Source: an uncultured Mucilaginibacter sp. (GTDB taxonomy: Bacteria > Bacteroidota > Bacteroidia > Sphingobacteriales > Sphingobacteriaceae). From it: a stretch of DNA of 64,000 nucleotides. The position numbers and the translations under genes are program-made. Each line of letters begins with the position of its first letter. The stretch's first letter is position 1. The stretch lies in assembly GCA_903864275.1 (NCBI GenBank), contig CAIPFE010000008.1, positions 1-64,000 of the forward strand, given 5' to 3'. The notes beneath the pieces were generated by a model, which was not told the DNA's origin, did no database searches, and saw only the letters and a program-made list of their open reading frames with translations. Positions 1 to 64,000 of the stretch are shown piece by piece.

Positions 1-136
1 ATAAAGAAGTCAGTTATCAATAACCACTTTTAATAACTAACTTTGAAAACGCTTTTACAGCTCTCGCTGCTATCGTTCGCCAGCTAATTGCCTGGTCACT
101 TTGCCACGGAATCAGGTGGTCAACATCCCCGGAATA
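1..136 (-). pseudogene. in-frame remnant downstream of the methyltransferase stop
   Basis: Directly after the TGA that ends the methyltransferase (137-139), the same minus-strand frame stays open for about 39 codons to a TGA near position 17. It reads tyrosine-serine-glycine, then DVDHLIPWQ, then a basic alanine-rich tail. VDHLIPW resembles the first strand of an HNH nuclease motif, but the rest does not match that family clearly. It does not look like the C-terminal part expected of a cytosine methyltransferase. I read it as the tail of another gene brought against the methyltransferase by a rearrangement. It has no start of its own. Confidence 0.35.
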
Positions 137-1189
137 TCAAACCCTAATACCAGATGCCCTAAATTGCAAAATGTAATTATTGATGTTTCTTTCCATTTCT
201 CCAACATTCCATTCCAGTTTTTGCCAACTTTGGGAAGGGAGCATTGCGATTTCTTGCACTACATCATCGATCAGCGATTTGTTATCTGTATATAACTTTC
301 TACTATATTGAATATATCGTTGTTTCCAACCTGGGAAATCTGATTCAACCCGTGCATAGCTGGGTAAATTTTTGAATTGCGCATCTTTATCTAATCCACT
401 TAAATCACATCCAAAATTTCCTTTAAATTCAGATAGCACGTCAGAAGAAAGCTTATAAGGAAATGTTTGTTCATATGGATAAGTTGCGCCGAACTCCATT
501 CCCCAAATAGGAAATCCAGGCATTTTGCTTGTTGTAGGCAGTCGGTCAATAAATTTTTGCCAAAGTTTCAGGCAATTTTGATTTGATTGTGGCAGCTTTT
601 TATAGTCAGTAGGATTAGTTTCAATAAACTTGGAAATATCTATCACGTTGGTTTTGTAAGCATCTATTTCCTGGAAATTGAAATGCTCTAACCCTAATAG
701 AGAACCAACTATGAAAATTCTTTGCCTATGTTGAGGAATTCCAAAATCGTGGGGCGAATAGATATGATGATCAACAGCATAACCAAGCTCTTTAAATGCA
801 ACCTGCATATATTTCCAGGTTTCTTCATTATCATGCTTTGCTATGTATCTTACATTTTCTAAAATAAAATATGAAGGTTTTTTATGGCTCAGTATCTTTA
901 CAATTTCATCAAATAGTGTCCCTCGTTTATCATCCCTACCGAGTTGCTTACCGGCTTTTGAAAATGGCTGGCAAGGAAATCCGGCACACAAAACATCGTG
1001 GTCAGGTATAGAATCTATATCATCTTTAGCTATTTTCTTTATGTCACCATTTACATCAATATTCCAATTTATCTTATAGACTTCGCGTAAGTTAGGATCT
1101 ATCTCGCTGGCAAATACACATTCGTGGCCCAATTCGTGCAAGGCTTTATGAAAGCCCCCCAGGCCCGCAAACAAGTCAATAAACTTCAT
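137..1189 (-). CDS. dcm: DNA (cytosine-5-)-methyltransferase, C-terminally truncated
   Basis: C5 cytosine methyltransferase, which would methylate cytosine in a short DNA site using S-adenosylmethionine. Visible motifs in order: I (DLFAGLGGF, residues 5-13), IV with the catalytic cysteine (GFPCQPF, Cys73), VI (ENVRY, 111-115) and VIII-like (GIPQHRQRIF, about 200-210). The protein stops at residue 350 after a conserved-looking QFRASGIRV stretch. The expected motif IX (arginine-glutamate-alanine-alanine-arginine-leucine type) and motif X (GNAV type) are absent. Family members are usually 400 residues or more, so the enzyme is probably inactive or cut short by a rearrangement. It overlaps the upstream vsr stop by 4 bp (ATGA), so the two are translationally coupled. 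The pairing with vsr supports a Dcm-type methylase; the recognition site cannot be read. Confidence 0.8.
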   Translation of the reverse strand: MKFIDLFAGLGGFHKALHELGHECVFASEIDPNLREVYKINWNIDVNGDIKKIAKDDIDSIPDHDVLCAGFPCQPFSKAGKQLGRDDKRGTLFDEIVKILSHKKPSYFILENVRYIAKHDNEETWKYMQVAFKELGYAVDHHIYSPHDFGIPQHRQRIFIVGSLLGLEHFNFQEIDAYKTNVIDISKFIETNPTDYKKLPQSNQNCLKLWQKFIDRLPTTSKMPGFPIWGMEFGATYPYEQTFPYKLSSDVLSEFKGNFGCDLSGLDKDAQFKNLPSYARVESDFPGWKQRYIQYSRKLYTDNKSLIDDVVQEIAMLPSQSWQKLEWNVGEMERNINNYILQFRASGIRV

Positions 1190-1626
1190 TCAAATTGGTT
1201 AGTTATTTTTAGTACAAGTTTAGATAAACTTTCTTCCATATTTTGCTTTTTAAGCGCACATTCCCAAATTATAAAAACTCTCCAGCCCAATAGAATCAGC
1301 TTTTCTTTATTTATGATATCTCTTTGGGCGTTATTTTCAATTTTTGGAATCCAATATTCTGTTCGGCTTTTTGGCATCTTATTATATTTACACCCTTCAT
1401 GAGCGTGCCAAAAACATCCATTTACAAAAATTATCGTTTTATATTTAGTTAAAATAATATCTGGATTACCCGGTAAGTCTTTTCGGTAAAGCCTATACCT
1501 AAATCCTCGATTATAAAGATATTTCCTAACAAGAATTTCAGGCTTCGTATTGGTTTTCCTGATTTTCGACATTATGTAACTTCTCTTTATATCTACCGAC
1601 ACAAAATCTTCTCTTGAAAGCATCAT
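1186..1626 (-). CDS. vsr: very short patch repair endonuclease Vsr
   Basis: Vsr nicks DNA next to T:G mismatches that arise when 5-methylcytosine deaminates, and so protects sites methylated by its partner. The 146-residue length is normal. Visible motifs: the N-terminal MSKIRKTNTKPE stretch that opens the family core, GFRYRLYRKDLPGNPDIIL containing the metal-binding aspartate, VNGCFWHAHEGCKY with catalytic and zinc-type residues, and GWRVFIIWECAL near the end. I keep the start at 1626 because residues before MSKI match the usual N-terminal arm; an ATG one codon later is equally possible. Its stop overlaps the methyltransferase start. Since that methylase appears truncated, vsr may have lost its purpose. 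Confidence 0.93.
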   Translation of the reverse strand: MMLSREDFVSVDIKRSYIMSKIRKTNTKPEILVRKYLYNRGFRYRLYRKDLPGNPDIILTKYKTIIFVNGCFWHAHEGCKYNKMPKSRTEYWIPKIENNAQRDIINKEKLILLGWRVFIIWECALKKQNMEESLSKLVLKITNQFE

Positions 1627-1701
1627 ATTTCTGTATAATTTGTAAGGCTTGCGTTAAAAGCGGTAAATATGGGGTGGTTTGTTCTTAAGGTTTGTTCCCT
1701 A

Positions 1702-2697
1702 TCATTCATTCCTTAAATTAATCAGGTTAACTACTACTTTCACCATCATATCTTTTTCATCGGGTTTACTTTCGGCAATCATCAGGGTTAAGGCTACTAA
1801 GGCATTGTCCGCTATTCTTTTTGTACCATCTTCCCGGTAAAGTATGCCATTCTTATCCAAAAACCATACAAACAAGTAGGCTGCTATCCGTTTGTTACCA
1901 TCGGAAAAGGAGTGATTTTTTATCACAAAATACAACAAATTGGCTGCCTTATCTTCTATGGTAGGGTAAAATTCAACACCGCCAAAGGATTGATAAATAG
2001 TTCCGATAGAACCTTTAAAGGAATCATCCTTTTCATTACCGAATAATGTACTGCCACCAAATTTATCCTTCAGGTCTTGTATGGCTTGTATAGCTTCATC
2101 ATAAGTGGCAACAAACAACAGGTGGTCAATAGTTCCTTCAATTGTTAATGCCTGGTGATCGTATTTGTCAAGAATATCCAGCGCATAACTATAATCAGTG
2201 ACTACTTTTAATAAACCGGTAGCTTCATCAGAGGTCAGCTCTTTGTTTTTAAGAACATTGCCTAATAAATTTACGGTTTGCTTTAAGGAATTGAATTGTT
2301 CGGTTTGTTCTCTTAACTTTTGTTCATTGACAGCATATCCTTTGATTAGATAATCTTTTAATATTTTATTAGCCCATATTCTAAATTGTGTACCCCGTTT
2401 AGAGTTTACCCGGTAGCCTATGGATATAATCATATCTAAATTGTAATGATCCCGGTCCCGATTGATGGACCTGTTACCCTCTTTTTGAACTGTTCGGAAT
2501 TTCCGAACAGTTGCTTCCTTTGATAATTCTTCCAACAAATAAATATTTTTTATGTGCTCACTGATATTAGCCTTGCTGGATTGAAACAGGTCTACAATAT
2601 GGGCTTGTGTAAGCCATATATTTTCATCCTCTAATTTAACATCTACAGATGTCTGTCCGTCAGGGGTTTGATATATTATAATTTGATCGTTATTCAT
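1702..2697 (-). CDS. RhuM family protein with C-terminal Fic/Doc domain
   Basis: Two-domain protein of 331 residues. Residues 1-120 are the RhuM (virulence-associated) domain with the typical WLTQAHIVDLFQSSKANISEHI segment in pieces and a KRGTQFRIWA core. Residues 185-300 form a Fic/Doc fold with the motif HSFSDGNKR (262-270), complete for the catalytic histidine, phenylalanine, acidic residue, asparagine and arginine. The lysine before arginine is as in Doc kinases rather than the GNGR of AMP-transferring Fic enzymes, so the modification (phosphorylation or AMPylation) is open. Such genes are frequent in defence or mobile islands; here it lies between integrase and vsr. No separate antitoxin gene is seen beside it. 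Confidence 0.88.
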   Translation of the reverse strand: MNNDQIIIYQTPDGQTSVDVKLEDENIWLTQAHIVDLFQSSKANISEHIKNIYLLEELSKEATVRKFRTVQKEGNRSINRDRDHYNLDMIISIGYRVNSKRGTQFRIWANKILKDYLIKGYAVNEQKLREQTEQFNSLKQTVNLLGNVLKNKELTSDEATGLLKVVTDYSYALDILDKYDHQALTIEGTIDHLLFVATYDEAIQAIQDLKDKFGGSTLFGNEKDDSFKGSIGTIYQSFGGVEFYPTIEDKAANLLYFVIKNHSFSDGNKRIAAYLFVWFLDKNGILYREDGTKRIADNALVALTLMIAESKPDEKDMMVKVVVNLINLRNE

Positions 2698-2744
2698 AAA
2701 ATTTAAAATTAAGTGTTTTTTGTTAGTAATTGTAATACCCCTGA

Positions 2745-3962
2745 TTAACCTGTAATAAGCTTTTTTCGCAATAGCTGCATATCCGAACTTATTTTATGAT
2801 CCATAACTTTAGCATAAATCTGCGTGGTTTTGATGCTGGTATGCCCCATCATCTTAGCGACACTTTCAATCGGAACGCCATTATTAAGCGTTACAGTGGT
2901 TGCAAACGTGTGCCGGGCAATGTGGAAGGTCAAAAGCTTATTGATCTTGCAGAGGTCGGCAATTTCCTTTAAGTAGGCATTCATCTTTTGATTGCTCATT
3001 ACCGGCAGCAAAGAATCTTCGGCTATACATTGCGGATGATCGTTGTAAGACTCAATAACAGACAGCGCGGCAGGTAAAACCGGGATTCTTGATAAGGTGT
3101 CTGTTTTTTTGCGGCTGGTATAAATCCACAGATCGCCATCAATGCCTTTAACCAATTCGGAGCGTTTTAATTTATGTACATCAACATAGGCCAAACCCGT
3201 GTAACAGCAAAAAACAAATACATCCCTCACTACACGCAATCGTTCAATGTCAAATTTTTTTTTAATAAGCCTGTCTAATTCTTCTTTAGTCAGTACATCC
3301 CGGTGGACAGTCTTTGTTTTAGGTTTATAATTCAGGTAAGGATCAACGGTAAGCCAGCCATTACCTAAGCAGATGCGGACAATTTTACCAAGGTTTTTAA
3401 TGTATTTAATTGCAGAGTTATTGGCGCACTTGCGTACACTCCGCAGGTAATATTCAAAATCGTTCAGGAAAGCGAAGTTGATTTTTGTAATAGGTATGTC
3501 CGATACGTTATGTTGCCATTGCATAAAGTCCTTCGTGTGCATGAGGGCTGTTTCATAACGCTGTAAGGTGCTTTTTTCAAATTCCTGACCTACAAGGCTT
3601 CGCATTTTTTGGTTATGATCTTCAAATACCGTTATAAGTGTCCTGGCCTTTTCAACCTTTCCGATAAAACGGTTCTTTAAAGTTTCTGCGGTGGTGTTTG
3701 CATCCGCCTCCGTCATTTGGCGGTGCAACTCATGCAATTTGCCTTGTACGCCTTCCAGATAGGAGTTTAAAGCTTTCGCATCGGCTTTGGTGCCAATAGC
3801 CCGGCCTAAGTGGGTATCCCATCGCGAAGGATCAAATTTTCTGCTTACAGCAAGTTCGGCGCGTTGGCCATCAACGGTAATGCGCAAGTAAATTGGCATA
3901 TCACCTGATTGATAATTTTTTGGCTTTCTCATCGAGAAAAGCAATGTGAGCGTAGTTCTCAT
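2745..3962 (-). CDS. tyrosine-type site-specific integrase
   Basis: 405-residue tyrosine recombinase of the Bacteroidetes integrase group. It has an N-terminal arm-binding domain (RTTLTLLFSMRKPK start), a SAM-like core-binding domain around 105-200, and the catalytic domain from about 215. Visible catalytic residues are HIARHTFA (histidine-x-x-arginine), GHTSIKTTQIYAK with the second histidine and the nucleophilic tyrosine. The position of the first catalytic arginine reads TGLAYVDV, with alanine instead of arginine, a known variation in relatives of the CTnDOT integrase. It lies beside tRNA-Asp, its probable attachment site, and is the first gene of the element. Start ATG at 3962 gives the usual N-terminus. 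Confidence 0.93.
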   Translation of the reverse strand: MRTTLTLLFSMRKPKNYQSGDMPIYLRITVDGQRAELAVSRKFDPSRWDTHLGRAIGTKADAKALNSYLEGVQGKLHELHRQMTEADANTTAETLKNRFIGKVEKARTLITVFEDHNQKMRSLVGQEFEKSTLQRYETALMHTKDFMQWQHNVSDIPITKINFAFLNDFEYYLRSVRKCANNSAIKYIKNLGKIVRICLGNGWLTVDPYLNYKPKTKTVHRDVLTKEELDRLIKKKFDIERLRVVRDVFVFCCYTGLAYVDVHKLKRSELVKGIDGDLWIYTSRKKTDTLSRIPVLPAALSVIESYNDHPQCIAEDSLLPVMSNQKMNAYLKEIADLCKINKLLTFHIARHTFATTVTLNNGVPIESVAKMMGHTSIKTTQIYAKVMDHKISSDMQLLRKKLITG

Positions 3963-4153
3963 AATAATTGACTAATTAATAGTGAAACAAATGTGATTAA
4001 TTAATCATCTGAAATCAAGATGTTCAATGATTGAACACGTTGTAAATCAATTTATTATGAGCTAATTCGGGAGTTAGCAGCAGACTGGCAATGAACTCCC
4101 GAATTACTCCCTTTTAGGATGCTAAAAGATGCATATTTTGGTATGTTCTAAAA

Positions 4154-4193
4154 ACAAAAAACCCCTCAAATGATATCATTTAAGGGGTTTTTG
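4154..4193 (-). terminator. intrinsic terminator of tRNA-Asp
   Basis: Perfect stem AAACCCCT/AGGGGTTT around a palindromic ATGATATCAT core, with a T run on the minus strand. It lies about 20 bp after the tRNA-Asp 3' end and would end its transcript before the integrase gene. Confidence 0.85.
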
Positions 4194-4214
4194 TCAATTT
4201 TGCTATTGAAAAAG

Positions 4215-4288
4215 CGGAATGGACGGGACTCGAACCCGCGACCCCGTGCGTGACAGGCACGTATTCTAACCAGCTGAACTACCACTCC
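4215..4288 (-). tRNA. tRNA-Asp(GTC)
   Basis: Read on the minus strand, it folds into a full cloverleaf of 74 nt: acceptor GGAGTGG/CCATTCC (one G-T pair), D-arm GTTC...GAAT, anticodon loop CTGTCAC with anticodon GTC, T-loop TTCGAGT, discriminator G. CCA is not encoded. It is the likely insertion site of the element at 1-4215. A diverged second tRNA-Asp lies at 56272. Confidence 0.97.
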
Positions 4289-4320
4289 GGTTGTCCGAAG
4301 TACTCCTTCGGATGGGATGG

Positions 4321-4351
4321 CAAATATACGCCACCAGTTTCTATTACACAA
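4321..4351 (-). promoter_or_regulatory. Bacteroidetes-type promoter of tRNA-Asp
   Basis: On the minus strand TTG (4349-4351), 20 nt spacer, TATATTTG (4321-4328), matching the -33 TTG / -7 TANNTTTG consensus of the phylum. It sits about 33 bp upstream of the tRNA. The rest of 4352-4653 holds no gene that I can support. Confidence 0.7.
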
Positions 4352-4653
4352 GCTGTTTTTTAAAAAACTTAAATGAATATAAAGCCGGGTTTGGCGACTG
4401 GCGAAAACAATATCCAAAATTACTTTATTGCCATATTTAACGGGATATTTTTGCCAAAAAGTATGAAATGAGTAAAATTTCATCTTTTTTTCATAAATCG
4501 TGTTTTTAGGGGAAATAAAATTTGCGTTTCTCACTTAAAAACCTGTACATTTATGCCTTAGATTAACAAACCCTGGCGCATAAATATATTTTAATTAAGT
4601 AGTTTGGATCCGGGGAGGTGAATAAATTTTTAATTGTAGTTTTTTTGGGGAAA

Positions 4654-4685
4654 GCCGTCCGCCTTTTTGGCCGGACGGCTTTTTA
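4654..4685. terminator. intrinsic terminator after the efflux operon
   Basis: Strong GC-rich stem GCCGTCCG/CGGACGGC around a CCTTTTTGGC loop, located 3 bp downstream of the emrB-type stop. The T run is better on the plus strand, so it may work in both directions. It separates the efflux operon from the tRNA-Asp region. Confidence 0.75.
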
Positions 4686-4687
4686 CT

Positions 4688-6235
4688 TTAATGGGCGTCC
4701 ACCGGCATTTTAGCAGCTTTTTTAAACGGCTGCAGGTAGAGCAGCGGTATGGAGAATAGCATAACCAGCCCCGATATCCAGTAAGCATCGTCATAAGTTA
4801 GCAGTAAACTCTGCCGGGTTACCGCGCCTTCAATGGCCATATAAGCCATGTGCAGCGCATCAGACGCTGACTTGCCAACAGCCATAAAACTATGCTGCAG
4901 CGCCTCAAGCCTTTGGTTAAATGCATTATTATATGGGTTAATATTACTCAGCAAATCGCTGCGATGTTTTGCTGTCCGGATATGGATAATGGTAGTTAGA
5001 ACCGCAATACCAAACGAACCGCCTAACTGGCGCATCATATTATTTAACCCTGTACCCTGCCCAAGTTCGGGGCCTTTCAGGTCCGCAATGGCAAGTGTGG
5101 TTAGTGGTACAAATAACAGCGCCATACCGACACCCCTTATCAAAAGCGGGATTAAAACATCACTTTGCCCGGTGCTGAGCGTTGAATTGCTAAGCATGGT
5201 AGTGAATACAAAGAACAAAAACATCCCAATCGTGGCCATAAATTGCGCCGGGATCCCCCGGTTGAGCATTTTGCCGATAAATGGCATCATCATAATTGTA
5301 CACAAGCCACCCGGGAACAGCAGCTCGCCGGTTTGCTGGGCCGAGAATCCGAGCAGGTTCTGGCAAAATACCGGGAATACGAAAACGGAGCCATATAAAC
5401 CGAAGCCGAGCACAAACGACGTAAACATCCCTACCGCGAAACTTCGATGCCGCATAATGCCAAAGTTTACTATCGGGTGATCAATGCTTAATTCCCTCCA
5501 TATAAACAATATTACCCCTAATATAGCCGCTATTGTAAGCACCAGGATATAAGTTTTTGCAAACCAATCTTCCGACTCGCCTTTTTCAAGGATGGTTTGT
5601 AAACTGCCAACGGCTATCGCCAGTAGTAAAATACCCCACCAGTCAATCGGCTTGCCTTTTGCTTCTTTTGGCGTTTCGCGCACAAATGTGTAAGCACAAA
5701 ATGCTGCGAGCGCCCCTACTGGAATATTTACATAAAATATCCACCTCCAGTTAAAATGGTCGGTAATAAACCCGCCAATGGTTGGCCCTACAGTTGGCCC
5801 TACCACGGCCCCCAAGCCAAATAAAGCTGTTGCAGTACCTATTTGTTCGCGCGGCCAGGTTTCTACCAATATTGCCTGCGATGTTGATATTAAGCCGCCA
5901 CCCGCAACTCCCTGTAATATCCTGAAAATTACAAGCTCATTGAGGCCGGTAGAGTTGCCGCACAAAAACGAAGCAATGGTAAATACAACTATTGATGTGA
6001 TAAAATATTGTTTCCGCCCAAAACGACTTCCAAGCCAGCCTGACATGGGCAGTATAATTACGTTTGCTACGGCATAACCGGTAACAACCCAGGCAACATC
6101 TTCAAGTGTGGCGCCCAGGTTTCCCTGTATCTGCGGTATCGATACATTTACAATCGTGGTGTCAATCAGCTCCAGTAACGAAGCGATGATCACCGTGATG
6201 GTAATGATCCATTTTTTAAAGCCAGTTTCAGCCAT
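4688..6235 (-). CDS. emrB: DHA2-family MFS drug exporter (EmrB/QacA type)
   Basis: Inner-membrane proton-drug antiporter of the 14-helix DHA2 family, 515 residues as expected. Visible: helix 1 with LIDTTIVNVSIP (motif D1 type), GWLGSRFGRKQYF (motif A loop between helices 2 and 3), and motif C in helix 5 (GLGAVVGPTVGPTIGG). It is the last gene of a four-gene operon reading tetR-tolC-emrA-emrB. The adaptor EmrA and the outer-membrane channel upstream would form a tripartite pump with it. About 120 bp separate it from emrA, and this gap holds a small inverted repeat. Substrates cannot be deduced. Confidence 0.92.
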   Translation of the reverse strand: MAETGFKKWIITITVIIASLLELIDTTIVNVSIPQIQGNLGATLEDVAWVVTGYAVANVIILPMSGWLGSRFGRKQYFITSIVVFTIASFLCGNSTGLNELVIFRILQGVAGGGLISTSQAILVETWPREQIGTATALFGLGAVVGPTVGPTIGGFITDHFNWRWIFYVNIPVGALAAFCAYTFVRETPKEAKGKPIDWWGILLLAIAVGSLQTILEKGESEDWFAKTYILVLTIAAILGVILFIWRELSIDHPIVNFGIMRHRSFAVGMFTSFVLGFGLYGSVFVFPVFCQNLLGFSAQQTGELLFPGGLCTIMMMPFIGKMLNRGIPAQFMATIGMFLFFVFTTMLSNSTLSTGQSDVLIPLLIRGVGMALLFVPLTTLAIADLKGPELGQGTGLNNMMRQLGGSFGIAVLTTIIHIRTAKHRSDLLSNINPYNNAFNQRLEALQHSFMAVGKSASDALHMAYMAIEGAVTRQSLLLTYDDAYWISGLVMLFSIPLLYLQPFKKAAKMPVDAH

Positions 6236-6273
6236 TAGTTTTTCTTATTGTATTAACAATTTGGTGTGCTTTT

Positions 6274-6351
6274 AGTCCATAGTCCGTGGCAAAAATTAGT
6301 AAGAAACGCATGGCCGTTCGTCTAAGGACTATCGACCATGGTCAATGGACT
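6274..6351. repeat. small inverted repeat between emrA and emrB
   Basis: The ends AGTCCATAGTCCGTGG and CCATGGTCAATGGACT are imperfect inverted copies about 45 bp apart. A related sequence, AGTCCATAGTCGATGG, occurs at 19552. It probably belongs to a dispersed intergenic repeat family; in the operon mRNA it would form a long hairpin that may lower emrB expression. Confidence 0.55.
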
Positions 6352-6358
6352 ACTAAAC

Positions 6359-7423
6359 TTAATCTTTAAGTATTACAGAAACATTTACACTCATACCCGG
6401 GCGCAGTTTATCCATGTCTTCTTTACTTCCGTTAATTTTTATCTTAACCGGTACACGCTGTACAACTTTTACAAAGTTACCAGTAGCATTGTCGGGCGGT
6501 AGCAAAGAGAATTTTGCGCCGGTTGCCGGGGCAAAATTGTAAACAGACCCTGTTAGTTTTAGCTCCGGATAAGCGTCAACATCAATCTCCACCTTTTGGC
6601 CATTGTGTATCTTATCAAGCTGTGTTTCCTTAAAGTTTGCTGTGATGTACAGGCTGTTATCGTTAACAATTGAAAATAAAGTTTGCCCGGCCTGTACCAG
6701 CTGGCCTATTTGCACATTCTTTTTTGAAGCTAACCCGCTCGAAGGTGCTTTTATAATAGTGTATGATAACTGCAACTTTGCATAATCAACATCAACCTGC
6801 TTTTGGCTTACGCCTGTATTGGTAACCTTAAGCTCGTTTTTTGTAGCGCCAACCTGTTCCTGGGCGGCTTTGTATTGGTCTTGCGCGGCGTGATAGGTAG
6901 CCTGGGCTACATCAAGGTCAGCTTTAGCCTGGTCGAACTGCTGCTGGGTTACCGAACCGTCCTTAACCAGGTTCGCATAACGGAGGTAATCTTTATTGGT
7001 TTTTTCAAGTCTCGCCGCTGCCGATTCAACTTGCGCCCTTGCACCTGCCGAGTTTGCGTTGTTGGTATAAATTTGCGATTCGCCAACATTTATGTTCGCG
7101 CTTGCGCCAGTCTTGGCGGCTTGTGCCTGTTCAAGTTTAACCTTATAATCACGGTCATCAATTGTTACCAGTACCTGGTCTTTATTTACGTGGGTGTTTT
7201 CCTGGAAATATATGCTGTCAACATATCCGCCTACACGGGCAACTACCGGGCTGATATCAGCGTCAATTTGCGCATCATCCGTATCTACGTGCTTTCCGTA
7301 ATATATATATTCTTTGATCCCGAAAATAATACCCCCTATAAGTATCACACCCAAAACTATGGGGAGTACTCTATTGGGTTTCTTTTTAGGTTCGCTTACT
7401 GTTGTTTCGTGTGCCTTTGCCAT
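6359..7423 (-). CDS. emrA: HlyD/EmrA-family membrane fusion protein
   Basis: Periplasmic adaptor of a tripartite efflux pump, 354 residues. One N-terminal membrane helix (about residues 18-40) anchors it in the inner membrane. It is followed by a barrel/lipoyl segment (DTDDAQIDADISPVVARVGG, 51-70), a long coiled-coil hairpin rich in Ala, Gln and Asp (about 90-210), then lipoyl and beta-barrel parts (IKAPSSGLASKKNVQIGQLV and ANFKETQLDKI). It lies between the TolC gene (54 bp upstream) and the MFS exporter and joins the two proteins across the periplasm. Confidence 0.93.
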   Translation of the reverse strand: MAKAHETTVSEPKKKPNRVLPIVLGVILIGGIIFGIKEYIYYGKHVDTDDAQIDADISPVVARVGGYVDSIYFQENTHVNKDQVLVTIDDRDYKVKLEQAQAAKTGASANINVGESQIYTNNANSAGARAQVESAAARLEKTNKDYLRYANLVKDGSVTQQQFDQAKADLDVAQATYHAAQDQYKAAQEQVGATKNELKVTNTGVSQKQVDVDYAKLQLSYTIIKAPSSGLASKKNVQIGQLVQAGQTLFSIVNDNSLYITANFKETQLDKIHNGQKVEIDVDAYPELKLTGSVYNFAPATGAKFSLLPPDNATGNFVKVVQRVPVKIKINGSKEDMDKLRPGMSVNVSVILKD

Positions 7424-7476
7424 TGTATTTTTATTTATTGAATTAGTGATTTGGTGAATGGTGGATCGGGTTTAAA

Positions 7477-8847
7477 TTACTTGTTGAGTTTTCCGGTTGA
7501 TTTGATTAAAGTATAGTATGCGAGCCCGGCGTCAGCTTTTGCCAGTTCCAGGTTGATCTGCGCCTGGTAAAGCAGTGTTTCTGCATCAGCCCTGTCAGTA
7601 GCCGAGGCCACATTGCTTTTATATTTCGACTCAAGTATTTTATTGTTTTCGCCGGCCTGGTCTATCGATGTTTGTAAAAGCTTTATCTTATCTAAGGCCA
7701 TTACATAGTTCTGATAGTTTTCATTTACTTCTCTTTTCACATTGTTTATGGTAATTGCTTTATTAAGATCAACTTCATCGCGTTGTATCTTCGCTTCGGC
7801 TACTTTGTTTTTGTTATCCCACAGCGATGAGAAGCTCCATGAAAGGTTCAACCCGAAAACTATCGGGGCAATGTAATTTCCGCTTTGCGGGAATGGGTTT
7901 GCGTTGGTTCCTATATAATAGGCGCTGCCCGATGCCGCGAGTGTGGGTAAAGTATTTGCTTTTACATTTTTTATACCTGTTTCGGCAACTTTCGACCTTA
8001 CATCAAGTTCCCTCAACTCTACGCGGGTCGCCAGGGCTGTATCAATATAATTGGTTACAGGCCCAATAGACCGATCGGCTTCCCTTATCTCTGCAATATT
8101 TAACTGCGTTGTTTCGGGCAGGCCGAGTAAAACATCAAGGTCGTAATTAACAATTTTACGGTTTGTCTCCAGGTCGATGCCATTTAACTCGATATTCGCG
8201 CGTTGCAGCTGGAATCTCAAAACATCATTTTTGGTAACAAGCCCCTGGTCAAAAAATCTTTGCGATTGTTTGATCTGCTGATCAATTGACGATAAGTTTT
8301 GTTCAACTACTTTTTTGCTCTGTAAAACTTTATAAAGCATGTAGTAGGAGTTGATAATATCATAAGTGATCTGGTCCTTGTCATTATCCGCATCCAAACG
8401 GGCTGCCTGGGTCAGTAACTCGGTTGATTGCTGTGCATATCTTAACTTACCACCCCCTAATATCGTCTCGCTGAACGACACATTACCCAACCATGCATTA
8501 TCGTTTTTTGGTAATGAAATGGTTTGTGAGCCAAGGCTAAGTTTGTTGGCAAGTATTTCGGCCCGGTTGTAACCAAAGCTTGCTTTGCCGGTTGGTTTCG
8601 CCCCGTCTTTTGCCTGCTCATACCGGGAAACGGCTTCATCAATTTTAGCGTGCGAAAGCTTTACGACATTGCTGCTTTCAACACCAAGTTTGATGGCCTC
8701 ATCCAGGGTAATTGTACGGTCCTGCGCTGTTGCGCGGTTTCCGAACAGCAGGGCAACCACTACTGTAGGAATAATATAACGCTTAAATATGTTGATCACT
8801 GATGTAAAAAGAGAAAGGTTGATGTGTCTATTAGTTTGTGTTGTCAT
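7477..8847 (-). CDS. tolC: TolC-family outer membrane efflux protein
   Basis: Outer-membrane channel of 456 residues, normal for the family. An N-terminal signal sequence ends near ATAQD (about residue 42), followed by TLDEAIKLGVESSNVVKLS typical of the first OEP repeat. Two long alpha-helical repeats continue to the end, with the second starting near residue 270. It overlaps the upstream tetR gene by 17 bp and so is coupled to it. With EmrA and EmrB it completes the export pathway to the outside. Confidence 0.92.
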   Translation of the reverse strand: MTTQTNRHINLSLFTSVINIFKRYIIPTVVVALLFGNRATAQDRTITLDEAIKLGVESSNVVKLSHAKIDEAVSRYEQAKDGAKPTGKASFGYNRAEILANKLSLGSQTISLPKNDNAWLGNVSFSETILGGGKLRYAQQSTELLTQAARLDADNDKDQITYDIINSYYMLYKVLQSKKVVEQNLSSIDQQIKQSQRFFDQGLVTKNDVLRFQLQRANIELNGIDLETNRKIVNYDLDVLLGLPETTQLNIAEIREADRSIGPVTNYIDTALATRVELRELDVRSKVAETGIKNVKANTLPTLAASGSAYYIGTNANPFPQSGNYIAPIVFGLNLSWSFSSLWDNKNKVAEAKIQRDEVDLNKAITINNVKREVNENYQNYVMALDKIKLLQTSIDQAGENNKILESKYKSNVASATDRADAETLLYQAQINLELAKADAGLAYYTLIKSTGKLNK

Positions 8848-9475
8848 TGTCGTTCATTAAGTAGGCTTTTAAAAGTCGCTTCATATATTTCTTTATCCTG
8901 GGTTTAAGTTTTTCTTCCAAAAACTTCTCGTCGCGAATATCGTGGCCCAACATTAAGGATGATATATGCGGAGCGTTAATTATATAATTTTTTGTGCCGA
9001 AAATGGTAGCGGTTAACAACTGCGTATCAATATCTTTATGAAAACTTCCGCTCTTAACGCCTTCATCAAAAATCTTCTTAAACTCCAGCACATTGATCAT
9101 CAGGATTTTGGTGATCTTGTCGGTGAGGTCAGTATGTTTACTGATCGACATTTCCCGGTTTATTAGTTTTTGAAAACAATTATTTACAATAATGCGGTCG
9201 ACATAATTATCAATGCATTTTTCTAATTTATCCCATGAGGAGATACCCTCGTTGCCGATATTTTGAAGTAAGGTTTGGAATGATGATATCTTCCGTTCAA
9301 AAACTGCAAGGAACAATCCTTCTTTTGATCCAAAATAATAATTGAGCATCGCCATGTTCACCCCAGCTTCGCCGGAGATCATCCGGGTAGATGCGCCATC
9401 AAACCCGAGATCTGAAAATACCCTTTCGGCTACGTCCAGTATATGGTCTTTCTTATCTATTTTATCTTTATCCAT
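8831..9475 (-). CDS. TetR/AcrR-family repressor of the efflux operon
   Basis: 214-residue TetR regulator. The N-terminal helix-turn-helix spans about residues 10-56 (ILDVAERVFSDLGFDGAST, then MLNYYFGSKEGLF with the conserved tyrosine-tyrosine-phenylalanine). The C-terminal ligand domain is variable, with a DUF-like TetR_C of the CerR group possible. It is the first gene of the operon, overlaps tolC, and has palindromic sites upstream at 9496 and 9568, so it most likely represses its own operon and is released by an exported compound. Confidence 0.92.
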   Translation of the reverse strand: MDKDKIDKKDHILDVAERVFSDLGFDGASTRMISGEAGVNMAMLNYYFGSKEGLFLAVFERKISSFQTLLQNIGNEGISSWDKLEKCIDNYVDRIIVNNCFQKLINREMSISKHTDLTDKITKILMINVLEFKKIFDEGVKSGSFHKDIDTQLLTATIFGTKNYIINAPHISSLMLGHDIRDEKFLEEKLKPRIKKYMKRLLKAYLMNDNDNTN

Positions 9476-9495
9476 TGCTTCGTTAACACAAAATT

Positions 9496-9511
9496 AATCA
9501 AACGATTGATT
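9496..9511. promoter_or_regulatory. candidate TetR operator 1
   Basis: AATCAAACGATTGATT has the inverted half-sites AATCAA and TTGATT with a 4-bp centre, 21 bp upstream of the tetR start. On the minus strand it overlaps a TAATTTTG -7-like box. Binding here would block the start of transcription. Confidence 0.55.
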
Positions 9512-9567
9512 GAGTTTGTCATTTTTTGCAATCTTGTTTTAAGATATTGATAATCAATCAGAAAAAC

Positions 9568-9583
9568 TTAATCGATTGATTAA
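9568..9583. promoter_or_regulatory. candidate TetR operator 2
   Basis: TTAATCGATTGATTAA has the inverted half-sites TTAATC and GATTAA with a 4-bp centre, related to operator 1. A further half-site (AATCAATC) lies at about 9553. The repetition of the same word within 90 bp upstream of tetR supports a regulator-binding role. Confidence 0.45.
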
Positions 9584-9704
9584 CAATTGGAAAATAGGGA
9601 TTGTTTTTAAAAATATTTTCTTTTTTATCGACCATCAATTTTATTATAATGACGATTGAGGCGCACAAGTACTTTAAACTGACGGAAATATTTTTTTAAA
9701 TGGT

Positions 9705-9800
9705 TCAAGCCCCCTCTAAACGGCGAAGCCCTCATTCACACAATTAAAAACAAATAATAGTGTGAATAATCTCCCCCGGTAGGGGAGACTTTATAAATCC
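9705..9800. repeat. dispersed repeat R1, copy a
   Basis: About 96 bp, nearly the same as 14555-14649. It has nested inverted parts: AAGCCCCCTCTAAACGG near the left end against CCGGTAGGGGAGACTT at the right end, and ATTCACAC against GTGTGAAT inside. The transcript would fold into a hairpin. No coding potential; likely a small non-autonomous element. Confidence 0.8.
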
Positions 9801-9848
9801 ATGCTAAACTTTAAGATTAATACATTCTTAAAATCCGAACTCAAACAT

Positions 9849-9893
9849 CCGAAACGGCGAAGCCCTCTTGAGCGCCTTAAAAAAAACAAACAA
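9849..9893. repeat. dispersed repeat R2, copy a
   Basis: About 45 bp beginning CCGAAACGGCGAAGCCC and ending in an A-rich tract. An inverted copy occurs at 49813-49857. It shares the word ACGGCGAAGCCCTC with repeat R1, so the two may be related. Confidence 0.65.
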
Positions 9894-9965
9894 CAACGAA
9901 AAATCCAAAATAATACCGCATTGTTAAATTCTTGATACATACAATATATGCAGTATATCTTTCAA

Positions 9966-9973
9966 TATATTTG
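9966..9973 (+). promoter_or_regulatory. candidate -7 box of the PIG-L gene
   Basis: TATATTTG matches the Bacteroidetes -7 consensus but lies only 5 bp before the ATG. No TTG at the proper distance is visible. If used, the transcript would be almost leaderless. Confidence 0.3.
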
Positions 9974-9978
9974 TTAGC

Positions 9979-12447
9979 ATGAACCGTATTAAACTTATTG
10001 CGGCATTTTTGTTTGTCGCACAATTTGCCTTTTCGCAAACGGCCCCGCCATCCGACCTGGTTTCCATCGAGCAAAACTTTAAAAAACTGGATGTTTTGGG
10101 TAGCGTGCTGTATGTAGCCGCGCACCCGGATGATGAAAATACCCGCCTGCTTGCTTACCTGGCACAGGAGAAACATTACCGCACCGGTTATCTTTCTATG
10201 ACACGCGGTGACGGCGGTCAAAATTTATTAGGCAATGAGCAAAGCGAACTTTTAGGGTTGATACGGACACAGGAACTTTTAGCGGCCCGCAAAGTTGACG
10301 GCGCCGAACAGTTTTTTACCCGGGCGAACGACTTCGGTTTTTCAAAGGGCCCCGCCGAAACCTTAAAGATATGGGATAAGGAAAAAGTTTTGAGCGATGT
10401 GGTTTGGGTGATCCGCAAGTTCAGGCCGGATGTTATTATATGCAGGTTCCCTACCACCGGCGAAGGCGGACACGGGCATCATACCTCTTCGGCTATATTG
10501 GCACAGGAGGCTTTTGCGGCGGCAGCTGACCCAGCCCGTTTTCCCGAACAATTGCAATACGTACAGCCCTGGCAGGCCAAAAGACTGCTCTGGAACACCT
10601 TTAACTTTGGCAGCACCAACACCACAGCTCCCAACCAGTTTAAAATTGACGTAGGCGTTTATAACCCGATAATAGGCAAAGGTTACGGCGAGATGGCCGC
10701 CGAAAGTCGTTCGAATCATAAAACACAGGGATTTGGTTCGGCAAGGCAGCGCGGTGAAGCATTTGAATACTTTAAAACCATTTTGGGCGATGCCCCGCAA
10801 AATGATCTGATGGATGGGGTAAATACAACGTGGAAAAGGGTTAAGGATGGCGCCGACATCGGGGCGAGTATAGATATTATTCGAAAAAGTTTTGATGTTG
10901 ATAACCCGGAAGCATCTGTACCAGCCTTGGTGAAATTGCTGGGCAGGGTTGAAAAAGTTTCGGACACATATTGGCGCGCTCAAAAAACGAAAGAGCTGGA
11001 TAACCTAATTGCAGCCTGTGCCGGCTTATGGTTTGAAAGTTACAGCGCGGAACCTGTATATGCTGTGGGCGACACTATAAAGGTGCGCTCGCAGGTGCTG
11101 GACAGGTATAGCAATAAGGTAAAATTGAACAGCATCAGCATTGACCCGGGCTTTAACAGCCAGGTAATCCCGGCCAATCAGTTGCAAACTTTTAACGAAA
11201 GTACAACTGCAGCTAAAATAACACAACCCTACTGGCTCGAAACTGAGCATACGCAAGGCTCCTATAATATTCCCGACCAGCTATCGGTGGGCAATCCCGA
11301 AAACCCCGACCTGCCGAAAGTTGATTTTGAATTCATAATTGAAGGCAAACCGATACGTTTTGAGCGAAGGATAGTTTACAAATATGTCGATCCCGTGCGT
11401 GGCGAAGTTTATCAGCCCCTGGCCATAACACCGCCTGTAACCGCCAATATTGCGAGCCAGGTATATGTATATAGTTCGCCTGTCCCCCAAAACATACGCA
11501 TTAAACTCAAAGCCTTCGAGACGGTAAAAGACGGGGGAATGAATCTTGATTTACCCAAAGGCTGGAAAGCTGAACCTAAAGGCATCCTTTTCCACAACAA
11601 AAATAAAGGCGACGAATGGACCGAGAGTTTTATGGTCGCACCCACTGATAATCAAACACAAAACGGTGTTTTGGGGGCGGGGATATTCGTTGGTGTTAAT
11701 AATACTCTATTTAATTATGGGATAAAAGAGATCAACTATGACCATATACCGTTTATTACTTTATTTCCGCCGGCACAGGCGAAACTGCTTAACCTCAATT
11801 TAAAAATAGCCGGCAAAAAAATAGGTTATATTAATGGGGCCGGAGACCTGGTGCCCGAAGCCTTGAGACAGGCAGGCTACGATGTACATGAGCTTAGTGA
11901 AAAAGAGATCATGAATGACGACCTCTCAGTTTACGATGCTATTGTTACCGGGGTGCGGGCATATAACGTAAACCCGCGCCTGGCCGTTGAACAGCCCAAA
12001 CTGCTGGAATATGTAAAAAACGGGGGTAACCTGTTGATTCAATATAATAACAGTAATGGCCTTGTTACGAAACAAATTGGCCCATATCCATTGAAAGTGG
12101 TAAACCAGCGGGTTACCGATGAGGATGCGAAGATCACTATTCTGGATCCCCAAAACCCGGTGCTAAATTATCCCAACAAAATAACCCAGGATGATTTTAA
12201 CGGCTGGACGCAGGAGCGCGGCTTATATTATGTAGGCGACATTGACCCCAATTACAAAGCCCCGCTACAAATGAATGACCCCGGCGAGGCGCCGAACAAT
12301 GGCGCATTGATAACGGGTAATTATGGTGAAGGAAGGTTTATTTATACTTCGCTGGCATTTTTCAGGCAGTTACCGGCGGGGGTGCCGGGAGCGTACAGGC
12401 TGTTTATAAATATGTTGAGTAAGCCGAAGAATCCGCCATTGAATTAG
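9979..12447 (+). CDS. PIG-L (LmbE) family deacetylase, secreted, large form
   Basis: 822-residue exported protein with a signal peptide (residues 1-20, ending FAFSQ). The PIG-L N-acetyl-sugar deacetylase domain covers about 40-300, with the metal-binding AHPDDE motif at 48-53 and the second metal-binding histidines in GEGGHGHH (to 168). The middle is beta-rich, and residues 620-815 resemble a glutamine-amidotransferase-like/ThuA fold (GKKIGYINGAGD, VYDAIVTGVRAYN, GGNLLIQYN). The large multidomain form is common in Bacteroidetes. The substrate, perhaps an N-acetylated sugar of glycans, is unknown. A transcript on its own seems likely, with repeats on the 5' side. Confidence 0.88.
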   Translation: MNRIKLIAAFLFVAQFAFSQTAPPSDLVSIEQNFKKLDVLGSVLYVAAHPDDENTRLLAYLAQEKHYRTGYLSMTRGDGGQNLLGNEQSELLGLIRTQELLAARKVDGAEQFFTRANDFGFSKGPAETLKIWDKEKVLSDVVWVIRKFRPDVIICRFPTTGEGGHGHHTSSAILAQEAFAAAADPARFPEQLQYVQPWQAKRLLWNTFNFGSTNTTAPNQFKIDVGVYNPIIGKGYGEMAAESRSNHKTQGFGSARQRGEAFEYFKTILGDAPQNDLMDGVNTTWKRVKDGADIGASIDIIRKSFDVDNPEASVPALVKLLGRVEKVSDTYWRAQKTKELDNLIAACAGLWFESYSAEPVYAVGDTIKVRSQVLDRYSNKVKLNSISIDPGFNSQVIPANQLQTFNESTTAAKITQPYWLETEHTQGSYNIPDQLSVGNPENPDLPKVDFEFIIEGKPIRFERRIVYKYVDPVRGEVYQPLAITPPVTANIASQVYVYSSPVPQNIRIKLKAFETVKDGGMNLDLPKGWKAEPKGILFHNKNKGDEWTESFMVAPTDNQTQNGVLGAGIFVGVNNTLFNYGIKEINYDHIPFITLFPPAQAKLLNLNLKIAGKKIGYINGAGDLVPEALRQAGYDVHELSEKEIMNDDLSVYDAIVTGVRAYNVNPRLAVEQPKLLEYVKNGGNLLIQYNNSNGLVTKQIGPYPLKVVNQRVTDEDAKITILDPQNPVLNYPNKITQDDFNGWTQERGLYYVGDIDPNYKAPLQMNDPGEAPNNGALITGNYGEGRFIYTSLAFFRQLPAGVPGAYRLFINMLSKPKNPPLN

Positions 12448-12570
12448 GGGAAGGTGAAAGCAGAAAGGTAAAAGGCGAAAGTGGCCTGCAAAGTTCTGGG
12501 ATTGCCAATAACAATTGAACTCATAAACATTTAAAATAATAATATAAATTTGCAGCATATAATTTGAATC

Positions 12571-12768
12571 ATGACACATCACCACAACGAAGAAGAAGAC
12601 GAAAAAAGCTACGATTACCTGTACTACCTTGTGGGCCTGCTCAGCGGCCTTTTTACAGGCGTGGTTATTGATAATGGATTTATCCTGGTGCCCATTTTAG
12701 GCATTGTTGGACTGTTGCTCGCCGGCTTTTTCCTGAATGTTTTCGTAAGGGGCCGTGAAAAGGCATGA
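12571..12768 (+). CDS. small membrane protein of unknown function
   Basis: 65 residues: an acidic, histidine-rich N-terminus (HHHNEEEDEK), then two hydrophobic helices (about 18-35 and 40-60) and a basic end. No family recognised. It begins the run leading to the SSS symporter; its end overlaps the 41-residue ORF by 14 bp. Together they look like small accessory subunits of the transporter, by position only. Confidence 0.65.
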   Translation: MTHHHNEEEDEKSYDYLYYLVGLLSGLFTGVVIDNGFILVPILGIVGLLLAGFFLNVFVRGREKA

Positions 12769-12880
12769 TCCCGACCTGCCATCTTTTATAAGTAGCTGGA
12801 ACCAGTTTTACGGCATCGTTATCGGCTGGCTGGTACTGCTAATTTTTGTATTCTGGCTCATCACAATTTCATTTGAATGA
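12755..12880 (+). CDS. 41-residue membrane protein coupled to the SSS symporter
   Basis: A short reading frame from GTG (12755) to TGA (12878-12880). It starts with a polar stretch KRHDPDLPSFISSWNQFYG and continues as one hydrophobic helix (IVIGWLVLLIFVFWLITI). Its stop overlaps the symporter start as ATGA, a sign of translational coupling. The pattern of a polar DPDLP start, an aromatic stretch and a single helix is what is seen in small proteins preceding SSS symporters in this phylum, so I infer an accessory subunit. It is easily missed by annotation because of its length and GTG start. Confidence 0.7.
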   Translation: MKRHDPDLPSFISSWNQFYGIVIGWLVLLIFVFWLITISFE

Positions 12881-14607
12881 GCTTACCAGACTGGATCGTC
12901 CTTGGCGTTACGCTGCTGACCATCGTATTATACGGGGTTTGGAAAAGCGGTCGCAGCAAAAATATCGATCATTACCTTATGGGCGACCGCTCATTGCCCT
13001 GGTACCATGTGGGGCTTTCGGTAATGGCCACACAAGCCAGCGCCATCACCTTTTTATCCGCACCCGGCCAGGCCTACTCAGACGGGATGCGCTTCGTGCA
13101 ATTTTACCTGGGGTTGCCACTAGCTATGATCGTGCTGTGCATCACCTTTGTGCCCATATTTCACCGCCTTAAAGTATATACCGCCTATGAGTTCCTCGAG
13201 CAGCGTTTCGACCTTAAAACCAGGGCCCTGACCGCGTTTTTATTCCTGGTGCAGCGTGGCCTTTCAACGGGTATTACCATTTATGCGCCATCCATTATTC
13301 TATCCACCATCCTAAATATCAATACTGTTTATACCACCCTGTTTATAGGCGGCCTGGTTATATTTTATACGGTTTACGGCGGCACAAAAGCGGTATCCTA
13401 CACCCAACTGCTGCAAATGAGCATTATTTTTTCAGGGATGTTTTTCGCCGGCATAATGGTTGTAAACCTGCTTCCCAACGGCGTGGGTTTTACCCATGCT
13501 GTAAAATTGGCCGGCAAATTGGGAAAGATGAATGTGATCGATTGGAAGTTTGATCCCAATAACCGCTATAATATATGGAGCGGTGTAATCGGCGGCTTTT
13601 TTTTGCAACTATCCTATTTTGGCACCGATCAAAGCCAGGTAGGGCGGTATTTAACGGGCAGCTCGGTTGGCCAAAGCCGGCTAGGACTCATCATGAACGG
13701 TCTGCTTAAAATACCCATGCAATTTTTGATCCTGTTGATCGGTATCCTGGTTTTTGCTTTTTACCAGTTTAACCTCCCGCCTATGTTTTTTAACCAGTAC
13801 GAGGTAAATCAAATTAAAAAAAGCAATTACAGTACAGCCTATAATAACCTCGAAAATCAGTATACCGCTGCCTTTGAGGCAAGAAAAAACAAAGCCGACG
13901 ATCTGATCAAAGCCTTCGACAGCAAGGATCAGACCAGGATCGGCCAGGCGCAGGATGCTTTAAAAATTGCCGATGACCAATCAGGCGCTATCCGTAAACA
14001 AGCAATTGCAGTAATGAAAAAAAACAACGCAAAAGCAAATGAAGACGATACTAATTATGTGTTTTTAACCTTCGTTACCCATTATTTGCCGCGAGGGCTG
14101 ATAGGCTTGCTCATCGCTATTATTTTCCTGGCCTCGATGGGCTCAACGGCCAGCGCTTTAAACTCTTTAGCTTCAACCAGCGTGGTTGATATTTATAAGC
14201 GAACCATCAATCCCGGTGCATCCGATAAAAACTATGTGCTTGCCTCCAGGCTCGCCACTGTTTTCTGGGGTTTGGTATGTGTTTTAATGGCCCTGTATGC
14301 CAGCAAGGTGGGCAATTTATTGGAGTACGTTAACAAATTAGGCTCGTATATTTACGGAACCATATTAGGCGTATTTGTAGTGGCTTTTTATCTTAAAAAA
14401 ATAGGCGGGAACGCCGTTTTTATTGCCGCCATTATAACAGAGCTGCTTATTATTATTTTAGGAAATTATGAGTTGGTTGCCTATTTATGGCTTAACGCGA
14501 TTGGCTGTATTTTGGTGATTATTATAGTATCAGTGTTAAATCCGTTTATCCCGGTCAAGCCCCCTCTAAACGGCGAAGCCCTCATTCACACCGCTAAAAA
14601 ACAATAA
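12877..14607 (+). CDS. sodium:solute symporter (SSS family)
   Basis: Inner-membrane sodium-coupled carrier of 576 residues with about 13 helices. Typical features: DWIVLGVTLL start, RSKNIDHYLMGDRSLPWYHVG (in parts) after helix 1, GLSVMATQASAITFLSAPG with sodium-site residues in helix 2, and IFLASMGSTASALNSLAS in helix 9. A soluble loop rich in Lys, Asp and Ala (about 310-390) is inserted between helices 8 and 9, as in related Bacteroidetes proteins. The last 17 codons lie inside dispersed repeat R1, so the natural C-terminus was replaced. The substrate cannot be read from the sequence. Confidence 0.9.
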   Translation: MSLPDWIVLGVTLLTIVLYGVWKSGRSKNIDHYLMGDRSLPWYHVGLSVMATQASAITFLSAPGQAYSDGMRFVQFYLGLPLAMIVLCITFVPIFHRLKVYTAYEFLEQRFDLKTRALTAFLFLVQRGLSTGITIYAPSIILSTILNINTVYTTLFIGGLVIFYTVYGGTKAVSYTQLLQMSIIFSGMFFAGIMVVNLLPNGVGFTHAVKLAGKLGKMNVIDWKFDPNNRYNIWSGVIGGFFLQLSYFGTDQSQVGRYLTGSSVGQSRLGLIMNGLLKIPMQFLILLIGILVFAFYQFNLPPMFFNQYEVNQIKKSNYSTAYNNLENQYTAAFEARKNKADDLIKAFDSKDQTRIGQAQDALKIADDQSGAIRKQAIAVMKKNNAKANEDDTNYVFLTFVTHYLPRGLIGLLIAIIFLASMGSTASALNSLASTSVVDIYKRTINPGASDKNYVLASRLATVFWGLVCVLMALYASKVGNLLEYVNKLGSYIYGTILGVFVVAFYLKKIGGNAVFIAAIITELLIIILGNYELVAYLWLNAIGCILVIIIVSVLNPFIPVKPPLNGEALIHTAKKQ

Positions 14608-14649
14608 CAATGTGAATAATCTCCCCCGGTAGGGGAGACTTTTTAATCC
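14555..14649. repeat. dispersed repeat R1, copy b
   Basis: Second copy of the repeat at 9705-9800 in the same orientation. Its first 53 bp encode the end of the SSS symporter (KPPLNGEALIHTAKKQ and stop). The rest forms the hairpin that follows the gene and could serve as a terminator-like 3' end. Confidence 0.8.
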
Positions 14650-14702
14650 TCGTTAAAACATTCCGAAATCGGCATTCCGCCTTCCGCTTTCAAACAATTC
14701 TT

Positions 14703-14734
14703 AAATCCGAAATTGAACATCCGAAATCCGATAT
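14703..14734. repeat. dispersed repeat R3, copy a
   Basis: Sequence with the pattern AAATCCGAAATTGAACATCC followed by GAAATCCGATAT. A near copy is at 49926-49957. Both touch the stop codon of a minus-strand gene. Confidence 0.55.
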
Positions 14735-15575
14735 TAGCTGCCTGCCTGCTCAATTACCGCCTGGTTTAAGCGTACATATTCTTCGTCATTGGCGGCTTTT
14801 GCCATTTTAACACCGTCCTGCGCGGCTGCTACCGCGGCTGCTTTGTCGCCCATGCGAAGCCGGATGCGGGCTTCCCAAAGTTTATACCAGGGACCGGGAT
14901 CAACTTTCTCGGCCTCAAGCGCCCAACCGAGGGCCTTGTTCATATCCTTATTGTTTTCGTAATAGTACTGTATGGCATTGAAGTAATAAGCCTTTCTGTT
15001 GCCTTTCATCAGTTCATCAATATTGGCGGTTATTTGTGCGTCATCGTCTGTTTGCAAATGGATATATATTGCAGTATGGTCCCAAACCATATGCATATCT
15101 GATGATTTTGTTGTCTCGTTAGCAAATTGAATTGTGAAGTCTCCCTTTTTTCGTCAAGGTTTTTGGGCTTCACCTGGAAACGCAAAAAGTCATCCGCTTC
15201 TTTATAGCTATATGCGCCCCACTGTTTAACTGTTTTATTAAGGATAACAGTCCACATATCCTTATCAGGAATCGTAAAAAGGGAATAACTGCCGGCCGGC
15301 ACGCTATGCCCTTCCATAATTACATTTTCACTGAAACTAATTACAGTAGCCGCATTTGCGCCCGTGCGCCAAACCTGCCCGTAGGGATTTATACCGCCAA
15401 AAATAACGCGCCCTTTAACGCTGGGCCGCGAATAAGTGATGGTAATTTTTCCAAGCCCAAAATCCTGGATAATAGTTTGGGTCGGACTGGCTTCGGGAAT
15501 ACGCGGGGCTTGTGCCTGAACATTTATATTTATAAACGTAAAGATGGCAATAAGGCAGATGGCGGTTTTTTTCAT
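14734..15575 (-). pseudogene. DUF2911 family protein, broken by a frameshift
   Basis: The minus strand encodes a secreted DUF2911 protein. The first part (from 15575) has a signal peptide (to about residue 22, ending VQAQ), PRIPEASPTQTI, TYSRPSVKGRVIFGG and the VWRTGANAATVISFS core, and is in frame to residue about 148. Near 15137 the frame is lost; continuing one frame over gives TIQFANETTKSSDMHMVWDH and an intact C-terminal part to 14734. Total length 842 bp is one short of a multiple of three, so a single missing T explains it. In this state it gives a truncated 181-residue product. A sequencing error is possible. It overlaps no neighbour and seems monocistronic. Confidence 0.82.
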
Positions 15576-15672
15576 AATCGGTTTTATTTTAGTACTAAGT
15601 TATCAATTGTTAATTGATAAAATAAATTATCAACCGAAATAAACGGAAAGACGACAGTGATTTATTAGAAAA

Positions 15673-15706
15673 TAAAAACCCCCTTGCACTCGCTGCTTGG
15701 GGGCTT
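15673..15706 (-). terminator. intrinsic terminator downstream of the sigma/anti-sigma pair
   Basis: Stem CCCCC..GCA / TGC..GGGGG with a T-rich tail on the minus strand. It stands about 200 bp after the 15906 stop; the interval holds nothing else recognisable. Confidence 0.6.
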
Positions 15707-15905
15707 TCAACCTAAACCTTATCACAATTGAACTGGCGAGTTTGCCAGTCTGAGTAGTATGTTACAATTACTGTACCAAAACAATAAATGGTTGCTAATT
15801 CACCTAAATACGCCCGTGCCAGTGTTATTTCCGATTTTAGGAAACACGCCAGCTTTTCATGAAAACGGTCAATCTGTTGCCAAATTGTCGTCTTTTGTAT
15901 ACAAA

Positions 15906-16403
15906 TTAAACTTCTCTTTGAAAATTTTTCCTGCGAAGAAACGTGTCGAATAGAAATAAGGCCAATAGTACATCAAAAAACACAAAACCTTCTATTACAG
16001 GTTTTGTGACGTATTTTCCAAAATCCGGAATTTTTACGCTGGAAATTACATTTGCTGGAATGCTGGTGGCGGGCAGCTGGATGTTTGATAAAGTGAACGC
16101 CAATAACACTATCAACGTAAGTACAAAAAATATGGTGATCCCCATAATTATCCGTTTGTTTATGGTAGCCTTCAGCGGTTTTTGCGCGTATTCTGCACGT
16201 ATGCCTTCTATCACATTATAAGTAAAGGCCATTGACGGCTCGTCAAGCTCCATCGCCGAAAACTCATTATTAAGTTTTAGCAGCTCATTATATTTAAGCC
16301 GGTAAACTTCATCCCGTGCAATAAGTGCACTGATGGCCTTTTGCTCATCCGCTGTGCAATTGCCATCAATGTAGTTCCAAAGTGTTTCTTCTATGGTATT
16401 CAT
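15906..16403 (-). CDS. anti-sigma-factor-like membrane protein
   Basis: 165 residues. The cytoplasmic N-terminus (about 1-85, starting NTIEETLWNYIDGNCTADEQ) resembles anti-sigma domains that count their own length in the cell. Helices lie at about 88-108 and 137-157, with a short loop between. There is no zinc-binding HxxxCxxC motif. The start overlaps the sigma factor stop by 4 bp (ATGA), so it most likely binds and restrains that sigma factor; this is inferred from position and architecture. Confidence 0.75.
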   Translation of the reverse strand: MNTIEETLWNYIDGNCTADEQKAISALIARDEVYRLKYNELLKLNNEFSAMELDEPSMAFTYNVIEGIRAEYAQKPLKATINKRIIMGITIFFVLTLIVLLAFTLSNIQLPATSIPANVISSVKIPDFGKYVTKPVIEGFVFFDVLLALFLFDTFLRRKNFQREV

Positions 16404-16981
16404 ATCAGTTCTTTAGCTTCATGTTTTAAATTGCGCTCCAGTTTTTCTTTTAAACGCTGGCGCGCCCTGAATAATTTTACTTTAACAGTATTTGCTTCCA
16501 TTCCTAATGCATGGCCAATTTCCTCGAGCGATTGCTCACCCTTGTAGAACATTGTAATAATAGCCGCATCATCCGGTAACAACTGCGCTATAGCCTGGGT
16601 CAGGTAAAACGACCTTGATTTATTTTCCGCGTTGTTAATATCATACGAAGATACCTGGCTTTCTACCTGTATAAAAGTATTTTCATCATCAATTGAATCG
16701 GTATCAACTCGTTTCTTACGCAAAAAAGTCATGGCTGTGGTATACACAATACTGTACAGCCACGTACTAAACTTTGATTGCCCCTGGAAAGAAGCCAGCG
16801 ACCGGTATGCCTTTATAAAACAATCCTGCGCTATTTCTTCGGCATCTTCGCGTCCTTTTGCAAACCGCATAGCCAATGTAAACACAAAACGCTGATGGCG
16901 TTTAACCAAATCGGCATAAGCCTGCTGGTTACCTGCCAGGGTTTGTTCAATCAACTCTATATCTGAAAGCTTGCTTTGCAT
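16400..16981 (-). CDS. ECF-type RNA polymerase sigma factor
   Basis: 193-residue sigma-70 factor of the extracytoplasmic type. Region 2 is visible as AYADLVKRHQRFVFTLAMRF and EEIAQDCFIKAYRSLASFQG with FSTWLYSIVYTTAMTFLRKK (residues about 20-95). Region 4 is EQSLEEIGHALGMEANTVKVKLFRARQRLKEKL (in parts, 145-180). It is the first gene of a two-gene operon with the anti-sigma-like protein. The promoter set it serves is not known. Upstream lies a 174-bp inverted-repeat element. Confidence 0.93.
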   Translation of the reverse strand: MQSKLSDIELIEQTLAGNQQAYADLVKRHQRFVFTLAMRFAKGREDAEEIAQDCFIKAYRSLASFQGQSKFSTWLYSIVYTTAMTFLRKKRVDTDSIDDENTFIQVESQVSSYDINNAENKSRSFYLTQAIAQLLPDDAAIITMFYKGEQSLEEIGHALGMEANTVKVKLFRARQRLKEKLERNLKHEAKELI

Positions 16982-17011
16982 CTGTTATAGCTCTCTGACG
17001 CTGTGTTAGCC

Positions 17012-17185
17012 GATGAGGTTACACTTTTGTAAAGATAGTTATTTTTGGTTGGAATGGGTTGTAATAGGTTGTAAGGGTTGTAATGGTTGAAAGTGGAATT
17101 TGTTTGCCTACTCTAACTTATTACAACTTATTACAACCCTTACCACTTGCTCCCAAACTTTTTTCGATAAGAGTGTAACCTCATC
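17012..17185. repeat. intergenic element with perfect 14-bp inverted ends
   Basis: GATGAGGTTACACT (17012-17025) and AGTGTAACCTCATC (17172-17185) are exact inverted copies. Between them are imperfect inverted runs of GGTTGTAA / TTACAACC type words. The whole could fold into a long cruciform or RNA hairpin. It lies between the divergent sigma-factor and DUF6249 genes; it may be a small mobile element or a regulatory structure. Confidence 0.6.
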
Positions 17186-17270
17186 AAAAGCAACGTGGTC
17201 ATAGCTTACAATTACACCGTGGTGGTGTTGAAAATAAAAGCATTTATTAACTTAGAAAAAATTAAATATT

Positions 17271-17657
17271 ATGGACCGTACAGGAGAATTAGGTGTTATG
17301 GCAGGTATTATAATACCGATAGCACTGTTCACAATGATTTTTGGCATCGTTTACTTAGCCAAACGTGAAAGAATGGCAATGATCGAACGCGGAATGGACC
17401 CGCGCAGGTATAAAAGGCAATCAGCCCCCTTTGAAACTTTAAAAGCCGGCTTATTATTAATTGGCGCAGGTTTCGGATTATTTTTAGCCTTTTGTTTAGA
17501 CAATACAGCATTTAAGCATGTTGGCGACTTTGACCGTGATGACAACGTTGCTATCTACTTTGCGCTGATCGCCATATTTGGTGGGATAGGCTTGTTTTTG
17601 TCTTATCTTATTGAAAAGAGACACAACGATAAAGAGGATCAGAAGAAGGGTGAGTAG
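17271..17657 (+). CDS. DUF6249-like small membrane protein
   Basis: 128 residues with three hydrophobic segments (about 8-28, 55-75, 88-110). A conserved-looking cytoplasmic stretch AKRERMAMIERGMDPRRYKR follows helix 1. This layout fits the DUF6249 group found beside ECF sigma factors in Bacteroidetes. It is divergent from the sigma operon at 16981, so a link to that system is possible. The biochemical role is unknown. Confidence 0.75.
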   Translation: MDRTGELGVMAGIIIPIALFTMIFGIVYLAKRERMAMIERGMDPRRYKRQSAPFETLKAGLLLIGAGFGLFLAFCLDNTAFKHVGDFDRDDNVAIYFALIAIFGGIGLFLSYLIEKRHNDKEDQKKGE

Positions 17658-17742
17658 TGAATAAGTGAGTGGTGAGTGGTAAGTTTTGCCACTTACCCTG
17701 ACATTGACCTCTCACTACTCACCATTCACTACTTACCTCTCA
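17652..17742. terminator. long imperfect hairpin between convergent genes
   Basis: AGTAGTGAATAAGTGAGTGG is followed about 60 bp later by its imperfect inverse (CACTACTCACCATTCACTAC). The structure fills the whole gap between the plus-strand gene ending at 17657 and the minus-strand gene ending at 17743, and so may end both transcripts. It has no T run of note. Confidence 0.4.
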
Positions 17743-18252
17743 CTACAAATACCTTTCCTTCAAAATCTTGATATGATGCAGCTCATGGCCCGCCATCATA
17801 TATGCAAACGCCCTCACAGAAAACGGGTTGCCGCTGGCAATCCCTTTTTGCATTTGCTGCTCATCACTCATCGGGCGAAAAAGATAAAGGCTTGATTCAC
17901 GTACCACTTTAAACTCATTGGCCAGGTCTTCCAGCGTACGGTTGTTAAAAGTGTTTTTCTCCATATACACATCCTGGTCAAACCCCGGCAATTCTATCGA
18001 TTCGTGCGAAAACACAAGCGCCCGGTAGGCAAATACGCGTTCGGTATCAATCATGTGGCCCAAAACCTGTTTAATTGTCCATTTACCTTCGGCGTAGGCG
18101 TAAGCGGCCTTGTCGGGGCTTATTCCTTTAAAAAAATTATAGCTGTTTTGTTGCTGCTGCTCAAGTATCGCCAGGATCGGATCGTTACCCACCAGGTCAA
18201 CGTACCTGGCTGCATAGGCCGAATATTCATCAGGCTGCGGTCTGTTTATCAT
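17743..18252 (-). CDS. DinB superfamily protein
   Basis: 169-residue four-helix DinB/YfiT-like protein. The three metal-binding histidine positions fit HMIDTERVFAYR (near 66) and GHELHHIKILKERY (near 155-158). Members act as thiol-dependent transferases or remain unassigned; here the substrate is unknown. Its start lies 23 bp inside the upstream sensor kinase gene, so both are read from one mRNA. Confidence 0.88.
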   Translation of the reverse strand: MINRPQPDEYSAYAARYVDLVGNDPILAILEQQQQNSYNFFKGISPDKAAYAYAEGKWTIKQVLGHMIDTERVFAYRALVFSHESIELPGFDQDVYMEKNTFNNRTLEDLANEFKVVRESSLYLFRPMSDEQQMQKGIASGNPFSVRAFAYMMAGHELHHIKILKERYL

Positions 18253-19444
18253 GTCGTATATTTTTTAATACTATTCTGAATGTTGTTCCTTTTCCAAGTT
18301 CCGAATCGCGGACGAATATCTGCCCATCATGATAGTTCTCCACCATGCGTTTAGTTAACGACAATCCCAACCCCCAACCCCGTTTGCGCGTGGTATATCC
18401 CGGCTGAAAAACGGTATCAAATTTCGAGCGCGGGATGCCTTTGCCGGTATCCGAAATATCAATAAATACCTGTTTCTTCATTTTATTGCCTGAAATATCC
18501 ACTTTTATCTGCCCTTTACCATCAATGGCATTTACAGCATTTTTTAACAGGTTCTCCAGCACCCAATCAAATAAAGGAACATTCAGGCCAGCTACCAAAT
18601 GGGGGTTTCCCGTCATTTCAAAGCTGATATTTTTACTCACCCGTACCCTGAAATAGTCTACAAAATCCTTCACTACCTCAAAAACTTTATGCTCTTCCAG
18701 CTTAGGCGTCGAGCCAATTTTCGAAAAACGGTCAGCAACGATCTCCAGGCGTTTTACATCGTTCTCCATTTCGGCTATAAGAGGATCTTCTTCGGCATTG
18801 AATTTCTCTTTCATCAGCTCTATCCAGGCCATTAACGAGGAGATGGGTGTACCCAGCTGATGTGCCGTTTCTTTAGCAAGCCCAACCCAAACCTGGTCCT
18901 GTTCCGATTTACGCGACGAGCTGAATGCCGCGTAGGCCATCAGCAAAAATATAGTGATCAGCGAAAGCTGTATGTACGGAAAAAATTTCAACTGGGTTAG
19001 CAGATCCGAATCCCTGTAATAAACCAGCCAGTTAGAACCCAAAACTTTAAGCTTTATCGGTTCATGCTGCTTTTTCATATCCGCGAGTTCCGATTGGAAA
19101 TAAGCAGGTTCATACTTCAGCTTTTTATTCCCTTCGGCCTGCAGTTTTATAAAAACTTTACTGGGGTCCAATCCCCTGGAAAGCAGGATATCGCCTTTGT
19201 CGTTCGTTACGATGGCCGGCACAACAGAGCTGTCGATAACGGCAAAAACATAGTTCAAAAAATCGTTATCATCCGATGCCAGTATCTGTTTCTCGCTCAT
19301 GGCCCAAACCTGCGCCCGCGTACGCTCCGACCTGGCAATATTGCGTACCAGGTAGTTGGTGTACAGTAACGACCCGCTGGCAATAACCACCGCAAACGTA
19401 AGCAGCGAGTATTTCCAGCGTTTTTTTTGTTGGTAGGGATTCAT
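18230..19444 (-). CDS. membrane sensor histidine kinase
   Basis: 404 residues. Helix at about 13-33, periplasmic sensor segment to about 152, second helix near 155-173, then a dimerisation domain with an unusual H-box AKETAHQLGTPISSLM (His195) and a HATPase domain (N-box NLLKNAVNAIDG, G1 DTGKGIPR, G2 GWGLGLSLTKRM). No response regulator is adjacent, so the partner is elsewhere. The gene shares an mRNA with the DinB-like gene. The HQLGTP variant of the H-box is typical for a group of Bacteroidetes kinases. Confidence 0.92.
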   Translation of the reverse strand: MNPYQQKKRWKYSLLTFAVVIASGSLLYTNYLVRNIARSERTRAQVWAMSEKQILASDDNDFLNYVFAVIDSSVVPAIVTNDKGDILLSRGLDPSKVFIKLQAEGNKKLKYEPAYFQSELADMKKQHEPIKLKVLGSNWLVYYRDSDLLTQLKFFPYIQLSLITIFLLMAYAAFSSSRKSEQDQVWVGLAKETAHQLGTPISSLMAWIELMKEKFNAEEDPLIAEMENDVKRLEIVADRFSKIGSTPKLEEHKVFEVVKDFVDYFRVRVSKNISFEMTGNPHLVAGLNVPLFDWVLENLLKNAVNAIDGKGQIKVDISGNKMKKQVFIDISDTGKGIPRSKFDTVFQPGYTTRKRGWGLGLSLTKRMVENYHDGQIFVRDSELGKGTTFRIVLKNIRHDKQTAA

Positions 19445-19466
19445 GGATGTAGTCCGAATTCAGTAA

Positions 19467-19484
19467 TCCCGATAGCTATCGGGA
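19467..19484. repeat. small palindrome TCCCG...CGGGA
   Basis: TCCCGATAGCTATCGGGA is a perfect palindrome. Similar TCCCG...CGGGA hairpins occur at 45438, 46125, 46164, 48592 and 48631; the last four lie inside tRNA-Asn-like copies. The surrounding 19445-19670 interval is purine-rich with AAAGTCCGAAAG-type repeats and holds no gene. Confidence 0.65.
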
Positions 19485-19551
19485 CGGAAAGTCCGAAAGT
19501 AAGGAAAAAGTTGGAAAAAGTCGGGAAAGTCAGTAAAGTCCGAAAGAAGAA

Positions 19552-19582
19552 AGTCCATAGTCGATGGTCCATAATCCATGGC
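19552..19582. repeat. AGTCCATAGTC dispersed repeat
   Basis: Contains AGTCCATAGTCGATGG followed by TCCATAATCCATGG, related to the inverted repeat at 6274-6351. Non-coding. Confidence 0.45.
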
Positions 19583-19670
19583 AAATTAAAGGGCAGCTTG
19601 TTCAGGGAGTGTATGCCGTTTCAGATTATACCATTGAACAATTCAACCACTCACTTAATCAACCACTCAC

Positions 19671-21500
19671 TCACGACGAAGTCTCATTCTTATCACCGCG
19701 CAATAGCCTGAAACGTTTGCGGGCCTCGTTTATCCACAGGCTGCCGGCATAATCACTGATAATTTTTTGGTAATATATTTTGGCTTGTTCTTTATCTGAT
19801 AAATGGTTTTCGTAAATATCGCCCAGCATAAAAACGGCGTCATCAGCCCACAGGCCCGAGCTATAATCTGAAGCAACTTTCAGCAAAAGATCTACAGCAT
19901 TTGTGTAGTTCTTTTGCTGAATGCATAGCCGGGCTTTCGCCATCAGGATATCAGCTCCAAGTGAATTTCCCGGGAATTTTTTATCGATGCTGTCGAGTGT
20001 CGCCAACGCTTTACCGGGTTCTTCAGCAAATATCATCAAGTCGGCCCTCGCGTACATTTTTAAAGCAGCGCCAGAACTGTCGGCGACAAGGTTATCAGAG
20101 ATCTGGAGCGATAAATTTAACGCATCGTTAGCTATCAGCTCTGATGTTGCCGCTTTCAATACATCAAGTTGCCCTTTGGCCCATGTAAAATCAGCGGTAT
20201 AATAGGCAAGCTTGGCATTCCTGTATTTTGCGTCCTGGCCTATAGACGTGTTGCGGAAGTCCATTTCCACCTGGCTATACAATAATGTTGCATCCCATGG
20301 TTTGTTATTGAGGAGCGAGATATCGCCAAGGTCAAGTTTGCATGAGGCCAGTAAGCCGGGCTTGATCCCCGGGATCGTGATCGTTTCTTCCAGCAGTTTT
20401 TGTGCGTCGGCCAGCTTATGCAATTTAAATGCCTGCAGGTTGGCCAACTTTTGCATGGCGAAGGCCGTATTGCTGTTTTTGCCAAATTCATTCAGCAGGT
20501 CAAAATAATCTTTTTCAAGGCTCAGCAAATCATCCTGTACATATTTACCTGATGTTACCCGTAGGTTTTTGGTATTGATGAGTTCAATTTTTGCCGGGAT
20601 ATAATAGGGTTGGTCTTTCCCTTTGCTAACCAGGTATTCGTATCCGCGGATCGCCGCATCATAAGCCTCATTGGATGTTAATGTACGGCATAATTCAAAA
20701 ATACCGCTGCCATCGTCATTCTGACGCCTGCTTAAGGCAAGCGACTGGTTCAAAGCCTGGTCAAATTCCTTTTGCTGCAAAAATTGCCAGGTAAGCAGTT
20801 CGGCATAAAGCGTTTGCTGCGGATCTTTTTGTATCCTTTTTAATAAAGCTACTTTCAGAATATCATAATCATCTGCACCTTCATAAATACCGGCCAGGGC
20901 ATTCTCGGCCTGGCTTATAAATGTTGGGTTCGATGGCAAAAAGTTCAGGTACTCTTCGGTTAAAGCAGCTTTATCCCTTTTATAACGGTAAAGATTGATC
21001 AGCTCGAACGAGAATAAAGCGTCGTTATGCAATATTTTACGGCCCTGCAGAAATATTTTTATGGCATAATCGACGTTGGAATTCTGGTAAAACTGCGCCG
21101 AGAGCATAGCTATTTCGTTTTGATCGGCTGGCAGGTTTTTGATTAATTCATCATACAAAACGTCGGCTTTTTCAATTGAGCCTTGCTGGGTGTACGTAGC
21201 GCCTAACATGATAACATACCGGTGGTCGCCAGGATGCTTGCGGATCATTTTTTTGGTTATTGTTTCGGCTTCATCAAACTTTTTCAGCCCGAGCAGGCCG
21301 TTTACATAAACACCATAATACTGCTCATTATCCTGTTTATATAGTTTTTGATAGATATCAAGGGCTTTTTGTTGTTCGCCGTTTGTTGTGAATTGTTTGG
21401 CAAGCTGTAACTCGGTGTCTTGTGCCAACAGCTTTGTAAAGCCGGCAAAAACAAAAAATATAAAAACGTAGGGCCACTTCATCTTTTCAAAAATAATCAA
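19671..21500 (-). CDS. secreted tetratricopeptide-repeat protein
   Basis: 609 residues with an N-terminal signal segment (about 1-25, ending LLAQD) and TPR-like helical pairs along most of the length: NGEQQKALDIYQKLYKQDNEQYYG in parts near 35, GSIEKADVLYDELIKNLP near 105, and a C-terminal block NYTNAVDLLLKVASDYSSGLWADDA with further TolA/YbgF-like spacing. TPRs hold protein complexes together. Neither partner nor location (periplasm or outer membrane) is set by the sequence. It is transcribed alone; the downstream interval to the kinase gene is repeat-rich. Confidence 0.85.
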   Translation of the reverse strand: MIIFEKMKWPYVFIFFVFAGFTKLLAQDTELQLAKQFTTNGEQQKALDIYQKLYKQDNEQYYGVYVNGLLGLKKFDEAETITKKMIRKHPGDHRYVIMLGATYTQQGSIEKADVLYDELIKNLPADQNEIAMLSAQFYQNSNVDYAIKIFLQGRKILHNDALFSFELINLYRYKRDKAALTEEYLNFLPSNPTFISQAENALAGIYEGADDYDILKVALLKRIQKDPQQTLYAELLTWQFLQQKEFDQALNQSLALSRRQNDDGSGIFELCRTLTSNEAYDAAIRGYEYLVSKGKDQPYYIPAKIELINTKNLRVTSGKYVQDDLLSLEKDYFDLLNEFGKNSNTAFAMQKLANLQAFKLHKLADAQKLLEETITIPGIKPGLLASCKLDLGDISLLNNKPWDATLLYSQVEMDFRNTSIGQDAKYRNAKLAYYTADFTWAKGQLDVLKAATSELIANDALNLSLQISDNLVADSSGAALKMYARADLMIFAEEPGKALATLDSIDKKFPGNSLGADILMAKARLCIQQKNYTNAVDLLLKVASDYSSGLWADDAVFMLGDIYENHLSDKEQAKIYYQKIISDYAGSLWINEARKRFRLLRGDKNETSS

Positions 21501-21706
21501 TTAATTGGTTAATTTGAAGATTTTATAATTAGAATCTTTGAAAATGCGATCGTTCAAAGTCACCAATTTTCAAATTTTCAAATCAATAAATTTTCAAATA
21601 AAATCTATTATATAACGTTTTTACCCGGTAAAATTATAGTGACAGTTTGAATTGCTTATATATATTGCATAATTTAACCTGATTAAAAACCCCTATTGTA
21701 AACCCA

Positions 21707-23608
21707 ATGTTAAAGCCCTTAAGAATATTACTTTTTATTAATGTAATAATTGCTTTGTGTGCTTGTAACTGGCATCAGACCAAACTGATCCCAATTACCG
21801 ACTTTTTTAAGACGGCTGAAAAGAGCACATTCAGGATTTCCCCGGACGGTAAATACATCTCGTATTTAAAACCATATAAAGATAAACAGAACCTTTTTAT
21901 ACAATCACTGGCTGACGGGAAAGAACGCATGGCGACCTCTTTCCTTGATTATCCTGTAGGGCGCGATTATTTTTGGACCTATAACAACAAGATAGTTTTT
22001 AACCAGGATATCATCGCGCTTGATGAATATAAAATGTTTACAGTTGATGCTACGACCTTAAAAGTGCACAAAATTTTTTCGCAGGAAAAGGTAAGGATAA
22101 CCCTGCTTAACCGGAACAAGGAGGAACCTGATATGATAAGCATCAGGATAAACAAGCGTGACCCGGCAAACCTCGATATTTACAGGTTAAACATTATAAC
22201 AGGGGAGTTGATACCTTATCTTGTAAACCCAGGCAATATGACGGACTGGTACCCGGATGCTAATGGTAAAATAAGGCTGGTCACCACATCGGATGGGGTA
22301 AATAAAACCATATTATACCGGCCTGACAATAATACTCCGTTTAAACCCATTATCGAAAACAATTTTAAAACTTATGTAAGGCCGATAGCATTTACCGGGG
22401 AAAAAAATTATTTCTACGCCCTGTCAAATGTTAACCGCGACAAAACAGCCCTGGTTGAAATTAACGCTGAAGACGGTAAGGAAATGAAAGTAATTTTTGC
22501 TTGCGATAACGGTGACCTACAGGACGCAGAATACTCAAAAAATAAACACCGGATCGAGTTTGTTTCGTGGGAGGCAGCCAAACCTCAAAAGCATTTTTTG
22601 GATTCGGGCATGAAAGCTATTTATAATAAATTATTGACTGCGCTTAAAGGCAACCAGGTAAATATTATTGACAGGGACAGCGCAGAAAATAAGTTTATCG
22701 TTTTTAGTTATACCGACCGTAACCCCGGTTCGTATTATCTTTATGAGAATACTACCGGGACATTGGCAAAACTTGGAGATATAAACTCAAGCCTGAAACC
22801 GGACGAGCTGTGCAGAATGGAGCCCATATCTTTTAAGGCCAGCGACGGAATGACGATAGGCGGCTATTTGACCTTGCCGCTTGGGGAAAAGAAGACGAGC
22901 CTGCCGTTGGTAGTTATGCCCCACGACGGCGTATTCGGCCAAAGCTCACGCTGGCGCTATGACCCGGAAGTTCAGTTCTTAGCCAACCGGGGATATGCTG
23001 TTTTGCAGGTGAATTATCGCGGCTCGACGGGATACGGAAAGGATTTTTATAGCGCCGGATTTAAAGAGGTTGGAGGCAAAATACAAGAGGATATAACCGA
23101 TGGCGTGAAATGGTTAATTAGAACGAGGGTAGCCGACCCTAAAAAGATAGCGATATTTGGTGGCGGCTTTGGCGGCTTTTCAGCGCTGTACGGGGTATCG
23201 TTTCATCCTGAATTGTATAACTGTGCTATAGTTCAGCATGGCCTCATTAACTTTTTTACCTATATTAAAGACGCCCCGCCCTTTCAAAAACCTTTTGTAA
23301 AAATGATGTACGAAATGGTTGGTGACCCCGAAGCAGATGCAAACCAACTGAGGGCTATTTCCCCGGTGTTCCATACCGATAAAATAAAGGCGCCGCTGCT
23401 TATTTTCCAGGGGGCAAAGGATGACCGCGCAAACATCAGCGAGTTAAACCAATTTGTACGCGAATTGCAAAAACAAAACGGGAATGCAATGGTTAAGTAT
23501 TTCCTGAAGCCAAATGAACGCAGTGTATTTAGAATTCAGAGCAACCGTATGCAGATGTATACCGAAATAGAAAAATTCCTGGATAATAATATGCCGGTTA
23601 ACCCTTAG
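21707..23608 (+). CDS. S9 prolyl-oligopeptidase-like lipoprotein lacking catalytic residues
   Basis: 633 residues with a lipoprotein signal (Cys20 in ALCAC). An N-terminal beta-propeller-like region (TFRISPDGKYISYLKP near 40) is followed by the alpha/beta-hydrolase domain from about 375 (GYLTLPLGEKKTSLPLVVM). In active S9 enzymes the serine sits in GxSxGG; here the same place reads GGGFGGF with Gly487. The catalytic histidine of the NEGHGF motif reads NERSVF with Ser606. The aspartate motif GAKDDR (Asp572 or next) remains. So the fold is kept but the active site is gone. It is followed after 8 bp by a histidine kinase and then a response regulator. A binding or sensing role on the periplasmic side is my inference. 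Confidence 0.9.
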   Translation: MLKPLRILLFINVIIALCACNWHQTKLIPITDFFKTAEKSTFRISPDGKYISYLKPYKDKQNLFIQSLADGKERMATSFLDYPVGRDYFWTYNNKIVFNQDIIALDEYKMFTVDATTLKVHKIFSQEKVRITLLNRNKEEPDMISIRINKRDPANLDIYRLNIITGELIPYLVNPGNMTDWYPDANGKIRLVTTSDGVNKTILYRPDNNTPFKPIIENNFKTYVRPIAFTGEKNYFYALSNVNRDKTALVEINAEDGKEMKVIFACDNGDLQDAEYSKNKHRIEFVSWEAAKPQKHFLDSGMKAIYNKLLTALKGNQVNIIDRDSAENKFIVFSYTDRNPGSYYLYENTTGTLAKLGDINSSLKPDELCRMEPISFKASDGMTIGGYLTLPLGEKKTSLPLVVMPHDGVFGQSSRWRYDPEVQFLANRGYAVLQVNYRGSTGYGKDFYSAGFKEVGGKIQEDITDGVKWLIRTRVADPKKIAIFGGGFGGFSALYGVSFHPELYNCAIVQHGLINFFTYIKDAPPFQKPFVKMMYEMVGDPEADANQLRAISPVFHTDKIKAPLLIFQGAKDDRANISELNQFVRELQKQNGNAMVKYFLKPNERSVFRIQSNRMQMYTEIEKFLDNNMPVNP

Positions 23609-23616
23609 GCCCCTTT

Positions 23617-25260
23617 ATGAACAGGCCGAAAAGCATTTACCGAAAAAATTTTTCACTGATCATTATTTTCCTGGTATTGATCTCGGTAATCTTTGTGCTT
23701 GCCCTCATAGTTTCCTATAATCTCAACCAAAAGTATATTGAAGATGCGTTTGCCTCAAAAAAGATCGACGTACTGGAGCAAACCATTAAGCCTTACAATT
23801 CGCTTTTTCAAAATAAGATACCCGAAATAACATCCTACCAGGGTTTCCTGGATTCAGCATCGGCAGCAAAATACGCCGATGCCGTTTTTCATGATTTCCC
23901 TTTTGTTACAAAGATCATTTTTTATGATGCGAGGATCAGTAATCAAAAAAATAGCACTGTAGTAAGAAATAACCTGGGTATTTCCATTAATGCGATGTAC
24001 CAGTTTGTGCCTGAAATTGGCAAATTATCAGGTTTAAGAATATGGAATACAACTGATGAAGAGGATTTCAAACAAATGGCCGTTAAACTCAGCGACTATA
24101 TCGCTTTTTCAGATACATCGAAGGAATCACCCCAGGATGAAATTTTTAAAACTTTTTATGATGTAAAATCAGATAAGATAAGCTATTCGAATATCCTTCG
24201 GCGTACGGATATAAAAACATACCGGGAACTGAGCAAAAATGGAAACCCATCATCCTATTACAAACAAAATATGATGACGTTTTTCCTGAACCCTTATTTA
24301 TTACGAATCAGGAACCTGCATAAGGAACTTTACCAGGATGTTAGTATACAACCTGTAGTTTATGATCCGCTGGGCGCCGAAAACGACAACCTTGTTACCG
24401 AGGTAGCCCTGCCAGGCGCATTCGCTGATTTTAAACTATATTTTAGTTCGACCCAAAATTATCTTACTACAGAAACAAACCGCCGGTTCATGCCCATAGG
24501 TGCGCTTGTACTGTTAATTTATGGCTTCCTGGTGCTGGTCGGCTGGCTTATTTACCGCGATCTGAATTTTAACATAAAACTCTTCAAGCTCCAGTACGAC
24601 TTTATAAACAATTTTACACACGAATTTAAAACCCCGGTGAGCGTAATAAAAATTGCAGGTTCAAACTTAAGCGGCGACAGCGAGCTTACCGAGAAACAGC
24701 GCAAGCAGTACGGCCGGATATTAAATGAGGAGGCCGATAATCTTAATGACCTGATGAATAAACTTTTATCGTTTACCCAACTTGAAAATAAATCAATTGA
24801 TATTAAAAAGGAGGAAATAAACGTTGGAGATTTTGTAAACAGGTACAAAGAGACGTTTAAAATAAAATACCCGGATTTTAAAATAAGCTGCGGCGTTCAT
24901 GGCGTTCAGTCTTTTTATACCGATCCGGTGTTGCTGGGCAGCGTTTTTCAGAATATGATTGAGAATGCCTACAAATATTCGCACCCAAATAAAAAAGTGC
25001 TTTCCATAAATGTAACGCACGAAAAAAGGAATATTATATTTTCTTTTGCTGATAAGGGGATAGGGATACAAAAAAATGAACTCAGCAATATATTCGGAAA
25101 GTTTTACAGGATCGAGAACCAATATAATCAAAACGGGAGCGTAGGTTTAGGTTTGGCATTTTGTAAAGAACTGGTCAATTTTATGAATGGAGAAATAACA
25201 GTTAATAGCAAGGTTAACGTAGGTTCGGAGTTTATTATAACTTTACCTTATGAAAATTGA
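23617..25260 (+). CDS. sensor histidine kinase with periplasmic domain
   Basis: 547 residues: helix at about 12-34, a large periplasmic domain to about 288, second helix 289-313, HisKA with NFTHEFKTPVSVI (His335), and HATPase (N-box NMIENAYKYSHPNKKV, G1 DKGIGIQ, G2 GSVGLGLAFCKEL). No HAMP domain is apparent. It lies 8 bp after the S9-like gene and 3 bp before the response regulator, so the three are one operon. The inferred pathway is lipoprotein, kinase, regulator. Confidence 0.94.
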   Translation: MNRPKSIYRKNFSLIIIFLVLISVIFVLALIVSYNLNQKYIEDAFASKKIDVLEQTIKPYNSLFQNKIPEITSYQGFLDSASAAKYADAVFHDFPFVTKIIFYDARISNQKNSTVVRNNLGISINAMYQFVPEIGKLSGLRIWNTTDEEDFKQMAVKLSDYIAFSDTSKESPQDEIFKTFYDVKSDKISYSNILRRTDIKTYRELSKNGNPSSYYKQNMMTFFLNPYLLRIRNLHKELYQDVSIQPVVYDPLGAENDNLVTEVALPGAFADFKLYFSSTQNYLTTETNRRFMPIGALVLLIYGFLVLVGWLIYRDLNFNIKLFKLQYDFINNFTHEFKTPVSVIKIAGSNLSGDSELTEKQRKQYGRILNEEADNLNDLMNKLLSFTQLENKSIDIKKEEINVGDFVNRYKETFKIKYPDFKISCGVHGVQSFYTDPVLLGSVFQNMIENAYKYSHPNKKVLSINVTHEKRNIIFSFADKGIGIQKNELSNIFGKFYRIENQYNQNGSVGLGLAFCKELVNFMNGEITVNSKVNVGSEFIITLPYEN

Positions 25261-25263
25261 ATT

Positions 25264-25956
25264 ATGAATAAAGAAATTAAAATCGCGCTGGTTGAAGATG
25301 ATGAAAACCTGCGTTTCCTGGTAGCAGAGCGTTTGCAATCAGAAGGTTATAAAGTTTTAGAGGCCGCTAACGGCGATGATGCCGAAGAAATTATCTTACA
25401 GGAGCTGCCGCAGATCGTGTTGTTAGACTGGATGCTGCCCGGCAAGCAGGGTTCGGAAGTCTGCACCAATATCAGGGCGAAGGGGTTTGATAACCTGGTA
25501 ATAATGATGACCGCGAAAGGCCAGGATGTGGACAAGATAAAAGCTTATAATTTTGGCGTATCCGACTATATCATCAAACCTTTTAATATGGATGTTTTGG
25601 TGGCGATGATCGATAATAAGATCAAATTTTCGCTGAATACCGAAAAATCGGAGTCGTATCGCTTTGCCAATATGGAGCACTTGCCGAACACACACTTGCT
25701 GTTAAAGGACGGCAAGAAAGTAGAGCTTACCATCCTCGAAAACCGCATATTGCTGTATTTCCTGAAAAACAAGAACAAGGTAATTAACCGTGAAGAGCTG
25801 ATGATGGAGGTTTGGGGCTATAATGCCGATGTAAACACCCGCACACTTGATATGCATATTGTAAGGCTCCGTAAAAAGATAGAGTCAAATGCCGATTCAC
25901 CGCAGTTCCTGCAAACCGTGAGGGGGATTGGGTATAAGTTTGTTTATGCAGGATAA
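25264..25956 (+). CDS. OmpR-family response regulator
   Basis: 230 residues. Receiver domain 1-120 with acidic pair EDDEN near 11-15, phosphoacceptor Asp55 (VLLDWMLPG), Thr in MMTAKG and Lys in IIKPFN. Winged-helix DNA-binding domain 135-228 (NREELMMEVWGYNADVNTRT, VRLRKKIE, VRGIGYKF). It is the output of the upstream kinase and presumably regulates transcription; target genes are not visible here. Confidence 0.95.
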   Translation: MNKEIKIALVEDDENLRFLVAERLQSEGYKVLEAANGDDAEEIILQELPQIVLLDWMLPGKQGSEVCTNIRAKGFDNLVIMMTAKGQDVDKIKAYNFGVSDYIIKPFNMDVLVAMIDNKIKFSLNTEKSESYRFANMEHLPNTHLLLKDGKKVELTILENRILLYFLKNKNKVINREELMMEVWGYNADVNTRTLDMHIVRLRKKIESNADSPQFLQTVRGIGYKFVYAG

Positions 25957-26003
25957 AGTTATTTAATACTGCGAAACATGGAAACCGGGAGATCTGCGAT
26001 TCA

Positions 26004-27569
26004 TTATTTAATCGCGGCCCTGGAAACGGCGGCCGCACCCTTATACCCGTACAACCTTATGATATAATATTGCTTGCAAATCATCCCGCTTCTGTATTCC
26101 GGGAATATGGCTGCAAAATGATAATCCTTAAAATCGCCAACAACCTTGTTAAAGTTTTTGTACGAAAACAGATTGGTAGGAATGATCAGATAAGCACTTT
26201 CACCTTGTTTTAACGGCCTTTTATGATTGTTCATCCAGAAGTATTGGTGCAGGCTGTAAACATCTCCTAAACCCCAGGATTCGAGGCCCACAGGCTTGCC
26301 GATGTAGTAATCAATATGGGCTGCGGTGATCCAATCGCTGATCACGATGGGCGGGTTTGCCGGCATCAGGTTAGCGGCACGATCCGAACGATAAACCGAA
26401 TCGAATTTCAATCCGGCTTGCTTCCAGCCGTACATATCTAACGAGCCATCGTCAGCACCTATTTTCATACCTTGTTTTTCTATTGATAAAGTGCCCGGGA
26501 AATAATTAATTACAAAAAAATCCAGGATCACTATAAGCAGCAAATAAGCAGCGGCAAACTTTAAAACAGTAGGCATCCTTGATTTTGCATCCCGTAGGTT
26601 CGTTGCAAGATGGACGGCAGGAAAAAGCAGCAGGGAACTTAACGCAGGGCCCGACCAATGCGGCATTACTTTATTAAAAAGGGCAATTATCCATACGATA
26701 AATATTAATGGCAGGGTGCAAAACAACACCATCCGCATTTCACTTTTCCCCACAAGTAATTTGCCTTTAACGGCATAATATACGCCAATACAGATAAGTA
26801 CAAAATGGATTGGCCCGGTAGAAGATACAATTTCGGCAAATTGCTTAATGAACCTGGCGAAATCGATCGATGGACCGGCCGCGAATACGCGGGCGCTGTG
26901 AAATCTGTAAGTAATAAAATCATGTTGAAAATTCCAGGCGATTATGGGTGAGATGACGATAAGTGTTATGCCTATCGCCATAAAAAAATACTTGCTTTTA
27001 AGCTGGGAGCGGTTGTAAATTAAAAAATACATCACCGCTCCAAACCATAAAAATACCCCATGTACTTTGCACATGATAGATAACCCGGCGAGTAATCCGA
27101 ATAATAGCCATTGATTACCAAATCGCGGGTCGTTGGGATTTAGGCGGATAATTTTGATCAATGTGTAAAGTGAGGCTAACCAAAACATCATTTGCGGGCT
27201 ATCCGGTAAAATATAGGCTGCAATACTCATCCCCGAATAAATAGATGTAGCATAAAGCAGTGCTGCAAACCAACCAGTGCGGGCATTGTTAAGTGCAGTC
27301 CCTGCTTTAAACATTAGCCAGATGCATACGGCCGAGGATATGATCGCCCCCAAACGCACGAATAGCTCGTTATGCAGTGTCATGTTTAAAGTTGTTAAAC
27401 GGATAAGCCACGCAACCATCGGCGGGTGATCAAAATAGTTCCACTGTAGCTTTGTCGCCAAGGCCCAATAATATGCCTCAACGTTACCAAGTTCCTGGGT
27501 GGAAGCATTGAATATCTTCAATAAAGAGGATAACGCAATAAGGTAAAAAAGTCTTTTCCGGTAATTCAA
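26004..27569 (-). CDS. GT39/ArnT-like membrane glycosyltransferase
   Basis: 521 residues with about 11 hydrophobic helices and the first-loop motif of the GT-C superfamily (NVEAYYWALATKL, then FDHPPMVAWLI), where the acidic residues bind the polyprenyl-phosphate sugar donor. The C-terminal 150 residues are periplasmic. These enzymes move a sugar from a lipid-linked donor to lipid A, protein or glycan; the acceptor is not known. Monocistronic; the 27570-27817 interval toward the next gene holds nothing recognisable. Confidence 0.85.
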   Translation of the reverse strand: MNYRKRLFYLIALSSLLKIFNASTQELGNVEAYYWALATKLQWNYFDHPPMVAWLIRLTTLNMTLHNELFVRLGAIISSAVCIWLMFKAGTALNNARTGWFAALLYATSIYSGMSIAAYILPDSPQMMFWLASLYTLIKIIRLNPNDPRFGNQWLLFGLLAGLSIMCKVHGVFLWFGAVMYFLIYNRSQLKSKYFFMAIGITLIVISPIIAWNFQHDFITYRFHSARVFAAGPSIDFARFIKQFAEIVSSTGPIHFVLICIGVYYAVKGKLLVGKSEMRMVLFCTLPLIFIVWIIALFNKVMPHWSGPALSSLLLFPAVHLATNLRDAKSRMPTVLKFAAAYLLLIVILDFFVINYFPGTLSIEKQGMKIGADDGSLDMYGWKQAGLKFDSVYRSDRAANLMPANPPIVISDWITAAHIDYYIGKPVGLESWGLGDVYSLHQYFWMNNHKRPLKQGESAYLIIPTNLFSYKNFNKVVGDFKDYHFAAIFPEYRSGMICKQYYIIRLYGYKGAAAVSRAAIK

Positions 27570-27817
27570 AGCTGAGGGTTGACCATCAAGTTTAGTAAAA
27601 GAATCTGTTTACATCCTGAACTTAGCCCACGTCGTGAACTCGTTTGACCATTAAAAAGCAATCCTCAAAACGATTATTTTATTAACCCACCATCAAAAGG
27701 TTACACAGCTGCCGAAACAGCATAAGCGGCGTGGGCGTAAATTCATCTGCTATTGTTAATGACAATGGAAGTCATCCCTGGCGCGCCTATAGCCGTTTTA
27801 GTCCTTCGCCGGTATTT

Positions 27818-29035
27818 TTAATTACCCGATTGGCCCACCAGTGTCCAACTATAGGTGCTGCCTGTTTTAAGCAGGCCATAATAATCAAAAACACCGCCAG
27901 CCCTGTCGCCATTTTGGTCGAGTGCGGTTGGGCCGGTTATGCCGGTATAGGCGTTGGCCTGCTCGGCGAAGTTTGCTTTTAACTGGGTAAAAGTTACGTT
28001 TTTGTTTTCAGATACTTCAATCGTTTTCTCTATCACCCACATGGCATCATAAGTGGATAAGGCAAAAGCATCCGGCTGTATATTGGTTGCTGCGGTTACC
28101 AGGTCGGAAATGGGTTGCCATTTTGCTTTAAGCGCCGCAGGCAGCCCGAAAGTAGGTGCATAAAAGCTGGTTGCTATTGCAAAATCTGCCGCAGTGGGGA
28201 CGGCTGTTAAAGCGGCGCTTAATACTGCCCCATCACCGCCATACCACCGTACCTTGCTGATCACCGGATCAGCGGCAGCCTGTTGAAATAGTTCGGTACA
28301 TTCCTCAAATGACGCAAGATATACAGCCACATTGGCCATCCCGTAAGTGGCTGCCAACTGCGTTACCTGGCTGTGCAATAAAGCAATTTGGGCAGTAAAA
28401 TCGGTTGCTGTTGTGCCGTAAGCAGCAAGCGCACTTATATGGCCGCCCAATGTTGTAAACGAGCTCCCGGTTGCAGTTTGCAGCCCCAGGTTACCAGCAT
28501 CATTACGGGCAAGGGTAACCAAACCGCGTACACCTGCTTTGTAAATAGAATTGGCTATTGCTGCACCCTCTACTTTATCGGGCGGGCAAAAACGGAAAAC
28601 TGCGTCGCCGGCTATGGCCAAACTGCTTGCTGTACTTCCCTGGCTAACCACTATTACCCCGTCCGGATCGGCCAGGGTATTAATAGCGCCCAGCTCGGCG
28701 CTGGTTTGCGGGCCTATGATATAATGCGTGCCTCCGGCGGCAGCCTTTGCAAAATCCTGCGCGGCAGTTGCCGGTTCGAACTGGGTATCATAAAAATCTG
28801 CCGACATCCTGAAGTCGGCATTTTTGGCGTATAAATAGTTGTTGATATCCGTAACCGCGATGGAAACAGCGGCTTTTGAATTAATACCAAGCGTAGACCC
28901 ATTGCCCGTCAGGGAGAACAGCCCCGACACATTATAAACCTTTATTACCTTATTGCTATTATTATCCTTGTGGCATGACTGCACTACTGCCGACAAAGAG
29001 ATCATAGCCACGACAAAAAGTACTGTTTTTTTCAT
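27818..29035 (-). CDS. periplasmic-binding lipoprotein (LivK/Peripla_BP_6 type), orphan
   Basis: 405 residues with a lipoprotein signal (VVQSC, Cys21). The remainder follows the type I periplasmic-binding fold of ABC amino-acid receptors: GLFSLTGNGSTLGINSKAAV near 40, then IIGPQTSAELGAINTLAD and VIVVSQGSTASSLA near 110-140, and a second lobe with AAYGTTATDFTAQIALL. No permease or ATPase gene is next to it, so it may be a receptor without its own transporter, or serve one elsewhere. Low-complexity Ala/Thr use is marked. Confidence 0.85.
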   Translation of the reverse strand: MKKTVLFVVAMISLSAVVQSCHKDNNSNKVIKVYNVSGLFSLTGNGSTLGINSKAAVSIAVTDINNYLYAKNADFRMSADFYDTQFEPATAAQDFAKAAAGGTHYIIGPQTSAELGAINTLADPDGVIVVSQGSTASSLAIAGDAVFRFCPPDKVEGAAIANSIYKAGVRGLVTLARNDAGNLGLQTATGSSFTTLGGHISALAAYGTTATDFTAQIALLHSQVTQLAATYGMANVAVYLASFEECTELFQQAAADPVISKVRWYGGDGAVLSAALTAVPTAADFAIATSFYAPTFGLPAALKAKWQPISDLVTAATNIQPDAFALSTYDAMWVIEKTIEVSENKNVTFTQLKANFAEQANAYTGITGPTALDQNGDRAGGVFDYYGLLKTGSTYSWTLVGQSGN

Positions 29036-29311
29036 GTTAAACTTTAGTTTGAGCGGTTTATTTCAGGTAAATATAATAATCAGGGATTGGAAAATCAGGC
29101 ATAGTTAAAAATAGTGGACGGATATGCCCACGCAATGACGAAAGCCTTTAACATTGGTCTAATAGTTTTTCGATTTTCGCTCGTGATCCCATGCATACAG
29201 GGCGGCGACCTCCTGATTAACAGCAGGATAAAAGCCGACCCATGATAATTTGTCAATCCTTTTCATTATTATTACGAATTGATTAAACCAGCCCAAAGTT
29301 TAAAACCCCGG

Positions 29312-31081
29312 ATGGAGCAACCACAACCGCACAATTCAACAAAATCATTAGTCCCTGTAGTAGCCGCATCTACCGTCGGCGCACTTTTCGAATTTTATGA
29401 CTTTTATATTTTCGGGAGCCTCGCCACTATCATATCCACAAAATTTTTCCCTACCGGGAACCCCACTGCTGCATTTTTGGCTACACTGGCCACTTTTGCG
29501 GCCGGGATGCTGGTACGCCCGTTTGGCGCATTGTTTTTTGGTCGTTTAGGGGACTTGATCGGGCGAAAATATACGTTTATGGTTACCATTGTGCTGATGG
29601 GCGGCGCAACCTTTGCAATTGGCATTATACCGGCTTACCAAACAATTGGTTTTTGGGCCCCAACTATAGTGCTTACTTTAAGGCTTTTGCAGGGGCTGGC
29701 CATTGGCGGCGAGTTTGGTGGCGCTGCCACCTTTGTGGCCGAGCATTCACCGGTAAATAGACGGGGATTTTGGACATCCTGGATAACATTTACCGGTGGT
29801 TTCGGCGTTGTTGTTGCATTTTTGGTAATCATGGGAACAAAAAATTCCATGTCAATATCCAGTTGGGAAAGCTGGGGTTGGCGTATCCCCTTTCTTTTAT
29901 CAAGTGTTTTGGTGATCGCATCGGTAATTATCAGGAAAAATATGTCGGAGTCGCCATTGTTTGCAGAAGCTAAAACAGAAGGCAGAACTTCGCGCAACCC
30001 TTTGAAAGACTCATTTGGCAATAAGGAAAATTTGAAAGTAGTATTGTTAGCCATATTCGGGCTAACGCTTGGTATTGGAGTCGTCGGTTACTCTTCAACT
30101 TTTTTTCTTCAAAGCTTCCTGGTTAAATTTATGTTTGTCGACTATGACCAGGCCAACCTGGTATTAATTATCGGTTTAACACTCGGCGTCCCTCTTTACG
30201 TATTTTTTGGCTGGTTATCCGATCGCATTGGGAGGAAGCCGATATTAATGATGGGCCTCTTTTTGGGGATCGTAGGATTCCGACCGGTTTTCGATCAGAT
30301 CTATCAAACTGTTGATCTTCAAAAAAAAGTGGAGAATAAATCGGCTATGACAGTTGATGTAAAACAGCAAAGTTTGCCAAATAAGGAACAGCTTACTATA
30401 ACAACCACACAGCATTTTTATACAGATGGCACTTTATTAGCTGAAGTAAAAAAGCAAACGCCGCGCATAATTAATCCGGATATTTCAAAAGTTATAAAAG
30501 TTAGCCCGCCTGACGAGCGAAAGCTTGTTTTTTTAGTTTTCCTTTTGGTGATTGTCGTCAGTATGGCTCACGGAGCTTCGGCGGCATATTTAGTTGAGAT
30601 GTTTCCGTTAAAGATCCGTTATACTTCTATGTCGCTACCCTATCACATAGGTTTCGGTATTTTCGGCGGCATGGCCCCGGTTATATCCGCGTATTTAATA
30701 GCAAAAGCTAAGGAGGACCACAGCCCCGATTTTTACCTTGCAGGCCTGAACTATCCTATTATACTCATGAGTATCAGTTTGATAATAGGGATTTTGTACC
30801 TTAAGGAAAACAAAGCAGAACAGGCGGCGCCTATAAAAAATCCGGCTAAAAAGAACCGGCTGAAAAGAATGCTGGGTTTCGTTTGGATACTCCTCGGTTT
30901 AGTTGCTGCTTATCTGGGTATTATTGAATTAGGTATCCCAAAGATCGGGACGGGCAAGCCCGACGACCTGATCTTTAGCATTATCGTGATGTTTATCGTT
31001 ACGCCCATTATTACAATTGGCCTATTCACCTTTGGGAAATATGCATTACAAGGTGAGTATGACGATAAGGCTGATTTGTAA
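29312..31081 (+). CDS. MFS transporter of the metabolite:H+ symporter (ProP-like) family
   Basis: About 589 residues from the ATG at 29312; a longer frame starts with TTG at 29279 and is less likely. MFS signature loops are present: FGALFFGRLGDLIGRKYTF (helix 2-3) and WLSDRIGRKPILM (helix 8-9). GATIGALFEFYDF-like start (GALFEFYDFYIFG) is typical of the MHS family. An insert of about 80 hydrophilic residues (near 330-410 of the long form, with KKVENKSAMTVDVKQQ) separates helices 8/9 from 10, and an additional C-terminal pair of helices follows. The substrate (osmolyte or organic acid) is open. Not in an operon. Confidence 0.9.
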   Translation: MEQPQPHNSTKSLVPVVAASTVGALFEFYDFYIFGSLATIISTKFFPTGNPTAAFLATLATFAAGMLVRPFGALFFGRLGDLIGRKYTFMVTIVLMGGATFAIGIIPAYQTIGFWAPTIVLTLRLLQGLAIGGEFGGAATFVAEHSPVNRRGFWTSWITFTGGFGVVVAFLVIMGTKNSMSISSWESWGWRIPFLLSSVLVIASVIIRKNMSESPLFAEAKTEGRTSRNPLKDSFGNKENLKVVLLAIFGLTLGIGVVGYSSTFFLQSFLVKFMFVDYDQANLVLIIGLTLGVPLYVFFGWLSDRIGRKPILMMGLFLGIVGFRPVFDQIYQTVDLQKKVENKSAMTVDVKQQSLPNKEQLTITTTQHFYTDGTLLAEVKKQTPRIINPDISKVIKVSPPDERKLVFLVFLLVIVVSMAHGASAAYLVEMFPLKIRYTSMSLPYHIGFGIFGGMAPVISAYLIAKAKEDHSPDFYLAGLNYPIILMSISLIIGILYLKENKAEQAAPIKNPAKKNRLKRMLGFVWILLGLVAAYLGIIELGIPKIGTGKPDDLIFSIIVMFIVTPIITIGLFTFGKYALQGEYDDKADL

Positions 31082-31330
31082 ACGCAAAGACAAAAAAAAG
31101 GATCCCTGCGAATATGCTGGGCTGTGATTCCCGGACTCGGTGGAATTCGAACCACTTTATCGATCAATTAAAAAAATTAAACGAATTAGAAGTTGTATAA
31201 AAATCGGGGGCATTCCGGGTGATAGGTTTAAAAACATCAAAATTTGTAATTTTAGGCCATTAAATTTAGTTGTGTTTTATTTATAGCTGGCTATTATATT
31301 ATCATTCATAAAAATTATGACCTGGTAGTT

Positions 31331-33031
31331 ATGAAAAACTTAATACATGCATTACTTTTCATATTTCTTAGTCTGTCCTTATTTACACTCTTATCCTGTA
31401 ATAAGAAAAAAAATGCCCCATCAAACGAAGCAATAAGCGCAATCGGCCTTAAACGGGGAGAAATTATTTTATGCGGCGCTCCAAACAAGCAGTTCGGACG
31501 TGTCGAATTTGAGACCTCCTGTAAAGGGCAGGTAAAAGAAGACTTTAACCTGGCCATTGAATTACTCCATTCATTTGAGTATGACGAAGCAGAGAAGGCG
31601 TTTGCAAAGGTGATTGACGAAGATCCCGGTTGTGCCATGGCTTATTGGGGGGTGGCAATGTGCAACAACCATCCGCTTTGGTCGCCGCCCGCCGAAGCTG
31701 AGCTAAAAAAAGGAGCTAAAGCAATTGCCATTGCACAGTCCATTGCACAAAAATCAAAAAGAGAATCTGAGTACATTGATGCGATGGCATCGTTTTATAG
31801 AGATTGGGATAAAGCAGATCACTATACCCGTAGTGTCCGTTTTGAAAAAGGGATGGAAATAACATATAGGGACAATCCGAACGATAAGGAAGCCGCTATA
31901 TTTTATGCGCTGGCGCTTGATGCAGCAGCAAACCCGGCGGACAAATCTTTCGGCAATCAAAAAAAGGCCGGTGCTATTTTAACCTCCTTATATCCCGGGG
32001 AACCCGATCATCCGGGAATAGTACATTATATTATTCATACTTACGATTACCCTGAACTTGCGCTATTAGCCCTGCCTGCAGCACGAAAATATGCATCCAT
32101 CGCGCCATCTTCGGCACATGCCCAGCATATGCCCTCGCACATTTTTACAAGACTTGGCTTGTGGGACGAATCTATAAAATCAAATCTTGTTTCAGTTTCA
32201 AATGCGAAGTGCTATGCCGGTGCTGCCGGTATTCAGGGTGCCTGGGATGAAGAACTTCATGGCCTTGACTATCTTGTTTATGCTTATTTACAAAAAGCAG
32301 AAAATAAGCAGGCAAAAGAGCAATGCGATTATCTTAAAACTATCGATGTGGTTTACCCGCTGAATTTTAAAGATGCCTATGCTTTTGCTGCTATTCCGGC
32401 CCGCTATGTGCTCGAAAACAAGCTATGGGAAGATGCAGCCGGCCTTAAAACACACCCTGTTAACTTTCCCTGGCAAAAATTTCCATGGCAAAAGGCTATT
32501 TTCAATTTCACCCGGCTTCTCGGTTTTGTTCATATTAATAAAATTGATTCGGCGGACAAGGAGTTAGGGAATCTACGCCCAATCTATGACACTTTAGTTA
32601 AACAAAATGACGCATATAAAGCAAACCAGGTAAAGATTCAGATCAATACCGGTGAAGCATGGATACTGTTTAAAGAAGGAAAAAATGCCGAAGCATTAAA
32701 GAATATGATTACGGCTGCGGCCATGGAAGACAACACTCAAAAAAACCCTGTTACTCCGGGTGAAGTAATCCCGGCACGAGAATTACTGGGCGATATGCTC
32801 CTGCAAATGAACGAACCCGCGAAAGCTTTAGAAGCCTACGAAGCAGATTTGGAAAGACACCCCAACCGGTTTAACGGCCTTTATGGAGCGGGGACATCCG
32901 CTAAAAAGTTGCACGATTTAAAAAAAGCAAATTTTTATTATAAAAAACTGATTGCTATTGCCAATGCGCCTGATTCAAAAAGACCGGAACTTGATGTGGC
33001 AAAGTCATTTCTAAAAGCACAAAAACATTAA
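31331..33031 (+). CDS. TPR lipoprotein
   Basis: 566 residues, lipoprotein signal (TLLSC, Cys23) followed by lysines. TPR-type repeats begin at FNLAIELLHSFEYDEAEKAF and continue through AYWGVAMCNNHPLW; the C-terminal third has further pairs (PAKALEAYEADLERHPNRFNG). The group is found in many bacteria next to other genes, often annotated simply as tetratricopeptide-repeat protein. It is likely anchored in the membrane facing the periplasm. Function unknown; no operon partner. The region 31082-31330 before it has no supported gene. Confidence 0.85.
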   Translation: MKNLIHALLFIFLSLSLFTLLSCNKKKNAPSNEAISAIGLKRGEIILCGAPNKQFGRVEFETSCKGQVKEDFNLAIELLHSFEYDEAEKAFAKVIDEDPGCAMAYWGVAMCNNHPLWSPPAEAELKKGAKAIAIAQSIAQKSKRESEYIDAMASFYRDWDKADHYTRSVRFEKGMEITYRDNPNDKEAAIFYALALDAAANPADKSFGNQKKAGAILTSLYPGEPDHPGIVHYIIHTYDYPELALLALPAARKYASIAPSSAHAQHMPSHIFTRLGLWDESIKSNLVSVSNAKCYAGAAGIQGAWDEELHGLDYLVYAYLQKAENKQAKEQCDYLKTIDVVYPLNFKDAYAFAAIPARYVLENKLWEDAAGLKTHPVNFPWQKFPWQKAIFNFTRLLGFVHINKIDSADKELGNLRPIYDTLVKQNDAYKANQVKIQINTGEAWILFKEGKNAEALKNMITAAAMEDNTQKNPVTPGEVIPARELLGDMLLQMNEPAKALEAYEADLERHPNRFNGLYGAGTSAKKLHDLKKANFYYKKLIAIANAPDSKRPELDVAKSFLKAQKH

Positions 33032-33300
33032 TTTAGAAGACACTGTCGATTATTCAAATAACATTTGTATACCTGATCTTTTTCCTTTGTGTTGCTGCCG
33101 TTTGCATTCAGCCTGTAGTAAATATTTTTACCTTACCATTCATTTACCGATGAAAAGATAAAACATAAAAGCCATTCATCTCTGCGGAACCTTACCCTCG
33201 TGGCCGGGCCCCAGCCAGCGACCGTATGAGCCATTTTCTGATGGCCCGTGCCAAAAACAGCTTTAAACAAAAATAAATTGTAGCGTATATTTACCGCTTA
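33032..33300. other. intergenic region with GC-rich stem-forming segment
   Basis: An AT-rich part is followed by about 80 bp richer in GC (33178-33260), including GCCAT/ATGGC (stem near 33230-33248) and GGCCGGGCCCCAGCC. It precedes the selenium operon mnmH-selD. It could be an untranslated leader with a structure, but no known riboswitch class is recognised. Confidence 0.3.
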
Positions 33301-34347
33301 ATGGTAAAGCCGGTATTAATTCAGGACTTTCTTCGACAGGACGACGGCATCGTTTTGATCGACGTACGCACCCCTGCCGAATTTGAGCAGGGGCACATCC
33401 CCGGCGCTGTTAACCTGCCTTTGTTCACTAATGAAGAAAGGGTGCTCGTGGGCACCACCTATAAACAAGCCGGCCGCGAGCAGGCGATCCTTTTAGGGTT
33501 CGATCTTACGGGCGCAAAATGGTCAGGTTTCATAAAAGAAGCATCAGTAATTGCACCCGGCAAAAAGATCGCTGTACATTGCTGGCGCGGCGGTATGCGC
33601 AGCGGGGCAATGGCATGGGCACTTGACCTATATGGTTTCGGGGTTTATGTCATCGTGGGGGGGTATAAAAAATACCGCGCCTGGGTACACCAGCAATTTG
33701 AAAAACAATACCGGCTGCGCATTTTAGGCGGGATGACCGGTTCCGCGAAGACGAGAATATTGCAGCAGCTCAAAAAAATGGGCGAACAGGTAATCGACCT
33801 GGAAGACCTGGCGCAGCACCAGGGGTCGGCATACGGCAGCATGAATAAAATGCTGCAGCCCAGCCAGGAGCAGTTTGAAAACAACCTGGCCAAGGAACTA
33901 AAAGGCATGGATACCCTCCGCGAAATTTGGATCGAAGATGAAAGCCTCAGCATAGGCCAATGTTCCATTCCAAAACCGTTCTGGCAGCAAATGCGTGAAG
34001 CGGCGATGATCAATATCAAAACCGATCTGCAAACGCGCGTTGCCTTTTTAACGGCTGAATATGGCGGTTTGGATAAGGATTTTTTAATAGCTTGTACCGA
34101 ACGTATCCGCAAACGCCTCGGGCCGGAACAAACCAAAAATGCCATAATTGCCATCCGTGAAAACCGCATGGAGGATTTTGTCCGCATAGTATTGGTTTAT
34201 TATGATAAAACCTACCGCACTGGCTTGTCCCAGCGCACGGCTGACAAGGTGTTTTCACTTGACCTGGCGGACGGGGGCCATGGGCGTCATGCAGAGCAAA
34301 TTCTGCAATTCAGTAAAACAATACTTATGCCTGTACAGGCCCGATAA
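33301..34347 (+). CDS. mnmH: tRNA 2-selenouridine synthase MnmH (SelU/YbbB)
   Basis: 348 residues. It replaces sulfur by selenium at the wobble position of tRNAs for Lys, Glu and Gln, using selenophosphate through a geranylated intermediate. The N-terminal rhodanese domain (1-125) has [20 protein letters not shown] near 21 and the active-site cysteine in [10 protein letters not shown] (Cys94). A P-loop domain follows (GGMTGSAKT, 143-151). selD starts 2 bp after its stop, so the selenophosphate supply and use are in one operon. Confidence 0.95.
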
Positions 34348-34349
34348 TA

Positions 34350-35390
34350 ATGGAAGCGACAGCGATAAAACTTACCCAATATTCACACGGCGCCGGGTGC
34401 GGCTGCAAGATCAGCCCGGCTATCCTCGACAAAATTTTGCATAGCCCTATAACGCACAGCCCCGATGCCAGGTTGCTGGTGGGCAACGACAAACGCGACG
34501 ATGCGGCAGTGCTGGACCTGGGTAATGGTATCGCCCTGATTTCCACCACTGACTTTTTTATGCCCATTGTGGATGACGCATACGATTTCGGGCGGATAGC
34601 CTCCGCAAATGCCATCAGCGACGTGTATGCCATGGGCGGCAAACCGGTACTGGCCATCGCCATTTTGGGCTGGCCCATTGATAAACTGCCGCCGGAAACA
34701 GCGCAAAAGGTATTGGAAGGCTCACGCGCCATTTGCGCCGAAGCCGGCATTACCTTAGCCGGCGGCCACAGCATCGATTGTCCGGAACCGGTATTTGGCT
34801 TGGCTGTCAACGGCATGGTGGAGATTGCACACCTAAAGCAAAACTCAACCGCAACAGCAGGCTGCCGCTTATACCTTACTAAAGCCCTGGGTGTGGGCAT
34901 CTTATCTACCGCGCAAAAACGGGGTGTTTTATTGCCCGAAGACGCTGCCATCGCCTTAAAAAGCATGACCACTCTGAACAAACTCGGGGAAATGTTTGGC
35001 AAAATGCCTTATGTAAAAGCAATGACCGATGTAACCGGCTTTGGTTTGCTGGGCCACCTCGTCGAAATGTGCGATGGAAGCGGCTTATCGGCAACCATTG
35101 AATTTGATAAGGTGCCGGTTATTCCGTCCCTGGAATATTACCTGGATCAAAATTGTTTCCCAGGCGGCACGCAGCGCAACTGGGCCAGCTACGGGCATAA
35201 GATAGGCACGCTTACCGAAGCGCAAAAATATATCCTGGCCGACCCGCAAACCAGCGGCGGGTTGTTGGTTGCCGTGGCGGAGGAGGGTGTGGCCGATTTT
35301 GAGGGGGAGATGCGGAAAATGCGGCACCATTTTGATGCGATGGGCTGGCTTCAGGAAAAAAATGGAGATGCGTTGATAAGGGTTTTGTAA
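34350..35390 (+). CDS. selD: selenide, water dikinase SelD
   Basis: 346 residues. Makes selenophosphate from selenide and ATP. The N-terminus [13 protein letters not shown] carries Cys17 in the catalytic position (a selenocysteine in some orthologs) and Lys20. The ATP-binding aspartates are in [13 protein letters not shown] and [12 protein letters not shown], with [10 protein letters not shown] in the middle. The C-terminal half has the PurM/AIR-synthase-like [12 protein letters not shown]. It follows mnmH directly. No selA or selB was seen in the window, which suggests selenium is used for tRNA modification only; the rest of the genome would decide. Confidence 0.97.
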
Positions 35391-35501
35391 GCTAAGCGGG
35401 ATCGGAACTGATTTATCGGAGACAGAAAATTTTATTCGGAAATTTTGTAATTTGCCATCAATGATCGCTCTCCAGCCGCCTCTCTGTAAGTCACTCAGCC
35501 T

Positions 35502-37721
35502 ATGAAAATACACTTTACGTTTATTTTCTTATTGCTGGTTGCGTATGCTTTAGGTCAGGATGCGGTGGTATTTAAACCCAACCCGCACCGGCGGGAATTA
35601 AAGGCGGTAAAGATCATCGGAAATATAAAAGTTGACGGCGTGCTCGATGAGCCGGAATGGGCGCTGGCCACAGGCGCGTCTGATTTTATACAGGTTGAAC
35701 CTTACCAGGGCAAACCCTCGCAGTTTGTTACCGTTGTTAAAGTAATATACAATCAGAAATATCTTTATTTTGGGATCGTTTGTAAAGATCCGAAAGGCAA
35801 AAAAGCCATCATGGCCACTGATTTTGCAAGGGATTTTGACTATACCCGGCATGACCTTGTCAACCTGGCGTTCGATACTTTTAACGATCAGCGCAACGCA
35901 ATGGTATTTGCCACCAATGCCTACGGCGTACAACGCGATCTGCTTTCTTTTGACGATCTGTATTACGATATCGACTGGGATGGTATTTGGAGCGTACGTA
36001 CTGCGCGCAGCGATTCGGGGTGGGTGGCCGAGATGGCTATTCCATGGAAAACACTACGCTATCCGAGAAATAAAGATACCCTGCAAAGCTGGGGTTTTAA
36101 TCTTTACCGCAACCGGCGGCTCACTAACGAGATCAGTGCGTTTTCGCCCTTCCCGCGTATTTTTTCGGCAACGCACATGAACTACGCAGGCGTACTTACC
36201 AACCTGCAGCCCCCGCCGCACGCAACAAATATTACGGTCGACCCCTATATCCTGGCATCCCAGGACCATTACACAAACTTTGGAAGTACAGAACCGCCGC
36301 ATACTTCTGCCTTTAAATATGGCGGCGACCTGAAATGGACAATTACACCCAACGCGGTGCTCGATCTTACGGCCAATACCGATTTCGCCCAGGCCGATGT
36401 GGACCAGGAGGTAAACAATACTTCCCGCTTCAATGTATTCTTTCCCGAAAAACGGCAATTCTTTTTGGAGAATGCCTCACTTTTCGGCGTACAGGTAACC
36501 ATGAATGGCGACCAGGCGGGCGGCTCCATGCATTACCAGCCGTTCAATAGCCGTACTATTGGCCTGGATACCAGCGGGAACCCCATCCCCATCGTTGGCG
36601 GCGGACGTTTTGTTTATCGCTCGGCATCAACAAATTACGGGGCTATGGCGATACGCCAGCAGGGTTATGATGGCGCCCCTGCCACAAACTTCTTTGTGGG
36701 AAGATTTTCACAAAACTTTGGCAGCCAGGATCGCATCGGCGGGCTGGTGACACTGAAGGAACAGCCCGGCGCAGCAAATATTGAATCGACCCTCGACGGT
36801 TTCTTTCGCATCGGCGAATCAAATTCAATTAATGCTATTGCTACCCAATCTACTACTACCAATACCGGGCAAAGGGGTTTTGCCGGTGTGGTGCAGTTTT
36901 TTAACAATACCAACAGTCATGAGATATGGTTAACTGAATCCGTAATAACCAAAAACTTCGACCCCAAAATGGGCTTCATTTCGCGAAGTGACGTGATTGC
37001 GACCACCCCTGGTATGAATTTTTTTTACAGGGGCAACTTACTGCCATTTAAAAGCTTCCTGCTGGCTTATTCGCCGGGAATATTGCCCGAGCTATATTAT
37101 ACCGCATCAACCGGCAAATTTTCGGAAGCCGATCTGCCGGTGTTCCCAATATGGTTTAATTTTAAGGACGGGGGCTTTTTCGGTTACGGGTTCGAATCAG
37201 TATGGCAGCATTTAACGGCTACGTTCTCACCGCTTAATGTAAATATCGCTCCCGGCGACTATAAATATTTTAACCAGCAAATTTATTTTTCAACCGACCC
37301 GTCAAAAATGCTCAATACCCAGGTAACATTTACAGCGGGCACTTATTTTAATGGCAAGCTAATATCCGCCGACTACAAAGTGCAGTTTGCACCTGTTCCG
37401 TACGTCTCTTTCCAGGGTGAATTTAACCGCAACCAGTTTGAGGGCGTTGGGATCGACAATACCAGCAAAGCCATTAACCTGTACATTTTGCAAGGGCGCT
37501 TTGCACTTAACCCACGGCTGCAGCTTACCGGTATTTATCAAAAAAACGCGCTGAATAATTCCAACAGCTACAATATACGGATGGCCTGGGAGTTTTCGCC
37601 GCTGAGTTATTTATACCTCATTTATAACCGGGGCGTTAACACCCAACTAACAACAACGCCGTTAATAGCCCAAACCGAAGATCATCTTATTTTTAAGGCG
37701 AGTTATTTGCAGCAGTTTTAG
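35502..37721 (+). CDS. DUF5916 protein with N-terminal CBM9-like domain
   Basis: 739 residues, exported (signal 1-18, ending YALGQ). Residues 40-225 form a carbohydrate-binding family 9-like domain (KVDGVLDEPEWALATGA, YLYFGIVCKDPKGK, WVAEMAIPWKTLRYP). The rest is a DUF5916 beta-barrel-like domain with NVFFPEKRQFFLEN near 312-325 and many alternating aromatic beta strands to the C-terminal phenylalanine (YLQQF). The final aromatic residue and strands fit an outer-membrane barrel. The ligand, perhaps a glycan, is inferred. Monocistronic. Confidence 0.85.
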   Translation: MKIHFTFIFLLLVAYALGQDAVVFKPNPHRRELKAVKIIGNIKVDGVLDEPEWALATGASDFIQVEPYQGKPSQFVTVVKVIYNQKYLYFGIVCKDPKGKKAIMATDFARDFDYTRHDLVNLAFDTFNDQRNAMVFATNAYGVQRDLLSFDDLYYDIDWDGIWSVRTARSDSGWVAEMAIPWKTLRYPRNKDTLQSWGFNLYRNRRLTNEISAFSPFPRIFSATHMNYAGVLTNLQPPPHATNITVDPYILASQDHYTNFGSTEPPHTSAFKYGGDLKWTITPNAVLDLTANTDFAQADVDQEVNNTSRFNVFFPEKRQFFLENASLFGVQVTMNGDQAGGSMHYQPFNSRTIGLDTSGNPIPIVGGGRFVYRSASTNYGAMAIRQQGYDGAPATNFFVGRFSQNFGSQDRIGGLVTLKEQPGAANIESTLDGFFRIGESNSINAIATQSTTTNTGQRGFAGVVQFFNNTNSHEIWLTESVITKNFDPKMGFISRSDVIATTPGMNFFYRGNLLPFKSFLLAYSPGILPELYYTASTGKFSEADLPVFPIWFNFKDGGFFGYGFESVWQHLTATFSPLNVNIAPGDYKYFNQQIYFSTDPSKMLNTQVTFTAGTYFNGKLISADYKVQFAPVPYVSFQGEFNRNQFEGVGIDNTSKAINLYILQGRFALNPRLQLTGIYQKNALNNSNSYNIRMAWEFSPLSYLYLIYNRGVNTQLTTTPLIAQTEDHLIFKASYLQQF

Positions 37722-37771
37722 CGGATACGCAGCATCAATTCAAGTGCATAACTGCTCGTTCCGGCCCGCAA

Positions 37772-39031
37772 TTATTTTTTCAACACCTCATCCGCTAATT
37801 CCTTCGTCCCATCAATTTTCTCAGTATAAGTAAGTCCAAGTATCTGCGATACCAAAGGATAAATATCCACGTTCGGGAAAGGCGCTATTTCGGTATGAGG
37901 TTTAAAGGCCGGGCCCCAGGCGTAAAAGATGGCATGTACATCTTTTACTGTTGCGGGGTCGTAGCCGTGCTGCCCTTTGTCCAGCTTCCGGCTATACAGG
38001 TTGAACAATTTAGGCCAGTGCGGCAGGAGCACAATATCGCCGATGCGGTTATGCCAGTCATCGCTTTTTGACGAATGTAAATGTACCGGCAAATTTTCGC
38101 GCAGGTAAACATCGTAATCGCCGCCTTCTTTTTTCAGCGCCTCGTAAGTTGGTTGAATATCCGCAAGATTTTTGGCGATCAGTTCAACTACCACGCGGTC
38201 GCCGGATATAAAAAACTTGGAGGTATCCAGGGCGGCAGGCGTAGGCAAAGGATGCTTGGTATCAGGTTCTGTCATACCATGGTCTGATACAAAAATATAG
38301 TTTACCTTAAGCCCTGTGGTACTTACGGCTTTGTTCAGCTCATAAATTGTTGAATCGATAAAATGAACCGAATTACCTACTTCGGGCGAATCCGGGCCGT
38401 ACTCATGCCCTACATCGTCAACCTCCGGTAGGTAAAAGGTAATAAAATGCGGACGTTTATCGGCGGGCATTTTCAGCCAGCCTACCACGGTTTCTATGCG
38501 GTCGTGAATGGGTATTTTATTATTGTGCTTATAGTAATAGGTAGCGTAAGTGCCTTTAATAGCAGCGTCGGAACCTACCCAGTAAAAATTGGCGGCAAGC
38601 ATGTGCTGCTGCTCGGCCAAAACCCAAAGCGGCGTACCGTGATACCATGAACCATCCTGGGTGGCAGCTTTGTTACTGGAATTATAGTATGTTTTGCGGT
38701 CGCGATCGTAAAAAATATTTTGCACTATGCCATGATGTGCCGGGTACAAGCCAGTGGCTAAGGCGTAGTGGTTTGGATAAGTGACCGAGGGAAAGCTCGG
38801 TATCATGGACGACGCTTTAACGCCTTCATTGGCAAAAGCCAGTAGGTGTTCAGCCTTATACTGTTCGGCATAATTATAACGAAAGCCATCGGCAGAGATC
38901 AGGATAACATAGGGTTTTCCTTCCTGATGTGCACTGTTTGTCCTGCCGGGAATAACCTGCTGCGTGGTGTCCTGGGCAAAGGTTACTAATGAGCAAATGA
39001 AGGAAAGTGATAGGAATAGCAGCTTTTTCAT
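37772..39031 (-). CDS. ectonucleotide pyrophosphatase/phosphodiesterase (alkaline phosphatase superfamily)
   Basis: 419 residues from the ATG at 39031 (a longer frame reaches 39052), signal peptide to about residue 19 (VTFAQ). Metal and nucleophile motifs of the ENPP type are visible: VILISADGFRYNY, FPSVTYPNHYALATG with the nucleophilic threonine, LPEVDDVGHEYGP, FVSDHGM, and GQHGYDP near the end. It would hydrolyse phosphodiester or pyrophosphate bonds of nucleotides or lipids in the periplasm. Convergent with the DUF5916 gene. Confidence 0.9.
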   Translation of the reverse strand: MKKLLFLSLSFICSLVTFAQDTTQQVIPGRTNSAHQEGKPYVILISADGFRYNYAEQYKAEHLLAFANEGVKASSMIPSFPSVTYPNHYALATGLYPAHHGIVQNIFYDRDRKTYYNSSNKAATQDGSWYHGTPLWVLAEQQHMLAANFYWVGSDAAIKGTYATYYYKHNNKIPIHDRIETVVGWLKMPADKRPHFITFYLPEVDDVGHEYGPDSPEVGNSVHFIDSTIYELNKAVSTTGLKVNYIFVSDHGMTEPDTKHPLPTPAALDTSKFFISGDRVVVELIAKNLADIQPTYEALKKEGGDYDVYLRENLPVHLHSSKSDDWHNRIGDIVLLPHWPKLFNLYSRKLDKGQHGYDPATVKDVHAIFYAWGPAFKPHTEIAPFPNVDIYPLVSQILGLTYTEKIDGTKELADEVLKK

Positions 39032-39220
39032 AGCATAAAAATATTTAGCCAAAGCTAATGGAGTAAGGTTAGGGCTATGTTAGGAATTGATGTGGTTTTT
39101 AAATTTTGAGATGCTGTGTCGAACCGCCCACACAATTGTTACGCAATACAATTACCAAATGGCTGCAATCTCAAATTTTTTACCTTTTCTTCGACATTTA
39201 TTAGAATTTTGTCTATCTCA

Positions 39221-40483
39221 ATGAAGAAAGTAAGTCAACTCCACGTATTCAGGGCCCTTGCAAGCCGCAACTTTACACTTTATTTTTTTGGACGGGCGGT
39301 ATCGCAATTTGGCACCTGGATGCAGCGCACAGCCGTGTTGTGGGTAGTGTACTCCCTAACCCATTCTCCGTTCCTGCTTGGGGTAACTGTTTTTGCGGAG
39401 CAATTTCCGTCATTTTTATTTTCGATACCCGGCGGCGTAGCAACCGACCGGTATAACCGTTACACGATCATAAAAATTACCCAGGTGATCTCGATGATAC
39501 AGGCTATGCTGCTTGCTGTATTGGTTATCAGCGGCCACACAATGATATGGGCGATCCTTTTACTCAGCGTGATATTGGGCATCATAAACGCTTTCGATGT
39601 GCCCGCGCGGCAAACTTTGCTGCATGATGTTGTTGACAGCCCCGCCGATCTGCCGAATGCGGTGTCGCTTACGACAGCAACGGCCAGCCTGGCGCAATTG
39701 TTAGGGCCGGCATTATCGGGCGTGGTGCTGAGCGTATTTGGCGCCGGTGTGTGCTTTTTGCTTAACGCTGCGAGTTTTGGCGCGGTTATCCTGTCATTAC
39801 TGCTCATGAAATTGCCGGTTTACCAGCCCCAAAAAATACATAAAAAAGTTATCGCAGAATTTGCCGAAGGCATTGCTTACGTTAAAAACACCCCTGAGAT
39901 CGGGCTCGTCGTTGTTATGCTCGCTATGGTAAGTTTACTGGTGCTGCCCTATAACACTGTATTGCCGGTATTTGCCAAGGTGGTTTTCAAGGGCGGGGCC
40001 GCAACTTTCGGATATATCAATAGCTTTGCAGGCATTGGCGCGGTAACAGGTACAATATTTATCGCCTCGCGCAAAGCCGGCACGCATTTAAAACGGATAT
40101 TGTTCATAAGCAACGTATTGCTGGGTGCGGGATTGATCTGTTTTTCGCAAATAAAAAGCTTCCCCATAGCTATGTTTTTTATAATTATAGTCGGTTTTGG
40201 CGCTATAGCGCAGTACACGGTAAGTAATATTATTGTACAGTCGGATGCCGCGCCGGCCATGCGCGGCCGCGCGATCGGCATACTGCTGATGGCCATCTTC
40301 GGCATGTCGCCGCTTGGCAGCCTCCTGACCGGCGCTGTATCTCAACGTATTGGCGCACCGGCAACTGTGCTGGCCCAGGGGATTATCGCGGTGGTTATCG
40401 CATTGATATTCATTAAATTTTTAATGAGGCCGGCGAAGAAACTTAACACGGAACAGGTTGCGACAGAGATATCCAACACATAA
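39221..40483 (+). CDS. MFS transporter (MFS_3/EntS type)
   Basis: 420 residues from ATG 39221; the open frame extends back to 39116 from a GTG, but the segment before MKKVSQLHVFRAL is not membrane-like. Twelve helices are visible, with GRAVSQFGTWMQRTAVLWVV at helix 1, FSIPGGVATDRYNR (motif A), and a second-half AFAGIGAVTGTIFIASRKAG-like loop. This group exports siderophores or drugs or has unknown substrates. No operon partner. Start chosen by hydropathy and homologous N-terminus. Confidence 0.87.
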   Translation: MKKVSQLHVFRALASRNFTLYFFGRAVSQFGTWMQRTAVLWVVYSLTHSPFLLGVTVFAEQFPSFLFSIPGGVATDRYNRYTIIKITQVISMIQAMLLAVLVISGHTMIWAILLLSVILGIINAFDVPARQTLLHDVVDSPADLPNAVSLTTATASLAQLLGPALSGVVLSVFGAGVCFLLNAASFGAVILSLLLMKLPVYQPQKIHKKVIAEFAEGIAYVKNTPEIGLVVVMLAMVSLLVLPYNTVLPVFAKVVFKGGAATFGYINSFAGIGAVTGTIFIASRKAGTHLKRILFISNVLLGAGLICFSQIKSFPIAMFFIIIVGFGAIAQYTVSNIIVQSDAAPAMRGRAIGILLMAIFGMSPLGSLLTGAVSQRIGAPATVLAQGIIAVVIALIFIKFLMRPAKKLNTEQVATEISNT

Positions 40484-40532
40484 TTGTGTTTGATAATAAA
40501 TGAGATATGTATTACACGCCAACGTCCTAAAA

Positions 40533-40564
40533 TAAAAAAGCCCTCATCTTTAAAAACGGGGGCT
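40533..40564 (-). terminator. intrinsic terminator of the beta-barrel gene
   Basis: On the minus strand AGCCC.../...GGGCT with a TTTTTTATTT tail, 52 bp after the stop at 40616. It also lies after the plus-strand MFS stop and could act on both. Confidence 0.65.
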
Positions 40565-40615
40565 CACCAAACCAACTAATTAAACTAATCCCAAAAAGAA
40601 CTATTGAAGGCGATG

Positions 40616-41170
40616 CTATTTTTTACCGCCGCCGAAAAAGGCGCCGATCTTAAATGCCAGGTAGTTATTGCTATTGCCTGCTATATCGTAATCGGCCGAC
40701 ATCCGGAAATGACCTATTTCAAAACCGATCTCGGGGAATAAACCAAAATTGGTAGCGCCGGCAACAAGCGTTGCATTGCCATTACTTGCTTTTAGCGACG
40801 ACTGATCAAAAAAGCCGAGGCCCGCCCCTACAAAAGGCCTGAAACCATCTTTAGCCAGGTAATATTCGCCGGTAGCGCAATAGGATTCCAGGAGCGAAAC
40901 CTTCGTTTTGCCGAGGTCGTTCTGGTACCCGAGCCCGGCACCCTCGAGCCGAAGGCCGATAGCAAGATCATCGGATAAACGATAATGCGGCTGCAATGTA
41001 AAAGTGGCCCCTGCTTTGGCGCCGCTGCCTGACGGGATGGCATAGCCAAGCCCTATATCAAACTTAAACGCATGATAAGTGTCCCCTGTAGCAGCGGCAG
41101 TAGTAGTTGACTGGGCCTTTGACAATAATGCAAAGCCGAGAAGAGCGAAAAGTAAAAATGATTTTTTCAT
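40616..41170 (-). CDS. outer-membrane beta-barrel protein
   Basis: 184 residues, signal peptide (1-19, ending LLSKAQ). Alternating strands with aromatic and glycine residues (FDIGLGYAIPSGSG, ATFTLQPHYRLSDDLAIGLR, FRPFVGAGLGFFDQSS, FGLFPEIGFEIGHFRMSADYDI) fit a small 8-strand porin-like or OmpX-type barrel. It ends with FKIGAFFGGGKK rather than a terminal phenylalanine. The function is unknown. It is transcribed alone and has its own terminator. Confidence 0.8.
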   Translation of the reverse strand: MKKSFLLFALLGFALLSKAQSTTTAAATGDTYHAFKFDIGLGYAIPSGSGAKAGATFTLQPHYRLSDDLAIGLRLEGAGLGYQNDLGKTKVSLLESYCATGEYYLAKDGFRPFVGAGLGFFDQSSLKASNGNATLVAGATNFGLFPEIGFEIGHFRMSADYDIAGNSNNYLAFKIGAFFGGGKK

Positions 41171-41317
41171 AATGATTGAATGATTGTTTGTGAACGATTT
41201 AAAGTGTTAAAGCACGTCAGTAAAGTTCCGCATGATTAAAAAAATGGTCAATAACGCATATGCGGTATTTTGATACTTTTATGAAAGGCCGCAGAAAATT
41301 CTGTTTACATTTAAGCC

Positions 41318-43297
41318 ATGAAGCGCTTTTTACTGCTTATTGTATTTGTTTTTTCCGCTGTTTACGCATTCGCACAAAGCTTGCAGATAGACAGCTTGAA
41401 ACATTTGATCTATACTTCAAAAGGCGACCGTAGTAAGCTGAGAGCCATGCTTGACCTGTGTGCACGATTTGAAACATTGCCAAAAGACACCTTATGGAAC
41501 TATGCTGTAAAAGCACAAATACTGGCCACCAAACTGCATGATAGGCCTTCCCGAAGTCAGGCGATCATAGCGCAGGCCAACGCCTATTTAAGGTGGAACA
41601 ATGCTGATAGCGCTTTGGCTTTAATTGGGCCGGAATTGTCAAAATATAAGGCCGATGACCCTGCCACAAGGGATATTTATTTCGGGCTGCGCCATGTTAA
41701 AATAAATTGTATAAGCGATGCTTCTAATTATAAAGAAGCCATCGCAGAAACCTATGGGGTGTTGCGCCAGGCCGAGAATTATAAGGATTCATTGGCAATA
41801 GCAGAGAGCTTTAACGCGCTTAGCGGCTATAAATACGAAATGAATTTCCCGCCCGAGGCCATTTCGCTGGCGCTTAAAGGGCTAAGTTTTACCACCGGCA
41901 GGCCGCGTTATGATGCGGCTATCATTAACCTTTGCGGTAACCTGGCAGAGTACTATTACTGGATAAATAAGCTGGACTCGGGCATGTATTATGCCGATAA
42001 GACATTTAATTTAAGTACGCAGGCCGGCTATGTGAATTACCAGGCGTGGGCACTCCAAAAAAAGTCTGCCATCTATTTAAAGGCAAAGGCATATCCAAAA
42101 GCCGAAAAGGCAATACTCGAAAGTATACTGCTATATGAAAAAGTGGATGGTAAAGAACCCCACGACGATAACCTGATAGCCCTGGCTGATGTTTACACCC
42201 GCACGAGGCAATTTGATAAGGCCATTAAAGTAATAAATGACGCCCTGGCATTTTACAGCTCAGCTCAAAATAGCTCAACACACGCAAAAAACGGGGTTAC
42301 CGCCAACGGCCTTCAGCGAATTTTCCTGTACCAGGAATTGGCCAGGGCCTACCATCTTAAAGGCGACACAAAAAACTATGAGGCGCTGCTCGAAAAAATA
42401 ATTTCGTCAATGGATGCGTTTTACCGGGCCAACTCCGCCCAGGCCATTGCCGATGTTGAAACAAAATACCAGGTACAAAAAAAAGAGGCCACTATTGCAC
42501 AGCAACAACTGGCATTAGTGAGAGGGCATTATTTATTTTATGGCCTGGCGGTTATTGGCGCCTTGGGCGCGATCATCGCATTTTTGATATTGAGGGAAGT
42601 CCGCAGGAAGCAAAAACTAAAATTACAGCAACTGCACGAGGAAGAAAGGCTGCTTTCAGAAAAGGCAGTGGCCGGGGCTGAAGAAACCGAACGCCGCCGT
42701 ATTGCTGCCGACCTGCATGATAACCTTGGCGCACAATTGAGCTTCATTAAGCGGAATGTGGATTTTATCATGGACCAGCCTGCAGGTTTCAGCCCGGAAG
42801 ACGAACGAAAATATTTGGGCTCGGTAAATGATATAGCACAAACCGCAATGATAGACCTGCGCGAAACGCTTTGGGTGTTAAATAAGCACGAAGTAAGCGT
42901 ACAGGAATTTGCAGATAAGCTTAAATCATACCTGAAACAGCAATTAATGGGCAAGGACATGATACTATGGGATTTTAAAGAGCAAATACAGGAGAACTGG
43001 CTGCTGCCTGCCGGAGAAGTGATGCACATATTCAGAATAGTACAGGAAGTGATCAGCAATGTTATTAAACATGCGGAAGCCAAAAACATCAACATCCAAT
43101 TTTACAGCAACGGCCCCGACACCTACCGCCTGGAGATACTTGATAACGGTAAGGGCTTTGAGTGTAACAGTGAGCACACCGGTCATTACGGCCTCGAAAA
43201 CATCCAGCAGCGGGCGGGCGCTATATTGGCAAAACTTTTGATCACCAGCAGCCCCGGCGCCGGGACCTGCATAGTTTTAACCAAACAATGGAAATAA
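41318..43297 (+). CDS. TPR sensor histidine kinase, NarX/HisKA_3 type
   Basis: 659 residues: signal segment (1-19), an extracytoplasmic TPR-rich part to about 400 (AIAETYGVLRQAENYKDSLA, AYPKAEKAILESILLYEK), one helix near 408-427, then HisKA_3 (ERRRIAADLHDNLGAQLS, His467) and a HATPase domain (EVISNVIKHAEAKNI, DNGKGFE, GHYGLENIQQRA). The kinase passes phosphate to the NarL-type regulator that follows after 48 bp. The TPR part would sense a periplasmic protein or peptide. Confidence 0.93.
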   Translation: MKRFLLLIVFVFSAVYAFAQSLQIDSLKHLIYTSKGDRSKLRAMLDLCARFETLPKDTLWNYAVKAQILATKLHDRPSRSQAIIAQANAYLRWNNADSALALIGPELSKYKADDPATRDIYFGLRHVKINCISDASNYKEAIAETYGVLRQAENYKDSLAIAESFNALSGYKYEMNFPPEAISLALKGLSFTTGRPRYDAAIINLCGNLAEYYYWINKLDSGMYYADKTFNLSTQAGYVNYQAWALQKKSAIYLKAKAYPKAEKAILESILLYEKVDGKEPHDDNLIALADVYTRTRQFDKAIKVINDALAFYSSAQNSSTHAKNGVTANGLQRIFLYQELARAYHLKGDTKNYEALLEKIISSMDAFYRANSAQAIADVETKYQVQKKEATIAQQQLALVRGHYLFYGLAVIGALGAIIAFLILREVRRKQKLKLQQLHEEERLLSEKAVAGAEETERRRIAADLHDNLGAQLSFIKRNVDFIMDQPAGFSPEDERKYLGSVNDIAQTAMIDLRETLWVLNKHEVSVQEFADKLKSYLKQQLMGKDMILWDFKEQIQENWLLPAGEVMHIFRIVQEVISNVIKHAEAKNINIQFYSNGPDTYRLEILDNGKGFECNSEHTGHYGLENIQQRAGAILAKLLITSSPGAGTCIVLTKQWK

Positions 43298-43345
43298 CAC
43301 AAATGAGTTATTTTTTACGCTCAACAAAGTTTATATTTTTAACCG

Positions 43346-44020
43346 ATGAAAATCCCTATCGCTATAGTTGACGATAATACACAGAACCGTCTTTCCCTTG
43401 CCGATCAGATGGGTTACTCGGACGAAATAACAGTGCGTTTTACTGCAAAAAACGGGGGTGATTTTTTGGAGCAGATGAAACACTTATCGCCGGCGCTGCA
43501 CCCGGCCGTAGTGCTGATGGATATTGAAATGCCCGAAATGACCGGTATCGAGGTAGTTAAATACGGGCACCATATATACCCCGACCTGAAATTTTTAATG
43601 CTGACCGTTTTTGATGATGATGACAAAATTTTCGAGGCCATAAAAAACGGCGCCAACGGCTACTTGCTGAAAGACGAAAAGACCAGTACCATTATTGATC
43701 ATATCCAGCAATTAGTGGAAATAGGCGGCGCGCCGATGAGCCCTTCCATAGCGCGGAAGGCGCTTGCCTTATTATCACGTGCGCGGCTTGATGAGAAAGA
43801 TGAGGCCAGGGATGATCTATCAGAAAGATTATCGGAAAGGGAATGTGATGTACTAAAATTAGTTGTTGAGGGAAAGGATTACAAGGCTATAGCCGAAAAG
43901 CTTTTTTTAAGCACGCATACTATTCGCAAGCACATTGCCAATATTTATGAAAAGCTGCATGTAAGTTCGAAGGCACAGGTGATAAACCTTGCCCTGCACA
44001 GCAAGTGGTTTAATCCATGA
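43346..44020 (+). CDS. NarL/LuxR-family response regulator
   Basis: 224 residues. Receiver (1-130) with acidic pair in AIVDDNTQN, Asp59 in VVLMDIEMPEMTG, and LLKDEKTS. C-terminal LuxR helix-turn-helix (LSERECDVLKLVVEGKDYKA, then FLSTHTIRKHIANIYEKLHV). It is the partner of the upstream TPR kinase. Target genes unknown. Confidence 0.95.
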   Translation: MKIPIAIVDDNTQNRLSLADQMGYSDEITVRFTAKNGGDFLEQMKHLSPALHPAVVLMDIEMPEMTGIEVVKYGHHIYPDLKFLMLTVFDDDDKIFEAIKNGANGYLLKDEKTSTIIDHIQQLVEIGGAPMSPSIARKALALLSRARLDEKDEARDDLSERLSERECDVLKLVVEGKDYKAIAEKLFLSTHTIRKHIANIYEKLHVSSKAQVINLALHSKWFNP

Positions 44021-44048
44021 TCAATTCAACTTTACACGCTTTGTCTGC

Positions 44049-44429
44049 TTACTTTTCTTCCATAAAACCCAATATATAACCGTCCGGGTCAGTTATATAA
44101 AACTCGCGGCCATAGGGCATTTCCCGCAAGGGCCGAATGATGATTGGCGACCGGCTTTTCATAGCTTCAAAAAGACCATCAATATCGTCCACTGAAAAAA
44201 CCAGGTCCAGGTGTTCATTGTCGCGCCGGTTTGCCCTTTCTTCGATAGCAGGGCTGCCCGACTTAAGATGCAATGTATAACCATCCCTGCTGATCCCGGC
44301 ATAAAAATCTTCGTAACGAAAATCAATATCAAACCCCAACTCCCGGATATAAAAATCCAGCGAACGTTCGAGATCAGCGACCACAAACTGTGGGCTCATG
44401 CTTTTGATCTTCGGATAAGTTGTATTCAT
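44049..44429 (-). CDS. VOC (glyoxalase/bleomycin resistance-like) protein 1
   Basis: 126 residues with the paired beta-alpha-beta-beta-beta units: VADLERSLDFYIRELGFDIDFRY first, ITDPDGYILGFME at the end with the metal-type glutamate. Substrate unknown: the superfamily includes dioxygenases, lyases and drug-binding proteins. It lies 29 bp after a second VOC gene with which it shares about a third of positions, so the pair looks like a tandem duplication. Confidence 0.88.
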   Translation of the reverse strand: MNTTYPKIKSMSPQFVVADLERSLDFYIRELGFDIDFRYEDFYAGISRDGYTLHLKSGSPAIEERANRRDNEHLDLVFSVDDIDGLFEAMKSRSPIIIRPLREMPYGREFYITDPDGYILGFMEEK

Positions 44430-44458
44430 GTCAGAAAAAAAATCGTAAAAATACCTCG

Positions 44459-44848
44459 TCAGGCTTTAGGCCGTCCAAAAAACAGAACATAGCCGTCGGC
44501 ATCCGTTATTTCAAACCCGCGCAGGCCATCGCCGTCGTCCCGGATGGGCCGGTGGAATGTTACACCGGCTGCACTGAATTCTTCAAATAAGGCGTCGGGG
44601 TCTTCGGTTGAAACGTACGCATCCCAGCGGGCCCATTCATGCCGGGTATAATTGGGAATAGGTTTTATGTCCTCAGCAATTGCCTTGAGCATAATGGAAA
44701 CAGGGCCGCGGCCCACCATAGCATAAAATGGATCATCTTCGGGGCCCATATACAGCACTTTAAAGCCAAGTTTATTTACATAAAAGGCCACCGAATCTTT
44801 TACATCGGAAACGATGAAAAAAGGCGAAATGAAGTTAAGCTTTGACAT
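44459..44848 (-). CDS. VOC (glyoxalase/bleomycin resistance-like) protein 2
   Basis: 129 residues, same fold as its neighbour: IVSDVKDSVAFYVNKLGFKVLYMG at the start and ITDADGYVLFFGRPKA at the end. The middle differs (YTRHEWARWDAYVSTEDPDA), so ligands may differ. First gene of the two-gene unit. No helper gene gives a substrate. Confidence 0.88.
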   Translation of the reverse strand: MSKLNFISPFFIVSDVKDSVAFYVNKLGFKVLYMGPEDDPFYAMVGRGPVSIMLKAIAEDIKPIPNYTRHEWARWDAYVSTEDPDALFEEFSAAGVTFHRPIRDDGDGLRGFEITDADGYVLFFGRPKA

Positions 44849-45029
44849 TGTTTACATCACTTTATAATTCAGTTAAAAGTAGTAAAACCTAAGGCATAAA
44901 AAAAACCACGCGTTCATTCAGCTCATTCGGTATAATTTCTCCGTTGGAATTAATTAAATTATTGAATATTAATTGGTTATGTCGTTTAATATTATTTAAA
45001 TTTGATTAACCAATTAACAACCTAAAGAA

Positions 45030-45419
45030 ATGAAACTTTCAACCTTCGCAATGATCATTACGATCCTGGCGGGCGCCTTTGGCCTCGCATTTATTTTTAT
45101 CCCAGCCCAGGTAGCCACATTTTATGGTCTTACCCAGGATACCGCCGGCCTCTGGGTGACGCGGTATTTCGGCGCCTCGCTGTTGTTTATAGCTATGATA
45201 TACTGGTCATACAGCCATGTTTCGCCGGCTGCAAAGTCATGGCCCAAATTGTTAATCTTCAGCATTATTTACGACGTAATCCAATTAATTTTAACCTTGA
45301 TGGCACTTTTGGGCGGAGTCGGAAACTCTAATGGCTGGTCAACCGTTGTATTATATGCTGTGCTGGCGTTAGGTTCGGCATATTTTCTCGGAGTGTGCAG
45401 AAAGGCCAGGGTAAACTAA
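45030..45419 (+). CDS. four-helix membrane protein, unknown function
   Basis: 129 residues with four helices (about 5-25, 42-60, 72-95, 105-122). No motif recognised beyond a general resemblance to DUF4345-like small membrane proteins. AT-rich upstream region contains a TATTTAAATTTG-like string near 44990-45005 that could hold the promoter. Monocistronic. Confidence 0.65.
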   Translation: MKLSTFAMIITILAGAFGLAFIFIPAQVATFYGLTQDTAGLWVTRYFGASLLFIAMIYWSYSHVSPAAKSWPKLLIFSIIYDVIQLILTLMALLGGVGNSNGWSTVVLYAVLALGSAYFLGVCRKARVN

Positions 45420-45437
45420 CTCAGTCTGTGGTCGGCG

Positions 45438-45455
45438 TCCCGATAGCTACCGGGG
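45438..45455. repeat. small TCCCG...-type hairpin, imperfect
   Basis: TCCCGATAGCTACCGGGG, the same word as at 19467 with changes in the right arm. It lies in the gap after the gene ending 45419 and may have replaced a terminator. Confidence 0.5.
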
Positions 45456-45563
45456 GCCGTTTCACCATTTTCGGCCTTTTCTGAAATAAGCTTATATTCG
45501 GTTGCATAAACAGCATGCTTACTATTGAACCTGCGGCAATCAGAATTGGGGAAAAATACTTTT

Positions 45564-46058
45564 ATGTCAGAGCAATGGACTAACTTTTTTGTAATGGTGG
45601 GTGGCGGCGCGGCGGCACTTGCGGGCCTGATTTTCGTCGCGATGTCGACCAATCACGCGATAATTCTACGAAACACAACGCATAAAAACCGGGCAATTAA
45701 CATGCTGACGGGCTTCACCGCAGCTTTCATGGCAAGCGGTCTCGCGCTCATGGGGAATCAACATCCTGAAGCGCTCGGCTTTGAGTGGCTTGTACTCTGG
45801 CTCATCGCAACAGTCGTATTCATCAGGGGCTATGTTATAGCTATCAGATCGGGTATGAGTTCTATTGGATTGAACCTGCCTCGTCTTGGAGGTGGTACAT
45901 TATGCTATCTTGCTGAAGTTATAGGCGCAATTTTCCTTATTCTGGGATATAGCTCAGGGCTTTACATCGCAGCTGTCGGAATCATTGTTTTATTCGCGTT
46001 CCTCATCTCTGGGGCATGGCTCCTTATGATCGGCATCTACGAAGACCGGGCTAAGTGA
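45564..46058 (+). CDS. membrane protein of unknown function
   Basis: 164 residues from the ATG at 45564 (MSEQWTNFF); the open frame extends to 45525, but the extra 13 residues are not conserved-looking. Five helices are visible (about 8-28, 45-63, 72-90, 113-133, 137-157). MVGGGAAALAGLIFVAMSTN at the start is a feature of a family of small bacterial integral membrane proteins with no assigned role. The copy A terminator follows at 46089. Confidence 0.7.
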   Translation: MSEQWTNFFVMVGGGAAALAGLIFVAMSTNHAIILRNTTHKNRAINMLTGFTAAFMASGLALMGNQHPEALGFEWLVLWLIATVVFIRGYVIAIRSGMSSIGLNLPRLGGGTLCYLAEVIGAIFLILGYSSGLYIAAVGIIVLFAFLISGAWLLMIGIYEDRAK

Positions 46059-46088
46059 GGAAGAATAATTGTAATATTCCATACAAAC

Positions 46089-46116
46089 AAAAAGCCCCGC
46101 GGACGTGCGGGGCTTT
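46089..46116. terminator. terminator copy of the tRNA-Asn unit
   Basis: AAAGCCCCGC...GCGGGGCTTT hairpin with T runs on both sides, identical to the terminator of tRNA-Asn at 48688-48715. It came with the tRNA-like copy that follows and now ends the gene at 46058. Confidence 0.75.
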
Positions 46117-46117
46117 G

Positions 46118-46204
46118 CTCCTGATCCCGTACGTACGGGACGAACCAACGACCCTCTGATTAATCCCGCAAAAGCGGGACTCTAACCAGATGAGTTAAGA
46201 CGCC
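46118..46204 (-). pseudogene. tRNA-Asn-derived pseudo-copy A with two inserted hairpins
   Basis: Compared with tRNA-Asn at 48717-48790, the stretches TCCTGA, a CGAACCA...GATTAA run and CTCTAACC remain. The segment with the anticodon stem 5' strand and loop start is replaced by TCCCGCAAAAGCGGGA (46164-46179). The end of the T-arm is replaced by TCCCGTACGTACGGGA (46125-46140). The anticodon is lost, so it cannot act as tRNA. Its outer acceptor and D-arm are degenerate. It lies next to an exact copy of the tRNA-Asn terminator. Confidence 0.8.
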
Positions 46205-46393
46205 GGTAAACTGTCCTCCTGCAACTAATTTTTCAATAAATTTTCTACTTTTTTGGTTTTTTACGAATTTTTCAATTTTCATCGCTTCTGCTTGTTTGGT
46301 CCCCATGATATTGAATTTCTTAACCGGAAGTAATATTTCAGGCTCAAAAGCTATATCGAGTTGCTCATCGAATGCACTTAAATACTTGTCCAT
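46160..46393 (-). CDS. small hypothetical protein with a tRNA-derived C-terminus
   Basis: 77 residues, no family recognised. The first 61 residues (DKYLSAFDEQLDIAFEPEIL, then basic KIEKFVKNQKSRKFIEKLV) look like a real soluble protein; the last 15 (TGVLTHLVRVPLLRD) are encoded by tRNA-like copy A. So the original 3' end was replaced by the repeat. It may be a fragment of a longer gene. Confidence 0.45.
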   Translation of the reverse strand: MDKYLSAFDEQLDIAFEPEILLPVKKFNIMGTKQAEAMKIEKFVKNQKSRKFIEKLVAGGQFTGVLTHLVRVPLLRD

Positions 46394-46485
46394 AATATCT
46401 TTTTTAAAAATGATTTAATTATCACCCCGACAACTTTTCAACTTGGTCAGAAACAGTTGTCTTGTGGAGCAGCCCAAATACTGTC

Positions 46486-46920
46486 TTACTTATTTGGCAT
46501 AACGGGGATAAGCCCATACTTTGCAAATACTAATCGCAATTTTTCAAGGTCGGGAGGGCCGCCTGCATTTACAACTGCCGCCGCTTCTTCAAAGAAAATG
46601 GGCCCGAGCAGGGCAGGCGTAATTACCGCTAGCCCTTTGGCCTCAACTTGATTTAAATTGTCAAAACCATGGGTAGCGCCACGGGGGATGAAACACGTTT
46701 CACCGGCAGCAATCTCTATTACTTTTCCGTCTATAGTGAAGGTTAAAATACCCGATAACCCATAGATTGTTTCATCGAAATGCTCATGAATGTGTGCCAG
46801 TGGCACTTTTGCGCCAACCGGAACGGTAAATTCAAACATGGCTGCAGAGCCATTAGTATCTGCTGCTTCCAGCAGGAAGTCAATTATGATTTGACCAACT
46901 TTGATTGTTTGCTTTTTCAT
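46486..46920 (-). CDS. cupin-domain protein (complete copy)
   Basis: 144-residue single cupin. Metal-site motif 1 is HIHEHFDETIYGLSGIL (with the two histidines, the glutamate and more), motif 2 is PRGATHGFDN with its histidine. It lies downstream of a truncated paralog at 46953-47267 and a Crp/Fnr-type gene, all in one direction. Function unknown, perhaps a small-molecule-binding or dioxygenase-like protein under control of that regulator. Confidence 0.85.
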   Translation of the reverse strand: MKKQTIKVGQIIIDFLLEAADTNGSAAMFEFTVPVGAKVPLAHIHEHFDETIYGLSGILTFTIDGKVIEIAAGETCFIPRGATHGFDNLNQVEAKGLAVITPALLGPIFFEEAAAVVNAGGPPDLEKLRLVFAKYGLIPVMPNK

Positions 46921-47336
46921 ATCGAATTTTTTTTAATACAAAACTATTGTGGTTAAGCGGCGAAGTTCTTGATTTGAGATAAGAAATGATTTACAGGCAA
47001 TTCACTTTCTAAACCACGAACAGCACCGCAGGGAACAAAAGAGGTTTCACCAGGCGTAATATCTATTGCCCGGGCTTCCACTGTAAATGTGATAATTCTT
47101 TCCGGGCCATAAGTGGTCTCATTAAATCGTTCGTGATAATAAGTTACGGGAACTTTTGCTCCGGCCGGCACTGTAAACGCGAAGACAGCTGGCTTGCTAT
47201 CGTTGTCCGGCGCTTCCAGAAGGAAGTCGATTGTAGTTTGATCTTTTTTAGTTGTTTCTGTTTTCATGTTGTTTTTTTTTTACAACACAAAACTATAGTG
47301 ATGAAACAGCCAGGTTCTTGATTTGAGATAAGAAAT
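46921..47336 (-). repeat. tandem duplication of the cupin upstream region and 5' part
   Basis: The stretch before the complete cupin (46921-46987) and that before the truncated one (47268-47336) are alike: both have ACAAAACTAT and end with GTTCTTGATTTGAGATAAGA. The second contains the stop codon of the Crp/Fnr gene. So the duplicated unit ran from the end of that gene through the promoter into the cupin gene; the period is about 347 bp. Confidence 0.65.
46953..47267 (-). CDS. truncated cupin paralog
   Basis: 104 residues. The first 85 match the complete cupin, but metal ligands are altered: HIHEH reads YYHER, and the THGF histidine reads VRGL. The last residues (NHFLSQIKNFAA) come from the duplicated crp-3'/promoter segment. 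It is therefore a partial copy, probably without metal binding; whether it is expressed as a decoy or is decaying is open. Confidence 0.6.
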   Translation of the reverse strand: MKTETTKKDQTTIDFLLEAPDNDSKPAVFAFTVPAGAKVPVTYYHERFNETTYGPERIITFTVEARAIDITPGETSFVPCGAVRGLESELPVNHFLSQIKNFAA

Positions 47337-47917
47337 TACCTGCCGGTAATTTTCTTTCTAATGCGGCTTAAGGTTTCAGGAGTCATTGATAAATAGGCCG
47401 CAATATGATAGAGCGGTATTCTTTGCAACAGAAGTGGCTGCTCTTTTATAAACCGAACGTATTTTTCTTCGGGTGTTTCAACTGTTGCTTCGGCAAGCCT
47501 TTTTTTCAACATCAGATTAGTATCTTGTTGCGCTCTTATGAAACCTATGGTAAAAGGTTGAATTTGCGTGACAGCATACACCCAATTCTTTTGATTGATA
47601 CGTTGTAGTGTACTATCTTCAAGCGCTTGTGTACACAATTCGGTTGGCCTGTTATCCAGGAAACTTACCAGTTCGCTGCACCAGCCGTTTTCTACTTTAA
47701 AATAAATGGTGCGTTCCTCCCCGTTATTATTTAGATAATATTGCCTCAAACAACCTTTTTCTACAAAATAGACATACCTAACTATCTCGCCGGCGTGATA
47801 AAGGTGTTCATTCTTTTTTACATGCACGGTTTCAAATAATTGAATAATCTTTACAATATCTTTATCAGAGATTTTATATATCTGTTTTAATTGAGTTACC
47901 AGCGGAGAATTGTCCAT
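47336..47917 (-). CDS. Crp/Fnr-family transcriptional regulator
   Basis: 193 residues. The N-terminal cyclic-nucleotide-binding-like domain has HVKKNEHLYHAGEIVRYVYFVEKGCLRQYY in pieces (30-60). The C-terminal helix-turn-helix is at about 160-190 (PLYHIAAYLSMTPETLSRIRKK). No ArgSer cAMP pair is evident, so the ligand is unknown; this group is frequent in Bacteroidetes. It heads the unit with the cupin genes and likely controls them. Confidence 0.9.
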   Translation of the reverse strand: MDNSPLVTQLKQIYKISDKDIVKIIQLFETVHVKKNEHLYHAGEIVRYVYFVEKGCLRQYYLNNNGEERTIYFKVENGWCSELVSFLDNRPTELCTQALEDSTLQRINQKNWVYAVTQIQPFTIGFIRAQQDTNLMLKKRLAEATVETPEEKYVRFIKEQPLLLQRIPLYHIAAYLSMTPETLSRIRKKITGR

Positions 47918-48087
47918 AATTTATTTTAGACGAATTATTGACGACAACGACATGGCTTGCCGACAGTGAGGGAATTTAGTCTGCGTCCGCTCATTAGCGC
48001 TACACTAAGTTATAGAAACAAATTTTCAAATGCAACATAATGAAACCAGATAGACGGCCACCCCCTCCCAGGTTATGATGAGCCGCC

Positions 48088-48326
48088 ATTTAAAATCGCC
48101 TGTGCTGTAGCGAAGTGAACGCTAACATGAACGCTTTTTCCGTTTGAACCATCGGTTAGCTGTACGCCGGTCCACGCCGCCGGCCATTACGTCCTTAGGA
48201 CTAATTTGGATGCAATGACGGGTTTACAGATTTTTGCATTTTTTGATATTCATAAAAATCAACTATTTGATTTACAGGCGTTCACGGATTTAAAATCACG
48301 TGTGTTATGGCGAAGTGAACGCGAAC
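48088..48326. repeat. 39-bp direct repeat, 200-bp period
   Basis: ATTTAAAATC plus a GTGNNGTAGCGAAGTGAACGC-like remainder occurs at 48088-48126 and again at 48288-48326 with five or so differences. The 47918-48344 interval contains no gene I can support. It may mark an old duplication or insertion. Confidence 0.55.
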
Positions 48327-48344
48327 GCTTTAAAAACGGGCCTC

Positions 48345-48578
48345 TTTTTCCTTAAAATTAACTTCCAACTGACTTTTGACTTCCCTGTCTGTGCAGGCCT
48401 CCGCAGCGCCCGTAATTCCGAACCCCGCATTATTGACCAGCGCATCAATTCGCCCGAAGTGTTTAACTGTTTCTTTGATGGCATTTTCGATTTGGCCCTT
48501 GTCCGTTACACTCAGTTCGAGGAGGGGTACCTGGTCTTTGTACTTCTCAGCGACATCATTTCCCCGCAGACGCGCGGG
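48345..48578 (-). pseudogene. short-chain dehydrogenase (SDR) fragment
   Basis: The minus strand encodes about 75 residues of an SDR: VTDKGQIENAIKETVKHFGR, then IDALVNNAGFGITGA with the NNAG motif. The cofactor GxxxGxG part is missing upstream, and the YxxxK active site downstream. Both ends are lost, one of them at the junction with tRNA-like copy B. A clear gene remnant. Confidence 0.75.
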
Positions 48579-48584
48579 GCGTTG

Positions 48585-48663
48585 CTCCTGATCCCGTAGG
48601 TACGGGATGAACCAGTGACCCTCTGATTAATCCCGCACATGCCGGACTATAATCAGCTAATTA
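48585..48663 (-). pseudogene. tRNA-Asn-derived pseudo-copy B with two inserted hairpins
   Basis: Same structure as copy A: TCCTGA, hairpin TCCCGTAGGTACGGGA (48592-48607), the conserved middle, hairpin TCCCGCACATGCCGGA (48631-48646), then a decayed D-arm. A degenerate GC-rich stem (48561-48580) stands where the terminator should be. It is 54 bp from the intact tRNA-Asn. Confidence 0.8.
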
Positions 48664-48687
48664 AATATTGACAAATTCTTTAAATAC

Positions 48688-48715
48688 AAAAAGCCCCGCG
48701 GACGTGCGGGGCTTT
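48688..48715 (-). terminator. intrinsic terminator of tRNA-Asn
   Basis: AAAGCCCCGC...GCGGGGCTTTTT on the minus strand, 1-2 bp after the tRNA 3' end. Exact copy at 46089-46116. Confidence 0.85.
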
Positions 48716-48716
48716 G

Positions 48717-48790
48717 CTCCTGAAGCTGGGCTCGAACCAGCGACCCTCTGATTAACAGTCAGATGCTCTAACCGGCTGAGCTATTCAGGA
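48717..48790 (-). tRNA. tRNA-Asn(GTT)
   Basis: 74 nt on the minus strand: acceptor TCCTGAA/TTCAGGA, D-arm with AGCTC...GAGC, anticodon loop CTGTTAA with anticodon GTT, T-arm TTCGAGC, discriminator G. It is the intact member of a three-copy family here. Confidence 0.97.
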
Positions 48791-48813
48791 GTGCATTTTT
48801 GATTAGAGTGGTG

Positions 48814-48844
48814 CAAAAGTATAATTTCTAAGGTAATTTCGCAA
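48814..48844 (-). promoter_or_regulatory. Bacteroidetes-type promoter of tRNA-Asn
   Basis: TTG (48842-48844), 20 nt, TACTTTTG (48814-48821) on the minus strand, 23 bp upstream of the tRNA. It overlaps the leader of the plus-strand kinase gene. Confidence 0.7.
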
Positions 48845-48877
48845 TCTTTGCGCCAAAATATTTTAAAATACACCTGC

Positions 48878-49795
48878 ATGAGCTTAGTTGTTATTGGTAC
48901 CGTGGCGTTTGACGCGATTGAAACACCCTTTGGTAAAACAGATAAAATTGTTGGCGGCGCAGCTACTTACGCAAGCCTGGCTGCTTCCTATTTTTATAAT
49001 AAAGTAAAAATTGTTGCCGTTGTTGGTGATGATTTCCCGAAAAGTGAAATTGACGATCTGAACCGCCATCACATACGCACCGAGGGCCTGCAAGTAAAAA
49101 AGGGCGAGAAATCATTCTTCTGGGCCGGCAAATACCATAACGATATGAACAGCAGGGATACGCTGATCACCGAGCTGAATGTCTTGGCTGATTTCGACCC
49201 GGTTATCCCGGTTTCGTACCAGGATTGCGAATACCTGATGCTGGGCAACCTGCAGCCGCAGGTGCAGCAAACTGTTATAAACCGCCTTGCCAAACGCCCG
49301 AAGCTGATCGTGATGGATACCATGAATTTTTGGATGGACATTGCCCTCGACGAATTGCTGGAAACCATTAAAATGGTGGATGTTTTAACCATTAACGATG
49401 CTGAAGCACGCCAGCTGTCGGGCGAATACTCCCTGGTAAAGGCAGCCCGTAAAATATTAACCATGGGCCCGCAATATCTCATCATTAAAAAAGGCGAACA
49501 CGGCGCACTGCTTTTTAGCGAGGATAAAATATTCGCAGCCCCTGCCCTGCCTTTAGCCGAGGTATTTGACCCCACCGGCGCCGGCGACACCTTTGCCGGT
49601 GGCTTTATTGGCTATATGGCTAAGGTGGATACCGTTAATTTTAACAATATGAAAAATGCCATTATTTTCGGCTCGGCTTTAGCCTCCTTCTGCGTTGAAA
49701 AATTCGGGACCGAAAAGATCAGGAACCTTACCCAAAAGGAAATCGCAGCCAGGGTACAGGAATTTGTGAGTTTGGCTAAGTTTGAAATAGCCTGA
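48878..49795 (+). CDS. PfkB-family sugar or nucleoside kinase
   Basis: 305 residues from the ATG at 48878; the frame opens earlier at a TTG (48848), but SLVVIGTVAFDAIETPFG is the usual start of this family. Ribokinase-fold signs: GGAATYASLAASYF, and the C-terminal DPTGAGDTFAGGFIGY with the catalytic aspartate. The middle has MLGNLQPQVQQTVINRLA. It phosphorylates a small sugar or nucleoside; the closest type is the adenosine kinase-like subgroup, but the substrate is open. Its promoter region is shared with tRNA-Asn. Confidence 0.93.
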   Translation: MSLVVIGTVAFDAIETPFGKTDKIVGGAATYASLAASYFYNKVKIVAVVGDDFPKSEIDDLNRHHIRTEGLQVKKGEKSFFWAGKYHNDMNSRDTLITELNVLADFDPVIPVSYQDCEYLMLGNLQPQVQQTVINRLAKRPKLIVMDTMNFWMDIALDELLETIKMVDVLTINDAEARQLSGEYSLVKAARKILTMGPQYLIIKKGEHGALLFSEDKIFAAPALPLAEVFDPTGAGDTFAGGFIGYMAKVDTVNFNNMKNAIIFGSALASFCVEKFGTEKIRNLTQKEIAARVQEFVSLAKFEIA

Positions 49796-49812
49796 TTTCG
49801 GATTTTTCGCTA

Positions 49813-49857
49813 TTGTTTGTTTTTTATAAGGTGCTCAAGAGGGCTCCGCCGTTTCGG
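49813..49857. repeat. dispersed repeat R2, copy b (inverted)
   Basis: Inverse of 9849-9893, including GAGGGCTCCGCCGTTTCGG. Lies in the 49796-49956 gap, together with further CCGAAATC words. Confidence 0.65.
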
Positions 49858-49925
49858 AATTTCAATTTCGGATTTAAGATATTTCTACAATTCCGAAATC
49901 GAGCATCCGCAATCCGACATTAAAT

Positions 49926-49957
49926 AAATCCGAAATCGAACATCCGAAATCCGACAT
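49926..49957. repeat. dispersed repeat R3, copy b
   Basis: AAATCCGAAATCGAACATCC plus GAAATCCGACAT; matches 14703-14734 except for a few bases and touches the stop of the cytochrome b5-like gene. Confidence 0.55.
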
Positions 49958-50193
49958 CACCCAAGCTTTCCCACCGCATCAAAATGCTCAAACACCCATT
50001 CATCATGCGGGGCGTCGACAAGTTCGTGGGTAAGGTCCTGCCCTGCCCAGTGTTCATAATGTTTTCCGTTGAACCATAAACGACTGCGCGATACGTCATA
50101 GATCAATCCCTTATAAGCTATCCATACTTCGGGTTTGTCCTGTCCGTTGCGTAAAGCAAGCTGTGATTTTGTGTAAATGGGCAAATCCTTCAT
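49957..50193 (-). CDS. cytochrome b5-like heme/steroid-binding domain protein
   Basis: 78 residues from ATG at 50193. The single domain has YTKSQLALRNGQDKPEVWIA and YKGLIYDVSRSRLWFNGKHY, then HWAGQDLTHEL, the layout of the small membrane-steroid-binding/cytochrome b5 group. The frame is open to 50355, but this would run through a terminator, so I take the short form. The HPGG heme motif of classical b5 is replaced. Ligand and partner unknown. Confidence 0.8.
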   Translation of the reverse strand: MKDLPIYTKSQLALRNGQDKPEVWIAYKGLIYDVSRSRLWFNGKHYEHWAGQDLTHELVDAPHDEWVFEHFDAVGKLG

Positions 50194-50264
50194 TGTAAAT
50201 TGCAGGCCGCTAAAATACTTAATCGGGCCATACAAAACGGATAAGATGCTGAAAAAATGAGCAC

Positions 50265-50294
50265 AAAAAAATCCCCTTGCTGTAAAACAAGGAG
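50265..50294 (-). terminator. intrinsic terminator of the sigma-factor gene
   Basis: CTCCTTG...CAAGGGG stem with a run of seven T on the minus strand, 30 bp after the stop at 50324. Confidence 0.75.
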
Positions 50295-50323
50295 ACCCTT
50301 TCATATTTACTATTATTTGTTGT

Positions 50324-50860
50324 TTAGTTTTCTGCGAAAACAGGTTTTGCAACACCGTTATCGTAAGCTTTTAAGCTTTTCTTCAATAGCTTACGTGCAA
50401 CGTGTATGCGGGTTTTAACGGTCCCGATAGGGATGGTTAAATGATCGGCAATTTCATGGTATTTATGGCCTTCAAAATACATGGTGAAGGGCTGGTAATA
50501 ATCAGAGGGGAGCCTGTCTAAAGCTTTCTTCAGGTCGTCCATTACAAATTTGGCTTCGCCCTGGTTTTTTGTTGAACTGAATACCAGGTTTGGTGAGGAT
50601 ATCTCATCAGACTTAGTTACAAAAGTGTTCATTTTTATAAAGCGGCGGTAATTGTTTATGAATGTATTCTTCATAATAGTGTATAACCACCCTTTTAAAT
50701 TTGTTCCTTCCTTAAACTTATTGTAATAAGTTATGGCCTTCAACATTGTATCCTGGACAAGGTCGTTAGCATCATCTGCGTCGTGCGTAAAGTGTAAGGC
50801 ATAAGACCTTAGCGAGGTTGCCTGACGTAGTACTAGGGTGTTAAACTCAATCTTTGTCAT
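50324..50860 (-). CDS. ECF-type RNA polymerase sigma factor
   Basis: 178 residues from ATG 50860 (MTKIEFNTLVLRQ); the open frame to 50986 adds a non-conserved tail. Region 2: SLRSYALHFTHDADDANDLVQDTMLKAI and NLKGWLYTIMKNTFINNYRR (pieces). Region 4: MYFEGHKYHEIADHLTIPIGTVKTRIHVARK. It has no adjacent anti-sigma gene; this subtype is widespread in Bacteroidetes as single genes. Regulon unknown. Confidence 0.93.
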   Translation of the reverse strand: MTKIEFNTLVLRQATSLRSYALHFTHDADDANDLVQDTMLKAITYYNKFKEGTNLKGWLYTIMKNTFINNYRRFIKMNTFVTKSDEISSPNLVFSSTKNQGEAKFVMDDLKKALDRLPSDYYQPFTMYFEGHKYHEIADHLTIPIGTVKTRIHVARKLLKKSLKAYDNGVAKPVFAEN

Positions 50861-51126
50861 ACTGTTAAAGTTTTGTATCGGGATTAAGTCAAACATGATA
50901 CCAATACATTTTTTCTTTAACTGTAAACAAAAAACAGCAGCCCTAACCGGCCTTTTCTCTTTCAATAGTGTACAAAATACACTCATAAGTAATTAAATTG
51001 TTATAATACAGTCATTTATATGTAAATATAAACGATAATGTAATTCTATTAACCGGGCTGGAAAGGGAATAAATGGATTTTTACGGGTTAAATATTGCCG
51101 ATTTAGTTGAGTCTAACTAAAAAAAC

Positions 51127-52146
51127 TTAACTAATAATATTTACTTCACGCTGTAGCGAAACACCAAATTTGGCGTACACACTGTCTATAATTTCGGACG
51201 AAAAAGCGTACACCTCCTGTCCGGTAGCGCCGCCGTGATTTACTAAGACGAGGGCCTGGTTTTTCCATGTGCCTGTGTGGCCATAAACTTTTCCCTTCCA
51301 TCCGCACTGTTCGATGAGCCAGCCTGCGGCCAGTTTAACCAGGCCATCCCCCGCAGGGTAATGTACAATTTCAGGAAATTTCGATTGGACCAGGGTAAAT
51401 TCCTCATTACTAATGACAGGGTTTTTAAAAAAGCTGCCTGCATTACCAATAGTCGAGGGATCGGGCAGCTTTGATACCCGGATATGCGAAACCACCTGCG
51501 ATATATCTTTTAATGTAGGTGTTGTGACGTTACGGTTAGCCAGTTCCTGCTCGATGGCGCCATATTTTAAATTGAAGTGTGGGATGAGCGACAACTGTAG
51601 TTTTACCGATACTATAATATATTGCCCCTTCAGGTCGCTTTTAAAAATGCTTTCGCGATAACCGAAGTGGCAATCTTCTTTCGTGAAAGTTTTGAAAGTG
51701 CCCGTAGCCAGTTCAAAAGTACAGCAGCTGCGGAAAACATCCTGCAGCTCCACGCCGTAGGCCCCGATATTTTGTATGGGCGCGGCCCCTACCGAACCCG
51801 GGATCAGGCTCAGGTTCTCCAAACCGGCATAACCGCGGACCACGCAAAAGTTTACCAGGTCGTTCCATACCTCGCCGGCGCCGGCCTCAATAAAAACATC
51901 ATTATGACTAATGCGGTGCTCGATGCCGCGGATATTGATCCTGATCACCAGGCCGTCGAAATCATTTAACAGCAATAAATTACTGCCGCCGCCCAAAACC
52001 AGTGTTTTTGTTTGCAGCCATTGCGGGTCTAAAAAAAGCTCGGCCAGTTCTTCCCTGCGGTTTATTTCAACAAAATATTTTGCATTGGCCTCGACGCCGA
52101 AAGTATTAAAATTTTTAAGTGAAACGTTTTCCTGTATCTGGAGCAT
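51127..52146 (-). CDS. murB: UDP-N-acetylenolpyruvoylglucosamine reductase MurB
   Basis: 339 residues. Reduces UDP-GlcNAc enolpyruvate to UDP-MurNAc with NADPH and FAD, second step of peptidoglycan building in the cytoplasm. FAD-binding LVLGGGSNLLLLNDFDG (near 50), GLENLSLIPGSVGAAPIQNIGAYGVEL (pieces, 115-140), catalytic serine in GSFFKNPVI (near 230), and LVNHGGATGQEV with the late glutamate region. This is the type I (E. coli-like) form. Essential gene, transcribed alone. Confidence 0.97.
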   Translation of the reverse strand: MLQIQENVSLKNFNTFGVEANAKYFVEINRREELAELFLDPQWLQTKTLVLGGGSNLLLLNDFDGLVIRINIRGIEHRISHNDVFIEAGAGEVWNDLVNFCVVRGYAGLENLSLIPGSVGAAPIQNIGAYGVELQDVFRSCCTFELATGTFKTFTKEDCHFGYRESIFKSDLKGQYIIVSVKLQLSLIPHFNLKYGAIEQELANRNVTTPTLKDISQVVSHIRVSKLPDPSTIGNAGSFFKNPVISNEEFTLVQSKFPEIVHYPAGDGLVKLAAGWLIEQCGWKGKVYGHTGTWKNQALVLVNHGGATGQEVYAFSSEIIDSVYAKFGVSLQREVNIIS

Positions 52147-52274
52147 GCGGCGAATTTCGGAAATTATTTTTTATGATTTCATCGATTTGTTTCGATTCCA
52201 CCGATTTCATGTGCTTTTTGGCGACGAAAAAAAAGTAAGTTTATCAATTATTGCATTGCGTGTTAACAAAAGAC

Positions 52275-52397
52275 GTCATGCCGAACTTGTTTCGGCACCC
52301 CACGGATAGGTAACAAAGCAGCAGGTGACCCGCCGGACAGGCGGCCAGCATGGCGCATACTTAGCATGTGGGGTGCTGAAACAAGTTCAGCATGACG
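52275..52397. repeat. dispersed repeat R4, copy a
   Basis: About 123 bp with inverted ends: GTCATGCCGAACTTGTTTCG at the left and its imperfect inverse CGCTGAAACAAGTTCAGCATGAC-like end at the right. Second copy at 56129-56253. Non-coding; a likely non-autonomous small mobile element. Confidence 0.85.
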
Positions 52398-52410
52398 CGG
52401 GGGCCATTAT

Positions 52411-52443
52411 AAAAAAACGGGACCATCATCATTGATGGTCCCG
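52411..52443 (-). terminator. intrinsic terminator
   Basis: CGGGACCATCA/TGATGGTCCCG stem and a run of seven T on the minus strand, 46 bp after the stop at 52489. Confidence 0.85.
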
Positions 52444-52488
52444 CTGTATGGGCTGGCAAATGCGCTTTATTTTTACGCGGGCCGGCCT

Positions 52489-53037
52489 TTATTCAGTTTT
52501 CTTAACTGTAGTGGTAGTAGTAGTTTTTGTAGCCGGCGTAGTAACTGCTTTTTTGTAAGTTTTGTGGTAAGTGTGTACCGGCTTGTGATAGGCAGTATGC
52601 GAAACGTGGTGCGTTACTACAGTAGAGGTAACAACCGGTTTGGTTTCGGTAGTGGTAGTTACCTCGGTTTTTGCTGGCTCCGGTGCTACAACAGGTGCAG
52701 CAACAGGTGCAGGTGTGCGCACAGTGTCATGTACCACAACTACTGTTGGTGCAGGTGCAGGCGGCGCAGGCGGCGCAGGAGTGACTATTACTACAGGTGC
52801 AGGTGCCGGTGCCGGCTTTACATGACCCGTTAAGGCGCCATCCGCAGCGCCGCTGATAGCATCGGGAGTTCCGGTGCCTGTCACCTTAACTTTGGTGATT
52901 GTACGCCCATGAGCGCCTTTTCTAACCTTCTTTGTAACTTCGATTTTGTTTTTTGTAGTGTCCTGCGTTTGAGCCTGTGCAGTTTGGACTGTCCAAATCA
53001 TGCCGGCTATTAATAATATTAAACTGATCTTTTTCAT
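52489..53037 (-). CDS. secreted Ala/Pro/Thr/Val-rich protein
   Basis: 182 residues from ATG 53037 (MKKISLILLIAGMIW), signal peptide ending TAQAQ. An initial KNKIEVTKKVRKGAHGRTIT part is followed by a Pro/Ala-rich stretch (PAPAPAPVVIVTPAPPAP) and a Thr/Lys-rich tail with HTYHKTYKKAVTT-type words. The composition suggests an unfolded cell-envelope linker protein. No family named. The region 53074-53163 upstream is AT-rich. Confidence 0.6.
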   Translation of the reverse strand: MKKISLILLIAGMIWTVQTAQAQTQDTTKNKIEVTKKVRKGAHGRTITKVKVTGTGTPDAISGAADGALTGHVKPAPAPAPVVIVTPAPPAPPAPAPTVVVVHDTVRTPAPVAAPVVAPEPAKTEVTTTTETKPVVTSTVVTHHVSHTAYHKPVHTYHKTYKKAVTTPATKTTTTTTVKKTE

Positions 53038-53163
53038 AATGATGTGTAGATGTATATTAATTGTATATATCATTATGTAACAGCGCTATTACAATATTGT
53101 TTTTTATTTTATTTATTTAACCTTAAAGAAATAAATATTACTGCGGACAGACCTCCGTTGATT

Positions 53164-54180
53164 TCACGCCATATAATGCCCCAGCGCTTTAGCCAGGAGG
53201 TTTTTTATGCTCTTCCTAAGCAGCCGTGGCCCCAGTACTTTTATTTTCGGCCCGAAACCCAACAGCTCCCGTTCCAGCTCAAAATTGAGTATAACCCGGA
53301 TGCTGAATATCATCCCATCGGCTTCCGTGCTCAATAATTTCTGACTGGCATGAAGTGGCTTAGTGATTAGATAAGGCGCGTTATCATTGTCGATCCAAAA
53401 AACGACTTCACAATCCCTCTGACCGGGGCTTTTGGTTACCCCTATAACGTCGCTGTAATATTTGGCAAGGTCGACGCCGGTATTTGGGCGGTAAGCCTCG
53501 GCGGCAGTTTCTTCAATGGCCTGTATCCTGTCGAGCGCCAGGTTTTGCAATTGCGCATTCCGCAGGTGCGACCGTCCCAGCACAAACCACCGGTTCCGGT
53601 ATTCCTTCAGCATATACGGACTAAAACAAAATGTATTCGGCGCCCGTGCCTTAAACGACTGGTAGGTTATACAAAGCGTAGTTTGCGAAACAATAGCCTT
53701 GCGGATGCCCTCAATATATTCCAGCCCTTTCAAATTGTCGTTCTTTTCAAAATCAATAACCGGGGCGCCTTGGGTTTTTTGGGTGTATATCTTGTCCTCC
53801 AGCTTGCTTACCATTTCGTTGAGGCCCATAAAATCGCTGAAGCCTTTAAATTGTTTCAGTAAAGTTGCCGCCTCGCTCAACACCTGCATGTCCTGCTGGT
53901 TGAGGGGGATATTGGTGATGCTGAAATTTTTATCTTCGTAGGTATAGTACTTTTTATCCATCACCACTATGGGCGCTTCGTAACCCAGTTTGTTACTGCG
54001 CATCATTTCGATATCAGCCTGTACTGTTCTGCGGCTTACCCCTGTGTTAATTCCCTGGTATTCGTACAAGGCATCGGAGCAGGCGTCGATCAAGTCGTCC
54101 AAAGTCCATTTGCGGTAACGGTTTTGAAGGGCTTTATCGATGGTGCGGTAGCGGATGAGGGCGTTGCGGTTGATGGGCAT
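53164..54180 (-). CDS. WYL-domain transcriptional regulator
   Basis: 338 residues. N-terminal winged helix (RYRTIDKALQNRYRKWTLDDL, then GVSRRTVQADIEMMR). WYL domain at about 140-215 (LCITYQSFKARAPNTFCFSPYMLKEYRNRWFVLGR in parts), then a WCX C-terminal part. The trio reads ...RWFVLG. Divergent from rtcB at 54605, with which it shares a 424-bp intergenic region, so it is a candidate regulator of RNA repair. Confidence 0.92.
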   Translation of the reverse strand: MPINRNALIRYRTIDKALQNRYRKWTLDDLIDACSDALYEYQGINTGVSRRTVQADIEMMRSNKLGYEAPIVVMDKKYYTYEDKNFSITNIPLNQQDMQVLSEAATLLKQFKGFSDFMGLNEMVSKLEDKIYTQKTQGAPVIDFEKNDNLKGLEYIEGIRKAIVSQTTLCITYQSFKARAPNTFCFSPYMLKEYRNRWFVLGRSHLRNAQLQNLALDRIQAIEETAAEAYRPNTGVDLAKYYSDVIGVTKSPGQRDCEVVFWIDNDNAPYLITKPLHASQKLLSTEADGMIFSIRVILNFELERELLGFGPKIKVLGPRLLRKSIKNLLAKALGHYMA

Positions 54181-54293
54181 GTTTTGATTTTGGATTTGGT
54201 TGATTTGGTTGGCTGGGTTGATTTGGTTTGGTGGGGGCAGCTGATCATTTTTGGTTCATGCAAACATTCGCCGCTCATGGCCGCGGTGGCCTA

Positions 54294-54321
54294 GTTACTT
54301 TTGGCTTGACCCAAAAGTAAC
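54294..54321. repeat. perfect 11-bp hairpin repeat
   Basis: GTTACTTTTGG and CCAAAAGTAAC around CTTGAC. The sequence is of a kind found beside many genes in related genomes (from general knowledge). Could be a terminator-like or mobile palindrome. Confidence 0.55.
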
Positions 54322-54570
54322 CAAAAGGTCAAGACAGAAAAAAGCTTCGGCCCACAGGCTATACTCCCGGCCCGCTTTTCTGTCGGGCCTTTACCCGCTT
54401 TTGATCGCGGTTTACTAAATTTTCAATAAATTTATTAATTTATTTTCTACTGCGCAAATACATTGCGCACTTGGGGGTTTGTTTTGTGGTGTTAAAACGT
54501 TCGCCTCACCCAACCCTCTCCATTGGAGAGGCAAGATGAGGCAAAGAATGCTTAAAATTAACAAATAAAA

Positions 54571-54600
54571 TTCCCCCTTTAGGGGGTCAGGGGGCTAATG
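54571..54600. repeat. repeat R6, copy a
   Basis: TTCCCCCTTTAGGGGGTCAG plus GGGGCTAATG; the inverse of 56051-56078. The pair frames rtcB. Confidence 0.65.
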
Positions 54601-54604
54601 GACT

Positions 54605-56053
54605 ATGGAAAAAATATCCAACACCGAACTTACCAACCTCGGCATCAATACGCCGGAGTTGCTGGCACTTTTTAGCCGGGTGGCCAATGGCTTGCTTAAA
54701 AACAACGTAATGGACAGGCTGCAGATCTTGGCCAACATCGAAGCCTTGATCGACGACCCGATGCCTTACGCGCTTAAAAAGGGCGGCAAGTTTAAAAACC
54801 TGGCCGAACGCATCATCGAGATGCGCAAGGAGGGGCATTTTGTAAAGCAGCAGCGCAGTACACACAAGCTGAAGGAGGAGTTGGCCACATTCCCGGTTTA
54901 CGGGCTGGAGCATATCGAAACGGGCGCCTTAGCACAGATGAAAACAGCCATGCAATTGCCGGTGGCTGTCGCGGGCGCCCTTATGGCCGATGCTCACCAG
55001 GGTTACGGCCTGCCAATTGGCGGGGTGCTGGCCACAACGGCCAATACCATTATCCCCTTCGCGGTGGGGGTGGATATTGCCTGCCGCATGTGTTTGAGCA
55101 TTTTTGATATGCCTGCCGCAATGGTGGATACCGAAACGGACCACCTGAAAGGCCTGCTGTTGAAGCATACCAATTTTGGCATGGGCGGTGTAAATAAACA
55201 GCACCACGACGATTCGCTATTTGACCATGCCGACTGGAACGCCACCAAAACCATCCGTAACCTAAAGGAAAGGGCGCGGGCGCAGCTGGGCACATCAGGC
55301 ACCGGCAACCATTTTGTGGAATGGGGCGAACTGGCTGTAGCCGAAGGCGCTTTGAAGGGTATCCCGGCGGGTAATTATCTGGCGCTGTTGTCGCATTCCG
55401 GGTCGCGAGGGTTTGGGGGGAGCATTGCCGGCTATTATTCAAAGCTGGCCATGACCAAAACCAAGCTGCCTGCCGAAGCTAAACACTTAGCCTGGCTGGA
55501 CCTGGATACCGAAGACGGGCAGGAATACTGGATAGCGATGAACCTGGCCGGCGAATATGCCAGCGCCAACCACCACGAGATCCATAACAAAATTGCCAAA
55601 GCGCTTGGCCGTGCCCCGTTGCTGCGGATAGAGAACCACCACAATTTTGCCTGGAAGGAGCAACTGCCCGATGGCACCGAAGTAATGGTGCACCGCAAAG
55701 GCGCCACCCCGGCAGGTGAAGGTGTTTTAGGCATCATCCCCGGCAGCATGAGCACACCCGGTTTCGTGGTGCGCGGCAAGGGCGAAGCGGCGAGCATTAA
55801 CTCCGCCAGTCACGGGGCAGGCCGCCTGATGAGCCGCAGCGCAGCTTTTAAAACGATTGATAAAGCCGCCGTTGCCGCCAACCTTGTTGATAAACACATC
55901 ACCCTGATCGGCAGCGATATTGACGAAGCGCCGATGGCTTATAAGGATATCCACGCGGTAATGGCGGCGCAAACAGAGTTGGTAGATGTGCTGGCGGAGT
56001 TTCACCCGAGGATAGTGCGGATGGCGGATGCAAAAGAAAAGCCTGAAGACTAA
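54605..56053 (+). CDS. rtcB: RNA-splicing ligase RtcB
   Basis: 482 residues. Joins RNA 2',3'-cyclic phosphate or 3'-phosphate ends to 5'-OH ends with GTP and Mn2+. Visible: VGVDIACRMCLSIFD with metal-type aspartate and cysteine, GTSGTGNHFVEWGE, ENHHNFAWKE, the guanylylated histidine in VHRKGATPAGEG (His363), and SHGAGRLMSRSAAF. Divergent from a WYL regulator. Its stop lies in repeat R6b. No archease or RtcA gene is adjacent. Confidence 0.95.
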   Translation: MEKISNTELTNLGINTPELLALFSRVANGLLKNNVMDRLQILANIEALIDDPMPYALKKGGKFKNLAERIIEMRKEGHFVKQQRSTHKLKEELATFPVYGLEHIETGALAQMKTAMQLPVAVAGALMADAHQGYGLPIGGVLATTANTIIPFAVGVDIACRMCLSIFDMPAAMVDTETDHLKGLLLKHTNFGMGGVNKQHHDDSLFDHADWNATKTIRNLKERARAQLGTSGTGNHFVEWGELAVAEGALKGIPAGNYLALLSHSGSRGFGGSIAGYYSKLAMTKTKLPAEAKHLAWLDLDTEDGQEYWIAMNLAGEYASANHHEIHNKIAKALGRAPLLRIENHHNFAWKEQLPDGTEVMVHRKGATPAGEGVLGIIPGSMSTPGFVVRGKGEAASINSASHGAGRLMSRSAAFKTIDKAAVAANLVDKHITLIGSDIDEAPMAYKDIHAVMAAQTELVDVLAEFHPRIVRMADAKEKPED

Positions 56054-56078
56054 TCCCCCTAACCCCCTAAAGGGGGAA
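56051..56078. repeat. repeat R6, copy b
   Basis: TAATCCCCCTAACCCCCTAA plus AGGGGGAA, inverse of R6a. It begins in the rtcB stop codon, and its hairpin CCCCCTAAAGGGGG may help termination. Confidence 0.65.
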
Positions 56079-56128
56079 CTATGGTGGCTAAGGAGGCGGG
56101 GAAATGGCAACGCGGGGGAAATAAAAAA

Positions 56129-56253
56129 GTCATGCCGAACTTGTTTCGGCACCTCACAGATAGGTAACTAAGCGACAGGTAACCCGCCGGACAGGTAGCG
56201 AACAGTATGGCGTATACTTAGCATGTGGGGTGCTGAAACAAGTTCAGCATGAC
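56129..56253. repeat. dispersed repeat R4, copy b
   Basis: About 125 bp, near copy of 52275-52397 in the same orientation, with differences in the centre. It ends 18 bp before the second tRNA-Asp. Confidence 0.85.
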
Positions 56254-56271
56254 GCGGGGGGGGGGTAAAAA

Positions 56272-56343
56272 GGAATGGTAGTTCAATGGTAGAATGCGTG
56301 CTTGTCGGGCATGTGGTTGCGGGTTCGAGTCCCGTCCATTCCG
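56272..56343 (+). tRNA. diverged second tRNA-Asp(GTC)
   Basis: 72 nt: acceptor GGAATGG/CCATTCC, short D-loop AATGGTA, anticodon stem CGTGC/GCATG with loop TTGTCGG and anticodon GTC, T-arm and 3' part (CGGGTTCGAGTCCCGTCC and on) the same as in tRNA-Asp 1. Position 38 is G, not the C expected for Asp identity, so charging is uncertain. The 3' part could act as an attachment site: AT-rich accessory genes follow. Confidence 0.75.
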
Positions 56344-56492
56344 CCTTCGGTCGCCGAAGCGACCTACGGCGGACAAGGTCCGCTGGGGTTGCGAAGGAGA
56401 TAAGGGGAGCGAAGACGCTCAAAATTGTTTATAGTCAATTGGTATCTTGACTTGGCGATAGGGAATCATTAATAAAGTTAAATTAGACAAGA

Positions 56493-57083
56493 ATGAATAA
56501 AAGATATCTTCAACTTTCTATTTTCCATTTACACACAATTGTACAGGATCTTGCAAACATTATAGGTGCCTTAGGGGAAGATACGCCATTGTCTTTAGAA
56601 TTGTTTATTCCGATACATAAATATATGATTATACGCACCTGTGCATTTTACGATGAATTTGAACACCAATTTCTTAAACATGCAAAATCAAATGAAATTA
56701 GATTTATCAAGTTAGAAAAAATTTATGCTTTTATTCTTTCGAAGCGTAATAATTATTTTCCTGATATTTATAATATTCGAAATTATGCGTTAGCTCATAA
56801 TTATCGAGTTAAAATAGGAAGTGAATATCATTCAATATTTGAAAAGCAATTACATTTTACAGTGCCGAAATCAGCACCAGAAATTTCAATAAATATTCAT
56901 TTAATGGATAACTTTTTGTCTGCCGTTAAAACGTTATATCCTGAAATACATTCAATTATGGAAGAAAATATACTGCTACCCACTGAAAATACAGGTTTAG
57001 GCATAATTGACGAAAATAATTGTGGAAATGTTATGAAGGAAATTAGTGACGAAATACAAAGACTTGCTGATGAAAAGTTATAG
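56493..57083 (+). CDS. HEPN-like protein of unknown function
   Basis: 196 residues, strongly AT-rich compared with the chromosome. All-helical, with RNYALAH (Arg96, His102), which fits the Rx4-6H motif of HEPN RNases, in a helix after LEKIYAFILSKRN. No named family. HEPN proteins are commonly toxins or defence RNases; none of the usual MNT partners is present. It is the first gene after the second tRNA-Asp. The stop is followed by about 140 bp without a gene. Confidence 0.55.
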   Translation: MNKRYLQLSIFHLHTIVQDLANIIGALGEDTPLSLELFIPIHKYMIIRTCAFYDEFEHQFLKHAKSNEIRFIKLEKIYAFILSKRNNYFPDIYNIRNYALAHNYRVKIGSEYHSIFEKQLHFTVPKSAPEISINIHLMDNFLSAVKTLYPEIHSIMEENILLPTENTGLGIIDENNCGNVMKEISDEIQRLADEKL

Positions 57084-57225
57084 ATTTTACCCGCTGTAGA
57101 CTCCAATCGTTTGGCCTTCTGAAAATTGAATCTGAATTCACGTCCTTTTGAGGAAGAAGCTGAGCATTTAATGCCGCAGGACATCGCAACCAATATATGT
57201 CAAACGTCAAACTACTACGCGAGCT

Positions 57226-58077
57226 ATGAAAGTACATCCTAAATTGACTCTTTTAGAAATACAAGAAATATTGGCCAAATTAAATGAGTGAACTGATAAT
57301 ATCAGCGACGAGGAACTATTTAACTATATCAACCTGATCCTTATTGGGCTGCTGTTTCTTACCTTGAAGTTTAAAAATGGTGCTTTATTTCGCGCCAGGC
57401 CAAACATTGGTGAAGAACTTTTTACAAACACAAAGGAGCTTTGGAATCCGCCACCAGGTTGGATTAAAAAAAATCGATTCAATGACGAGAAAACAGAAAT
57501 ATTGTATGTCTCAGAGGCAAAATCTACTGTCGTCGAAGAAGTAAAACCGCCTCCAGGCTCACTTCTAACATTGACAACCTATGTACCTGTTTCGGAATTG
57601 ACTTTTCTACCGACCGGCATTCGATCCGGCGTAACTAAGACTGAACTATTCACTGAACAATATTTCCAAAATATTCTTTTGGATAAAATGAAACACTATG
57701 ATAACAATCCAGAATATTTACAAATAGACGAGACTATCAATCAATATCTTCATGAACAAGTTACTAAAGAGAACAGTAAAAAATACCCAAAAGACTACCG
57801 TTTTACAAATATTTACGGTAAGCATGTCTTGTTGGCTCCAATCGACGGATTATTATATCCCAGTATTTCCAGAAAGCTATTTGACATAAATATTGCGCTC
57901 AAAGGAGAATCAACGTGTAAATTAAAGATCATTCAGGTCGAGGTGATAAGAATGGACCCCGATATTATTAATAGGTTTGAATTGGTTGCTTGTTCAAATG
58001 AGTTTTCTGAACACGGCGATATAATTTACAATAGCAAGTGCGGTAGTTTTGACGAGATGATGCAAATGGAAAAATGA
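57226..58077 (+). pseudogene. RES-domain protein interrupted by an in-frame TGA
   Basis: The ATG at 57226 opens KVHPKLTLLEIQEILAKLNE, then TGA (57289-57291); the same frame goes on with TDNISDEELFNYINLILIG to the RES domain (from 57364: LFRARP, LWNPPPGW, ILYVSEAKSTVVEEVKPPPG). The conserved arginine and glutamate of RES are there. Without the stop it would be a 283-residue protein. RES toxins break down NAD+. The annotated-type start would be the weak TTG at 57364. No Xre antitoxin is next to it. A TGG-to-TGA change is the simplest explanation; restart at TTG is possible. Confidence 0.7.
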
Positions 58078-58422
58078 AACACCAAGATTAGAAGTGCTGC
58101 GTTACACTCGACAGAACGCGCGTAAGACACTGGATCGTCCGAATATGAAAACCCCCCGTGCTGCCGCAAGTCCCCGGGTTGTAGCCCGCTGACAGCCTTG
58201 CCTATTGCCGGGGTAAAAAGTTGGGTTTAAAATCATACTGATTCCGTGACTTACATGCATGGTGGCTTACCTAAAAGTGGATAATAAGTAGGGGCGTTTG
58301 CGACGGCGGCGGTAGTGCTAACGGTAATGAGGTAAGACCAAAATATTTACTAAATTATATTAAAAGATATTTTTTATAATTCAAAAAAAACGGTAATTTT
58401 CTCAATAAAATAATTCCGCCTT
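58078..58422. other. non-coding gap with GC-rich stretch
   Basis: Between the RES remnant and the membrane protein gene. The GC-rich stretch 58150-58215 contains CCCCGGGTT and GCCGGGGT words that can pair. An AT-rich tract (58336-58400) just before the next gene probably holds its promoter. No ORF supported. Confidence 0.4.
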
Positions 58423-59412
58423 ATGCCTTATTCGAATATAAAAGGGCCTTTCTCAAAATATCAATTATTCCGGGTTATCAAAAATCCTTATGGCTTGATA
58501 ACGGGATATGCTTTTTTTATACTATTACTCATAGCCGGTTTTTTGTGGATTAATCCAAAAAATGAACCAGACCCACTTGCCGATTATCATACAGGGATAG
58601 TCGCGCTGGCATCTTGGCCTTGGGCTCTTTTAGGTGCGGCATTAGCTATTGGTTTTTTGACTGTAAGTATATTGGACGGTTTAAAGCCTAAATTCCGGAT
58701 CGTTCTATCTCAGGGTTGGGTAAATGACTGGTTGGACGATGGGTCTGATTGGAATTTTATTTGGTGGCGTTTTTTGGAAAGCAGGGCTGAAAGGAATAAA
58801 ATCACTCGCGAGAGAAATAACAACTCCGACGATTTGAGTAATCAGTCTGCTCCATTAAATACGCGGGCAAAGCCGGACAAACAAGAGGCACAGAGGCAAC
58901 TGGAATTTTTGGCAACGAGTGGGGACAATAAAGCTTTGTATAAGTTACCTATTGCAAATATGTGCGGGCAGATCGTTGTGGCGCTCCAAGTGGCGGTAGA
59001 ATCACCGGAGATATACTATGATTTACTTTTTGGTCTATTAATCAATAATACGAAAGACTACAGTACGCTGCTTGACCTTGAAACGATAAGGGCGCTCGAC
59101 CAATCGGCTACTGTGAACGATAAAGATTCAGTTACATATTTTGAAGCAAAGGCGAGGATTGGGGCGTTTATTCAGCGTAAAGTTGACACCCTCCAAATTA
59201 ACAGTGAAGAGAAGTGGCGCCGATTTACATGGTTCTTAACGCTACTGCTCAGTTTTACAATTTCTTTTTTAGGAATAGGATTAATAGCTGGAAGTTTAGT
59301 GCTTAACGTATGGACCCGCCTGTTCGTTGTTGGCTTGTTGACATACGAAGGTGCCTACCTGGGTAAAATATTAGGAAGTGCAATGAGCTATTTTTCGAAA
59401 AAACTTTTATGA
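58423..59412 (+). CDS. four-helix membrane protein of an unassigned two-gene unit
   Basis: 329 residues. Two helices near the start (about 27-43, 63-84), a large soluble middle (about 90-265: LDGLKPKFRIVLSQGWVNDW, a charged linker AERNKITRERNNNSDDLSNQ, then MCGQIVVALQVAVESPEIYY), and two helices at the end (about 270-315). No family recognised. It shares a 4-bp ATGA overlap with the following hydrolase gene, so they are made together and likely work together at the membrane. The middle may be the sensing part; this is inference. Confidence 0.7.
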   Translation: MPYSNIKGPFSKYQLFRVIKNPYGLITGYAFFILLLIAGFLWINPKNEPDPLADYHTGIVALASWPWALLGAALAIGFLTVSILDGLKPKFRIVLSQGWVNDWLDDGSDWNFIWWRFLESRAERNKITRERNNNSDDLSNQSAPLNTRAKPDKQEAQRQLEFLATSGDNKALYKLPIANMCGQIVVALQVAVESPEIYYDLLFGLLINNTKDYSTLLDLETIRALDQSATVNDKDSVTYFEAKARIGAFIQRKVDTLQINSEEKWRRFTWFLTLLLSFTISFLGIGLIAGSLVLNVWTRLFVVGLLTYEGAYLGKILGSAMSYFSKKLL

Positions 59413-60284
59413 GAAAGATTGGTGAAATCACTCGACCTGTCCTTACATTACGAAAACATCCCAGGTGGGGCACGATGCAAGACAAAGTCGAGCCAAATGC
59501 ATACTGGCCTGGTATTAGGCCATCGAATGTTGTGCTAATTCACGGGTACAACGTCAACTTTTCAAAAGCAAAAAATGATTATGATACTTTTTTCAAGCAA
59601 CTTAAAACGGCTGATGTTTCTGAGCATTTCATAAGTGGCATTACTACTTTTTACTGGCCTGGGAATGCAAACCTGGGTATACTGTCGACCGGGGCTTATC
59701 CAATTAAAATATATGATGCCATCGATGCTGCAGAAAAGCTTTCGAGTTTTTTAGAAGACCATTTCAGGCAATATCCAAAGGTGCAATTGGCTTTTGTTGC
59801 CCATTCACTGGGCTGCAGACTCATTTTGGAGGCTATCAGTAATATCCTTCAAAAAGACAAATCGCTCGAATCGCGCATTAGGCGAACTACACTTATGGCC
59901 GCAGCGGTTCCGATTTCCATGGTGAAATATCCGGGAAGCAGATTATATGATATCAGGGATTCAACAATCCCGCTTTCGGGGCTTCATTCGATGCATGACA
60001 TGGTTTTGTTAGGTGCATTTCCTGTGGGGCAGTTGTTGGGAATAGACGGTATGTTACGAGGGGCCGTTGGTTTTTGGGGGTGGCCGAAAGCCTTGTGGAC
60101 GGATGGAGATTTCAGGCTAAAAATCGGCCATGGTGATTATTGGTCTAATGCAATGGCGACACAATTTCTGGCTCATAAATTTGGCATTCCGTTAAAAAGA
60201 ATTTTTAACGAGAATGAAATTTTTGAAAATAAGTTGGCTGTCTATTTGGACACTTGGGATCAACGTGAACCTCCCGGTGCATAA
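59409..60284 (+). CDS. DUF900-like alpha/beta hydrolase
   Basis: 291 residues. LIHGYNVNFSKA (His45 to Ala54) is the hallmark oxyanion-side motif of the DUF900 hydrolases. The nucleophile elbow is AHSLGCR (Ser133), and a late histidine in LKIGHGDYW is a fit for the catalytic base. No signal peptide. It may be a lipase or esterase; the partner is a membrane protein, which makes a phospholipid a reasonable substrate, though not proven. It lies between RES/HEPN genes and a toxin-antitoxin pair. Confidence 0.82.
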   Translation: MRKIGEITRPVLTLRKHPRWGTMQDKVEPNAYWPGIRPSNVVLIHGYNVNFSKAKNDYDTFFKQLKTADVSEHFISGITTFYWPGNANLGILSTGAYPIKIYDAIDAAEKLSSFLEDHFRQYPKVQLAFVAHSLGCRLILEAISNILQKDKSLESRIRRTTLMAAAVPISMVKYPGSRLYDIRDSTIPLSGLHSMHDMVLLGAFPVGQLLGIDGMLRGAVGFWGWPKALWTDGDFRLKIGHGDYWSNAMATQFLAHKFGIPLKRIFNENEIFENKLAVYLDTWDQREPPGA

Positions 60285-60606
60285 TATAACCAACTGATTG
60301 CCAATATGCTGTACAGCAACCTGGCGTACCGCATTTCTTGTTGAAACGGTGCCACGCATTAAGGATTGAAGTGAAAAGCCTCTCCTCAAGCGCGAGAATG
60401 ACGCGCAAGGCCTGCGGGCAAAGGCTTCTCGTGCTCCGCTGACAGGTAGCGAACACCGCTGTCTGCATATTCCATCTACGGATAAGTTATGCGCGTAGCG
60501 TATGACTACCCATTCAATGCCGATCATGCCCCCTTCAAGCCCATCTGCCGCGCTGGACCGCTGTCCGATTTCTATGACTACCGTCAAGCGCCAGGTTGCG
60601 TGTAGC
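60285..60606. other. gap with possible gene debris
   Basis: GC-richer than its neighbours. Plus-strand reading gives a short tail (AYDYPFNADHAPFKPI..., stop at about 60605) without start, and the minus strand an open frame with no family likeness. Contains CTGACAGGTAGCGAACA, resembling the core of repeat R4. I see no supported gene. Confidence 0.35.
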
Positions 60607-61020
60607 CTATTTGCATAATTCCAACTGTTGTCCGTCCATTTCAACAGTTATTCTAACAGTGGCGTTAAGCGCCTCAAAAACTTTGGCAATTGTTGTTATA
60701 GAAGCATTATCGTAACCTTTTTCGAGTTTACTAATTTGTGCTTTTTTAACGCCAATCAAATGACCTAACTCATTTTGTGATAAATTCCTTTTCTTCCGCG
60801 CTGCTTTGATCAACTCCTGGAAGACTTCCATCCTTAATTCCGATTCAAACTGTTCTCGTTGTTCTGAACCGGGCTCCCCAACCGTTTTATTTATGAATTC
60901 ATCAATGTTTTTTCCCTTTTTATGATTGCGGGGAAGCGTTACAATCGTTCCGTCCGACAACATTTGCTCCAGACTGGTCGATGCATTTTTATCCATTTTT
61001 TCTATAATTTGATTAATCAC
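60607..61020 (-). CDS. higA: XRE-family antitoxin HigA
   Basis: 137 residues. Helix-turn-helix at about 80-130 (KKRNLSQNELGHLIGVKKAQ, then ISKLEKGYDNASITTIAKV). An N-terminal arm of about 75 residues wraps the toxin in this class. The frame starts with GTG at 61020; an ATG eight codons later (60996) is possible. It follows the toxin gene in the HigB-HigA order and probably represses the pair. Confidence 0.9.
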   Translation of the reverse strand: MINQIIEKMDKNASTSLEQMLSDGTIVTLPRNHKKGKNIDEFINKTVGEPGSEQREQFESELRMEVFQELIKAARKKRNLSQNELGHLIGVKKAQISKLEKGYDNASITTIAKVFEALNATVRITVEMDGQQLELCK

Positions 61021-61049
61021 TATTCCTTTTCTCCATGAAAGGAATAGTG
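61018..61049 (-). promoter_or_regulatory. hairpin covering the antitoxin start
   Basis: CACTATTCCTTT / AAAGGAATAGTG is a perfect 12-bp inverted repeat with an 8-base loop. On the mRNA its last three bases are the GTG start of higA, and its AAAGG could be the ribosome-binding site. It could block or couple translation, or act as an operator. Confidence 0.6.
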
Positions 61050-61077
61050 ATTATAAGTTTCATACTTCTTTAATGTT

Positions 61078-61407
61078 TTAAAAATCTCTTTTGATCTTTT
61101 CCGCCTTATCAATTTCTGATTGCGGCGTTTTATTCGTTTTCTTTTTAAAACCGTGCGTTGCAATTATTGTTGCGAGCGCATCTCCGTCATAATGTGTAAT
61201 AAAGGCCAGTATCCTGAACCATGCGCCCTTATCTTGTACCCGGAATTCGAAAATATTTTTCGTTCCCGATAATTTTTTAAAATCTTCTCCGGTGTTGTGT
61301 CCATCCTGCACTTTCCGGAAAACCTTAACAAATTTTAATTTTGTTGATAGTTCTAACTCATTTAGAAATTCTTCAGCCTCAGCCAATGGTTCGATAAAAT
61401 ACTTCAT
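61078..61407 (-). CDS. higB: HigB/RelE-type toxin
   Basis: 109 residues of the RelE/ParE superfamily, phage-derived Gp49-like group: PLAEAEEFLNELELSTKLKF at the start, KLSGTKNIFEFRVQDKGAWFRILAF with the conserved aromatic/arginine part, THGFKKKTNKTPQSEIDKA at the end. This group cuts mRNA on the ribosome. Arranged before higA with a 57-bp spacer. Confidence 0.9.
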   Translation of the reverse strand: MKYFIEPLAEAEEFLNELELSTKLKFVKVFRKVQDGHNTGEDFKKLSGTKNIFEFRVQDKGAWFRILAFITHYDGDALATIIATHGFKKKTNKTPQSEIDKAEKIKRDF

Positions 61408-61612
61408 CAGTCTTTGATTTTAATTTCTTTTGTTTTTTTTCTTTGCACAACATACTGCTAAATTTAAGTAATAAACCCTATTGTTCATTAATACAAACAT
61501 ATGAATAAGTTTCCAAATATGGAAATTTATTTTCGTTTGCTAAAAATATCATGAATTTATCTCTGTTCCTATTGCGCGCGCTACGCCCTTTGCACCACAA
61601 GAGAAAACGCAG

Positions 61613-61686
61613 AGGTCAATACAAGGTTCGAACTTGTGAACATTCCTTTTGCAGAGTACTTCCTTAAACCACTCGGGCAATTGATC
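61613..61686 (-). tRNA. tRNA-Cys(GCA)-like gene, degenerate
   Basis: 74 nt on the minus strand: acceptor GATCAAT/ATTGACC (one mismatch), D-arm CCCGAGTGGTTTAAGG, anticodon loop CTGCAAA (GCA), T-arm ACAAG/CTTGT with TTCGAAC loop, discriminator T as expected for Cys. The anticodon stem pairs at only about three of five positions, so it may be a pseudo-tRNA. Confidence 0.5.
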
Positions 61687-61697
61687 ATATTTTTTAG

Positions 61698-61770
61698 TGG
61701 AGAACCCGGGTAACGATCCCGGATATCCGGATTTTCAGTCCGGCGCATACACCATGTTTGCTAATTCTCC
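61698..61770 (-). tRNA. tRNA-Phe(GAA), atypical T-loop
   Basis: 73 nt: acceptor GGAGAAT/GTTCTCC, anticodon stem CCGGA/TCCGG with loop CTGAAAA (GAA), T-stem CCGGG/CCCGG, discriminator A. The T-loop is ATCGTTA instead of TTCGAAT-like: both T54 and A58 are changed. The stem pairing is otherwise good. Confidence 0.75.
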
Positions 61771-61822
61771 AAATAGTATAAGTTAGATTTGTCAACTTTT
61801 TAAAAGGTGACAAATCTCTCCG

Positions 61823-61895
61823 TGGAAATAAAAGGACTTGAACCTTTAACCGGCACCGTATAAGGGTGTTGCTCTCACCATTGAGCTATATTTCC
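61823..61895 (-). tRNA. tRNA-Ile(TAT)-like gene
   Basis: 73 nt: acceptor GGAAATA/TATTTCC, D-arm GCTC...GAGC, anticodon loop CTTATAC giving TAT, T-arm AAAGG/CCTTT with TTCAAGT, discriminator A. A TAT anticodon reads ATA directly; most bacteria use a modified CAT tRNA for this codon, while phages often carry TAT-type ones. The first anticodon-stem pair is a mismatch. Confidence 0.75.
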
Positions 61896-61901
61896 ATTCA
61901 G

Positions 61902-61976
61902 TAGGGTAGACAGGACTTGAACCTGCAGCCTCATGCTTCCAAAGCACGTAATCTAAACCAATTGATATACTACCCT
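61902..61976 (-). tRNA. tRNA-Pro(TGG)
   Basis: 75 nt: acceptor AGGGTAG/CTACCCT, D-loop with AATTGGTTTA, anticodon stem CGTGC/GCATG with loop TTTGGAA (TGG), T-arm GCAGG/CCTGT with TTCAAGT, discriminator A. Only 6 bp from tRNA-Ile; the four tRNA genes follow one another on the minus strand. Confidence 0.78.
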
Positions 61977-61993
61977 AAAAAATCGTCCTAAAA

Positions 61994-62027
61994 CAAAAAA
62001 TCCCCTTAGCTATTTCTAAGAGGATTT
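61994..62027 (-). terminator. intrinsic terminator between the DUF3592-like gene and the tRNA cluster
   Basis: AAATCCtCTTAG/CTAAGgGGATTT stem followed by TTTGTTTT on the minus strand. It lies 18 bp before the first tRNA; it would end the gene at 62155, or regulate entry into the tRNA cluster. No gene was found in 61408-61612. Confidence 0.65.
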
Positions 62028-62154
62028 CCTGGTATTTATAATATTTTATTCAATACATAGCTATCTCCTCTGAAAGATCAGTTGCGGTATAAAGCATTGT
62101 ATTGATGTGGTGTTCATGGTGCAATGATACGGAAAAATGTACTAAATAAAAAAA

Positions 62155-62715
62155 TTATCGCGCCGTTCCAATGATCTCAACCATCTCAGGGTACTTAATT
62201 GAATACCTGATCTCAAATCTTTGTCCTACAAGAAAATCGCCTTCGTTTTCCTCGTACCATGGGTGCCTGATCGTTTTGTTACCCGCCGTATACTCAAAAA
62301 TAGCATAATAGCTTGTACTGCGCCGACTCCGGCGTACCTGTATACCTGTCACTTCGGCAATTGTGGTTTGGCTCGGTTGATTTTGAAGAATATCAATTTT
62401 CCTGGCGTTGCCGAGCCGCGAAACGTAGTAAATATTCCCGACCACGATTCCGAGAAGCAAAAAGATTGCGAACATTTTGCTTATATGCTGCATAAATGGT
62501 TCCGGGTTGGCTTTAGAAAATTCATCCGTTTTTTCTTCTAACGGTGTTCCTTTTACTACCCTGATATAAAGGAATATCCACCCGCCAAAAACCGACAGGT
62601 ATGACAGTGTTGATATAATGTCGTTATTCCTATAACCCTCAAAATACAATAGCAAACTACCTGCGAAAATCAAGGTAATGCCCGCCAGCCAGGGGTTGAT
62701 CTTGTTAATGTCCAT
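62155..62715 (-). CDS. DUF3592-like membrane protein
   Basis: 186 residues from ATG 62715 (MDINKINPWLAG); the frame is open to 62745. Three helices (about 9-25, 35-52, 82-100), then a beta-rich part with TIAEVTGIQVRRSRRSTSYYAIFEYTAGNK in pieces and GQRFEIRYSIKYPEMVEI. This matches DUF3592-type proteins, of unknown role. Divergent from the gene at 62816. Confidence 0.7.
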   Translation of the reverse strand: MDINKINPWLAGITLIFAGSLLLYFEGYRNNDIISTLSYLSVFGGWIFLYIRVVKGTPLEEKTDEFSKANPEPFMQHISKMFAIFLLLGIVVGNIYYVSRLGNARKIDILQNQPSQTTIAEVTGIQVRRSRRSTSYYAIFEYTAGNKTIRHPWYEENEGDFLVGQRFEIRYSIKYPEMVEIIGTAR

Positions 62716-62815
62716 TCGGGCGTAAAAATAATGATGGATATACACGTTTAAAATAATTCCAACGATCTTTTAAATTTAATTTCTAACTTTAATACCACCA
62801 AGTAAAACTTATCAT

Positions 62816-63319
62816 ATGGATGAGAACCAGATAAACTACGCCGACACACCAATTGATTTCCCGGAAAAAAGACTGGAACGAAGAAGAAAATTACTGCCCT
62901 GGTGGGTAATAGGTTTTATCTGGATATTCCTGTTATTTTTTTTAGCAATGCCGGTGGCTATTGCTATGGGATTATTACATTATGACTTCGAGATATCTTT
63001 GCTCGGTTTAACAACATATCAGCCTATCTCCCTGGTCGGCGCATTTCTTATGCTCCTATTTTCATTTAAAGGAATAACCGCCTATGCATTATGGACCGAA
63101 AAGGTATGGGCGGTTGGTTTGGCCAAAGTTGACGCCATAATAAGTATCGTTATCTGTTTTTTAGTAATGGGCTATGCAATATTTGGACATACGTTTACCG
63201 TAAGGCTTGAGCTCATCGCGCTTTTTCCATATTATATTAAAATGAATAACATACAGTACGAGTGGGAAAATTTTGGAAGCCCGGAATCAACAGAACAGGT
63301 GCTTCCTGAGACTTTATAA
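62816..63319 (+). CDS. four-helix membrane protein, unknown function
   Basis: 167 residues. Charged N-terminus (PEKRLERRRKLLPWW), helices at about 27-47, 62-82, 95-115 and 120-140, and a soluble tail. No named family. It lies 18 bp before another membrane protein gene and very likely shares its mRNA. Confidence 0.7.
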   Translation: MDENQINYADTPIDFPEKRLERRRKLLPWWVIGFIWIFLLFFLAMPVAIAMGLLHYDFEISLLGLTTYQPISLVGAFLMLLFSFKGITAYALWTEKVWAVGLAKVDAIISIVICFLVMGYAIFGHTFTVRLELIALFPYYIKMNNIQYEWENFGSPESTEQVLPETL

Positions 63320-63337
63320 ATATTATACGCAACAGAA

Positions 63338-63970
63338 ATGAACATCTTCCTCCGCGCAAAACACTGGCAACTATTTTTGCTTTCTTTCGGGATCCCTATG
63401 CTGCTGGAAATTATAATGATGGTAGGCATTTTTACTCACCTGATGGAGCACCGCGGAGCCGCGCCCAACGTACCAGATGTTTTAAGCGAAATTAAATTAT
63501 TTCCGATTATTATGCTGCTGTTTATGGGCGTATTACTTGGCTGGCAATGGTCGGTGGCTGTTGGAATGCAAAAAATGGTGCCTGCAAACATTAAAATGAA
63601 GGTAACTAAGTTTAAAGTGTTCTTTTTCATCCCGGTAGTTTATATAACCCTGATCATGATAATCATCTTTTTTGCTTTGTCCTCTAATTTTCCCGATCTC
63701 GTGGATTCCGGCTTTCGTATCTTTATCCCCTTCCTTATAATTTTCCCGCTCCATTTATTTTCTATGTTTTGCCTTTTCTATTGTTTATACTTCGTGGCAA
63801 AAACATTAAAAACGGTTGAATTACAAAGAGAAGTTTCTTTTAATGATTTTGCCGGCGAATTTTTCCTGTCGTGGTTTTTCCCGATCGGAGTATGGATATT
63901 GCAGCCCAGGATCAACAAAATGATTCAGCAATACCTCGACGATAGACCGGATGCAGGGGTGTTGCCATAA
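63338..63970 (+). CDS. five-helix membrane protein, unknown function
   Basis: 210 residues. Helices at about 10-32, 50-72, 93-113, 120-148 and 170-190, ending with LQPRINKMIQQYLDD. The C-terminal WFFPIGVWILQPRIN stretch is repeated in many Bacteroidetes hypothetical proteins. Second gene of a unit with 62816. Role unknown; the remaining 30 bases to the window end hold nothing. Confidence 0.7.
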   Translation: MNIFLRAKHWQLFLLSFGIPMLLEIIMMVGIFTHLMEHRGAAPNVPDVLSEIKLFPIIMLLFMGVLLGWQWSVAVGMQKMVPANIKMKVTKFKVFFFIPVVYITLIMIIIFFALSSNFPDLVDSGFRIFIPFLIIFPLHLFSMFCLFYCLYFVAKTLKTVELQREVSFNDFAGEFFLSWFFPIGVWILQPRINKMIQQYLDDRPDAGVLP

Positions 63971-64000
63971 AATGTTAGTTTTTGCACATTTTGGATGTTT

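Follow-up and report, generated by a model that had tools for sequence, protein, structure and literature searches.

Ideas related to the one put forward here are already known from DPP6/DPP10, QseG-QseE and RsbQ-RsbP. DPP6 and DPP10 are described as S9 proteins that lack the active serine and act as partners of Kv4 channels (PMC3973911). The lipoprotein QseG is encoded with the kinase QseE, and is reported to bind and activate it (PMC12691602). The RsbQ-RsbP and RsbQ-PAS modules are presented as two-part sensors in which an alpha/beta hydrolase and a signalling protein are encoded together, and RsbQ is stated to act with a PAS domain and to need its triad (PMC3183031). Among the matches listed in the open-licence PubMed Central literature, we found no description of an operon that combines an S9 pseudopeptidase with a kinase, and no study of the family-wide kinase analyzed below.

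The operon and its three products

The window is the whole stretch of DNA that was analyzed, 64,000 nucleotides from an uncultured Mucilaginibacter sp. In all counts the genus is Mucilaginibacter and the family is Sphingobacteriaceae. The S9 gene is the first of an operon and is separated from the kinase gene by 8 bp (Table 1). Thus, the ORF coordinates agree with the preliminary description, which had placed the gene of an S9 lipoprotein at this distance from that of a histidine kinase, together with a response regulator.

Table 1. Features of the operon and its upstream region (positions in the window)
Feature	Position	Strand	Basis
Candidate operator, a conserved 16-bp element (GTAN8GTNAC; GTAAAATTATAGTGAC in the window)	21628..21643	+	Locus comparison
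Candidate -33 promoter box (Bacteroidota type), TTTG	21646..21649	+	Sequence
TAATTTAA, candidate -7 box	21670..21677	+	Sequence and genus upstream comparison
Lipoprotein of S9 fold (633 aa) that has lost the Ser and His of the triad	21707..23608	+	ORF, Pfam, AlphaFold model, PDB match
Codon of lipobox Cys20	21764..21766	+	Cys at this column in 158/162 family rows
Beta-propeller domain, about residues 38-365	21818..22801	+	Model secondary structure and S9 structure matches
Alpha/beta-hydrolase domain, residues 371-633	22817..23605	+	Pfam and AlphaFold model
Gly487 codon, place of catalytic Ser	23165..23167	+	Sequence, alignment with relatives
Asp572 codon, catalytic Asp kept	23420..23422	+	Asp in 159/160 readable family rows, Asn in 1
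Ser606 codon, place of catalytic His	23522..23524	+	Sequence, alignment with relatives
Sensor histidine kinase, 547 aa	23617..25260	+	ORF and Pfam
OmpR/PhoB-type response regulator, 230 aa	25264..25956	+	ORF and Pfam

The first product belongs to the S9 fold superfamily, as judged from its match to Pfam Peptidase_S9 (PF00326; E 2.7e-39, 135.3 bits against a gathering cut-off of 22.6) and from its AlphaFold model (mean pLDDT 87.6), in which a beta-propeller-like first part is combined with an alpha/beta-hydrolase domain. The best fold match of the model in the PDB is 5l8s (TM 0.78), which also matches by sequence (E 3.3e-33). Two more specific identities were rejected on their NCBIfam cut-offs, namely Dpp5 (NF053518; 88.3 bits against 900) and the lasso peptide isopeptidase (NF033523; 54.7 bits, and 71.9 for an intact relative, against 400). 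The Ser-Asp-His triad of an active S9 peptidase is reduced to its Asp. Gly487 lies in IAIFGGGFGGFSAL, at the elbow motif GxSxGG, Asp572 lies in GAKDDR, and Ser606 lies in PNERSVFR, where stand-alone relatives have EGHGF. In the model the elbow is formed by strand 476-487 and then helix 488-499. The sequence and the model therefore bear out the earlier claim that Gly487 replaces the catalytic Ser and Ser606 the His while the fold is kept.

The protein is also predicted to be a lipoprotein, as had been proposed, from the hydrophobic stretch of residues 1-23 with Cys20 and from the conservation of this Cys in the family. On sequence grounds, it is thus both lipid-anchored and encoded with a kinase, as expected for an accessory lipoprotein of the QseG type. 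The residues from the Cys onward are CNWHQT. No consistent surface-export signal of the K-(D/E)2 type follows the Cys in 158 family rows, and in 18 of these rows positions +2 to +6 include at least two acidic residues; for Bacteroidota, this criterion is described as worked out in other families (PMC5080379).

The kinase has HisKA and HATPase_c domains (Pfam), and the place of His335 within HisKA marks this residue as the phospho-acceptor. Its two hydrophobic segments (6-38 and 289-316) have about 250 residues between them, from which a periplasmic part of about residues 39-288 is predicted, in line with the large periplasmic domain ascribed to it before. The kinase sensor matched no Pfam family above cut-off, and fold searches gave matches to the kinase domain. 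The fold alignment does not include the kinase of locus L037, whose start as read out extended into the S9 gene. The regulator has Response_reg and Trans_reg_C domains (Pfam); membership of the RprY (NF051850; 117.9 bits against 370) and PhoB (TIGR02154; 188.1 bits against 296.2) families was rejected on the NCBIfam cut-offs.

Operon conservation and recurrent loss of the catalytic residues

The S9 gene is present in 391 of 397 good genomes of the family and, like the kinase gene, in 117 of 117 good Mucilaginibacter genomes. Wherever a locus reaches far enough, the kinase gene follows the S9 gene (163/163 loci; 64 of the genus, 40 of other genera and 59 further ones), and the regulator gene follows that of the kinase (102/102). 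A kinase profile match with E 1e-60 or better was obtained in 13 of 296 class genomes, and all 13 are Sphingobacteriaceae. The family that harbors the operon comprises soil bacteria. Outside it, 40 loci were fetched of 60 matches; none has the kinase downstream, and 39 of these 40 stand-alone S9 orthologs keep both Ser and His.

Inside the family, the Ser-His pair is found in 34 of 161 rows, all in the same operon setting, and Ser, His or both are missing in the other 127. None of the 63 readable Mucilaginibacter S9 proteins has the pair, and this genus-wide absence exceeds chance. The residue counts leave out L048 and L086, which are cut by contig ends, while L189 is unreadable at the triad; L093 and L354 show a His in the alignment but lack an EGH-type loop, and were counted as having lost it. 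The place of Ser is taken in dead lineages by Gly, Arg, Trp, Glu or Asn, and that of His is varied in the operon proteins (A, T, K, S and others). The minimum number of changes at Ser is 14, 11 and 9, and at His 9, 9 and 7, in trees of 113, 71 and 51 rows, respectively. The first tree is without L187, L188, L189, L190, L340, L343, L371 and 49 of the 63 genus rows, the second without L189 and most genus rows, and the third without L184, L189 and most genus rows. Seven lineages lack only Ser, and His alone is missing once, within a dead clade. Supported by these counts, Ser seems to have been lost before His.

Relaxed selection could be invoked for these losses, with a decaying peptidase whose gene is kept only by its position before two needed genes. 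The varied His place would fit this, as would the broken or short S9 copies (L188, L189, L190, L340, L342, L343 and L371), and in a few genomes (e.g., L189, L190 and L371) the kinase is still present beside such a copy. We disfavor this explanation and regard it as highly improbable, since the frames of the S9 gene are open in the great majority of loci and dN/dS is far below 1, at 0.032 for the S9 protein (18 usable pairs) and 0.017 for its hydrolase domain (20 usable pairs), the lowest of the four domains tested. The S9 protein is under strong purifying selection. The lipobox Cys and the Asp are retained almost throughout the family (Table 1), and at 85 of the 93 positions that do not vary among 60 proteins with an intact triad, the majority of the genus still has the same residue, with the elbow glycines among the positions kept; this comparison used 26 of 39 intact outgroup proteins and left out L263. 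Apart from Ser487 and His606, which are lost by definition, each invariant position survives in at least one of the six dead groups that were examined. The preliminary description had named local decay as the reading to adopt if orthologs in the same operon kept Ser and His. Some of them do in other genera, but the loss is uniform in the genus and recurrent. Local decay to a pseudogene fails because the loss is genus-wide and recurrent and is accompanied by purifying selection and by a retained lipobox and operon place.

Alternatively, the S9 protein could still be active through another nucleophile or chemistry, and make or destroy the ligand of the kinase, as proposed for RsbQ-RsbP. The operon members with Ser and His, the kept Asp and elbow glycines, and the requirement of RsbQ for its own triad (PMC3183031) are consistent with this. 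However, none of the residues found at the place of Ser in dead lineages is a likely nucleophile and the genus is without a single Ser-His pair, and we consider residual activity improbable.

The divergent neighbor and the upstream element

The evolutionary rates of the S9 propeller and the kinase sensor covary at 0.27 over 52 loci, compared with 0.07 for a control protein, which is a weak signal (0.35 in a first run with 62 loci), and the hydrolase domain has no link with the sensor (0.02). Higher values than that of the S9 protein with the kinase sensor were obtained with a divergent TPR neighbor (0.41 for the propeller and 0.45 for the hydrolase domain). The test comprised 15 pairs with uncorrected p values, and was run without L184, L188, L189, L190 and most genus rows.

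The 16-bp element lies at most 200 bp upstream of the operon in 94 of 105 loci (64/65 in the genus and 30/40 in other genera), and occurs in 1.2% of shuffles, with the pattern derived from those same loci. In other genera, the ten loci without it have the operon nonetheless, and include every locus of g14 (five), g2 (two) and g4 (one). The candidate boxes downstream were read against what we take to be the Bacteroidota -33 and -7 consensus, and TAATTTGAC is found in 23 of 65 genus upstreams. A search of eight genomes with up to two mismatches gave 41 matches, against 58 for the reversed control. The best match in each genome is the copy before the S9 operon, and the others are three with one mismatch (one in G009 and two in G062) and thirty with two. 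Because there are few other copies and fewer matches than in the reversed control, a regulon of this element is unsupported. In two genomes read, a recurrent two-mismatch match falls within a coding frame, presumably GH3-like, and in G121 a similar match lies between two divergent genes.

These data bear on the possibility that the S9 protein serves as a chaperone or scaffold in the periplasm or as a partner of the TPR protein, and is merely a regulated output of the two-component system rather than its sensor. The TPR gene lies upstream on the opposite strand in all 65 genus loci and in 28 of the 40 from other genera, its rate shows the strongest covariation with that of S9, and the best element copies stand before the S9 operon as if this were the main target. 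Yet the TPR gene was not found beside the operon in the other 12 loci, the kinase is present wherever the contig extends far enough, and the covariation may reflect nothing more than a long protein being the best gauge of time. We think this explanation rather unlikely.

A proposed co-sensor and its relation to known systems

With modest confidence, we favor the reading that the S9 protein is a periplasm-facing, peptidase-derived accessory subunit of a family-specific kinase, which would be enzymatic in some genera and binding-only in others. The peptide-binding co-sensor proposed in the preliminary description is partly supported: a non-catalytic kinase partner is the best reading, given the genus-wide loss, the selection and the kept operon, and this partner may bind a peptide and touch the kinase. 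Since the same operon also harbors versions that look active, the role may differ between genera. We suggest that the S9 protein, after export and lipidation on Cys20, is anchored so that it presumably faces the periplasm, where it would serve as a co-sensing subunit of the adjoining kinase. The kinase would phosphorylate the OmpR-type regulator, and this regulator probably acts on its own operon as well, through the 16-bp element. Around the base of the family, an S9 peptidase with a full triad may have become part of the two-component system. Catalysis would have turned useless or harmful in many lineages, including that of the window, with loss of the nucleophile, mostly to Gly, and later of His. 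A binder would thereby have replaced a cutter in lineages that retained the fold, the lipid anchor, the place in the operon and most of the conserved residues, with the ligand probably bound in the old substrate cleft.

The recurrent loss of the cutting residues, with the rest mostly kept, suggests a detector rather than an enzyme. More tentatively, the S9 peptidase of this two-component system could be a natural "substrate trapping" receptor, which in many independent events would have become a ligand trap that no longer cuts, with the nucleophile lost first. If so, a single bacterial family has one kinase co-sensor in enzymatic, half-dead and fully dead form. One operon setting offers many independent catalytic losses, intermediates in which Ser is lost and His kept, and intact relatives, so that the role of catalysis in a sensor and the reason for its loss can be asked directly. 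Many family genes that resemble S9 peptidases are probably not enzymes, as judged from the 127 rows without Ser, His or both.

The S9 acylaminoacyl and prolyl oligopeptidases (PDB 5l8s and 8wt1) share the propeller, hydrolase fold, Asp and elbow glycines with the protein of the window, which differs in being a lipoprotein without Ser and His in a kinase operon. RprX-RprY is a two-component system of Bacteroides, and thus of Bacteroidota like the present pair, and the RprY model matches the regulator below cut-off. RsbQ is likewise an alpha/beta hydrolase whose gene accompanies that of a signalling protein, but it has a PAS-domain partner and needs its triad; it is not known to have a propeller or a lipid anchor. 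DPP6 and DPP10 are also dead S9 proteins, but they are inactive S9B animal proteins of another S9 branch and type II membrane proteins, and their partner is a channel and not a kinase. QseG-QseE belongs to Pseudomonadota, and we know of no kinship of QseG to peptidases, but it resembles the pair in the window in that a lipoprotein is encoded with a histidine kinase.

The operon in the window and across the family

The window lies on contig C8 of a 6.03-Mb genome, and the genes of the operon and its surroundings are listed in the table. The preliminary description placed Gly487 where the catalytic serine should be and Ser606 where the histidine should be. Both are present in the S9-fold lipoprotein (S9), at the nucleophile elbow and in the His loop, respectively, with Asp572 kept; the coordinates also agree with the 8-bp gap that it gave between the S9 and kinase genes. 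In the predicted model of S9 (mean pLDDT 87.6), a beta-propeller-like part precedes an alpha/beta hydrolase that includes the elbow, and the closest structure by sequence and fold search is acylaminoacyl peptidase 5l8s. The kinase has two membrane segments about 250 residues apart, and its sensor region has no match above the cut-off among Pfam families. In Mucilaginibacter, the former His loop holds instead a conserved motif; across 63 aligned proteins, its Glu604 never varies and its Arg605 is kept in at least 90%. Of the neighbors, the second histidine kinase adjoins the TPR gene and has no response regulator in the adjoining frames listed or scanned, while the ANF_receptor protein is encoded two genes past the operon.

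Positions of the operon, neighboring genes and the L263 gene pair (L263 coordinates with S9 oriented +)
Sequence	Feature	Position	Strand	Basis
Window	Second histidine kinase, 404 aa	18230-19444	-	
Window	TPR protein, signal-like start, upstream of S9	19671-21500	-	
Window	S9-fold lipoprotein	21707-23608	+	ORF + domain match
Window	NERxxFR motif (former His loop of S9)	23513-23533		
Window	Sensor histidine kinase	23617-25260	+	ORF + domain match
Window	OmpR/PhoB-type response regulator	25264-25956	+	ORF + domain match
Window	Protein with N-terminal Cys and ANF_receptor ligand-binding domain	27818-29035	-	
L263	S9	3659-5548	+	
L263	Histidine kinase	1990-3546	-	
L263	Response regulator	1273-1971	-	

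The S9 gene is present in 142 of 149 genus genomes (117/117 good ones) and, at a threshold of E 1e-45, in 391 of 397 good family genomes. Four of the six family genomes with no match at this threshold are small genomes of genus g9 (G156, G177, G191 and G200; ~1.8-2.0 Mb). The kinase sensor is found in 139 of 149 genus genomes (117/117 good ones), with a single match in each of 61 sampled genomes, a sample meant for the order whose members all turned out to belong to the family. In the 65 genus loci, i.e., the window and 64 named relatives (Mucilaginibacter, or bins labelled just Bacteroidetes or Sphingobacteriaceae bacterium), the kinase lies downstream of S9 in 64 and the regulator is present in 63, all misses being contig ends. 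The names of these 64 relatives are the basis for calling the window Mucilaginibacter-like. All 40 loci from 20 other genera have the kinase and 39 have the regulator (the one without it again reaches a contig end), and all 59 further loci, carrying just 1.5 kb of flank, have the kinase, in one case 225 bp past an early S9 stop. At L189, among the 40 loci of other genera, the break in the S9 frame lies 500 bp ahead of the kinase. Such broken or shortened genes in front of a kinase, also seen at L190, L371, L188, L340, L342 and L343 (g12, g14, g16), possibly represent partner loss in progress, or else assembly errors.

Catalytic residues: loss, order and selection

Whether the loss of Ser and His is conserved among operon homologs, a question raised by the preliminary description, has a divided answer: it holds in the genus, where 0 of 63 readable proteins keep the pair, and holds only in part across the family, where 34 of 161 rows readable at the triad keep both. 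A further 114 rows lack both, 12 lack Ser alone, and one lacks His alone (L073, M. agri, the one genus protein with Ser at the catalytic place). Every row is intact in g6, g8, g11, g13, g20, g21 and g22 (1 to 5 rows each), g15, g16 and g19 are mixed, and g1, g2, g3, g4, g5, g7, g10, g12, g14, g17 and g18 have zero intact rows. Ser is replaced by Gly (59), Arg (2), Glu (2) or Asn (1) outside the genus, and within it mostly by Gly, with 15 Arg and one Trp. The place of Asp572 holds Asp in 159 of 160 readable family rows, and the lipobox column holds Cys in 158 of 162.

The 113-row S9 tree requires a minimum of 14 changes at Ser and 9 at His; a 71-row tree (mixture model, L263 included) requires 11 and 9, and a 51-row kinase plus regulator tree, which is independent of S9, requires 9 and 7. 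All three trees were built quickly and leave many forks unresolved; the S9 trees were built without the catalytic columns. One counted change is probably a regain of Ser in L073, which is nested within a clade of dead proteins. In seven separate places of the 113-row tree (L341/L342, L199/L324, L201/L202, L177, L174, L317 and L315), Ser is lost with His kept, and the reverse is seen in L073 alone; L188 and L343, also with Ser lost and His kept, are outside this tree. If both orders are equally likely and the lineages independent, the one-sided chance of this pattern is 1 in 128.

Between close genus pairs, S9 has a median dN/dS of 0.032 (18 usable pairs), the kinase one of 0.041 (23) and the regulator one of 0.019 (46). 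Split by domain, S9 gives 0.017 in the hydrolase (20 pairs) and 0.047 in the propeller (11), and the periplasmic and kinase parts of the kinase give 0.065 (10) and 0.043 (32), respectively; these samples are small, since few of the 1953 pairs have dS between 0.1 and 1.2. S9 has 93 positions without variation in 60 triad-intact proteins (34 operon, 26 stand-alone), and the genus majority still holds 85 of them. Ser487 and His606 are lost in 6/6 dead groups examined, a consequence of how the groups were chosen, and no other position is lost in all six, the next being Tyr510 (4/6). Near the nucleophile, Tyr488 of stand-alone proteins becomes Phe and Thr493 becomes Ala in operon proteins. Because these changes also occur in intact operon proteins, it looks as if the active site had shifted ahead of the loss of catalysis.

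Origin of the operon

The family S9 profile (E 1e-60 or better) has matches in 73 of the 296 class genomes, of which 13 belong to the family. Among the 40 outgroup loci fetched from the 60 non-family matches, Ser and His are kept in 39, and a window-type kinase lies downstream of S9 in none. Kinase or regulator matches occur near S9 in three: L240 has a different kinase-regulator pair ~700 bp downstream, L273 has a regulator match ~2.8 kb away, and L263, the single dead S9, faces a kinase-regulator pair of another type in head-to-head orientation, an arrangement seen at this locus alone. Since L263 shares a long branch with family row L184 on the 71-row tree, it may not represent a genuine outgroup. 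The kinase profile (E 1e-60 or better) matches 13 of 296 class genomes, all in the family. Thus, with outgroup S9 proteins mostly intact and without the kinase, and the kinase restricted to the family, the operon probably originated from a catalytic stand-alone S9 protein, at or near the family base.

Upstream element, rate covariation and related systems

A 16-bp element, GTAN8GTNAC, is carried by 64 of the 65 genus loci in the 200 bp upstream of S9 (70-91 bases ahead of the start) and by 30 of the 40 loci of other genera, compared with 1.2% of shuffled upstreams; the pattern was derived from the same loci, so these counts are not an independent test. Two bases past the copy in the window comes TTTG, and TAATTTAA stands 20 bp further on; these resemble the boxes of a Bacteroidota promoter. 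The best match in each of 8 genomes is the copy ahead of this operon; three more copies with one mismatch occur elsewhere, and total matches in the 8 genomes are not above the reversed-pattern control. We regard the element as a probable site of the regulator. The divergent TPR gene is present upstream of S9 in 65/65 genus loci and 28/40 loci of other genera. It is missing with the element present in g6, g13, g15 and g17; both are missing in g4 and g14, and the element also in g2.

In a branch-rate test over 52 loci on a fixed tree, with the other four parts held constant, the propeller and the kinase sensor correlate at 0.27 (p 0.006, without correction for the 15 pairs); between the hydrolase domain and the sensor there is no covariation (0.02). 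The TPR protein, used as a control, shows none with the sensor (0.07) and does covary with S9 (0.41 and 0.45); the S9 rate tracks the TPR protein more than the sensor. Rate covariation gives weak support at most to coupling of S9 and the kinase.

The overall pattern fits an accessory, periplasm-facing subunit for which peptidase chemistry is optional. Binding of a peptide by S9 is plausible on its ancestry alone. DPP6/DPP10 are described as dead S9 proteins that modulate a channel (PMC3973911), QseG as an accessory lipoprotein that activates the kinase QseE (PMC12691602), and RsbQ-RsbP as a system in which a hydrolase forms part of the sensor and the triad is required (PMC3183031). We do not assign the S9 operon to any of these three systems, and regard them as its closest working analogues.
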